The position numbers were made by a program, and so were the translations under genes. A stretch of DNA of 33,758 nucleotides from Thermoleophilaceae bacterium. Its GTDB lineage: Bacteria; Actinomycetota; Thermoleophilia; Solirubrobacterales; Thermoleophilaceae. A model generated the notes under the pieces. It was given only the letters and a program-made list of their open reading frames with translations, did no database searches and was not told the origin of the DNA. Shown in pieces: positions 1-33,758 of the stretch (its first letter is position 1; each line of letters opens with the position of its first letter). Location of the stretch: positions 1 through 33,758 of the forward strand of contig JAFGJG010000101.1 in assembly GCA_016929195.1 (NCBI GenBank), given 5' to 3'.

Positions 1-803
1 ATCGAGCGGTTCATGGCCTTGGCCATCAGGTTCGTGAGGATCGAGCCCGACGCGCCGACGATGATGCCGCCCACGATCAGGGCCACGTTGTCGAGCGCGA
101 TGCCGGCCGCCGCGGCGGACAGGCCGGTGAAGGCGTTCAGGAGCGATATGACGACCGGCATGTCGGCGCCGCCGATCGGGAGGACGAACATGTTCCCGAG
201 CACGGCCGCGGACAGGAGCAGCAGCAGGAACAGGCCCTCGGACTCGGAGCCGGCGGCGATGGCCACGGCGGAGCCGAGCGCGACGAGCGCCAGCAGCGCG
301 TTGATGACCTGCTGGCCCGGGAGCTGGATCGGGCGCCCGGGCAGAACCTCCTGAAGCTTCCCGAAGGCGATGTTCGATCCCCAGAAGGACACCGAGCCCA
401 CGATCGCCGCGAAGACGAGCGGGATGATCACGTCGGTGGGGAGGTCGCCTCCCGAGTCGCGGAACTCGGCCCAGGCGATGAGCGCAACGGCGCCGCCGCC
501 GACGCCGTTGAACAGCGCCACCATCTGCGGCATGGCGGTCATCTTCACGCTGCGCGCCGCGGGGACGCCCACGGCGGTGCCGATGACGATGCCGAGCGCG
601 ATCAGCCCGTAGTCGCCCACGTGCTCGTCGAGCAGCGTGGCCCCCACGGCCACCGCCATGCCGGCCGCGGCGACCATGTTCCCGTGGCGGGCGGTGCGCG
701 GATGGTTGAGCAGCCGCATGCCGATGATGAAGAGCGAGAACGCGACGATGTAACAGACCCGGATGAAGTCCGGGTCCTGCAGCGAGAAGGCGTACAGCGT
801 CAC
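1..803 (-). CDS. pntB: NAD(P) transhydrogenase subunit beta (partial, C-terminus outside window)
   Basis: Membrane subunit of the proton-translocating transhydrogenase, which couples hydride transfer between NADH and NADP+ to proton flow. About 267 codons are visible, reading from a GTG at 803 down past position 1. The visible part is the multi-helix membrane domain. It carries the family hallmarks MVALFNGVGGGA near the N-terminus, FWGSNIAFGKLQ, GGADMPVVISLLNAFTG and GIALDN. The C-terminal NADP-binding domain III must lie beyond the window. The GTG start overlaps the pntAB stop (GTGA), so the three subunits are probably translationally coupled. Identity is secure; only the truncation limits the entry. 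Confidence 0.95.
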   Translation of the reverse strand, partial: MTLYAFSLQDPDFIRVCYIVAFSLFIIGMRLLNHPRTARHGNMVAAAGMAVAVGATLLDEHVGDYGLIALGIVIGTAVGVPAARSVKMTAMPQMVALFNGVGGGAVALIAWAEFRDSGGDLPTDVIIPLVFAAIVGSVSFWGSNIAFGKLQEVLPGRPIQLPGQQVINALLALVALGSAVAIAAGSESEGLFLLLLLSAAVLGNMFVLPIGGADMPVVISLLNAFTGLSAAAAGIALDNVALIVGGIIVGASGSILTNLMAKAMNRS

Positions 804-1102
804 GAGCGCGGGTCCTTCTTCGGCTCGGGCCGGCGCTTGAACATCTCGAGCATGCGGTCGGTCACGAGGAAGCCGCCGACCACGTTGATCGTGCCGAAAG
901 CGATGGCGATCACGCAGAGGAGCTTGTTGAAGGCGCCGTCGGCCTCGCCGATCAGCAGGATGCCGCCGAGGAGCACGATGCCGTGGATGGCGTTGGTGGC
1001 CGACATCAGGGGCGTGTGCAGCGTGTTCGGCACCTTCGAGATCACCTCGAGGCCCACGAACGCGGCCAGCACCAGGATGGTCAGCTCGGTGATGAGGTCC
1101 AT
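800..1102 (-). CDS. pntAB: NAD(P) transhydrogenase subunit alpha, membrane part
   Basis: A 100-residue membrane subunit corresponding to the C-terminal membrane domain of the E. coli PntA chain, encoded separately here as in many actinobacteria and Rhodospirillum. It has about three hydrophobic helices (residues 5-20, 38-53 and 60-80). The conserved stretch SKVPNTLHTPLMSATNAIHG lies in the first loop and second helix. It ends in a short basic tail. Its ATG shares one base with the pntAA stop (TGATG), and its TGA overlaps the pntB GTG. All three genes therefore form one tightly coupled operon. Length and motif match the family. Confidence 0.95.
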   Translation of the reverse strand: MDLITELTILVLAAFVGLEVISKVPNTLHTPLMSATNAIHGIVLLGGILLIGEADGAFNKLLCVIAIAFGTINVVGGFLVTDRMLEMFKRRPEPKKDPRS

Positions 1103-2226
1103 CAGGCCGGCGCCTCCGCCGCCTTCTTCGCGCCCTCGTGCACGATCTCGCCGTCGCGGGTGATGCAGGCCCCCGCGATCACCTCGTCCTCGAAGTCCAG
1201 GTTCAGCGCGCCCTCCTTCACCATCAGCTCGAGCAGGGACGTGACGTTGCGGGCGTAGAGGCTCGACGCGTGGTCGGGCATCGTCGACGCGAGCCCGAGC
1301 GGGGCGGCGATCTTCACGCCGTGCCTCACGACGGTCTGGCCGGGCTCGGTCAGCTCGCAGTTGCCGCCGGTCTCGGCCGCGAGGTCCACCACCACGGAGC
1401 CCGCCTTCATGTTCTTCACGGCCTGCTCGGTCACGAGCAGCGGCGCGCGCCGGCCGGGCACCGCGGCGGTGGAGATCACCGCGTCCATCTGGCCGATCAC
1501 CTCGGCGAGCAGCTCGCGCTGGCGCTGCTGCTCCTCCTCGGTGAGCGCGCGGGCGTAGCCGCCGGCCGTCTCGGCGTCCTCGAGCCCCATGTCCAGCTCC
1601 ACGAAGCGCGCTCCGAGCGACTCGATCTGCTCCTTGACGGCCGCGCGCACGTCGAAGGCCGAGACCACCGCGCCGAGCCGCCTGGCCGTCGCGATCGCCT
1701 GGAGGCCGGCCACCCCGGCGCCCAGCACCAGGACCTTCGCGGGCCTGACGGTGCCGGCCGCGGTCGTGAGCATCGGGAAGAAGCGGGGCAGCTCCTGGGC
1801 GGCGATCAGGCCGGCGCGGTAGCCCGCCACGGTCGCCTGCGAGGAGAGCGCGTCCATCGACTGGGCGCGGGTGATGCGCGGGATCGCCTCCATCGCGAAG
1901 CTCGTCACGCCCGCGTTGGCCAGGGCGCGCACCGTCTCGGGGTCGCCGAGCGGGTTGAGGAAGCCGATCAGCACCGAGCCGCGCTCGAGCTTCACGAGCT
2001 CGCTCGCGGTCGGCGGGGCCACCTTGGCGACCACGTCGCCGCCGAAGCCGTCCCCGACGGCGGCGCCCGCCTCCTCATAGGCGGCGTCGTCCTGGCCGGC
2101 CTCGAGGCCGGCCCCGGACTCGACCACGACGTCGATCCCGCCCTTGGCGAGACGCTGTACGGCCTCGGGGACGAGCGCGACACGGCGCTCGCCCTGGGCC
2201 TGCTCCTTGGGTACCGAGACCTTCAT
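1102..2226 (-). CDS. pntAA: NAD(P) transhydrogenase subunit alpha, soluble NAD-binding part
   Basis: Soluble domain I of transhydrogenase, binding NAD(H), 374 residues. The ATG at 2226 is chosen because MKVSVPKEQ is the usual family N-terminus. The open frame continues upstream only as low-complexity GC-rich translation. Visible motifs: RVALVPEAV near the N-terminus, the dinucleotide fold VLVLGAGVAGLQAIATARRLGA, the hinge region SAFDVRAAVKEQIESLGA, STAAVPGRRAPLLVT, and VVDLAAETGGNCE. The alanine dehydrogenase/PNT N- and C-terminal domains are both complete. First gene of the pntAA-pntAB-pntB operon. A TACCCT -10-like box (2258-2263, minus strand) would give a leader of about 25 nt containing GGAG before the ATG. 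Confidence 0.95.
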   Translation of the reverse strand: MKVSVPKEQAQGERRVALVPEAVQRLAKGGIDVVVESGAGLEAGQDDAAYEEAGAAVGDGFGGDVVAKVAPPTASELVKLERGSVLIGFLNPLGDPETVRALANAGVTSFAMEAIPRITRAQSMDALSSQATVAGYRAGLIAAQELPRFFPMLTTAAGTVRPAKVLVLGAGVAGLQAIATARRLGAVVSAFDVRAAVKEQIESLGARFVELDMGLEDAETAGGYARALTEEEQQRQRELLAEVIGQMDAVISTAAVPGRRAPLLVTEQAVKNMKAGSVVVDLAAETGGNCELTEPGQTVVRHGVKIAAPLGLASTMPDHASSLYARNVTSLLELMVKEGALNLDFEDEVIAGACITRDGEIVHEGAKKAAEAPA

Positions 2227-2257
2227 GAGGGGCGCTCCGGGTGGCGGAGGGCGCGAA

Positions 2258-2273
2258 AGGGTATCCATACACT
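2258..2273. promoter_or_regulatory. Divergent promoter between pntAA and the DUF1254 gene
   Basis: The 55-base gap between the pntAA ATG (2226, minus) and the GTG at 2282 (plus) holds two opposed -10-like hexamers. TACACT on the plus strand (2268-2273) ends 8 nt before the GTG, so that mRNA would be nearly leaderless. TACCCT on the minus strand (2263-2258) leaves a leader of about 25 nt for pntAA. The core GTATCCATAC (2261-2270) is a small inverted repeat. No convincing -35 box was found. Inferred from position and motif only. Confidence 0.45.
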
Positions 2274-2281
2274 CCCGCGTC

Positions 2282-3736
2282 GTGCGCAGAGCCTTCGTCA
2301 CCGCGCTCGCCCTCCTGGCCGCGCTTCCCGCCGCCGCCTCGGCCGCGTCGCCGTCCGTGGCCCGCTGCGCCCTGGGCACGAGCGCGGCCGACCTGAAGGG
2401 CTTCGAGGCACGCCAGCTGGTCCGAGGGGAGCGCCGGCTGAGCGGCCGGGCGGCGCGGCGCGCGTACTCGGCCGGAGTGGCCGCGTACGTCTACGGGCTC
2501 GCTCCGCTGAGCGTGCGCGGCACCGTCCCGCGCTTCCCGCGCAACCAGATCGTGAGCATCGGCGAGCTCGTGCACCCGGAGGTCCGGACCGTCGTCTCAC
2601 CGAACGTGGACACGACCTACACGGTCGGGCAGATCGACCTCTCGGACGGCCCGCTCGTGGTCGACGTGCCGGACACGAAGGGGCGCTACTACGTGCTCCA
2701 GTTCATGGACGCCTACTCGAACACGTTCGCCTACATCGGCCGGCGCACGACCGGAACGAGGGCCGGGTCCCACGTGCTCGTCCCGCCCGGGTACTCCGGC
2801 GCGCTCCCCGCGGGGGCGAGGGCCATCCGCAGCCCCACGAACCTGATCTGGCTGATCGGCCGCACGCTGGTCCGGGGCCAGGCCGACCTGCCGGCGGTCA
2901 ACGAGCTCATGAGCGGCTACACGCTCACGCCGCTCGCGAGCTGGACGGCCGGCGATCGCTCCAGCCCGCTCCTGCTCCCCGCCTTCCCGCCCATGCTGAA
3001 CCCGCTGGTGATCCCGAAGGGGCTCGCCTACTTCGACCAGCTCGGGGAGGCGCTCGCCGCCAACCCGCCGCCGAGGGGCGACCGCTGCGCGCTGAAGGCG
3101 TTCCGCGCGGTGGGCATCGGTCCCGGCCGGGCTCCCTCGACCGAGGCGAGCGGCGCCACCCGTCGCGGCCTCGTGGCGGCGGCGAAGGCAGGGCCGCGCG
3201 TCGTGGAGCGCGCCGTCGCCCAGACCAACGCGTACAGCCGCGTGCGCCACAACGGCTGGCTGGTCCCGCTCGGGTACGTCGGCGACTACGGGCGCAACTG
3301 GCTCGGCCGCGCCGTCGTGGCGAAGTTCGCACTCGGTGCCAACACGGGCCCCGAGACGGTCTACCCGGCCGCGCGCACCGACAGCCGCGGCCGCGCGCTG
3401 CGCGGGAGCCGCCGCTACCGGATCCGGTTCGCGAAGGGGAGCCTGCCCCCGGCCGACGCGTTCTGGTCGCTGACGATGTACACCGCCCGGAACTACCTCC
3501 ATCCGAACGCGCTGCGCCGCTACGCGATCGGCGACCGCACGCCGGGGCTCCGCCGCGGGCGCGACGGCTCGCTCACGATCGCGATCCAGCGCTCCCGGCC
3601 GACGGGCGCCCTGGGCGCGAACTGGCTGCCCGCGCCGCCGGGGCGCTTCCGCATGATCATGCGGATCTACGAGCCGCGCCGCTCCGTCCTCCGCGGGTCG
3701 TGGGACCCGCCGCCGGTGCTGCGCCTGGCCGACTGA
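2282..3736 (+). CDS. Secreted DUF1254/DUF1214 domain protein
   Basis: A 484-residue exported protein of unknown biochemical role. The GTG at 2282 gives a basic N-terminus and a hydrophobic Ala/Leu-rich signal peptide with a probable cleavage after ASA near residue 20. No lipobox is seen. The N-terminal half matches DUF1254: RNQIVSIGELVHPEVRTVVS, NVDTTYTVGQIDLSDGP and YYVLQFMDAYSNTFAYIG. The C-terminal quarter matches DUF1214: FWSLTMYTARNYLHPN, AIGDRTPGLRRG and GANWLPAPPGRFRMIMRIY. This two-domain order is typical of the family, which is widespread in environmental bacteria. It lies alone between divergent pnt and downstream korA, about 30 nt from korA. A direct functional link to these redox genes is not evident. 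Confidence 0.85.
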   Translation: MRRAFVTALALLAALPAAASAASPSVARCALGTSAADLKGFEARQLVRGERRLSGRAARRAYSAGVAAYVYGLAPLSVRGTVPRFPRNQIVSIGELVHPEVRTVVSPNVDTTYTVGQIDLSDGPLVVDVPDTKGRYYVLQFMDAYSNTFAYIGRRTTGTRAGSHVLVPPGYSGALPAGARAIRSPTNLIWLIGRTLVRGQADLPAVNELMSGYTLTPLASWTAGDRSSPLLLPAFPPMLNPLVIPKGLAYFDQLGEALAANPPPRGDRCALKAFRAVGIGPGRAPSTEASGATRRGLVAAAKAGPRVVERAVAQTNAYSRVRHNGWLVPLGYVGDYGRNWLGRAVVAKFALGANTGPETVYPAARTDSRGRALRGSRRYRIRFAKGSLPPADAFWSLTMYTARNYLHPNALRRYAIGDRTPGLRRGRDGSLTIAIQRSRPTGALGANWLPAPPGRFRMIMRIYEPRRSVLRGSWDPPPVLRLAD

Positions 3737-3745
3737 GGGCCTGGC

Positions 3746-3751
3746 TAGACT
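3746..3751 (+). promoter_or_regulatory. Putative -10 box of korAB
   Basis: TAGACT lies 15 nt before the korA GTG, placing the likely transcription start about 8 nt upstream of the start codon. That leader is too short for a normal ribosome binding site. The box lies just after the stop of the DUF1254 gene. No clear -35 hexamer is visible. Confidence 0.4.
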
Positions 3752-3766
3752 CGGTTCTCCACCCCT

Positions 3767-5611
3767 GTGGAACAGCGGACAGTCGAGAAACGGGACCGCG
3801 TGGTCGTCCGGTTCGCGGGCGACTCAGGCGACGGGATGCAGCTCACGGGCAGCCGCTTCACCGACGCCACGGCCATGGTCGGCAACGACCTCGCCACGCT
3901 CCCCGACTTCCCCGCCGAGATTCGCGCCCCCGCGGGAACGCCGCACGGGGTCTCGGCCTTCCAGATCCATTTCGCATCGCGCGACATCCTCACGCCCGGC
4001 GACCACCCCAACGTGCTGGTCGCGATGAACCCAGCCGCGCTTATCACGAACCTCGGGACCGTCGAGAAGGGCGGCACGGTCATCCTCAACGAGGACGGCT
4101 TCACCCAGCACAACCTCCGCAAGGCCGGCTACGACTCGGACCCGCTCGAGGACGACACGCTCGACGGCTACCAGGTCTTCCGCGTGCCGATGACGACCAT
4201 GACCGTGCGTGCCACGGAGGGGATCGAGGGGGTCACCTCGCGCGACGCGGCCCGCTCCAAGAACCTCTTCGCCCTCGGGCTCGTGTCCTTCATGTACGGG
4301 CGCCCGACCGAGCCGAGCATCGCCTGGATCGAGAAGAAGTTCGACGACAGGCCTGCGGTCCGGGACGCCAACCTCGCCGCGTTCAGGGCGGGCTACAACT
4401 TCGGCGAGACCGCCGAGCTGATCGCCGTCACCTACGAGGTGGAGCCGGCGCCCGCTCCGCCCGGGACCTACCGCAACGTCAACGGGACGCAGGCCCTCGC
4501 GTTCGGGCTGATCGCCGCGGGCATCAAGTCGGGCCTGGGCCTCTTCTACGCGAGCTACCCGATCACGCCGGCCTCCGAGGTGCTCCATGCGCTGTCGCGC
4601 TACCGCCGGCTCGGCGTGCGCACGATCCAGGCCGAGGACGAGATCGCGGCCGTGAACATGGCGCTCGGCGCCGCGTTCGCCGGGCAGCTCGGCGTGACGG
4701 CCACGAGCGGCCCGGGCATGGACCTGAAGTCGGAGACGATCGGCCTGGCCGTGGCGATGGAGCTGCCGCTCGTCGTGATCGACGTCCAGCGCGCCGGCCC
4801 ATCCACCGGAATGCCCACCAAGACCGAGGCGGCCGACCTGCTGGCGGCCCTGTACGGCCGTCACGGCGAGTCGCCGCTGCCGGTGGTCGCGCCCAGCACG
4901 CCCTCCGACTGCTTCCACGCCGCGATCGAGGCGGCACGGATCGCGGTGCACCACCGCACCCCCGTGATCCTCCTCTCGGACACCTTCCTCGCGAACTCCT
5001 CGGAGCCGTGGCTGCTGCCCGACGTGAGCACGCTTCCCGACATCGACCCCGGCTTCGCGACGGGCCCGAACCAGGACGACGCCTTCCTGCCCTACCTCCG
5101 CGACGACAGCCTGGCGCGGCCCTGGGCGGTGCCCGGCACGCCCGGCCTGCGCCACCGGATCGGCGGGCTCGAGAAGGAGGACGGGACCGGCAACATCTCC
5201 TACCAGCCCGAGAACCACGACCACATGACGCGCCTGCGCGCGGAGCGCATCGCGCGCGTGGAGGTGCCCGCGCTCGAGGTGGACGACCCGGAGGGCGACG
5301 CGCAGCTGCTCGTGCTCGGCTGGGGCTCGAGCTACGGGGCGATCCAGGGCGCGGCGCGGCGCGTGCGGCGCGAGCAGGGCGTGAGCGTGGCCACGGCGCA
5401 CCTCCGCCATCTGAACCCGCTGCCCGCGAACGTCGGCGAGGTGCTCCGCTCCTACGAGCGCGTGCTCGTGCCGGAGATGAACATGGGCCAGCTCGTGAGG
5501 ATCCTGCGCGCCGAGTACCTCGTGGACTGCGAGAGCTTCACCAAGGTCGACGGCCTGCCCATCTTCACGCGCGACGTGATCGCCGAGATCCTCGCGCGGG
5601 TGGGCGAATGA
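3767..5611 (+). CDS. korA: 2-oxoacid:ferredoxin oxidoreductase subunit alpha (gamma-alpha fusion)
   Basis: Large subunit of the thiamine-dependent enzyme that converts 2-oxoglutarate (or a related 2-oxoacid) plus CoA to acyl-CoA, CO2 and reduced ferredoxin. It has 614 residues. An N-terminal gamma domain (about 1-190) begins with VVRFAGDSGDGMQLTG. It is followed by the alpha pyrimidine-binding domain with YASYPITPASEVLHAL (about 260), TSGPGMDLKSE, RAGPSTGMPTKTEAADLL and APSTPSDCFHAAIEAARIA. The gamma-alpha fusion and the TPSDCF motif are typical of KorA in actinobacteria. The GTG start follows the stop of the preceding gene by 30 nt. Its stop overlaps the korB ATG (ATGA). Exact substrate preference cannot be read from sequence; 2-oxoglutarate is most likely. 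Confidence 0.92.
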   Translation: MEQRTVEKRDRVVVRFAGDSGDGMQLTGSRFTDATAMVGNDLATLPDFPAEIRAPAGTPHGVSAFQIHFASRDILTPGDHPNVLVAMNPAALITNLGTVEKGGTVILNEDGFTQHNLRKAGYDSDPLEDDTLDGYQVFRVPMTTMTVRATEGIEGVTSRDAARSKNLFALGLVSFMYGRPTEPSIAWIEKKFDDRPAVRDANLAAFRAGYNFGETAELIAVTYEVEPAPAPPGTYRNVNGTQALAFGLIAAGIKSGLGLFYASYPITPASEVLHALSRYRRLGVRTIQAEDEIAAVNMALGAAFAGQLGVTATSGPGMDLKSETIGLAVAMELPLVVIDVQRAGPSTGMPTKTEAADLLAALYGRHGESPLPVVAPSTPSDCFHAAIEAARIAVHHRTPVILLSDTFLANSSEPWLLPDVSTLPDIDPGFATGPNQDDAFLPYLRDDSLARPWAVPGTPGLRHRIGGLEKEDGTGNISYQPENHDHMTRLRAERIARVEVPALEVDDPEGDAQLLVLGWGSSYGAIQGAARRVRREQGVSVATAHLRHLNPLPANVGEVLRSYERVLVPEMNMGQLVRILRAEYLVDCESFTKVDGLPIFTRDVIAEILARVGE

Positions 5612-6702
5612 GCGGCAACGGCAACGGCCACGTAGACGGGCTCGGGTTCGGCCAGCCCGGGGAGGAGGCGGTGTCGGAGACCGCCGTCCCGGCGGTCGCC
5701 CCGCTGACGAAGGCCGACTTCTCCTCCGACCAGGAGACGCGCTGGTGCCCGGGCTGCGGCGACTACGCGATCCTCGCGTCGGTCCAGTCGTTCATGCCCG
5801 AGCTGGGCATCCCGCCCGACCGGATCGTGTTCGTGACCGGCATCGGCTGCGCGGGCCGCTTCGTCTACTACATGGACACGTACGGGATGCACGGCATCCA
5901 CGGCCGCGCCCCGGCGCTCGCGACCGGCGTCGCGACGTCGCGCCCCGACCTGTCGGTCTGGGTGGTGAGCGGCGACGGCGACGCGCTCTCGATCGGCGGC
6001 AACCACCTGATCCACGCGCTCCGCCGCAACGTGCCGTTGAAGATCCTGCTCTTCAACAACCAGATCTACGGGCTCACGAAGGGCCAGTACTCGCCCACGA
6101 GCGAGGAGGGCAAGGTCACGAAGTCCACGCCCTTCGGGTCGCAGGACCATCCCTTCAACCCGGTCTCGCTCGCGCTCGGGGCGGAGGCGACTTTCGTGGC
6201 GCGCACGGTCGACACGGACAAGGCGCACATGGCCGAGACCCTGCGCGCCGCCGCGGCGCATCGCGGCGCGGCCTTCGTCGAGATCTACCAGAACTGCAAC
6301 GTGTTCAACGACGGCGCCTTCGACGCCGTGCGCGCCAAGGGCCGGCGAGAGCTGAACCAGATCCGGCTCGAGCACGGCAAGCAGGTCCGCTTCGGGCCGG
6401 AGGGCGAGCGCGGGGTGGCCCGCGGCGAGGGCGGCCGGCTCGAGCTGGTGGACGTGGCCGAGGCGGGGGAGGACGCCCTGCTGGTGCACGACGCGCACCG
6501 CCTCGAGCCGAGCCTCGCCTTCGAGCTCTCGCACCTGGCCGCGCGCCCGACCGGCCCCACGCCCATCGGGGTGTTCAGGGACGTCCAGCGCCCCGTCTAC
6601 GGCGAGGAGCTGGCCCTGGAGCTCGAGGAGACGCGCGCGTCGCTCGGCACGGAGGAGCTCGACAGGCTCCTCCACTCGGGCGAGACCTGGACGGTCTCCT
6701 AG
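5608..6702 (+). CDS. korB: 2-oxoacid:ferredoxin oxidoreductase subunit beta
   Basis: Beta subunit, 364 residues, carrying thiamine diphosphate and one [4Fe-4S] cluster. Four candidate cluster cysteines are all present: WCPGCGDY (C47 and C50), GIGCAGR (C81) and YQNCNVFND (C230). The thiamine/Mg motif is SGDGDALSIGGNHLIHALRR (about 121 onward), followed by LLFNNQIYGLTKGQYSP. The first 35 residues are a Gly/Asn-rich, acidic extension of no obvious function. The ATG overlaps the korA stop, so translation is coupled. No ferredoxin gene is adjacent, so the electron acceptor must be encoded elsewhere. The gene is convergent with the GNAT gene, with only 12 nt between stops and no terminator visible. 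Confidence 0.93.
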   Translation: MSGNGNGHVDGLGFGQPGEEAVSETAVPAVAPLTKADFSSDQETRWCPGCGDYAILASVQSFMPELGIPPDRIVFVTGIGCAGRFVYYMDTYGMHGIHGRAPALATGVATSRPDLSVWVVSGDGDALSIGGNHLIHALRRNVPLKILLFNNQIYGLTKGQYSPTSEEGKVTKSTPFGSQDHPFNPVSLALGAEATFVARTVDTDKAHMAETLRAAAAHRGAAFVEIYQNCNVFNDGAFDAVRAKGRRELNQIRLEHGKQVRFGPEGERGVARGEGGRLELVDVAEAGEDALLVHDAHRLEPSLAFELSHLAARPTGPTPIGVFRDVQRPVYGEELALELEETRASLGTEELDRLLHSGETWTVS

Positions 6703-6714
6703 GCCCGGCGGGGC

Positions 6715-7224
6715 TCAGGCCGCGAGCGGTGAGACCACGTCGGTCACGGCACCGTGCTGTTGCTCCTCGCCGGCGTGGCGCGACAGCTTCTCGAACAGGC
6801 GGTGCGCGGCGGTGTTCGTGCTCGACATCGTCGCCGTGAAGCGGCGGATGCCGCGAGCGCGGGCGCGCGGTGCGAGCTCGTCCACCAGCAGCGTCCCGAG
6901 GCCGCGGCCCTGCCAGTGGTCGGCCACGACCACGGCGACCTCGGCCGCCTCGGGGTCCTCGGGCAGGCGCACGTAGCGCGCGACACCCAGGAGAGCCCGC
7001 CCGGGGGAGTCGGGGCGCTCGGCCACGAGCGCGACGTGGTTGCGGCCGTCGACCTCGGTGAGGTAGCGCAGCTCGGAGCGGCTGAACTTCGGCTTCGGCG
7101 TCAGGAAGCGGCGCTGCACGCTGGTCTCCGACAGGTTGCGGAGCCCGGCCTCGAGCAGCCGCTTGTCGTCCGGCCGGATCGGCCGGATCAGGACGAGCGT
7201 GCCGTCGGGGAGGCGCTTGAGCAT
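6715..7224 (-). CDS. GNAT family N-acetyltransferase
   Basis: A 169-residue acetyl-CoA-dependent acyltransferase of the GNAT fold. The ATG at 7224 is preferred because MLKRLPDGTLVLIRPIRPDD is the usual start of this subfamily; an upstream in-frame start would only add basic residues. The acetyl-CoA pyrophosphate loop QGRGLG sits in VVVADHWQGRGLGTLLVDEL. The following MSSTNTAAHRLFEKLS matches the C-terminal GNAT motif. The pattern resembles the GNAT module fused to acyl-CoA synthetase-like domains in protein acetyltransferases, but here it stands alone. It lies 25 nt after the DUF1152 gene and may be co-transcribed with mtnA. The substrate is unknown. Confidence 0.85.
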   Translation of the reverse strand: MLKRLPDGTLVLIRPIRPDDKRLLEAGLRNLSETSVQRRFLTPKPKFSRSELRYLTEVDGRNHVALVAERPDSPGRALLGVARYVRLPEDPEAAEVAVVVADHWQGRGLGTLLVDELAPRARARGIRRFTATMSSTNTAAHRLFEKLSRHAGEEQQHGAVTDVVSPLAA

Positions 7225-7249
7225 GCCTCGAGTGTCGTGACGACTCCGG

Positions 7250-8197
7250 TCACGTTGTGTGCGCCGCCTCACGCTCGTAGGCCAGCTCGGTACGTACGCC
7301 GAGCCCGCGCAGCACCGCCTCTCCGGCGTCGATGTCCGCGCAGTCGAGCACCGCGGCCGCCAGCCGCGCCGCGGACGCCACGGCGGCCGCCGGGTCCACG
7401 TAGACGGTCCCCGCCCCGACCGGCGAGAGCTCGACCGTCCTTCGCCCGCCCCGGATCGTCGCCTCGCCGAGCTCGCCCCTGAAGCAGCGCAGCGCCTGGG
7501 CGCTCGCCTCGGTCGGAACGGCCTCGACCGCGGCGTCCAGCCGCTCGACGACCGGCTCGGTCAGGCCGCGCCAGCCCGCGAGCCCGCCGGCCCGGCCCAC
7601 CTCGGCCAGCCGCCCCAGCACCTCGGCCGGCCGCAGCTCGCCGTCACAGCCGACGCCGAACACGCCGGCCAGCACGGGGATGTCGCCGGAGCCCGCCAGC
7701 CGGGCCCCCGCCGCCAGCATCAGCGCGTCGCAGAGCGGGCTGGCGAGCCCGGGCTCGTCTCCGTGGGCGAGGGCGTCGCCGCCCACGTCCACCAGCACGA
7801 GCAGGTCGCAGTCGAGCGCCGCCGCGGCGGCGGCGAGCCCGCCGGCGAGCGTCGCGGGCCCCTCGTTCACGTCCACGAGCACCGTCGGGTCGCCGAGGAA
7901 CTCGGCCATGCGCGCCTCGGCGAAGCGCACGCCGCTCGCCTCCACGCAGGTCTCGGCGCGCGCCAGCATCACTCCGGGGGCGAGCGGCTCCGCCCCCGCG
8001 ATCTCCGACGCCCGCCGGGGCCCCGGCAGCGGGTCGATCGGCCGCCGCTCCCAGGTGACGCCGCCGACGACGGGCCGCGCGCCGGAGTAGATGCGGCAGG
8101 CCTCTCCGGTGGCGAGCGCGCCGACAACGTCGCCGCCGCCGCCGATCCCGATGCAGAGCGGCCGGCGCGCGTCCGAGAGGAGCCGTTCCGCGTCCAT
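7250..8197 (-). CDS. DUF1152 family protein, coupled to mtnA
   Basis: A 315-residue protein I assign to DUF1152. The grounds are the N-terminal glycine-rich IGIGGGGDVVGALATG, the central LLVLVDVGGDALAHGDE followed by GLASPLCDALMLAAG, and PVLAGVFGVGCDGEL. No signal peptide or membrane segment is visible. The biochemical function of the family is not known to me. The glycine-rich segment and DVGGD motif suggest nucleotide or phosphate binding, which is inference. The ATG shares one base with the mtnA stop (TGATG), so the two proteins are made together. That context suggests a role near methylthioribose-phosphate or methionine salvage, or in regulating it. About 50 residues from the C-terminus is GAGTVYVDPAAA, also family-like. 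Confidence 0.75.
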   Translation of the reverse strand: MDAERLLSDARRPLCIGIGGGGDVVGALATGEACRIYSGARPVVGGVTWERRPIDPLPGPRRASEIAGAEPLAPGVMLARAETCVEASGVRFAEARMAEFLGDPTVLVDVNEGPATLAGGLAAAAAALDCDLLVLVDVGGDALAHGDEPGLASPLCDALMLAAGARLAGSGDIPVLAGVFGVGCDGELRPAEVLGRLAEVGRAGGLAGWRGLTEPVVERLDAAVEAVPTEASAQALRCFRGELGEATIRGGRRTVELSPVGAGTVYVDPAAAVASAARLAAAVLDCADIDAGEAVLRGLGVRTELAYEREAAHTT

Positions 8198-9126
8198 CAG
8201 CGGGCGGCCGCGGCGATCGACTCCGCGTACGGCGGGCGCAGCACGCCGGCCTCGGTGACGATCGAGGCCACGAGCTCGGCCGGCGTGACGTCGAACGCGA
8301 GGTTGAGGGCGGGCGACCCGGACGCGACCTCGCTCGGGTCGCGCTCCTCGATCGGGATCTCGCCTCCGCTCGGCGTCGCGGGGTCGAGCGTCGAGACCGG
8401 CGCCGCGACGTGGAAGGGGATGCCGTGGCGCTCCGCCAGCACCGCGAGCGGGTAGGTGCCGACCTTGTTGGCGACGTCGCCGTTGGCGGCGATCCGGTCG
8501 GCGCCCACTACGACGACGTCGACATCCCCGCGCGCCATCAGGCCGCCCGCGCTCGAATCCGTGATCACCCGGTGCGGGATACCCGCGCGCCCGAGCTCCC
8601 AAGCAGTCAGGCGCGCGCCCTGGAGGAGCGGCCGCGTCTCGTCCACCCACACGTGGGCGAGCCGGCCGTGCTCCCAGGCGGCGAGCAGCACGCCGCCGGC
8701 CGTGCCGAGCCCGCCCGTCGCGAGCGCGCCGGCGTTGCAGTGCGTGAGGGCGCGGGCGCCCTCGGGGAGCAGCTCTGCGCCCATCTCGGAGAGCTTCCGG
8801 TCGGCCTCGCGCTGCTCGGCGTGGAGCCGCTCGGCGAGCGCCAGCGGGTCGTCCGCCTGGAGCGAGCGCCCCACGGCCCAGGCCAGGTTGACCGCGGTGG
8901 GCCGGGCGGAGCGGAGCAGCTCGGCCGCCGCGGCCCGGTCCGAGGCCAGCGCCATCCCGTAGGCGGCGGCCAGCCCGATCGCGGGCGCGCCGCGCACCGC
9001 CAGCGTGCGGATCGCCGCCGCCACGTCCGCGGGGGAGTCGCAGCGCAGCCAGGCCTCCTCAGCCGGCAGCCGGCGCTGATCGAGCACCCAGAGGGCGTCG
9101 TCCTCCCAGCGGAGCGGTTGGCTCAT
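8197..9126 (-). CDS. mtnA: S-methyl-5-thioribose-1-phosphate isomerase
   Basis: Cytosolic aldose-ketose isomerase of the methionine salvage pathway, converting methylthioribose-1-phosphate to methylthioribulose-1-phosphate. It has 309 residues, somewhat shorter than the usual 340-350. Key motifs are intact: [14 protein letters not shown] (about 44-57), [13 protein letters not shown] with the catalytic Cys at 130, DSSAGGLM, and [19 protein letters not shown] with the catalytic Asp at 210. These separate it from the related eIF2B subunits and ribose-1,5-bisphosphate isomerases. The ATG at 9126 has no Shine-Dalgarno, but a TAGCGT box ends 8 nt upstream, suggesting a leaderless transcript. No other methionine salvage gene is in the window; the downstream partner is DUF1152. 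Confidence 0.93.
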
Positions 9127-9134
9127 CGCGCCCG

Positions 9135-9140
9135 ACGCTA
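9135..9140 (-). promoter_or_regulatory. Putative leaderless promoter of mtnA
   Basis: TAGCGT on the minus strand ends 8 nt before the mtnA ATG (9126). It lies in the 48-nt gap after the osmoprotectant operon, which runs in the same direction. mtnA may therefore have its own start of transcription in addition to any read-through. Confidence 0.45.
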
Positions 9141-9174
9141 CAGGCGCCGGGCGCGTGAGCTCATGACGGATCGG

Positions 9175-10167
9175 CTACTCGACCAGCCCGGTCTCGGACA
9201 GGTACTCCCCGGCGACCTGCTCCGGGGTCTTCTTGTCGAGGTCCACGCGGGCGTTCAGCTCGGACATCACCTCGTCGGTCAGCCCCTCCTGGACCTGGGC
9301 GATGACCTTGGGCATGTCGGGCCCGGCCTCCTTCACGACGTCGTCGCGCACGAGGAGCATCGAGTTGTAGGGCGGGAACATCTGCTGGTCGTCCTCCAGC
9401 AGGACCTCGTTGTTCTTGCTGACCTGGGGGTCGGTCGTGAAGACGATCGACAGGTCGGCCTGGCCCTTCTCGAGCACCTCGTGGCGCAGGTCGATCGCCA
9501 CCGGGGTGAACTTCTTGAACTTCAGGCCATAGACCTTCTCGAGCCCGAGCAGGCAGTCGAGGCGCTGCCGGCACTCCGGCGTGCCGTAGAGCGTCAGCTC
9601 CTGTGACTTGCCCTTCAGGTCGGAGATCTTCTCGAGCCCGTACTTCTCGGCGGTCTCCTGGGTGGTCCCGACCTCGTTCGAGTTGGTGAACGGGGTCGGA
9701 TCGAGCGCCGTGATCTTGTCCGGCACGAACCTGATCTTGGCCTGGTCGAAGGCCTCCTGCGGGTCGGTCGGGATCTTGTCCGACGGGATCGCGAAGAAGG
9801 ACGTCAGCGCCGTGCCCGTGTACTCGGGGTAGGCGCTGATGTCGCCCTGCTTGAGCGACTTGAGCGCGATCTTCTCGTCACCGAGGTTCAGCTCCGTGTC
9901 CACCGTGTAGCCGGCGGCGGCCAGCCCCTGGGCGTAGATCTCCCCGAGCACCTTCTGCTCGGTGAAGTTCTTGGACCCGATCGTGAGCTTGACCTGCTTG
10001 TTGTCGGGGTTCGACTCGATCGCGGACGCGGCCTCCCCGGTGGTCTCCGTGGCGGCGGCGCCCGAGCTCGAGCCCTCGTCGTCGTCGTCGCCGCACGCTA
10101 CGAGCGCGAGCGAGGCGATCACCAGCAGCAGCGCGGCCAGAAGGCCGGCCGGAAGTCTCTTCTTCAT
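9175..10167 (-). CDS. Osmoprotectant ABC transporter substrate-binding lipoprotein (OpuCC/OsmF type)
   Basis: Extracytoplasmic receptor for a quaternary ammonium osmoprotectant such as glycine betaine, choline or carnitine; 330 residues. It starts MKKRLPAGLL, has a hydrophobic signal segment and a clear lipobox LVAC with Cys25. An acidic and Ser-rich linker follows (about 26-50). The OpuAC-family domain begins with KLTIGSKNFTEQKVLGEIYA and contains DISAYPEYTGTALTSF and LYGTPECRQRLDCLLGLE. An ATG at 10167 preceded by GGAAG is the chosen start. Its ATG overlaps the stop of the upstream permease (ATGA). It is the last of four genes in ATPase-permease-permease-receptor order. Confidence 0.9.
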   Translation of the reverse strand: MKKRLPAGLLAALLLVIASLALVACGDDDDEGSSSGAAATETTGEAASAIESNPDNKQVKLTIGSKNFTEQKVLGEIYAQGLAAAGYTVDTELNLGDEKIALKSLKQGDISAYPEYTGTALTSFFAIPSDKIPTDPQEAFDQAKIRFVPDKITALDPTPFTNSNEVGTTQETAEKYGLEKISDLKGKSQELTLYGTPECRQRLDCLLGLEKVYGLKFKKFTPVAIDLRHEVLEKGQADLSIVFTTDPQVSKNNEVLLEDDQQMFPPYNSMLLVRDDVVKEAGPDMPKVIAQVQEGLTDEVMSELNARVDLDKKTPEQVAGEYLSETGLVE

Positions 10168-10916
10168 GTGGTCGCTTCCCTTCCGAATCTGATTCTCATG
10201 CGCCGTGACGCGGTGTCGGGTTCGAGCTTCAGCCCTGCGGGCGTCACGGCGCGCTGAACGGCGCCGAGGGTGAGCTCCGTGAAGATTGCGAGTGCCGCGA
10301 CGCAGATCGCGGCGGCGAGCCGGCCAGTGTCGCCGTACCCGGAGACGTTGATGATCGGGTCTCCGAGCGTGTTGATCCCGGCGAGCGGCGCGATCGTGGC
10401 GGTCGCGATCACGTTCACCGCCGAGATGCGGATGCCGCCGAAGATCAGCGGCAGGGCGAGCGGCAGCTCGACCTTCCGCACGATCTCGGCGCCGGTCATC
10501 CCCATGCCGCGCGCGGCATCCACGGTGTCGCGCTCGACCTGGGTGACGGAGACGTAGGTGTTCGTGAGGATGGGCGGGATCGCTAGGAGTACGAGCGAGA
10601 GCGTCAGGTTGGCGAAGCCCGTGCCGAGGTAGGCGACGAAGAACGCGATCAGCGCGAGGCTGGGCACTGCGCGCCCGACGTTCGAGAGGCTGATCGCCAG
10701 GAAGCTGCCGCGCCGGATGTGCCCGAGCCAGAGGCCGAGCGGGATGGAGATCGCGCACGCGATCGCCATGGACACGCCGCTGAGCTTCAGGTGCTCCCAG
10801 GTCAGGTCGAGGAACTGCGAGCCGCCCACCTCGGCGCCCTCGCGGGTGGTCTCGCCCTGGAAGATGAACTGGAGCGCGTCGCCGAACTCGCCGAGGAAGG
10901 CGTAGGTGGTGGTCAT
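10164..10916 (-). CDS. Osmoprotectant ABC transporter permease (second)
   Basis: Membrane subunit of the OpuC/OsmF-type importer, 250 residues. An N-terminal region of about 45 residues precedes the binding-protein-dependent transport domain, which has about five or six hydrophobic segments. The EAA-type loop that contacts the ATPase is visible as DAARGMGMTGAEIVRKVELP followed by LALPLIFGGIR. The ATG at 10916 overlaps the stop of the first permease (ATGA), and its own stop overlaps the receptor gene. The C-terminal tail is basic (RRMRIRFGRE). It is paralogous to the first permease, and the two presumably form a heterodimer. Confidence 0.9.
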   Translation of the reverse strand: MTTTYAFLGEFGDALQFIFQGETTREGAEVGGSQFLDLTWEHLKLSGVSMAIACAISIPLGLWLGHIRRGSFLAISLSNVGRAVPSLALIAFFVAYLGTGFANLTLSLVLLAIPPILTNTYVSVTQVERDTVDAARGMGMTGAEIVRKVELPLALPLIFGGIRISAVNVIATATIAPLAGINTLGDPIINVSGYGDTGRLAAAICVAALAIFTELTLGAVQRAVTPAGLKLEPDTASRRMRIRFGREATT

Positions 10917-11620
10917 GACGCCCTCGCCCTCGCCCAGGGGGTGACCGCCCTCTGGACGATCAGGATCACGACGTCGAACGCAGCGGCGAGCAGCACGGCC
11001 AGCGCGCCGGCCGTGACGACGTTCGACTTGAAGACGATGTCCTCGAAGATCCGCTCGCCGAGGCCGCCGGCCCCCGCGAAGAACGCGAGCGTGGCCAGGC
11101 CGACGGTCGTCGTGGCCGCGATCCGGAGCCCGGCCAGGATCTCGGGCAGCGCGAGCGGCAGCTCCACCCGCCAGAGCAGCTGCCGGTCGGTGAGACCCAT
11201 CCCGCGCCCGGCGTCCTTCGTCTCGGCCGGCACGTTGTCGAGCCCGGCGATGATGTTCCTGAAGATGATCAGGAGCGAGTAGGCGACGAGCGCGATGATC
11301 GCCGTCGTGTTCCCGCGACCCGTGATCGGCAGCAGCAGGAAGAACACGGCGATGCTGGGCAGGGTGTAGAGCACGCCGGTGATCTGGGTGATGGGCGCGA
11401 CCAGCCAGCGCCGGCGGTGGGCGATCAGCGCCAGGCCGAACGAGATCGCGAAGCCGATCGCGAGCGACACGATCGTCAGGTACACGTGCTGGAGCAACGG
11501 GTCCGTGTAGCGGTTGAGGTTGTCGACTATCCAGCTCGGGCAGAAGCCGTTGTCCGCCACGCAGCTCGCGTCGCCGGACGAGCGGTCCTGGATCTGCACC
11601 TGGGCGATCAGGTCGAGCAT
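10913..11620 (-). CDS. Osmoprotectant ABC transporter permease (first)
   Basis: Membrane subunit, 235 residues, partner of the next permease. An N-terminal periplasmic-like stretch (about 1-40) contains two cysteines (SCVADNGFC), a possible disulfide pair. About five membrane helices follow. The ATPase-contact loop reads DAGRGMGLTDRQLLWRVELP, then LALPEILAGLR. The segment GVLYTLPSIAVFFLLLPITG is typical of OpuCB/YehW-like permeases. Its ATG shares one base with the ATPase stop (TGATG). Tight overlaps across all four genes indicate one polycistronic mRNA. Confidence 0.9.
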   Translation of the reverse strand: MLDLIAQVQIQDRSSGDASCVADNGFCPSWIVDNLNRYTDPLLQHVYLTIVSLAIGFAISFGLALIAHRRRWLVAPITQITGVLYTLPSIAVFFLLLPITGRGNTTAIIALVAYSLLIIFRNIIAGLDNVPAETKDAGRGMGLTDRQLLWRVELPLALPEILAGLRIAATTTVGLATLAFFAGAGGLGERIFEDIVFKSNVVTAGALAVLLAAAFDVVILIVQRAVTPWARARAS

Positions 11621-12822
11621 CAGCCGTCCGCCGCCAGCGCGTCGGCGCCGCTCCTGACCTGCTCGGGCGGCTCCTGGAGCGCGTGCCCGATGATCTCGAG
11701 CGAGAGCACGCCCGCGACGGCGCCGCGCGCATCGAGGACGGGGCCGTACTGGGCCTCGTTCGCCAGCAGGTCCGAGAGCGCGTCGCGCAGGACGTCGTCG
11801 AGCTCGACGGCCGGCTCGGCCTTCGAGCGCAGGTCCTCGGTCACGCGCTCGCCGGTGAGCGCCCGCTCGCTCAGCCAGCCGAGTGGCCTGCCGTCGGCGT
11901 CCACGAGGAGGGGGTAGGGGACGTCCGAGTCCTGCACCTTCCTGCGCGCATCGGCCACCGGCTCGCCGACCCGCACGAGCGGCGCCTTCCACAGGTCGAT
12001 GTCGCGCACCCGCTGGAGCGCCAGCCGCTTGAGCGCGCGGTCGGCGCCCACGAAGTCCTCGACGAAGCGCCCGTTGGGATACATGAGCAGCTCGGCGGGA
12101 GGTGCGTACTGGGCGAGCTTGCCGCCCCTCTGGAGCACCGCGATCCGGTCGCCCATCTTGATCGCCTCGTCGATGTCGTGGGTGACGAAGACGACCGTCT
12201 TGCGGATCTCCTTCTGGAGCCGCAGGAACTCGTTCTGGAGCCGCTCGCGGTTGATCGGGTCGATCGCGCCGAACGGCTCGTCCATGAGCATCAGCGGCGG
12301 GTCGGCCGCGAGCGCGCGCGCCACGCCCACGCGCTGGCGCTGGCCGCCCGAGAGCTGGGCGGGGTAGCGGTCGCGCGTGTCGGCCGGGTCGAGGCTCACC
12401 AGCTCGAGCAGCTGGTCCACGCGGGCCCGGGTGCGGTCCTTGGGCCAGCCGAGCAGCCGCGGAACCGTCGCGATGTTGTCCGCCACCGTCAGGTGGGGGA
12501 ACAGGCCGATCTGCTGGATCGCGTAGCCGATCTCGCGCCGCAGCTCGGCGGGCCGGCGCTCGCGCACGCTGCGCCCGTCGAGCAGGATGTCCCCGCTCGT
12601 GATGTCGATCATGCGGTTGACCATCCGCATCGCGGTCGTCTTGCCGCAGCCGGAGGGGCCGACCAGCACGCAGATCTCGCCGGCCGGGACCGTCAGCGAC
12701 AGCGCGTCGACCGCCGGGTCGTCCTGACCGGGGTAGATCTTGGTCGCTTCGCGAAACTCCAGCGTGGCGGCCGCGGGACGTGCCGACGGCCCCTGTTCCT
12801 GGGCGGGTTCTGAACGGTTCAC
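11620..12822 (-). CDS. Osmoprotectant ABC transporter ATPase with C-terminal CBS domains
   Basis: Cytosolic ATPase of the importer, 400 residues. The nucleotide-binding domain (about 20-255) has Walker A GPSGCGKTT, a Q-loop in AIQQIGLFPHL, signature LSGGQRQRVGVARAL, Walker B LMLMDEPFGAID and switch VTHD. Residues about 265-385 form two CBS modules (VPYPLLVDADGRPLGWLSE; AQYGPVLDARGAVAGVLSLE). In OpuA-type transporters such modules sense ionic strength or nucleotides. The start is GTG at 12822 with no obvious Shine-Dalgarno. First gene of the operon; a TAGCAT -10 box and an inverted repeat lie just upstream. Confidence 0.93.
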   Translation of the reverse strand: MNRSEPAQEQGPSARPAAATLEFREATKIYPGQDDPAVDALSLTVPAGEICVLVGPSGCGKTTAMRMVNRMIDITSGDILLDGRSVRERRPAELRREIGYAIQQIGLFPHLTVADNIATVPRLLGWPKDRTRARVDQLLELVSLDPADTRDRYPAQLSGGQRQRVGVARALAADPPLMLMDEPFGAIDPINRERLQNEFLRLQKEIRKTVVFVTHDIDEAIKMGDRIAVLQRGGKLAQYAPPAELLMYPNGRFVEDFVGADRALKRLALQRVRDIDLWKAPLVRVGEPVADARRKVQDSDVPYPLLVDADGRPLGWLSERALTGERVTEDLRSKAEPAVELDDVLRDALSDLLANEAQYGPVLDARGAVAGVLSLEIIGHALQEPPEQVRSGADALAADG

Positions 12823-12826
12823 GAGG

Positions 12827-12859
12827 GGCGCTCTCGAGGAAAGAGCGCCAGGGATGCTA
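12827..12859 (-). promoter_or_regulatory. Promoter and candidate operator or leader hairpin of the osmoprotectant operon
   Basis: On the minus strand a TAGCAT -10-like box (12859-12854) overlaps the stop of the upstream small gene. Immediately downstream is a perfect 8-bp inverted repeat, GGCGCTCT (12827-12834) and AGAGCGCC (12842-12849), with a 7-nt spacer. It occupies the transcription start and leader just before the GTG at 12822. The position fits a repressor site or a translation-controlling hairpin. Confidence 0.45.
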
Positions 12860-13234
12860 CCCGGGCGGGGTGTCCGGCTCGGGCGCGCTTCGCGAAGCCT
12901 TAATGTCGGCGTCGGACAGGCGCGCGAGCTCGCGCGCGAGGTCCTCGCGCAGCTGCAGCACCTCGCCGGCGTCGAGCTCCGGATCGCCGGCGGCGGCCTC
13001 GATGATCGCCTCGGCCAGCGTCGCGCCGTCGGCGCGCGCCTCGGCGCCTGCGCGCTCCCGGTCCAGCGCCCCGCGCAGGTCGAGCGCGGAGCGCCTGGCC
13101 CGCTCGGCCACGGGCTCCAGCCGCTCCCGGTCGCCCTCCGGCAGCGCGTTCCAGCGGGCGTAGAGGGAGCGCGTGACGCGCACCGTCAGCGCCGCGGCGC
13201 CGGCGCCGCCGATGAGGAGCTTCGCGGAGGTCAT
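12857..13234 (-). CDS. Small protein of unknown function with helical C-terminal part
   Basis: A 125-residue protein that I do not recognise. The N-terminal 20 residues (MTSAKLLIGGAGAAALTVRV) are hydrophobic and could be a membrane anchor or signal-like segment. The rest is charged and strongly helical, rich in Ala, Arg and Glu, ending in an acidic Pro-rich tail (SAPEPDTPPG). The pattern suggests a membrane-tethered coiled coil, but this is only inference. It lies between the secreted tail-fibre-like gene (37 nt upstream, same strand) and the osmoprotectant operon, whose promoter overlaps its stop codon. Codon usage matches its neighbours. The reading frame is plausible but not proven. Confidence 0.6.
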   Translation of the reverse strand: MTSAKLLIGGAGAAALTVRVTRSLYARWNALPEGDRERLEPVAERARRSALDLRGALDRERAGAEARADGATLAEAIIEAAAGDPELDAGEVLQLREDLARELARLSDADIKASRSAPEPDTPPG

Positions 13235-13271
13235 CCCCGCGGGATCGTGACGCCGCGAAGGGACGGAACCC

Positions 13272-14489
13272 CTAGCGCGGCTTGGCCACGTCGACCTTCA
13301 CCCGGTTGGCCTTCGCGAAGGCGTCGTGCCTGATCCCGGTGACCTGCCAGGAGACCCTCACGTGCGGGCGGCTCGTCCGGATGACGAAGGTGTTGCGCTC
13401 GACCTCGCGCCAGACGATGGCGCGGGCCCACGACCGGATCGGCGTGAGCTGGTATCGGAAGTCGCCGTTCAGGGCCTGGAACCAGGCGGGGAGCCGCACG
13501 GTCGCCCTGCCGCGGCCGTCCGTGCGGACGACGCCGTCGTAGATGTTCTTCATGTCCGGGGACTCGACGAACGAGTGCTGGAGCCAGCGCGTCCGGGGCG
13601 CGAGCGGGTGGTCGATACGGAAGGTGCCGCCGCCCTTGCTGAGCATGCCGTCCACGCTCAGGTCGCCGGTGATGTTCACGTTCCCGGAGAAGAAGCCGGC
13701 ATAGGAGGTCGGGTCGGTGCTGGTGGAGCGCGCGTAGAGGGCGTCGGCGCCGCCGTCGCTGTTCACCTCGGCGCGCACGGCCTGGCCCCCGCCGGCGGTG
13801 CGGGCGAAGATGGCCGCCTTCGGGTTGGCCGGGTTCACGAGCTCGGCCAGGAGGCCGTACCCGTCGGTGCCGTAGTTGTAGGCGCTGACCGAGTTGCCCT
13901 GGGACCCCGCCGTGGTGTCGGCGCGCAGCGCGGCGCCGTCGGACGTGCCGAGCGCCCGGAAGTAAGCGCTCGCGAAGCCGGAGCTCGACTCGCCCACGAC
14001 CGCGCCGCCCGTGCCGTTGTTCTTGATGTCGAGGAGCGGGATGCCGGCGCCGGCGTCGAAGGCGAGCGGCGGTGCGATGGCGAGGTCGATCGCCCCCGAC
14101 GCGCCGCCGCCCGTCAGGCCCTGACCGGCCGTGATCGACGTGATGTCGCCGGTCACCTGGCAGGTGACGGCGCCCATCCGCGAGATCGCCCGGATCGCCT
14201 GTCCAGGCGGGCAGACCCCGGCCAGCGGCCGCTGGAGCAGCGTGGAGTCGACGATGTTGGCGAGCACCGATGCCGGGAAGCGCCCGCCGCGCCCGAGCGG
14301 GACGAGCATCCCCGGGCGCGGGCGGCGCGAGGCGCGGATGCCGTTCACGGCGCGCGCGTTCTTGGCCGTGTCGGCCAGCTTCGCGCGCGCGGCGACCTGA
14401 GCCGGGGCCGGGCCGGCCGTGGCAGCGGCAAGCGACGCGGCGAGCGTCGCGACGAAGGCCGCCCTGAGCGTCGTCCTTGATCCGGCCAT
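13272..14489 (-). CDS. Secreted tail-fibre-like surface protein
   Basis: A 405-residue exported protein with a signal peptide (ASLAAATAGPAPAQ, cleavage about residue 30). A segment around residues 35-80 resembles actinobacterial surface proteins: AKNARAVNGIRASRRPRPG then LVPLGRGGRFPASVLANIVD. It continues with CPPGQAIRAISRMGAVTCQV, a possible disulfide pair, and ITAGQGLTGGGASGAIDLAI, a repeat type seen in trimeric tail fibres and adhesins. Beta-rich repeats follow, then NITGDLSVDGMLSKGGGTFRIDH split across the stalk and a C-terminal domain with HSFVESPDMKNIYDGVV and RVSWQVTGIRHDA. ATG at 14489 is preferred over the adjacent GTG because AGAAGG is 5 nt upstream. No phage genes surround it. Confidence 0.7.
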   Translation of the reverse strand: MAGSRTTLRAAFVATLAASLAAATAGPAPAQVAARAKLADTAKNARAVNGIRASRRPRPGMLVPLGRGGRFPASVLANIVDSTLLQRPLAGVCPPGQAIRAISRMGAVTCQVTGDITSITAGQGLTGGGASGAIDLAIAPPLAFDAGAGIPLLDIKNNGTGGAVVGESSSGFASAYFRALGTSDGAALRADTTAGSQGNSVSAYNYGTDGYGLLAELVNPANPKAAIFARTAGGGQAVRAEVNSDGGADALYARSTSTDPTSYAGFFSGNVNITGDLSVDGMLSKGGGTFRIDHPLAPRTRWLQHSFVESPDMKNIYDGVVRTDGRGRATVRLPAWFQALNGDFRYQLTPIRSWARAIVWREVERNTFVIRTSRPHVRVSWQVTGIRHDAFAKANRVKVDVAKPR

Positions 14490-14504
14490 CACGTCCTTCT
14501 CGGC

Positions 14505-14510
14505 AAGATA
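14505..14510 (-). promoter_or_regulatory. Putative -10 box of the tail-fibre-like gene
   Basis: TATCTT on the minus strand lies 15 nt before the ATG at 14489. The predicted leader of about 9 nt would still contain the AGAAGG ribosome binding site. Unlike many neighbours, this gene therefore looks Shine-Dalgarno-led. Confidence 0.35.
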
Positions 14511-14541
14511 GTCCCGGTATCGGCCGGGACGGGCAGGCGCT

Positions 14542-15351
14542 TCAGTTGCGGCCGGAGCGCTCGACGGGGCGCCCGGCGCGGGACCACTCGCTCCACGAGC
14601 CCGGGTAGAGCCGAACCGGATCGAGCCCGGCCAGCTCGGCGGCGAGCACCACGGTGCAGGCGGTCACGCCGGAGCCGCAGTACGCCACGGTGTCCTCACC
14701 GGCACCGTCGAGCAGGCGCCTCAGCTCGCCCGGCTCGCGGAAGCGGCCGTCCGGCGCGAGCTCGGTCGCCGGCACGTTCACGGCGCCGGGGATCCGCCCG
14801 GCCACGGCGTCGATCGGCTCGGCCTCGCCGCGGTAGCGCTCGGGAGCGCGGGCGTCGACCAGGAGCCTCGCCGCGGCGGCGCCCTCGGCGTCCACGCAGT
14901 CGCCCTCCCGCGGCCGTGCCTCGAACGCGCCGGGCGCGATGTCCGGCTCGCCCTCCTCGAGCGGGAGCCCGGCCGCGCGCCAGGCGCGCAGGCCGCCGTC
15001 GAGCACCGCCACCGGCTCGTGGCCGAAGTGCCGCAGGAGCCACCAGAGCCGCGCCGCACCGCCCTCGCCGGCCTCGTCGTAGGCGACCACCTCGGTCTCC
15101 GCGCCGATGCCGGCCCGGCGGGCGGCCGCCTCGAAGGCACCGGTGCCGGGCAGCGGATGGCGCCCGCGCTCGCCGGGCTCGCCCGCCAGCTCGGCGTCGA
15201 GGTCCATGTGGGCCGCGCCGGGCACGTGGCCCTCGAGCCAGGCCGGCCGCCCCGCGCCGGGACGGCCGAGCACGTAGCGGCAGTCCACGCCCCGGAGCCC
15301 GGGGCCGGCGAGCCGCCCGCGCAGCCACGTGACGTCGACCAGCGGGTGCAC
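14542..15351 (-). CDS. sseA: Sulfurtransferase with two rhodanese domains (3-mercaptopyruvate type)
   Basis: A 269-residue cytosolic sulfurtransferase made of two rhodanese domains (about 1-125 and 140-265). The active-site loop CGSGVTAC has Cys225. A CGSGVTA loop is the form seen in 3-mercaptopyruvate sulfurtransferases, whereas thiosulfate enzymes usually have CRKGVTA. Mercaptopyruvate is therefore the likelier donor, though specificity is not proven. The N-terminal domain has GHVPGAAHMDLDAELAG and VLDGGLRAWRAAGLP as expected. The start is GTG at 15351, with a TAGGCT box ending 6 nt upstream and no room for a leader. The divergent alcohol dehydrogenase gene starts only 18 bases away. Confidence 0.9.
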   Translation of the reverse strand: MHPLVDVTWLRGRLAGPGLRGVDCRYVLGRPGAGRPAWLEGHVPGAAHMDLDAELAGEPGERGRHPLPGTGAFEAAARRAGIGAETEVVAYDEAGEGGAARLWWLLRHFGHEPVAVLDGGLRAWRAAGLPLEEGEPDIAPGAFEARPREGDCVDAEGAAAARLLVDARAPERYRGEAEPIDAVAGRIPGAVNVPATELAPDGRFREPGELRRLLDGAGEDTVAYCGSGVTACTVVLAAELAGLDPVRLYPGSWSEWSRAGRPVERSGRN

Positions 15352-15369
15352 GGGCGTAGCCTAGGCCGG
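15352..15369. promoter_or_regulatory. Shared symmetric bidirectional leaderless promoter
   Basis: Only 18 bases separate the GTG starts of the sulfurtransferase (minus) and the dehydrogenase (plus). The 7-base core TAGCCTA (15357-15363) reads TAGCCT on the plus strand, 7 nt before one GTG. On the minus strand it reads TAGGCT, 6 nt before the other GTG. Both hexamers fit TANNNT, and both transcripts would start at or next to the start codon. The two promoters physically share the same bases, so simultaneous firing in both directions should be excluded sterically. Confidence 0.6.
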
Positions 15370-16344
15370 GTGCGGGCAATGGTCCTCGCGAGCGCTCCGG
15401 GCGGGCTCGAGCCGCGCGAGCTTCCCGATCCCGAGCCGGGCCCGGGCGAGCTCCTGCTCGAGGTGCTGGCGTGCGGCGTCTGCCGGACCGACCTCCACAT
15501 CGTCGACGCCGAGCTGCCCGACCCGAAGCTGCCGCTGGTGCCGGGCCACCAGATCGTGGGCCGCGTGGTGTCGGGCGGCGAGCGCTTCGAGCCGGGCGCC
15601 CGCGTGGGCGTGCCCTGGCTCGGGGGCGTGGACGGCAGCTGCCGCTTCTGCCGCTCGGGCCGCGAGAACCTCTGCGAGCAGGCGGTCTTCACCGGGTACA
15701 CGCGCGACGGCGGCTACGCGCAGCTGGCGGCCGCCGATGAGCGCTTCTGCTTCCCGGTCCCCGAGGGGTATCCCGACCTCCAGGCGGCGCCGCTCCTGTG
15801 CGCGGGGCTCATCGGCTACCGCGCGCTGCGGCTCGCCGGGGACGCCGAGCGGCTCGGCCTGTACGGGTTCGGCGCCGCGGCGCACATCATCTGCCAGGTC
15901 GCCCGCCACCAGGGGCGGCGCGTGTTCGCGGTCACCCGGCCCGGCGACGAGGAGGGGAGGGCCTTCGCGCTGTCGCTCGGGGCCGAGTGGGCCGGAGGCT
16001 CCGACGAGCGGCCGCCCGAGGAGCTCGACGCCGCGCTGATCTTCGCCCCGGCCGGCGAGCTGGTCCCGCTCGCGCTCGCGGCAGTCGGGCGCGGAGGGAC
16101 CGTGGTCTGCGCGGGGATCCACATGAGCGACATCCCGTCGTTCCCGTACGAGCTGCTGTGGGAGGAGCGGGTCCTCCGCTCCGTGGCGAACCTGACCCGC
16201 CGCGACGGCGAGGAGTTCCTGGACCTGGCGCCGCGCGTGCCGGTGCGTACCGAGGTGGAGGCACACCCGCTGGCGGACGCGAACGAGGCGCTCGAGCGCC
16301 TCAGGACCGGGCGGGTGCGCGGCGCGGCGGTGCTGGTGCCGTAG
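15370..16344 (+). CDS. Zinc-dependent alcohol dehydrogenase family protein
   Basis: A 324-residue medium-chain dehydrogenase. GTG at 15370 gives VRAMVLASAPGG, the family-typical start. Catalytic zinc ligands are visible in LACGVCRTDLHIVD (Cys, with the following His) and VPGHQIVGRV (His, Glu-equivalent region). The structural-zinc loop reads VDGSCRFCRSGRENLC: three cysteines, with Asp where the first Cys of the usual four normally stands. The cofactor fold is LYGFGAAAHIICQVARHQG. The C-terminal half is shorter than in classical ADHs. It likely oxidises an alcohol or reduces an aldehyde with NAD(P); the substrate is unknown. Divergent from the sulfurtransferase gene; convergent with the hydrolase gene, 4 nt between stops. 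Confidence 0.88.
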   Translation: MRAMVLASAPGGLEPRELPDPEPGPGELLLEVLACGVCRTDLHIVDAELPDPKLPLVPGHQIVGRVVSGGERFEPGARVGVPWLGGVDGSCRFCRSGRENLCEQAVFTGYTRDGGYAQLAAADERFCFPVPEGYPDLQAAPLLCAGLIGYRALRLAGDAERLGLYGFGAAAHIICQVARHQGRRVFAVTRPGDEEGRAFALSLGAEWAGGSDERPPEELDAALIFAPAGELVPLALAAVGRGGTVVCAGIHMSDIPSFPYELLWEERVLRSVANLTRRDGEEFLDLAPRVPVRTEVEAHPLADANEALERLRTGRVRGAAVLVP

Positions 16345-16348
16345 GCGG

Positions 16349-17140
16349 CTAGGCGGCCTTCGCGAGGCGCACGCGCGCGCGGCCGGCGCGCTTGTCGCGC
16401 CGGCGGAAGTCCGACAGGGCGTCGGCCACCGCGCGCCACACGCTCGGGTGCACCGCCATCCCGCAGTGGCTGGTCCGGACCTCGACGTGCTCGTCGGCGG
16501 CCTCGTCGATGCAGGAGCGCCAGTCGACCACGCCGTCGCTCTGCGAGTAGACGGAGACGAAGCCCACGCCGCGCGGCAGCCGGCCCGCCTGGCGCGCCCA
16601 GAAGTCGGTGCAGCAGTCGCCGTCGAGGCAGGTGGTCTTGAAGAGCCCGGGGGCGCCGAGCGAGCCGAGGGTCGCCACGGCGCGCACGTTGGCGCGGACG
16701 AGCGGATGCACGCCCAGCGGGTCGACGGTCGGCGAGCCCAGCGTGACGATGCCGGCGATCAGCTCGGGCCGGCGCGACGCCAGCACCTTGGCCAGACCGC
16801 CGCCGCGGCTCTGGCCGACGATGGCCGCCCGCCTGCCCTGCTCGCGCACGAGCTTCTCGAGCCGGCGCTCCAGGCGGTCGACCGCGGCGCCGGAGCAGTC
16901 CACGTTGGCGAGCATCCCGGCGCGCGACGGCCGGTGGCCGGTGCGCCGCAGCCAGTTGGCCATCAGCGACAGCGAGCCGTCGCCCGCGAGGAAGCCCGGG
17001 ATCAGGAGGACGGGCTGTCCGCGCCCGTCGTCGACCCCCTGCCCCCGCAGAATCGGGCTGCGCAGCAGTGCTGCGGTCTCCAGCCCGACGCGTGCCTCCC
17101 GCCAGATGGGGATCCGTCCACTCACCCTGATCTCCACCAT
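16349..17140 (-). CDS. Alpha/beta hydrolase, lipase-like
   Basis: A 263-residue alpha/beta hydrolase. The oxyanion region is PVLLIPGFLAGDGSL (about 43-57). The nucleophile elbow is AIVGQSRGGGLAK with the Ser in GQSRG. A plausible acid is the Asp in YSQSDGVVDW, and the histidine lies in SHCGMAVHPSVW. It contains a Cys-rich loop, TCLDGDCCTDFW. No signal peptide is visible. The pattern resembles triacylglycerol-lipase or PGAP1-like hydrolases of actinobacteria; the substrate is unknown. It ends in a basic tail. Transcription probably begins from a TAGCCT box (17164-17159) that overlaps the -10 of the divergent quinone oxidoreductase. Confidence 0.82.
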   Translation of the reverse strand: MVEIRVSGRIPIWREARVGLETAALLRSPILRGQGVDDGRGQPVLLIPGFLAGDGSLSLMANWLRRTGHRPSRAGMLANVDCSGAAVDRLERRLEKLVREQGRRAAIVGQSRGGGLAKVLASRRPELIAGIVTLGSPTVDPLGVHPLVRANVRAVATLGSLGAPGLFKTTCLDGDCCTDFWARQAGRLPRGVGFVSVYSQSDGVVDWRSCIDEAADEHVEVRTSHCGMAVHPSVWRAVADALSDFRRRDKRAGRARVRLAKAA

Positions 17141-17158
17141 AACCCGGGTTTCGGAAGG

Positions 17159-17168
17159 AGGCTAGATT
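17159..17168. promoter_or_regulatory. Overlapping divergent -10 boxes
   Basis: TAGCCT on the minus strand (17164-17159) and TAGATT on the plus strand (17163-17168) share the central TA step. The plus box ends 8 nt before the GTG at 17177, a near-leaderless arrangement. The minus box leaves a leader of about 11 nt before the ATG at 17140. Confidence 0.5.
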
Positions 17169-17176
17169 TCCGCTCC

Positions 17177-18115
17177 GTGCTTGCCGCGACCGTGAAAGAC
17201 GGGGCCCTGATGGTGGAGGAGCGGCCCGATCCCGAGCCCGGGTCGGGCGAGGTGCTCGTCCGTGTGCGCGGGGCGGGCATCAACGGGGCGGACATCCTAC
17301 AGCGGGCAGGTGGCTACCCCGCGCCGCCAGGCTCCCCGCCGGACATCCCGGGTCTCGAGCTGGCCGGCGAGGTCGTGGCGCGCGGCCCGGGCGCCGAGCG
17401 CTTCCAGGAGGGCGACCGCGTGATGGCCGTGGTCGGCGGCGGGTCCCAGGCCGAGCTCGCGACCGTCCACGAGCGGACCGCGATGCCGGTCCCCGAGGGC
17501 CTCGACTGGCCCCAGGCGGGCGGGCTACCCGAGGTCTTCACCACCGCTCACGACGCGATCTTCAGCCAGGCCGGCCTCCGGCCGGGGGAGCGTCTCCTGG
17601 TCCACGGCGCCGCCGGCGGTGTGGGCACGGCGGCGGTGCAGCTGGGTCGCGCAGCCGGCGCCGACGTGGTGGCGACCGTGCGCAACGACGGGCTGCGCGG
17701 TGACGTGGAGCGGCTGGGCGCGCGGGCGATCGCGCCCGAGGGCTTCGAGGACGAGGGCCCGTTCGACGTTGTCCTCGAGCTGGTCGGCGCCCCGAACATG
17801 CCCGGCAACCTGAAGGCGCTGGCCACGGGCGGCCGGATCGCGGTCATCGGCGTGGGCGGCGGCATGAAGGCCGAGCTGAACCTGCTCGCGCTGATGGGCA
17901 AGCGCGCCCGGATCCACGGATCCACGCTGCGCGCCCGCCCGCTCGAGGAGAAGGCGATCGCGGCGCGGCTCGTGGAGCGCGAGGTGCTGCCGCTGTTCAG
18001 GTCCGGCGCGCTCACCGTGCCGATGGCCGCCACCTTCCCGCTCGCCGAGGCCGAGCAGGCCTACAAGCGCTTCACCGACGGCGGGAAGCTCGGCAAGATC
18101 GTGCTTCTGCCCTAG
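17177..18115 (+). CDS. NADPH:quinone oxidoreductase (zinc-free medium-chain reductase)
   Basis: A 312-residue member of the QOR branch of medium-chain reductases, which reduce quinones or enals with NADPH. The GTG at 17177 gives VLAATVKDGALMVEERPDPE. Motifs include GAGINGADILQRAGGYPAPP, GLELAGEVVARG and the nucleotide fold HGAAGGVGTAAVQLGRAAGA. No zinc-binding cysteines are present. The C-terminal LNLLALMGKRARIHGSTLRA is typical of the PIG3-like group (p53-inducible QOR). Its stop overlaps the stop of the convergent TetR gene by two bases within CTAG. Divergent from the lipase-like gene via overlapping promoters. Confidence 0.9.
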   Translation: MLAATVKDGALMVEERPDPEPGSGEVLVRVRGAGINGADILQRAGGYPAPPGSPPDIPGLELAGEVVARGPGAERFQEGDRVMAVVGGGSQAELATVHERTAMPVPEGLDWPQAGGLPEVFTTAHDAIFSQAGLRPGERLLVHGAAGGVGTAAVQLGRAAGADVVATVRNDGLRGDVERLGARAIAPEGFEDEGPFDVVLELVGAPNMPGNLKALATGGRIAVIGVGGGMKAELNLLALMGKRARIHGSTLRARPLEEKAIAARLVEREVLPLFRSGALTVPMAATFPLAEAEQAYKRFTDGGKLGKIVLLP

Positions 18116-18738
18116 CGGAGCCCGTCGAGCAGGGCCATCACGGCCGGCTCGACCTCGACGCGAGCGGCGGCCGGGTCCTCCGCGTTCGCGATCAGCATCC
18201 CGGCCTCGCCCAGGGCGCCGAGCAGCAGGTGCGCGAGCGGCTTGACCGGCCGCCGTGGGATCTCGCCGGCCTCCATCGCGCCCTCCAGCCCCGCCGTGAC
18301 GAGCCCCAGGCCGTGCCGCTCGTCTATCTCCCGCCACTCCTGCCAGCCGAGCACCGACGGAGCGTCCACGAGAGCGATCCGCGCCAGGGCGGGGTCGGTG
18401 CACGCGTCGAGGAACGTGCGCGCCCCGGATTGCAGGAGGTCGAGCGCCCCCTCGCCGCCCGCCGCGAGCTGCGCGGCGATCGTCTCGGCCAGCTCGGCCT
18501 CGAGCTCCTCGTGCACGGCGCGGAACAGGTCCTTCTTGTCCTCGAAGTGGTGGTACAGCGCGCCGCGCGTGACCTCCGCGCGGCGCACGATCTCCTCGGT
18601 GCCGACCCCCGCGTAGCCGCGCTCGGCGAACAGTGACCGGCCGGCCGCGACCAGTGCCGCCCGCGTGGCCTCCGACTGCTCTGCTCGCGGCCCCCTTCCC
18701 TCCACAGGACCGATGACCCTACTGTCGAGACTTGACAT
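18112..18738 (-). CDS. TetR family transcriptional regulator
   Basis: A 208-residue repressor-type protein. The N-terminal helix-turn-helix (about 25-70) reads TRAALVAAGRSLFAERGYAG then GTEEIVRRAEVTRGALYHHF, EDKKDLF. The rest is the variable ligand-binding helical domain with SARTFLDACTDPALARI and LGWQEWREID. The ATG at 18738 lies inside the candidate operator and has no ribosome site. An in-frame GTG at 18705, 10 nt after a TAGGGT box, would give a 197-residue protein and is equally plausible. It is divergent from the NTF2-like/hydrolase pair, which it probably controls together with its own gene. Confidence 0.9.
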   Translation of the reverse strand: MSSLDSRVIGPVEGRGPRAEQSEATRAALVAAGRSLFAERGYAGVGTEEIVRRAEVTRGALYHHFEDKKDLFRAVHEELEAELAETIAAQLAAGGEGALDLLQSGARTFLDACTDPALARIALVDAPSVLGWQEWREIDERHGLGLVTAGLEGAMEAGEIPRRPVKPLAHLLLGALGEAGMLIANAEDPAAARVEVEPAVMALLDGLR

Positions 18739-18759
18739 ACATACTGTCTGTATGTTGAA
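18716..18759. promoter_or_regulatory. TetR-type operator and divergent promoters
   Basis: An inverted repeat ACATACA (18735-18741) and TGTATGT (18749-18755), with a 7-base spacer, is further matched by AC and GT inside the spacer. It has the size and sequence style of TetR-family operators. The plus-strand TATGTT (18751-18756), 12 nt before the GTG at 18769, overlaps its right arm. A TAGGGT box for tetR lies at 18721-18716, putting the operator over the tetR -35 region. Binding would block both directions. Confidence 0.65.
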
Positions 18760-18768
18760 TGACGAGTC

Positions 18769-19221
18769 GTGAGCGCGCAAGCCGTGGCCGCCCCGTCCGC
18801 AGCCGAGGAGCTCGTCGAGTTCTTCGCCGCGGGCTGGCGGATCGGCGCGCGGGACCCAGAGCGCTTCTACGCCCACTTCGGCTCCCGCTTGACGCCCGAC
18901 GCCCTGATGACGCAGCCGCTGGCCGCCCCCGTTCGCGGCCCCGGAGGCCTGCGCGAGCTGTTCGCGCCGCTCTTCGCCGCCATGCCCGACTTCACGGCCG
19001 ACGTGGTTCGCTGGGGAGCCACCGACGACGGCGTGCTGATCGAGATCCGCCTGCACGGCACGCTCGGGGGGAGGCCGGTCTCCTGGGAGGCGGTCGACCG
19101 CCTGGTCGTCTGCGACGGGTTGATCGCCGAGCGGCACTCGTACTTCGACCCGCTGCCCGTGGCGCTCAGGCTGATGCGCGCGCCGCGGTTGCTCTGGAAC
19201 ACCATGAGGAGGCGCATATGA
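18769..19221 (+). CDS. NTF2-like / SnoaL-like protein
   Basis: A 150-residue protein with the small cone-shaped NTF2-like fold signature. It has an N-terminal helix (SAAEELVEFFAAGWRIGARD), FYAHFGSRLTPDA, then strands with MPDFTADVVRWGATDDGVLI, IRLHGTLGGRPV, and WEAVDRLVVCDGLIAERHSY. Relatives act as isomerases or hydratases of polyketide or steroid-like substrates, or as ligand-binding proteins. Catalytic identity cannot be read here. The GTG start is close to a TATGTT box. Its stop overlaps the ATG of the next gene, so it is coupled to the alpha/beta hydrolase. Both are likely repressed by the divergent TetR protein. Confidence 0.8.
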   Translation: MSAQAVAAPSAAEELVEFFAAGWRIGARDPERFYAHFGSRLTPDALMTQPLAAPVRGPGGLRELFAPLFAAMPDFTADVVRWGATDDGVLIEIRLHGTLGGRPVSWEAVDRLVVCDGLIAERHSYFDPLPVALRLMRAPRLLWNTMRRRI

Positions 19222-20108
19222 GCAGCGCAGACAAGGCACGCTGGCGCGATCCGGCGCTGGGCACCGCCCGGACGCTCGACCTGTCGCAGGGCCCGCTCGA
19301 GGTCTTCGAGGCCGGCTCCGGGCCGCCGATCGTGTTCGTCCACGGAGTGCTCGTCAACGCGAACCTGTGGCGCAAGGTGATCGCGCGGCTGTCCGGCCGG
19401 TTCCGGTGCGTGGCGCTCGACATGCCGCTCGGCGCCCACCGCAGCCCGATCGGCGAGGGCGCGGACCTCAGCCCGCCGGCGCTGGCGGACCTGATCGCCG
19501 ATGCGCTGGAGGCGATGGGGCTCGAGGACGTGACCCTGGTCGGCAACGACTCGGGCGGCGCCCTGTGCCAGATGGTCGTCACGCGGCGCCCCGAGCGGAT
19601 CGGGCGGCTCGTGCTCACGTCGTGCGACTACCGCGACAACTTCCCACCGCCGATGTTCTCGTACTTCAAGCCGGCCGCGACGATCCCGGGGGCGTTCGCC
19701 GTGCTGCTCGCCCCGATGCGCTTCCGGGCGCCGCGCCGCCTGCCGTTCGCGCTCGGCTGGCTCACGAAGCGGCCGATCGACCGCGACGCCGAGGACTCGT
19801 ACGTCTTCCCCGCGCTGACCGACAGGCGCGTGGCGGCCGAGGTCAAGCGGTTCATCCGCGCCGGCGACAAGCGGCACACGAACGAGGCCGCCGACCGGCT
19901 CGGCACCTTCACCCGTCCCGCGCTGATCGCGTGGTCGCGCGAGGACCGCTTCTTCAAGCCCGAGCACGCCGAGCGGCTGGCGAAGGACCTGCCGTCCGCC
20001 CGGCTCGAGTGGATCGACGACGCCCGGACGTTCTCGTCCGAGGATCAGCCCGGCCGGCTGGCCGAGCTGATCTCCGGCTTCGTCCGCGAGCCGGTCCCCG
20101 CCGGCTGA
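19218..20108 (+). CDS. Alpha/beta hydrolase with Asp nucleophile and no obvious catalytic His
   Basis: A 296-residue alpha/beta hydrolase of the haloalkane dehalogenase/epoxide hydrolase type. The oxyanion motif is FVHGVLVNANLWRKV, and the nucleophile elbow is LVGNDSGGALCQ with Asp111. Near the C-terminus the usual GHF-like histidine motif before the EDQP segment is replaced by DDARTFSSEDQP (Thr271 where His is expected). It may act by a non-canonical mechanism, bind ligand only, or use another residue. The start ATG at 19218 has a strong AGGAGG 5 nt upstream and overlaps the stop of the NTF2-like gene. A 14-bp hairpin follows the stop. Confidence 0.85.
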   Translation: MSSADKARWRDPALGTARTLDLSQGPLEVFEAGSGPPIVFVHGVLVNANLWRKVIARLSGRFRCVALDMPLGAHRSPIGEGADLSPPALADLIADALEAMGLEDVTLVGNDSGGALCQMVVTRRPERIGRLVLTSCDYRDNFPPPMFSYFKPAATIPGAFAVLLAPMRFRAPRRLPFALGWLTKRPIDRDAEDSYVFPALTDRRVAAEVKRFIRAGDKRHTNEAADRLGTFTRPALIAWSREDRFFKPEHAERLAKDLPSARLEWIDDARTFSSEDQPGRLAELISGFVREPVPAG

Positions 20109-20122
20109 TTCAGCCCGACCCG

Positions 20123-20159
20123 TCCTGACTTGACCGCCCATATGCCGGTCAAGTCAGGA
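20123..20159. terminator. Long perfect hairpin after the hydrolase gene, probable bidirectional terminator
   Basis: TCCTGACTTGACCG (20123-20136) pairs perfectly with CGGTCAAGTCAGGA (20146-20159), 14 bp with a 9-nt loop. It starts 14 nt after the stop of the alpha/beta hydrolase and lies between convergent genes. There is no U-tract, as is common in high-GC actinobacteria. Function as a terminator is inferred. Confidence 0.55.
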
Positions 20160-20170
20160 ACCGCGGGAGG

Positions 20171-20302
20171 TCCGGGGGCGTGAGCCCCCGGCTGCCATCG
20201 ACCGGTCAGGGTGACACGGGGGTCCGGGGGCGTGAGCCCCCGGCTGCCATCGACCGGCCAGGGTGTCGCGGGGGTCCGGGGGCGCGAGCCCCCGGCTGCC
20301 AT
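20171..20302. repeat. Three tandem 52-bp units with GNRA-loop hairpins
   Basis: The unit repeats with a period of exactly 52 bases, starting at 20171, 20223 and 20275; the third copy is cut short next to the thiolase stop. Each unit opens with CCGGGGGC and GCCCCCGG, an 8-bp stem around a 4-base loop. The loop is GTGA in the first two units and GCGA in the third, both of the GNRA tetraloop class. The stem is followed by CTGCCATCGACCGG-like sequence. It lies between convergent genes with the 14-bp hairpin. It looks like an intergenic REP/BIME-like element; no coding function is evident. Confidence 0.8.
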
Positions 20303-21466
20303 CTAATTCAGGCGCTCGACGATCATCGCCTGGCCCTGGCCGCCGGCCACGCACATCGTCTCGAGCCCGATCGTCTTGTCGTCGGTCTCGAGCCCGTTAA
20401 GCAGCGTGGTCATGATGCGCGCGCCGGTCATCCCGAAGGGGTGCCCGAGGGCGATCGCGCCGCCGTGCGGGTTCATCTTCTCCAGGGGGATTCCGCAGAC
20501 GTCCATGATCGGGATGACCTGGGCGGCGAAGGCCTCGTTCAGCTCCACCGTGTCCACGTCCTCGATCGTCATCCCGGCGCGGTCGAGCACCTTCTTGATC
20601 GCCCCGATCGGGCCGACGCCCATCAGCTCGGGCTCGATCCCGGCCGTGGCGGCCGTGACGATGCGCGCGCGGGGCTCGAGGCCCAGCTCGGCGGCCTTCG
20701 TGTCCGACATGACGAGCACGGCGGCCGCGCCGTCGTTGAGCGGGCAGGAGTTGCCGGCGGTGACCTTGCCGCCCTCGCGGAAGGCGGGCTCGAGCTGGGA
20801 CAGCTTCTCGAGCGTCGAGCTGGCGCGCGGGCCGTCGTCCTTGGCGACCTCCGTGCCGTCCGGGAGCTTGACCGGCACGATCTCGCGGTCGAAGTAGCCC
20901 TCCTCCTGCGACTGCACTGCGAGCTCCTGGGAGCGCTGCGCGTACTTGTCCATGTCGGAGCGGCTGACCTCGTACTTCTCGGCCACGTTCTCGGCGGTCT
21001 CGCCCATGGCGATGTAGGCGTCCGGGTCGCCGTTCTTGCCCTGGAGGTGCTCGTTCTGGTCGGCCACACCGGCCGCCTCGCTGCGCTCGTTGTAGCGCGA
21101 GACCCACTCCACGCCGGCGGCGATGTAGGCGTCGCCCTGGCCCGCGGTGATCGCGTTGCCGGCGGCGCGGATCGACTCGAGGCTCGACGCGCAGTAGCGC
21201 GAGACCGTCACTCCGGTCACGCCGACCGGGAGCTTCTCGGACAGCAGCGAGATGATGCGGGCGATGTTGAAGGCCTGGAGGCCCTGCGGCATGCCGCAGC
21301 CGCAGTAGACGTCCTCGACGAGCGCCGGGTCCACGCCCGGGTTGCGCTCCAGCAGCTGGTCGACGACGTAGGCGCCCATCTCGTCCGGGCGGAGGGCGGC
21401 GAGGGAGCCCTTGAAGGCGCGCCCGATTGGCGTGCGCACGGCATCGACGATCACTGCTTCAGGCAT
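20303..21466 (-). CDS. Acetyl-CoA acetyltransferase / 3-ketoacyl-CoA thiolase
   Basis: A 387-residue thiolase catalysing CoA-dependent cleavage of 3-ketoacyl-CoA, or the reverse condensation. The nucleophilic Cys92 is in SRYCASSLESIRAAG. The C-terminal catalytic motifs are NPHGGAIALGHPFGMTGAR and ETMCVAGGQGQAMIVE with the second Cys. MPEAVIVDAVRTPIGRAFKG at the start and VELNEAFAAQ are also canonical. ATG at 21466 has AGGAG 8 nt upstream. It lies 40 nt after the SDR gene, which probably supplies the preceding step. The pair therefore looks like the end of a beta-oxidation route; chain length is not predictable. Confidence 0.93.
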   Translation of the reverse strand: MPEAVIVDAVRTPIGRAFKGSLAALRPDEMGAYVVDQLLERNPGVDPALVEDVYCGCGMPQGLQAFNIARIISLLSEKLPVGVTGVTVSRYCASSLESIRAAGNAITAGQGDAYIAAGVEWVSRYNERSEAAGVADQNEHLQGKNGDPDAYIAMGETAENVAEKYEVSRSDMDKYAQRSQELAVQSQEEGYFDREIVPVKLPDGTEVAKDDGPRASSTLEKLSQLEPAFREGGKVTAGNSCPLNDGAAAVLVMSDTKAAELGLEPRARIVTAATAGIEPELMGVGPIGAIKKVLDRAGMTIEDVDTVELNEAFAAQVIPIMDVCGIPLEKMNPHGGAIALGHPFGMTGARIMTTLLNGLETDDKTIGLETMCVAGGQGQAMIVERLN

Positions 21467-21506
21467 CTGTTCATCTCCTGTGGCGACGGATGGGGGGACG
21501 AAAAAA

Positions 21507-22271
21507 CTACCGAGGGGCCATTCGCAGGGCGCCGTCGAGACGGATCGTCTCGCCGTTCAGCATCTGGTTCTCGGCGATGTGACAGGCCAGGCGCGCGTAC
21601 TCCTCGGGCACGCCGAGCCGCGACGGGAAGGGGATCTGGGCGCCCAGCGCCTGGCGCGCCTCCTCGGGCAGGCCGGCGAGGAGCGGCGTGTCGAACAGCC
21701 CCGGAGCGATCGTGCAGACGCGGATCCCGAGCCGCGCGAGATCGCGGGCGGCCGGCAGCGTGAGCCCGACGACGCCGCCCTTCGAGGCGGCGTAGGCGGT
21801 CTGGCCGATCTGGCCGTCGAAGGCGGCGATCGACGCCGTCATCACGACCACGCCGCGCTCGCCGTCCTCGCCGGGCTCGGCGGCGGCCACCGCGGCGGCG
21901 CCCAGGCGCAGCACGTTGAAGGTCCCGATCAGGTTGACCCGCACGACGGTCTCGAACGGCTGGAGCTGCGCGGGGCCCTGCTTGCCGACGGTCCGCTCGG
22001 CCCAGCCGATGCCCGCGCACGACACGACCATGCGCAGCCCGCCGAAGGCCTCGACGGCGCCCGCGACCGCCGCCTCCACCGCCGCCTCGTCGGTCACGTC
22101 CGCCTGGTGGGCGACCGCGCCGTCGAGCTCGGACGCGAGTGCCTCGGCGCGCTCGGCGTCGCGGTCCACGACGGCCACCCGCGCGCCGCGCGCGGTCAGC
22201 TCGCGGGCGGTTGCCGCGCCGAGCCCGGAGGCCCCGCCGGCCACCAGCGCGCCGATTCCGTTCAGCTCCAT
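21507..22271 (-). CDS. SDR family 3-hydroxyacyl-CoA dehydrogenase (HSD10-like)
   Basis: A 254-residue short-chain dehydrogenase. ATG at 22271 gives [20 protein letters not shown], with the cofactor motif GGASGLG and the NAD-preferring Asp in [10 protein letters not shown]. The catalytic set is Ser in [12 protein letters not shown] and Tyr/Lys in AYAASKGG. Length and the [11 protein letters not shown] start match type-II 3-hydroxyacyl-CoA dehydrogenases, as do [20 protein letters not shown] and [14 protein letters not shown]. It should oxidise 3-hydroxyacyl-CoA for the thiolase encoded next. A TAGCCT box ends 10 nt before the ATG, giving a very short leader. Confidence 0.9.
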
Positions 22272-22281
22272 GGGTGGCGCC

Positions 22282-22287
22282 AGGCTA
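22282..22287 (-). promoter_or_regulatory. Putative promoter of the SDR-thiolase operon
   Basis: TAGCCT on the minus strand ends 10 nt before the ATG at 22271, so the leader would be about 3-4 nt. The 107-base gap to the divergent lipoprotein gene is lower in GC than its flanks. It shows no other clear element except an 8-base direct repeat GGCTTTAG (22360-22367 and 22371-22378) around the lipoprotein ribosome site. Confidence 0.4.
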
Positions 22288-22378
22288 CCCAAATCGCATA
22301 TGTTCCTCAGCGCGGCGCAACTCTTGTGCGAAGTCTGTGTTGCGACGGCCAATCAATGCGGCTTTAGGGAGGCTTTAG

Positions 22379-23314
22379 ATGGGCGGACGGCGCAGGCTCC
22401 TGTTGTTCGTGTCCTTGGCGGTCGTGGCGCTCACCGCGTCGTCGTGCGCCTACTACAAGGGCGCCCTCGATGCTCGCGACTCGGGCGGCGGGGTGCCGTG
22501 GTGGTGCAAGTCGAGCGAGGAGATCCCCGTGACATCGGGCCCCGCGGTCGGCACGGTCGACTGGTATGCCGGCACGCACAAGGCGCCGCTCGCGTGGGAC
22601 CAGTGCCTCGCGATGTCCGTGCAGTTCGACGCCGGCAAGAAGTTCGCCGAGGAGTGGCCGACCCGCGGAGCGGCCGAGGCCGACGGATGGCGCGAGATCA
22701 CGGGCTACGTCCCCGGCATGGGCACGCATCACGCCCGTGGCGGCATCACGCCCGCGATGCTCAACAGCCCGTCGTTCAACCGCCAGAACCCGATCCTCGA
22801 CAGCGTCGGGCTCGACGACAAGTTCGACGTCTCGACGCCGGACGTCCTCCAGTTCGACGGGAACGGGGCGAACGCCAGGCTGGTCGGGTACGACTACTAC
22901 GTGCGCACCAACACCGGGCGCCCGCCCGAGGGCTTCCCCGGGAACCTGGACTGGTGGCACCACCATCCGTGGATCTGCCACCGCAAGACGGACGCGGCGA
23001 TGATCGCCTTCAACACGAGCGACGCCAACTGCACGTCGCTGGGCGGCATCAACGTGAACCTGTCCAACTACTACATGCTCCACGTCTGGGTGCTCGACGA
23101 CATGAAGTTCCTCCCCGACGTCTTCGCGGGCCAGATCCCGTGCATCAGCGGCGGGACGGCGATCCACGATCCGAACGACCCCTGCCACTTCTCGCGGACG
23201 GGCACGACGACCGCGAGCCTGAAGACGGGGCCGGGCGGGCCGCTCACCACCGCCTCGGCGAGCGGGCCGAGCTTCGTCTGCCACATGGAGGAGGCGGCGC
23301 GCACGACCAGTTAG
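22379..23314 (+). CDS. His/Cys-rich secreted lipoprotein of unknown function
   Basis: A 311-residue exported protein. A basic start (MGGRRR), a hydrophobic segment and LTASSC (Cys23) form a somewhat atypical lipobox. The mature part is compact and aromatic-rich, with histidine clusters GMGTHHARGG (113-122) and DWWHHHPWICHR (191-202). A further His is at 235, and several Cys (43, 76, 200, 218, 255, 269) could form disulfides. Metal binding is suggested but not shown. I do not recognise the family. AGGGAGG lies 6 nt before the ATG, a strong ribosome site. The downstream EAL-DICT gene follows after 44 nt. Confidence 0.78.
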   Translation: MGGRRRLLLFVSLAVVALTASSCAYYKGALDARDSGGGVPWWCKSSEEIPVTSGPAVGTVDWYAGTHKAPLAWDQCLAMSVQFDAGKKFAEEWPTRGAAEADGWREITGYVPGMGTHHARGGITPAMLNSPSFNRQNPILDSVGLDDKFDVSTPDVLQFDGNGANARLVGYDYYVRTNTGRPPEGFPGNLDWWHHHPWICHRKTDAAMIAFNTSDANCTSLGGINVNLSNYYMLHVWVLDDMKFLPDVFAGQIPCISGGTAIHDPNDPCHFSRTGTTTASLKTGPGGPLTTASASGPSFVCHMEEAARTTS

Positions 23315-23317
23315 GTT
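23312..23317 (+). promoter_or_regulatory. Putative -10 box of the EAL-DICT gene
   Basis: TAGGTT overlaps the stop codon of the lipoprotein gene. It predicts transcription start near 23324 and a leader of about 35 nt that contains the hairpin at 23332-23364. The same hexamer occurs at the dodecin and membrane-protein promoters (27049-27066). Confidence 0.35.
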
Positions 23318-23331
23318 GCGCGCTCAAGTAA

Positions 23332-23364
23332 CCGCACGGACCTGCCGAGGCAGGTCCTGTGCGG
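23332..23364 (+). promoter_or_regulatory. Hairpin covering the start codon of the EAL-DICT gene
   Basis: The left arm from CCGCAC to GGACCTGCC pairs with GGCAGGTCC then GTGCGG, about 14-15 bp with a single bulged T (23358). The GTG start at 23359 lies in the descending arm. It may end the lipoprotein transcript, control translation of the EAL-DICT gene, or both. No U-tract follows. Confidence 0.5.
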
Positions 23365-24612
23365 GGCCGGACGGCCACACGTGATGCGGTAGAGGAGCTC
23401 CTCCGCGCGGGGGAGCTCCGTTCCGCCTACCAGCCGATAGTCGCGCTCGACTCGCTCGAGCCCGTCGGCTACGAGGCGCTCGCGCGGGGGCCCGAGGGAT
23501 CGGCCCTCGCCCGGCCCGATCAGCTGTTCGGCGCCGCGGCGGTCGCGAACCTGTCGACGGAGGTGGACGAGGCCTGCCGCCACGCCGCGGTGACCGGCGC
23601 GCTCGAGGCGGGCCTCGCGGCGCCCGCGACTCTCTTCGTCAACGCCGAGGCGTCCACGCTCGACCCCTCGCGGCGATTCCTCCCGGACGGGGAGGAGGCA
23701 GTGCGGGACGGGCGGCTGCACGTGACGGTAGAGCTGACCGAGCGCGCGCTCACCGCGCGCCCGCGCGAGCTCTTCGAGCTCGTCCGCTGGCTGCGCGACC
23801 GGGGCTTCGGCGTGGCGCTCGACGACGTGGGCGTGGACGACGGCTCGCTGGCGCTGATGCCCCTGATCGCGCCCGACGTCATCAAGCTGGACATGAGCCT
23901 CACGCGGCGGCGTCCCGACGCCGACCTCGCGCGGGTGGTCCACGCCGTCCAGGCGGAGGCCGAGCGCACCGGCGCCGCGATCGTGGCCGAGGGCATCGAG
24001 ACGGATGAGCACCTCGCGCGCGCGATCGCGCTCGGCGCCCGCTACGGCCAGGGCTGGCTGTTCGGCCGCCCGGGGCCGCTGCCCGAGCGCACGGCGCGAC
24101 CGACCGTCCCTGCGCCGATCTCGGGGGACCCGCTGGAGCCGCCGGCACCCAGCCCGTTCAGCCTGGTCGCGGCCCGGCGCTCGACCATCGTCGGCGACAA
24201 GCCGCTCCTGCTCTCCTTCTCGCGCCAGCTTGAGGCGCGCGCGCTCGAGCTCGGCCGTGAGGTCGTGGTCCTCTCGACCTTCCAGGATGCGCGCTTCTTC
24301 ACACCGCGCTCGGCCGAGCTCTACCGCTGCCTGGGAGAGCACGCGGTGCTCGTCGGCGCCTTCGGCGTCGGCATCCCCGGCAGCCCCGCGGCCGGCGTCC
24401 GCGGCGTGGCGCTCGAGGAGAGCGAGGCGCTGCGCGGCGAGTGGAACGTCATCGTCCTCGCACCCCACTTCGCGGCCGCCTTCGTCGGGCGCGACCTCGG
24501 CGACGGCGGGCCGGACGCCTCGCGACGCTTCGAGTTCGCGATCACGCACGACCGCGGCCTCGTGATCGAGGCCGCGCGGACGCTGCTGCTCAGGACTGCG
24601 CGCGCGACCTGA
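23359..24612 (+). CDS. EAL-domain c-di-GMP phosphodiesterase with C-terminal DICT sensor domain
   Basis: A 417-residue cytosolic protein. The EAL domain (about 10-240) keeps the expected catalytic and metal residues: YEALARG (Glu39), Asn in LFVNAEAS, VELTERAL, the Asp pair in LDDVGVDDGSL, Lys in VIKLDMSLTR, AEGIET and GQGWLFGRPG. Loop 6 is unusual (DDVGVDDGS instead of DDFGTGYSS). Residues about 255-417 match the DICT sensory domain (SFSRQLEARALELG; VVLSTFQDARFFTP). It probably degrades c-di-GMP in response to a signal. GTG at 23359 is the only start after the in-frame TAA at 23329. The last 23 nt overlap egtD on the other strand. Confidence 0.88.
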   Translation: MRGRTATRDAVEELLRAGELRSAYQPIVALDSLEPVGYEALARGPEGSALARPDQLFGAAAVANLSTEVDEACRHAAVTGALEAGLAAPATLFVNAEASTLDPSRRFLPDGEEAVRDGRLHVTVELTERALTARPRELFELVRWLRDRGFGVALDDVGVDDGSLALMPLIAPDVIKLDMSLTRRRPDADLARVVHAVQAEAERTGAAIVAEGIETDEHLARAIALGARYGQGWLFGRPGPLPERTARPTVPAPISGDPLEPPAPSPFSLVAARRSTIVGDKPLLLSFSRQLEARALELGREVVVLSTFQDARFFTPRSAELYRCLGEHAVLVGAFGVGIPGSPAAGVRGVALEESEALRGEWNVIVLAPHFAAAFVGRDLGDGGPDASRRFEFAITHDRGLVIEAARTLLLRTARAT

Positions 24613-25585
24613 AGGGCTCTGCCGGCGACGCCACGGCCAGGCCGAACAGGCCGCCGTCGTCCGTGAGGAAGTCGTCGAGCCGGAGCCCCGCCTGCCCGAG
24701 CTCGGCGCGAACCGCGTCGCGCGTGAACTTGGCGCTGATCTCGGTGCGGATCTCCTCGCCGTCGGCGAAGCGCACGTCGAGGTTCATCCCGTCGATGTGG
24801 ACGAGCTGCGCCCCATTCGCGCGCAGGCGCATCTCGATCCAGGAGTTCGCCTCGTCGAAGAACGCCACGTGCTCGAACGACTCGGGGTCGAAGTCGGCGC
24901 CGAGCCCCTCGTTCACCACGCGCAGAACGTTGCGGTTGAACTCCGCGGTCACGCCCTCGCTGTCGTTGTATGCGGCCTCGAGCATCGCGCGGTCCTTGAC
25001 GAGGTCGGTGCCGATCACCAGGCGGTCCTCGGGCGCCATCGCGGTCCGCAGCCTGCGCAGGAAGCGGGCGCGCTCCTCGGGGTAGAGGTTCCCGATCGTC
25101 CCTCCGAGGAAGGCGAACAGGCGTCGCCGGCCGTCGGGCACATGGGCGAGGTCGCGCCCGAAGTCCCCGACCACGCCGTGAACCTCGAGCCCGGGGTAGA
25201 GCTCCACGAGCTCGACCGCGCACGCCTTGACGACCGACTCGTCCACGTCGAAGGGCACGTAGCGCCGCAGCGAGCCCGCGCCCGCCATGGCATAGAGCAG
25301 CGCACGCGTCTTCGAGGCGGTGCCCGAGCCGAGCTCCACGAGCTCCTCGGCGCGGCTGTCCGCGACGATGTCCGGTGCGTGGCGGTTGAGGATCGCGCGC
25401 TCGCAGCGGCTCGGGTAGTACTCGGGCAGCGTCGTGATCCGGTCGAAGAGCTCGGAGCCGCGCTCGTCGTAGAAGTACTTCGGCGGCAGCTCCTTGAGCG
25501 GCCGGGCCAGCCCGGCGCGCACGTCGGCGCCGAGGGTGTCCAGCACGTCGCAGTGGTCGATGCGAACCGCCTCGGCGACGCTCAT
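24590..25585 (-). CDS. egtD: L-histidine N-alpha-methyltransferase
   Basis: First enzyme of ergothioneine synthesis, making hercynine from histidine with three S-adenosylmethionine; 331 residues. ATG at 25585 gives MSVAEAVRIDHC. The methyltransferase fold is clear: PPKYFYDERGSELFDRIT, LPEYYPSRCERAIL, VELGSGTASKTRALL, the SAM acidic segment YVPFDVDESVV, and FLGGTIGNLYPEE. The C-terminal substrate region has AYNDSEGVTAEFNRNVLRVV. These match EgtD/DUF2260 proteins at normal length. Its ATG overlaps the egtB stop (ATGA), so the two are coupled. egtA, egtC and egtE are not in this window. Confidence 0.93.
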   Translation of the reverse strand: MSVAEAVRIDHCDVLDTLGADVRAGLARPLKELPPKYFYDERGSELFDRITTLPEYYPSRCERAILNRHAPDIVADSRAEELVELGSGTASKTRALLYAMAGAGSLRRYVPFDVDESVVKACAVELVELYPGLEVHGVVGDFGRDLAHVPDGRRRLFAFLGGTIGNLYPEERARFLRRLRTAMAPEDRLVIGTDLVKDRAMLEAAYNDSEGVTAEFNRNVLRVVNEGLGADFDPESFEHVAFFDEANSWIEMRLRANGAQLVHIDGMNLDVRFADGEEIRTEISAKFTRDAVRAELGQAGLRLDDFLTDDGGLFGLAVASPAEPFRSRAQS

Positions 25586-26769
25586 GCCGCCTCCGCGCAG
25601 CGGAACCCGGCGAAGATCTGGCGCCGCTGCGGCAGGTCCCAGTTGCGGAACGTCTCGCGCGCGACCGCCGGCCGCGTGGCCCAGGACGCCCCGCGCAGCA
25701 CGCGGTAGCCGCGGTCGAAGAACACCTCGGAGTACTCGGGATACGGGAACGCCGCGAAGCCGGGGTAGGCGGAGAACTCGCTCGCGGTCCACTCCCAGCA
25801 GTCGCCCACGAACGGGCCTGCCGGGCCGGGGCCGAAGTCGAGCTGGTCGAGGTGTCCGCGCCCGCCGCCGGACGCGGCCGCGGCGCGCTCCCACTCCGCC
25901 TCGGTGGGCAGGCGCGCGCCGCGCCAGCGCGCGAACGCGTCCGCCTCGAACCAGGACACGTGCATGACGGGGAGCCCGGGCTCGAGCTCGGCCTCGCGGT
26001 CGAAGCGGCGCTCGCCGCCGTCGGCGGTCCAGTAGAGCGGCCGCTCCCAGCCCTCGCGCAGGCGGTGCGCCCAGCCCTCCTCGGCCCAGAGCTCCTCCCG
26101 CCGGTAGCCGTCGTCCTCCACGAACTCGAGGAAGGCGTCGTTCGTGACCGGCGCGCGGTCGATCGCGAACGGGGCGAGCGCGACGCCGTGGCGCGGGCGC
26201 TCGTTGTCGTAGGCGAATCCGGCACCGGGGTCGCCGAGCTCGAAGGTGCCGCCGTCCACGCGCAGGACGCCCGCGGCCGCTGCGCCGGACGGTGCATCGC
26301 GGTCGGGGGCATAGACGCCGGGCTCGGCGAGCTGGAGCGTCTGGAGCATGGTCTCGTCGTGCTGGTGCTCGTGCTGCGCGACGAGCTGCCAGACGTGATG
26401 GCCCGGGCCGGCGGCCGCCAGGACCTCGAGCGAGCGCTCGCGCACCTCCGCGAGGTAGTCGAGCGCGTCGTCGCGGCGCAGGTAGGGGATGTCACCGCGC
26501 TTCGAGCGCGGCGTCTCGAATGCGTCGTAGAGCTCCGCGAGCTCGGGCCGCAGCAGGTCGAGCCCGCCCGTGCGGTGGCAGACCCAGAGGTCCTCGTACG
26601 CCGCGATGTGGCCGAGGTCCCAGACGAGCGGGCTCATCAGCGGGTCGTGCACGCGGTGGAGGTCCACATCGGACACCGGCTCCACGAGCCGGAGGGTCCG
26701 GTCGCGTGCCTCTTCGAGAAGCACGTCGACCCCTCCAGGGGGCAGTGTTCGGATCTCGGCAGGACGCAC
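25582..26769 (-). CDS. egtB: Ergothioneine biosynthesis sulfoxide synthase
   Basis: Iron-dependent enzyme that forms the C-S bond on hercynine using oxygen and a thiol donor; 395 residues. The N-terminal DinB-like domain has SPLVWDLGHIAAYEDLWV and the iron triad HX3HXE in QHEHQHDETMLQ. The C-terminal FGE-sulfatase-like domain has PVMHVSWFEADAFARWRGAR, LPTEAEWERAAA, DCWEWTASEFSAYPG and VLRGASWATRPA. GTG at 26769 is the start; a TAGTCT box lies 13 nt upstream, giving a very short leader. It lies downstream of dodecin on the same strand and is probably transcribed separately with egtD. Confidence 0.93.
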   Translation of the reverse strand: MRPAEIRTLPPGGVDVLLEEARDRTLRLVEPVSDVDLHRVHDPLMSPLVWDLGHIAAYEDLWVCHRTGGLDLLRPELAELYDAFETPRSKRGDIPYLRRDDALDYLAEVRERSLEVLAAAGPGHHVWQLVAQHEHQHDETMLQTLQLAEPGVYAPDRDAPSGAAAAGVLRVDGGTFELGDPGAGFAYDNERPRHGVALAPFAIDRAPVTNDAFLEFVEDDGYRREELWAEEGWAHRLREGWERPLYWTADGGERRFDREAELEPGLPVMHVSWFEADAFARWRGARLPTEAEWERAAAASGGGRGHLDQLDFGPGPAGPFVGDCWEWTASEFSAYPGFAAFPYPEYSEVFFDRGYRVLRGASWATRPAVARETFRNWDLPQRRQIFAGFRCAEAA

Positions 26770-26803
26770 GGGGGCCGCGCTCAGACTACCGAGGCCCCTT
26801 TTT
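26770..26803 (+). terminator. Intrinsic terminator on the plus strand, antisense to the egtB leader
   Basis: GGGGCC (26771-26776) and GGCCCC (26793-26798) form a 6-bp GC stem with a 16-nt loop, followed by five T (26799-26803) on the plus strand. No plus-strand gene ends here; the nearest upstream plus gene is EAL-DICT, ending 2.2 kb earlier. The minus-strand egtB -10 box lies within the loop. Confidence 0.45.
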
Positions 26804-26812
26804 CGTTACGGG

Positions 26813-27019
26813 CTACTCCGAGACGCGCTCCACCAGGAACGAGATGCGCACCAGCGCACGCCACTCGTCGAGGTTGTCGCCCCGCAGCCCGGTGGAGACG
26901 ACGTCGACCGCCTTGACGTTCCGGAGCGTCTGCCGCGCGTCGTCGAGCGCCGCCTTGACCGCCCCGTCGGAGCTCTCCGGTGAGCTCCCCACCACTTCGA
27001 TGATCTTCGTTACCGCCAT
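26813..27019 (-). CDS. Dodecin family flavin-binding protein
   Basis: A 68-residue dodecin-like protein. Dodecins form hollow dodecamers that store or buffer flavins such as FMN and riboflavin and protect against light and oxidative damage. It starts MAVTKIIEVVGSSPES and shows the single-helix/three-strand pattern with AVKAALDDARQTLRNVKAVD and ALVRISFLVERV. A Trp is present late in the chain (EWRA), and the position of the flavin-stacking Trp differs from archaeal dodecin. AGGAG lies just before the ATG, and a TAGGTT box gives a leader of about 22 nt. Divergent from the membrane-protein gene. Confidence 0.88.
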   Translation of the reverse strand: MAVTKIIEVVGSSPESSDGAVKAALDDARQTLRNVKAVDVVSTGLRGDNLDEWRALVRISFLVERVSE

Positions 27020-27048
27020 GCCTCTCCTCTCGGTCGGACCTCGCGGGG

Positions 27049-27066
27049 AACCTACCGTGTTAGGTT
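27049..27066. promoter_or_regulatory. Mirror-image divergent promoter: two TAGGTT boxes
   Basis: AACCTA (27049-27054), six bases, then TAGGTT (27061-27066) form an exact inverted repeat. On the minus strand the first arm reads TAGGTT and serves dodecin with a Shine-Dalgarno-containing leader. On the plus strand the second arm ends 8 nt before the ATG at 27075, a leaderless arrangement. The two boxes are identical but face outward. A repressor binding this repeat would silence both. Confidence 0.55.
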
Positions 27067-27074
27067 GCAGCGCG

Positions 27075-27581
27075 ATGGAGGCTTCGAGGGCGGAGCGACG
27101 CGGCGACTATCTCGATCTGTCGAAGCTGTCGCCGGGCGAGTACATGGGCATGGCGGCGGCCGTCGTGCTGTTCCTCTCGCTGTTCCTTCCCTGGTTCACC
27201 ACGAGCAGCTCGAACGAGTTCTCTCAACTCAACGACGGCGCGATCGCGAATGGCGACAAGGCGAGCGCGTGGCAGGTCTTCTCGACGCTCGACATCCTGC
27301 TCGTGCTCGCCTGCAGCGCGCCTTTCATCCTGTCCTGGATCCTGGCGCGCGGGCACAAGCTGACCTGGAAGCCGGGCGAGGTGACCATGATCGTGGGGAT
27401 GACCGCCTTCGTGCTGATCCTCTGCAACGGGATCATCCTGGGGCGGCCCGGTGACAGCGTGGACATCGGCCTCGGGATCGGCTACTTCGTCGGCCTTCTC
27501 GCCGCCGCCGGGATGCTGGCGGCCGGCTACCTGCGCCAGGCGTTCTACACCACCGCGCGCAAGCCCCCGGGCGTGATCTAG
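27075..27581 (+). CDS. Small integral membrane protein of unknown function
   Basis: A 168-residue protein with a short charged N-terminus (MEASRAERRGDYLDL) and about four hydrophobic helices (roughly 25-45, 72-92, 103-122 and 130-150). The first outer loop is Ser/Asn-rich (FTTSSSNEFSQLNDGAIANG). It ends in a basic tail. I do not recognise a family; conserved membrane proteins of this size are common in actinobacteria. ATG at 27075 is chosen because a TAGGTT box ends 8 nt upstream and the hydrophobic core follows. The FBPase gene starts 3 nt after its stop, so co-transcription is likely. Confidence 0.75.
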   Translation: MEASRAERRGDYLDLSKLSPGEYMGMAAAVVLFLSLFLPWFTTSSSNEFSQLNDGAIANGDKASAWQVFSTLDILLVLACSAPFILSWILARGHKLTWKPGEVTMIVGMTAFVLILCNGIILGRPGDSVDIGLGIGYFVGLLAAAGMLAAGYLRQAFYTTARKPPGVI

Positions 27582-27584
27582 GGA

Positions 27585-28583
27585 ATGGCCGAGGGCTCGG
27601 CGCGTCCCGATCGCAACCTCGCGATCGAGCTGGTGCGGACGACGGAGTACGCCGCGCTCGCCTGCTCGCGCTGGATCGGGCGCGGGGAGAAGGAGTCGGC
27701 CGACGGCGCAGCTGTGGACGCGATGCGCCTGATGCTCGACACGGTCTCCATGGACGGCCGCGTCGTGATCGGGGAGGGCGAGAAGGACGAGGCGCCGATG
27801 CTCTACAACGGCGAGAGCATCGGCGACGGCTCGCCGCCGCAGGTGGACATCGCGGTCGACCCGCTCGAGGGCACGGAGCTGTGCGCGAAGGGCCTGCCCA
27901 ACGCCATCGCGACGATCGCGCTGTCGGAGCGGGGCACGATGTTCGACCCGGGCCCGTGCGTCTACATGCTGAAGATGGCCACGTCGCGCGACATGGCCGA
28001 CCTGCTCGACCCGGACCGGCCGCTGCCGGAGACGCTCAAGCTCATGGCCAAGCGGAAGGGCGTGGGGGTCGGCGACCTGGTCGTGATCATGCTCGACCGG
28101 CCGCGCCACGACGAGGCGATGGCGGAGATCCGCCGGGCCGGCGCCCGGATCCGCCTGATCCCGCACGGCGACGTGTCCGCGGCGCTCGTCGCGGTCACCG
28201 AGGGATCGCCCGTGGACCTGCTCTGGGGGATCGGCGGCACGCCCGAGGGGGTGCTCGCGGCCGCCGCCATCAAGTGCACGGGCGGCACGATCGTCGGGCG
28301 GCTGTGGCCGCGCGACGAGGACGAGCGCAGCGCCGCGCTCGAGGCCGGCTACGACCTCGACGAGGTGCTCGACACCAACCGGCTCGTGTCCGGCGACGAC
28401 GTGCACTTCGCCGCCACCGGCGTCACGGACGGCGAGATGCTCGAAGGCGTCCACCTGGTCGGCCCCGAGGGCGCGACCACCGAGTCGATCTCGATGCGGT
28501 CGCGCTCCGGCACGGTCCGCACGATCACCGCGCGCCACGACCGCGCGAAGCTGCGCGAGATCACCTCGCAGCGCGTGGGCTAG
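27585..28583 (+). CDS. glpX: Class II fructose-1,6-bisphosphatase
   Basis: Gluconeogenic enzyme hydrolysing fructose-1,6-bisphosphate to fructose-6-phosphate; 332 residues, the normal length for GlpX. The metal- and phosphate-binding signature is VDPLEGTELCAKGLPNA (about 90-106), preceded by VVIGEGEKDEAPMLYNGE. Other family segments are IPHGDVSAAL, LLWGIGGTPEGVLAAAAIKC and FAATGVTDGEMLEGV. The ATG lies 3 nt after the stop of the membrane-protein gene; no Shine-Dalgarno is obvious, so translational coupling is likely. Its TAG overlaps the stop of the convergent gene by two bases within CTAG. Confidence 0.93.
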   Translation: MAEGSARPDRNLAIELVRTTEYAALACSRWIGRGEKESADGAAVDAMRLMLDTVSMDGRVVIGEGEKDEAPMLYNGESIGDGSPPQVDIAVDPLEGTELCAKGLPNAIATIALSERGTMFDPGPCVYMLKMATSRDMADLLDPDRPLPETLKLMAKRKGVGVGDLVVIMLDRPRHDEAMAEIRRAGARIRLIPHGDVSAALVAVTEGSPVDLLWGIGGTPEGVLAAAAIKCTGGTIVGRLWPRDEDERSAALEAGYDLDEVLDTNRLVSGDDVHFAATGVTDGEMLEGVHLVGPEGATTESISMRSRSGTVRTITARHDRAKLREITSQRVG

Positions 28584-29239
28584 GGATCGGGCGCGGTCAG
28601 CGCGCCGACGTTCGACTCCACCAGATCGAGGTTCGCCAGCGACCGGAGGAAGGCGTGGGTGACGATCACGTGGATCCGCAGCTGCGTCTCGTTGTAGATG
28701 ATGCGCCCGATCCGCGAGAACCAGCCCCAGCCGGCGATCAGCGGGTAGAAGTTCACGACCTCGGACGAGATCGTGGCGCGCGCCTCGTCCGGCGAGCCGG
28801 CGTCGTCTGGCAAGCGCTCCACGGTCAGGCGCAGATAGCCGCGCCCGCGTCCCGAGGGCGCGACAAGGAAGCCGCGGTCGATCGGCCACGTGACCCTGCC
28901 GCCGTCCGACTCGATCGTGTACTCGGGCTTGTGGAACCGGAGCAGCACGAACGGGCGCCGGAACACGACGACCTCGCGCGAGTCATCGCTGTAGAAGACG
29001 CGGAGGATGCCGAGCGAGAAGCGCGTCAGGAAGCGCCAGTAGGTCGCCGCGAGCCGCTCCAGGTACTCCGGCGACCAGACCCTGTCGAGCTCTTCGCGCG
29101 GCAGCGTGACCTCGGCCACCTGCTTGCTCCCGATGCTTCCGTCGGCCGCGTATTCGGAGCGCGGCACGCGCACGATCTGCACGCGCGCGCGGGCGCGGCG
29201 CTCGCGCTCGAGCAGCCGGCGCGGGTCGCGCTTCCTCAC
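28580..29239 (-). CDS. Conserved-looking protein of unknown function, coupled to moeA
   Basis: A 219-residue protein that I cannot assign. The N-terminus is very basic (about 20 residues). The rest is a soluble alpha/beta pattern with aromatic-rich segments: EYLERLAATYWRFLTRF, VVVFRRPFVLLRFHKPEY and VTWPIDRGFLVAPSGRGRG. A strong C-terminal stretch reads NFYPLIAGWGWFSRIGRIIY and NETQLRIHVIVTHAFLRSLA. The layout is reminiscent of a ligand-binding START/SRPBCC-like fold, but this is a guess. GTG at 29239 overlaps the moeA stop (GTGA), so it is translated with MoeA. Convergent stop overlap with glpX. Confidence 0.75.
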   Translation of the reverse strand: MRKRDPRRLLERERRARARVQIVRVPRSEYAADGSIGSKQVAEVTLPREELDRVWSPEYLERLAATYWRFLTRFSLGILRVFYSDDSREVVVFRRPFVLLRFHKPEYTIESDGGRVTWPIDRGFLVAPSGRGRGYLRLTVERLPDDAGSPDEARATISSEVVNFYPLIAGWGWFSRIGRIIYNETQLRIHVIVTHAFLRSLANLDLVESNVGALTAPDP

Positions 29240-30417
29240 AGGAGCTCGACCTCGACCGTGTCGCCGGCCGTCAGCGCGCCCTCGCCGGCGGGGATCAGCG
29301 CCAGGCCGTCCGCCCCGAGCATCGAGGTGAGCTGGTGCGAGCCCTGCGGGCCCGTCGGCGTCGCCCGCAGCTCGCCGTCGCCGCCGAGGCGCACGCGCAC
29401 GGCCTGCTCGCGCCCCGGGTTCCGCCTGACCTCCTCGGCAAGCACCGCGCCGACCCTGCGCGCGGCCGGGTCGGCGCCCTGCAGCGCGGCGAGCGCCGGC
29501 CGCACGAACAGCTGGAAGGTGACCATCGCCGAGACGGGGTTGCCGGGCAGCCCGAAGGCGAGGGTGCCGTCGCGCACGCCGAACCAGGTCGGCTTGCCGG
29601 GCCGCAGCCGCACGCCCCAGAAGCGCTCCTCCACGCCGAGCTCCGCCATCGTCGTGCGCACGTGGTCGTGCGGGCCGACCGAGACGCCGCCGGACACGCA
29701 CACCACGTCGGCCTCGCCGAGCGCCCCCGCGAGCGCCGCGCGCGTGCCGTCGGCGGTGTCGGGCGCGCTCTCGACGCCGGTGAGGGCGGCGCCTGCACGC
29801 TCCACCTGCGCGGCGAGCGCGTACCCGTTCGAGCTGTAGATGCCGCCGGGCTCGAGCGGCTCGCCGGGGCGCGCCAGCTCGTCGCCGGTCACCACGAGCG
29901 CCACCCGCGGGCGGTTCGCACAGGCCAGCACCGCGTGCCCGAGCGAGGCCGCCACACCCAGCTCGGCCGGTCCGAGCGGCGTGCCGGAGCGGAGGACCAC
30001 GTCCCCCGGGCGTACGTCCTCGCCCGCGTACCTGATGTTGGCGCCCTGGCGCGTCTCGGGAACGCGCACGCGGTCGCCGGCATCCTCGGTCCGCTCGACC
30101 GGCACCACCGCGTCGGCCCCCTCGGGGACCACCGCGCCGGTGGAGATCCGCACGGCGCTCCCGGGCTCGAGCCGGGCGCCGAAGGGGTGTCCCGCGCGCG
30201 ACTCGCCGACGACGGGAAGGTCCGCCTCCGGCCCGGCCACGACCGCAAAACCGTCCATCGCGGAGCTGTCGAACGGCGGCACCTGCATGTCCGCGACGAC
30301 CTCCGCCGCGAGCACGCGACCGAGCGCCCGCTCGACGGGCACGTCCTCCGCTGCGAGCGGCCTCGCCTCGGCAAGCACCCGCTCGCGGGCCTCCTCGATG
30401 GCGAGCGGCCTGCTCAC
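29236..30417 (-). CDS. moeA: Molybdopterin molybdenumtransferase
   Basis: Inserts molybdenum into adenylylated molybdopterin in molybdenum cofactor synthesis; 393 residues. MoeA N-terminal domain: VERALGRVLAAEVVADMQVP then FDSSAMDGFAV and RISTGAVVPEGADAVVPVE. Central MoCF-binding domain: VALVVTGDELARPGEPLEPG, SSNGYALAAQVERAG, SGGVSVGPHDHVRTTMAELG, and GLPGNPVSAMVTFQLFVRPA. C-terminal domain IV is complete. GTG at 30417 is chosen: a TACATT box ends exactly 6 nt upstream, so the mRNA should be leaderless, and a TTGCGC/TTTGCG -35-like hexamer lies 16-17 nt further up. No other moa/moe genes are nearby. Confidence 0.93.
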   Translation of the reverse strand: MSRPLAIEEARERVLAEARPLAAEDVPVERALGRVLAAEVVADMQVPPFDSSAMDGFAVVAGPEADLPVVGESRAGHPFGARLEPGSAVRISTGAVVPEGADAVVPVERTEDAGDRVRVPETRQGANIRYAGEDVRPGDVVLRSGTPLGPAELGVAASLGHAVLACANRPRVALVVTGDELARPGEPLEPGGIYSSNGYALAAQVERAGAALTGVESAPDTADGTRAALAGALGEADVVCVSGGVSVGPHDHVRTTMAELGVEERFWGVRLRPGKPTWFGVRDGTLAFGLPGNPVSAMVTFQLFVRPALAALQGADPAARRVGAVLAEEVRRNPGREQAVRVRLGGDGELRATPTGPQGSHQLTSMLGADGLALIPAGEGALTAGDTVEVELL

Positions 30418-30423
30418 GCGGCG

Positions 30424-30452
30424 AATGTATGACACAACGACTTGCGCGCAAA
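30424..30452 (-). promoter_or_regulatory. Leaderless promoter of moeA
   Basis: On the minus strand TTTGCG/TTGCGC (about 30452-30446), a 16-17 nt spacer, then TACATT (30429-30424), 6 nt before the moeA GTG. Spacing fits a sigma-A promoter with transcription starting at the start codon. Confidence 0.5.
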
Positions 30453-30491
30453 TTCCGGCACGGTCCCGCCGTTTTCGGGGGTAGGATCGTA

Positions 30492-31511
30492 ATGCCGCCA
30501 CGGACGTCCGGTGTACGAACTGATCGCCGTCTCATGACACCCATCCGGGGCCCTCTTGCGCGGGTCGACCGCTCCAGGGAGGAGCTCGCCAAGGCATTCC
30601 TGGTGCGGCTGATCGAACGCGCGTCTCTCGACGAGATCCGCGAGCTGCCGACCGAGCGGATCGCGCGCGAGCTTCCGGAGCTGATCAGCGACATCCTCAA
30701 GTCGGTCGCGAGCAACGGCTCCGACCCGTACAAGCTCGACGACGCCCAGGTCGAGCGCGCCGCCTCCCTCGCCGGGCTGCGCGGCGGGCGCGACGCCTCG
30801 GTGGCCGAGGTCGCGCGCGACGTGGCCTCGCTCCAGGCGGTGCTCGTCAAGGCGCTGCGCGAGGAGCTGGCCGAGAACGACCCGGAGCAGTTCGCCGACG
30901 CGGTGGAGCATCTCGTGGACGCGGCCGGCGCGATCCAGGCGGCGGTCACCGAGGAGCTGGTGCGGAGCCGCTCGCGCGAGCTCGAGTCCCAGGCGAACAC
31001 GGACGCGCTCACCGGCCTCGGCAACCTGCGCGCGCTTCAGCGCGAGATCGCGCACCTGCTCGACCTCCACAAGCGCTACGGGCATCCGTTCGGGCTGCTC
31101 CTGATGGACGTGGACGGCCTCAAGCGCATCAACGACTCGCACGGCCACCAGGCGGGCGACCGCGTGCTCATGCAGGTGGCGATGTCGGTGCGCCGGTCGA
31201 TCCGCTCGGTCGACATCGCCGCCCGGATCGGCGGCGACGAGTTCTGCGTGCTCGCCCCCGAGCAGGACGCCGCGAACGCGCTGAAGCTGGGCGAGCGCCT
31301 CAACGCCGCCGCCGCGGAGGAGGTGGCCACCCCGGACGACCCGCCCGTGGGCCTCTCGATCGGCGCGGTCTCCTGCCCCGAGCACGGCACCGACGCGGAG
31401 ACCCTCATCGACGTGGCCGACAAGGCGATGTACCGCGCGAAGGCGGCCGGCGACGGCGTCGCGCTGGGCGAGGTTCCGCCGGCCGAGGTCGCCGAAGAGG
31501 CGAAGACCTAG
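30492..31511 (+). CDS. GGDEF-domain diguanylate cyclase
   Basis: A 339-residue c-di-GMP synthase. The N-terminal helical region (about 20-165) carries REELAKAFLVRLIERASLDE and resembles signalling-dimer modules. The cyclase domain begins NTDALTGLGNLRALQREIAH (about 175) and has an intact active site RIGGDEFCVL (GGDEF 247-251). The inhibitory I-site is RSVD (238-241), five residues before GGDEF. LMDVDGLKRINDSHGHQAGD is the metal/GTP region. The ATG at 30492 has AGGA 5 nt upstream. An in-frame ATG at 30534 is an alternative, with TAGGAT (30482-30487) then as its -10 box. No membrane segment. Divergent from moeA. Confidence 0.9.
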   Translation: MPPRTSGVRTDRRLMTPIRGPLARVDRSREELAKAFLVRLIERASLDEIRELPTERIARELPELISDILKSVASNGSDPYKLDDAQVERAASLAGLRGGRDASVAEVARDVASLQAVLVKALREELAENDPEQFADAVEHLVDAAGAIQAAVTEELVRSRSRELESQANTDALTGLGNLRALQREIAHLLDLHKRYGHPFGLLLMDVDGLKRINDSHGHQAGDRVLMQVAMSVRRSIRSVDIAARIGGDEFCVLAPEQDAANALKLGERLNAAAAEEVATPDDPPVGLSIGAVSCPEHGTDAETLIDVADKAMYRAKAAGDGVALGEVPPAEVAEEAKT

Positions 31512-31544
31512 CGCGCGGGGCGGGCGCCGAGGACGCGGGACCTG

Positions 31545-31567
31545 AAAAAGGGGCCTATATGGCCCCC
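31545..31567 (-). terminator. Intrinsic terminator downstream of the response regulator gene
   Basis: On the minus strand GGGGCC, loop ATATA, GGCCCC, then five T (31549-31545). It lies 30 nt beyond the response-regulator stop (31597) and in the gap before the convergent GGDEF stop. The stem could also slow plus-strand transcription, but the U-tract is only on the minus strand. This is the best conventional terminator in the window. Confidence 0.8.
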
Positions 31568-31596
31568 AATTCCGGTCTCGTCGGCTGTGCGAGGGG

Positions 31597-32226
31597 TCAG
31601 TCGATCATGCCGTGGCGGATCCCGATCGCCACGGCCTGAGTGCGGGTCGAGGCCTCGAGCTTCGCCAGGATCCGCTTCGTATGGGTGCGGACCGTCTCGG
31701 TGGAGAGGCCGAGGCGCTGGGCCACGGCGTCGGTCTGCATCCCGTCGGCGAGCATCTGGAGGATCTCGCGCTGACGCGCGCTGAGGGTCTTGTCGGACTC
31801 GTCGAGGACGATCGACGACGAGAGGCCGGGATCGACGTAGAACTCACCCGAGCGCGCCGCGTCGATCGCCCGGATCAGGTCCTCCGAGGGGGAGTCCTTG
31901 CGGACGTAGCCCTTCACGCCGGCCTTGAGCGCCTCGGCCAGCAGGCGCGCGCCGCCATCTGACGTGAAGACCACGATCGGGGCCGCCAGGCGGCCGGCCA
32001 GGCGGCTCACGACGTTGCCGATGTCAGGGTCGACCTTCCACGGATCGACGATCACAACGTCGGGCACGTCGTCGCCGAGAGCTTCGAACGCCTCCTCGAC
32101 CGAGGCCGCGTCGAGCACGGTGGCACCTGCGAACGCGTCGCCCAGCACCGACCTGACCCCTGCCCTGACAACCGGGTGGTCGTCGACGATCAAGCAACGC
32201 GGCGGATCCTTCGCTCCGCTCGGCAT
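31597..32226 (-). CDS. NarL/FixJ family response regulator
   Basis: A 209-residue two-component regulator. The receiver domain (about 10-120) has the acidic pair in CLIVDDHPVVRAGV, the phospho-acceptor Asp in VVIVDPWKVD, the Thr in IVVFTSDGG and Lys in GYVRKDSP. The C-terminal LuxR-type HTH (about 145-205) reads LSARQREILQMLADG, then AVAQRLGLSTETVRTHTKRI, LAKLEAS. ATG at 32226 (MPSGAKDPPRCLIV) is chosen because TATGCT ends 7 nt upstream, and this gives the usual family length. No sensor kinase is adjacent, so it is an orphan here. A terminator follows. Confidence 0.92.
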   Translation of the reverse strand: MPSGAKDPPRCLIVDDHPVVRAGVRSVLGDAFAGATVLDAASVEEAFEALGDDVPDVVIVDPWKVDPDIGNVVSRLAGRLAAPIVVFTSDGGARLLAEALKAGVKGYVRKDSPSEDLIRAIDAARSGEFYVDPGLSSSIVLDESDKTLSARQREILQMLADGMQTDAVAQRLGLSTETVRTHTKRILAKLEASTRTQAVAIGIRHGMID

Positions 32227-32233
32227 CGAGCGC

Positions 32234-32239
32234 AGCATA
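32234..32239 (-). promoter_or_regulatory. Leaderless promoter of the response regulator
   Basis: TATGCT on the minus strand ends 7 nt before the ATG at 32226. An upstream in-frame ATG reading is possible but would place the -10 box inside the coding region, so the shorter form is preferred. Confidence 0.5.
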
Positions 32240-32304
32240 CCCTTGTTCAAGGTGCCGTTCACCATTGCGGTGTAAGGCGGGGAACCGCTGGCGGGCACAT
32301 GCCC

Positions 32305-32667
32305 TCAGGGCCTGGGCAGGCGACGCAGAACTTCCTGGGCGAGACCCGTGCCGATCTTGACGCCGGTCCCCACCGCCTTGGCCGCGGCGCGAGCGGCATC
32401 CCCGAGCGGATCGCCCGCCGGGGGCTCCGGGGCCTCCGGGTCGGGCACGGGCTCGGTGACGGGCCGCGGCGGCGGCTCCTTGATCGGGCGCGCCGGGCGC
32501 GGCTTGGCGGCTGCGCGCGGCTTCGGCTTCGGCTTCGGCGGCCCCTGCTCGGATGCCTTCGCGGCCTTCTCCGCCGCATCGGCCGGGCGGGCGCTGCGGC
32601 GCTTGTCGCTGCGCGTGCCGGGCCGGGAGCGGGGGAGGTTGCCGAGAACGCTCTTGTCGTCGCTCAT
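32305..32667 (-). CDS. Pro/Lys/Ala-rich protein of unknown function
   Basis: A 120-residue protein that starts MSDDKSVLGNLPRSRPGTRS. It has a low-complexity central part (GPPKPKPKPRAAAKPRPARP; EPPPRPVTEPVPDPEAPEPP) and ends in an amphipathic or hydrophobic helix, DAARAAAKAVGTGVKIGTGL, followed by AQEVLRRLPRP. The disordered linker plus C-terminal helix suggests a tether or membrane-associating tail; no family recognised. ATG at 32667 has a TAGACT box ending 8 nt upstream. Divergent from rpoD, 257 bases away. The coding frame is supported by the leaderless promoter and the low-complexity pattern, but function is unknown. Confidence 0.65.
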   Translation of the reverse strand: MSDDKSVLGNLPRSRPGTRSDKRRSARPADAAEKAAKASEQGPPKPKPKPRAAAKPRPARPIKEPPPRPVTEPVPDPEAPEPPAGDPLGDAARAAAKAVGTGVKIGTGLAQEVLRRLPRP

Positions 32668-32924
32668 CGCCGGGCAGTCTAGAGTGAGTGGCGGGACCTG
32701 GAGCCCCGGGGTTCCTGCGCCGATCAAGTGGCGCAGGAGGACTTGGAACGGGATATGTGTATCTCGACCGGGGATCGTGGGTAGAACCAATTGGCTGACT
32801 GGCTAGTCAGCGGAATTTCCGCTTTCCGACGCTTGACTTCACTATCCGTAGCTCTATTCTCTTCGGGCCTGTCTAGATGGGCCCGGCGCCCGTGCGCTGG
32901 GTCCTGCTTGCTGCAAGGAACGAG
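32668..32924. promoter_or_regulatory. Structured rpoD upstream region
   Basis: This is the longest gene-free stretch, 257 bases. It holds TAGACT (minus, 32681-32676) and an overlapping plus-strand TAGAGT (32680-32685). A perfect 9-bp hairpin TCCTGCGCC/GGCGCAGGA (32713-32721 and 32730-32738) contains an AGGAGG in its 3' arm. A 7-bp hairpin GCTGACT/AGTCAGC (32794-32800 and 32805-32811) overlaps a palindrome GCGGAA-T-TTCCGC (32810-32822). A strong promoter TTGACT-16 nt-TATTCT (32833-32838 and 32855-32860) sits 65 nt before the rpoD start. No open reading frame of note. Confidence 0.6.
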
Positions 32925-33758
32925 ATGTCTGTAGCTGAACTGCAAGAGCTCGAGGAGGTCAAGCTCCTCGTCGCGAAGGGCCAGCAGACCGGAACCCTGA
33001 CCTTCGCGGAAGTGGCCACCGCGCTGTCCGAGGTCGAGCTCGACGAGGGCGACATCGAGGAGCTGCACGGCTACTTCGAGAAGTCCGAGATCGAGCTCGT
33101 CGAGGAGGACCCGACGCATGCCGCGCCCGAGGTCGAGCGCGCGGTCGACCGCCGCAGCCGGCGGAAGGCCAAGACCGCGATCGACCTGAAGCCGGACATG
33201 ACCACCGACTCCCTTCAGCTGTTCCTGAAGGACATTGGCAAGGTCCGGCTGCTCACGGCGCAGGAGGAGGTCGATCTCGCCAAGCGCATCGAGCGCGGCG
33301 ACCTCGACGCGAAGCAGAAGATGGTCGAGTCGAACCTCCGCCTGGTCGTCTCGATCGCCAAGAACTACCGGAACCAGGGGCTGCCCTTCCTCGATCTGAT
33401 CCAGGAGGGCACGCTGGGCCTGGTCCGCGCGGCCGAGAAGTTCGACTACCGCAAGGGCTTCAAGTTCTCGACCTACGCCACCTGGTGGATCCGCCAGGCG
33501 ATCGCCCGCGCGCTCGCCGACAAGGCGCGCACGATCCGCATCCCGGTGCACGTGGTCGAGAAGCTCAACAAGATCGGCCGCGCCGAGCGCAAGCTCGTGA
33601 CCGAGCTCGGCCGCGAGCCCACCCCGGACGAGATCGCCGAGCACACCGGCATCGAGCCCGAGGAGGTCGAGTCGATCAAGCGCTCCGCGCAGGCCCCGGT
33701 CTCGCTCGAGAAGCCGGTCGGCGACGAGGAGGAGTCGGAGTTCGGGCAGTTCATCGCC
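32925..33758 (+). CDS. rpoD: RNA polymerase primary sigma factor (partial, C-terminus outside window)
   Basis: The first 278 codons of a group-1 sigma-70 factor. Region 1.1-like N-terminus: [20 protein letters not shown], then [20 protein letters not shown]. Region 1.2: [20 protein letters not shown]. Region 2: [39 protein letters not shown], then the -10 recognition and melting helix [20 protein letters not shown]. Region 3 begins [20 protein letters not shown]. Regions 3 (end) and 4 lie beyond the window. ATG at 32925 has AAGGA 5 nt upstream; an in-frame GTG at 32892 is possible but lacks a ribosome site. The presence of region 1.1 and its length favour the housekeeping factor. Confidence 0.93.

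What the first reader, a model, noticed from the sequence alone, without database searches (positions are those of the whole stretch)
20171..20302. 52-bp tandem repeats whose hairpin loops are all GNRA type
Three units with an exact 52-base period each carry an identical 8-bp stem. The loop varies between GTGA and GCGA yet stays a GNRA tetraloop, hinting at selection at RNA level. The sequence just before the first unit (CCGGTCAAGTCAGGAACCGCGGGAGG-like, from 20145 on) also resembles the repeat tail. This may be a lineage-specific REP/BIME-like family or a decoy, stabiliser or terminator array between convergent genes.
Basis: partly seen in the sequence, partly recalled or inferred. Interest (0 to 1): 0.55.

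Follow-up and report, generated by a model that had tools for sequence, protein, structure and literature searches.

The report
Repeat hairpins parked at gene ends
The three-copy repeat is one site of a family of about 40 G+C-rich hairpins scattered through this actinobacterial genome, many of them sitting right behind the stop codons of ordinary genes; it is a new family of a known kind of bacterial repeat (REP-like elements).

Summary
In detail: three units with an exact 52-bp period, each with an 8-bp stem and loop GTGA, GTGA or GCGA, between convergent hydrolase and thiolase genes. It is not a lone array. The hairpin occurs 40 times in this draft genome (0 in the reversed control), singly or in head-to-tail arrays with array-specific periods (45-57 bp). 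A unit model finds 41, 35, 23 and 10 copies in four genomes of one family and 2 in 57 other genomes. The element is polar: in 47 of 89 clusters its CTGCCATC end lies within -6..+19 nt of the stop codon of the gene reading towards it, against 5 of 712 control windows; the commonest gap is 6 nt, and the repeat then supplies part of the stop codon. 4 of 74 flanked clusters lie between divergent genes. Best reading: a REP/BIME-like dispersed palindrome family without a detected RAYT transposase, acting, if at all, as a hairpin at mRNA 3' ends. Loops are GNGA in 114 of 123 perfect-stem sites, never GNAA, and the adjacent gene's transcript reads UCNC, so GNRA selection is not established.

The parts
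20166..20217 (+). Unit 1 (52 nt); hairpin 20172-20191, loop GTGA
   Evidence: unit model R1 53.2 bits over 20142-20202
20218..20269 (+). Unit 2 (52 nt); hairpin 20224-20243, loop GTGA
   Evidence: R1 match 20194-20254
20270..20303 (+). Unit 3, ending in CTGCCATC; hairpin 20276-20295, loop GCGA; its last C is part of the thiolase stop codon (20303-20305)
   Evidence: best R1 match in the genome, 79.8 bits
20123..20159 (.). Perfect 14-bp inverted repeat TCCTGACTTGACCG / CGGTCAAGTCAGGA with a 9-nt centre; left part of a composite also seen at one other site in the genome (C47)
18759..20108 (+). Left neighbour, alpha/beta hydrolase (PF00561), stop codon 63 nt before the first hairpin stem
20303..21466 (-). 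Right neighbour, thiolase (PF00108, PF02803), stop codon TAG 7 nt from the last hairpin stem; Pfam C-terminal domain ends at residue 385 of 387

Best explanation
The array is one site of a lineage-specific, dispersed REP/BIME-like palindrome family. Shown: many near-identical copies, head-to-tail amplification inside arrays, a composite (palindrome plus array) present at two convergent-gene junctions, and a polarity in which the CTGCCATC end of the unit often lies directly behind the stop codon of the gene reading towards it. Inferred: copies spread by copying of the unit or composite and are kept where they do no harm or some good, i.e. just outside reading frames at gene 3' ends. There the hairpin (-18.1 kcal/mol in the gene-sense RNA) ends or protects the transcript, as a U-less terminator or exonuclease block, and, being 1-14 nt from the stop codon, could also slow terminating ribosomes as reported for E. 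coli REPs fewer than 16 nt away. The confidence given is for the family identity; for the action at mRNA 3' ends I would put about 0.45.
For: 40 exact hairpins, control 0; model R1 finds 41 in G000, 35 in G002, 23 in G018, 10 in G024, 1 each in G028 and G035, 0 in 55 other genomes. Antisense ORF scoring >= 25 with its stop within -6..+19 nt of the stem in 47 of 89 clusters versus 5 of 712 control windows. I scanned 18 of these 47 proteins: 18 of 18 match Pfam domains, e.g. thiolase, pyruvate kinase, MurG, FtsZ, FtsH, and in 8 of 18 the last domain ends within 9 residues of the C-terminus. Of 74 clusters with both neighbours called, 24 are convergent, 46 co-directional, 4 divergent; 44 of 53 right-hand antisense stops are 1-14 nt away, 14 of them exactly 6. 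Within-array identity 0.814 versus 0.686 between arrays, with array-specific periods. Same composite at C47 and in the window. The 60 nt after the stop folds at mean -30.2 (G000, n 8) and -32.5 kcal/mol (G018, n 17) for genes with an element, against -21.3 to -24.7 for the classes without. Stem pairs hold in 98.3% of cells in 79 distinct sequences, with 7 double-sided changes, 0 of 500 shuffles as high.
Against: No RNA data. No U-tract next to the stem on either strand (by reading). No Y1_Tnp (RAYT/IS200) protein found in G000 or in G002, G018, G024, G028, so the mobility mechanism is unknown. 42 of 89 clusters do not pass the stop-codon test (some run into contig ends); in G018 seven lie 7-27 nt upstream of a start codon. 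Genes beside the element are mostly not the same in different genomes: among 54 such proteins only the thiolase trio and one G018/G028 pair look orthologous. Genes of G000 without the element show no extra structure after the stop; in G018 the ten convergent ones with gaps >= 40 nt do somewhat (-24.5 against -20.6 inside the gene), and co-directional ones with short gaps slightly (-23.8 against -21.6). My gene calls used a home-made codon model, and let the result override it, which favours the pattern; at L053 and L087 a sense start codon 12-16 nt away competes with the antisense stop counted. All 7 double-sided stem changes lie in one pair, a count of pairs which 225 of 500 shuffles also reach, and the alignment was fitted to the structure.
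Confidence: 0.72

Rival explanations
1. Purely selfish or neutral repeats: the sequence spreads by an unknown transposase or by recombination and sits at gene ends only because insertions elsewhere are removed by selection. The hairpin has no function for the host.
For: Patchy distribution (0 copies in G001 of the same genus and in G003 of G018's genus); local tandem growth; composite copied to a second site; genes next to elements mostly differ between genomes; genes without the element show little or no extra post-stop structure.
Against: Neutral parking alone does not explain the polarity: the CTGCCATC end is 1-14 nt from the stop in 44 of 53 antisense right-hand genes, whereas left-hand sense genes stop 2 to 1490 nt away. 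Insertion specificity of the element could produce this without host function, so this rival is not excluded.
Confidence: 0.4
2. GNRA-tetraloop RNA elements: the loop is kept because a GNRA loop in the unit-sense RNA docks into a receptor or stabilises the hairpin.
For: GNGA in 114 of 123 perfect-stem sites of five genomes; second base is C, T, G or A in different genomes while the other three stay.
Against: Third base is always G in these loops, never A. In the transcript of the gene that ends about 6 nt away the loop is UCNC. G024 has copies with GCGAGA instead of GCGAG, and one G002 copy has GCGAA. No Rfam family at the array reaches its cut-off. In G018 an 11-bp alternative stem uses the same GAG.
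Confidence: 0.12
3. A dedicated family of bidirectional transcription terminators for convergent genes, selected at each site.
For: 24 of 74 flanked clusters lie between convergent genes and 4 between divergent ones. Three of 12 thiolase orthologues examined (G000, G002, G018) carry an element at the 3' end although G018's is of another type. U-less stem-loops are counted among transcript ends in Streptomyces (passages of PMC8269248), and clusters of hairpins have been proposed as terminators (passages of PMC8355165).
Against: 50 of 74 clusters are not between convergent genes; no U-tract; the other nine orthologues examined (G001, G003, G005, G008, G014, G019, G024, G025, G030) lack the family.
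Confidence: 0.3

Closest known systems
REP elements of the GTAG and CGTC superfamilies (Di Nocera 2013, PMC3733652; abstract, sections 6 and 15 and found passages seen)
   Same: Short dispersed palindromes (8-9-bp stems and 4-5-nt loops in CGTC families), intergenic, mostly between convergent or co-directional genes; convergent ones mostly <20 bp from ORF 3' ends; GTAG REP ends often provide the TAG stop codon; CGTC REPs lack a dedicated transposase.
   Different: No GTAG or CGTC unpaired tag next to the stem by inspection; head-to-tail tandem arrays of 45-57-bp units; about 40 copies per genome; the words 'actinobacteria' and 'thermoleophil' do not occur in that paper's main text.
E. [quoted passage not shown] the original study was not seen)
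   Same: Stable hairpin 1-15 nt behind the stop codon.
   Different: Different sequence; no translation data here.
RAYT-mobilised REP/BIME elements (PMC2817692, abstract seen)
   Same: Mosaic, tandem and inverted combinations of palindromic modules, as in G018.
   Different: No RAYT/Y1_Tnp gene detected.
Mycobacterial MIRU repeats (recalled, from no call)
   Same: Actinobacterial tandem intergenic repeats touching stop codons.
   Different: MIRUs are longer and partly coding; not compared by sequence.

Membership tests
REP-like elements, general definition (five criteria in the introduction of PMC12306157) | Extragenic location | tested here: met
   On the first gene of 69 clusters were overlapped by a predicted ORF; three of these (L040, L043, L072) have a Pfam-confirmed antisense gene ending at the repeat instead. 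The other five are unresolved.
REP-like elements, general definition (five criteria in the introduction of PMC12306157) | Palindromic stem-loop | tested here: met
   8-bp stem, 98.3% of cells paired in 79 distinct sequences.
REP-like elements, general definition (five criteria in the introduction of PMC12306157) | Short, similar, multiple copies per genome | tested here: met
   20-nt palindrome in a 45-57-nt unit, 40 exact copies of the core.
REP-like elements, general definition (five criteria in the introduction of PMC12306157) | Usually transcribed | not testable with these tools
   No transcriptome available.
GTAG/CGTC-tagged REPs | Unpaired GTAG or CGTC motif at one end of the palindrome | tested here: not met
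   Bases beside the stem are mostly GGGT or GGGC on one side and CTGC on the other; judged by inspection.
RAYT-mobilised REPs | RAYT (Y1_Tnp, PF01797) gene in the genome | tested here: not met
   0 matches in G000 (97.6% complete draft) and in G002, G018, G024, G028; 5 of 14 control genomes ring. All are drafts.
Intrinsic terminators | Stem-loop followed by U-tract | tested here: not met
   Sequence after the stem is CTGCCATC (unit sense) or ACCCCCGCG (gene sense). The U-less type is not excluded.
Rfam families | Score at or above a family's gathering cut-off | tested here: not met
   Two tRNAs only in 19 sources; best at the array is Acido-Lenti-1 at 18.7 bits against a cut-off of 37.
CRISPR array | Unique spacers between repeats | tested here: not met
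   The whole 52-nt unit is conserved (92% between units 1 and 2), including the part between hairpins.

The most novel reading that the evidence does not exclude
Portable gene ends: a mobile element whose terminus carries the sequence of a stop codon (TGA-TGGCAGCC-hairpin in gene sense) and which inserts into, or replaces, stop codons, so that it gives the recipient gene a ready-made stop codon plus 3' hairpin without any Y1-type transposase.
Probability: 0.15. Interest if true: 0.6.

Novelty: new member of a known kind. Interest (0 to 1): 0.38.

Why it matters
The REP families I read about are mainly proteobacterial (PMC3733652 abstract); this one is in Thermoleophilia, has no detected RAYT, and has a strict and polar placement at many stop codons, so it offers a natural set for asking whether hairpins just behind stop codons alter transcript ends or translation. 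It also warns that such arrays break short-read assemblies, since several contigs start or end inside them.

Tried and rejected
CRISPR: rejected, the spacer part is conserved. Coding repeat: periods 46, 52 and 100 are not multiples of three. Known RNA family: none. tRNA-associated element: ARAGORN finds no tRNA in L034. RAYT partner: none. A leaderless-promoter reading of the tail in G018 (TANNNT-like) was considered from the sequence and not pursued. The idea that a hairpin behind the stop is general in these genomes and that the repeat merely replaces it was tested and mostly not supported. A first frame-based strand call misassigned the window's own thiolase strand and was replaced. Literature searches: 0 papers; 15 listed of 4,302; 15 of 76; 4 of 4; 8 of 250; 8 of 50; 8 of 12; no title or abstract start in those listed rows describes a repeat family in Thermoleophilia. 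The library holds open-licence papers only, and the unlisted rows were not seen.

Full report
Observation. The window holds three units with an exact 52-bp period at 20166, 20218 and 20270. Each has the stem CCGGGGGC/GCCCCCGG and a loop GTGA, GTGA or GCGA. The array lies between an alpha/beta hydrolase ending at 20108 and a thiolase, on the other strand, ending at 20303. Before it lies a perfect 14-bp inverted repeat, 20123-20159.

Copy number. In the whole draft genome (3.46 Mb, 193 contigs) GGGGGCGNGAGCCCCC occurs 40 times, 0 in the reversed control. Copies are single or in head-to-tail arrays of 2-4; the spacing is array-specific: 45/46, 51, 52 or 57 bp, and 100 for one pair that has a further, imperfect copy between. 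Units of one array are more alike (mean identity 0.814, 30 pairs) than units of different arrays (0.686, 831 pairs), over 42 units in 22 arrays, as expected of local tandem duplication.

Distribution. A covariance model of the unit (R1) over 61 genomes at E <= 0.01 gives 41 copies in G000, 35 in G002 (same genus), 23 in G018, 10 in G024, 1 in G028, 1 in G035 and 0 in the other 55, among them G001 of the same genus, which is 84% complete. An even draw of 299 genomes of the class, with a stricter filter that found only 18 of the 41 in G000 itself, gives only G000 and G018; G002 and G024 do not appear in its match list. The other 19 stretches are single matches in other genomes; 18 lack the rest of the unit by inspection, and one, L162, is an Acidimicrobiia MAG contig that starts with a G018-type element.

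Longer form in G018. There the hairpin is the right end of a module series of about 145 nt: a hairpin with compensatory changes (TGG/CCA, CGG/CCG, TCG/CGA), a CCGTAGGGCAAG box, and the shared hairpin. Model R2 of this form finds 28 in G018, 2 in G028 and 0 in the other 59 genomes. Modules occur in tandem and in inverted pairs (L059, L069, L075), which is the BIME arrangement. RNAalifold prefers an 11-bp alternative stem that uses the GAG of the GNGA loop.

Polarity towards stop codons. I clustered the exact hairpins in the fetched loci (89 clusters in five genomes). In 47 of 89 (G000 15 of 26, G002 11 of 20, G018 17 of 35, G024 3 of 4, G028 1 of 4) a well-scored antisense ORF has its stop codon within -6..+19 nt of the end of the stem on the CTGCCATC side; eight offset windows per cluster gave 5 of 712. 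Three G000 clusters (L033, L035, L044) have that side at a contig end and could not show it. At L053 and L087 a sense gene starting 12-16 nt away is a competing call. I scanned 18 of the 47 proteins: 18 of 18 match Pfam families, and in 8 the last domain ends within 9 residues of the C-terminus (for example thiolase 385 of 387, pyruvate kinase 468 of 471, cytochrome c 227 of 229). With both sides called, 74 clusters are 24 convergent, 46 co-directional and 4 divergent (which lost one of the 89 clusters in its script and left out contig edges and unresolved sides). There 44 of 53 antisense right-hand stops are 1-14 nt away, 14 at exactly 6 nt; left-hand sense genes stop 2-1490 nt away. At 6 nt the unit end CTGCCATC(A) supplies the TC of TCA, i.e. 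TGA in gene sense. Against a pure 3'-end rule, seven of 13 sense right-hand genes in G018 have their start codon 7-27 nt from the hairpin.

Composite. The TCCTGACTTGACCG palindrome occurs at two places in G000, the window and C47, and in none of 30 relatives. Both copies are followed by an array of the 52-bp subtype (the first unit at C47 is partly missing) and both lie between convergent genes. This is the clearest sign of copying of a larger block.

Orthologous sites. Of 31 genomes with a thiolase match I looked at the 3' end in 12: G000, G002 and G018 carry an element, G018's being the other type, and G001, G003, G005, G008, G014, G019, G024, G025 and G030 do not. Some of the six folded 3' regions contain other strong hairpins (G024, G019, G001, no shuffle control). 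But in G000 genes without an element show no extra structure after the stop in any of four classes, and in G018 convergent genes with gaps >= 40 nt do somewhat (-24.5 against -20.6 kcal/mol inside the gene, n 10) and co-directional ones with short gaps slightly (-23.8 against -21.6, n 42), so I do not claim replacement of a conserved terminator. Beyond the thiolase, shared sites are rare: among 54 proteins next to elements, the only other orthologue-like pair is one of G018 and G028.

Loops. Perfect-stem sites with any loop number 123 in five genomes, 114 of them GNGA; the other nine include none with GNAA. Of 79 distinct R1 hits from G000, G002, G024 and G028, 63 have a tetraloop on a stem of at least 5 bp: GCGA 37, GTGA 22, GAGA 1, CGGA 1 and two artefacts of my hairpin picker; the other 16 are truncated or imperfect. 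G018 adds GGGA. So three loop bases are nearly fixed and the second is free. This is narrower than GNRA; the C/T change is a CpG transition; and the nearest gene's transcript reads UCNC. Fixed loop bases fit recent spread or DNA-level recognition as well as RNA selection. The stem is kept (98.3% of cells); the covariation score and the 7 double-sided changes exceed all 500 shuffles, but all seven lie in one pair, five of them C-G/G-C that may partly reflect alignment shift, and the alignment was fitted to the structure.

What it works like. Known REPs also lie mostly between convergent or co-directional genes, convergent ones mostly <20 bp from ORF ends, and GTAG REPs often supply the TAG stop (PMC3733652 section 15). 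E. [quoted passage not shown] The window hairpin is 7 nt from the thiolase stop. U-less stem-loops are among mapped transcript ends in Streptomyces (PMC8269248, passages). Hence my reading: a REP-like family, working if at all as a post-stop hairpin. Shown: anatomy, copy number, polarity. Inferred: mobility, effect on RNA or ribosomes.

What it is. It meets the testable parts of the general REP definition but lacks the GTAG/CGTC tag and a detectable RAYT, so it is not filed in those superfamilies. It is a new family of a known kind.

Noticed in passing
window 20123-20159 and G000 C47:16661-16689 (L195): Perfect 14-bp palindrome CCTGACTTGACCG..CGGTCAAGTCAGG, two copies in the genome, none in 30 relatives, each left of a 52-bp-period array between convergent genes.
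   Followed up: yes
L053, L059, L062, L063, L065, L067, L068, L070, L074, L075, L079, L080 (G018): About 145-nt structured element with a covarying GCGACC..GGTCGC hairpin and a CCGTAGGGCAAG box upstream of the shared hairpin; some right ends in G018 lie 7-27 nt before start codons with AT-richer tails such as CGTATAAC (L074) or TTAAATTC (L053).
   Followed up: partly
L162 positions 1-60: Contig of an Acidimicrobiia MAG (BS_bin.037) begins with a G018-type element: either transfer outside the class or a binning error.
   Followed up: no
G000 contigs C19, C121, C129, C132, C162, C183, C189, C36; G002 contigs C244, C323, C424: Contigs begin or end inside or within about 75 nt of the repeat, so the family breaks the assembly and its true copy number is probably higher.
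   Followed up: no
L122, L123, L124, L125, L126 (G024): Variant with an extra A (GCGAGA before CCCCC), which keeps a GGGGGTC..GACCCCC pairing in L122-L125, whose units are nearly alike.
   Followed up: no
L082 2488-2657 (G018): Three 75-bp head-to-tail units (GGAAACGGTCACGGGTGGCCGTAGGG..hairpin in the first two, diverged in the third) ending about 20 nt before a start codon.
   Followed up: no
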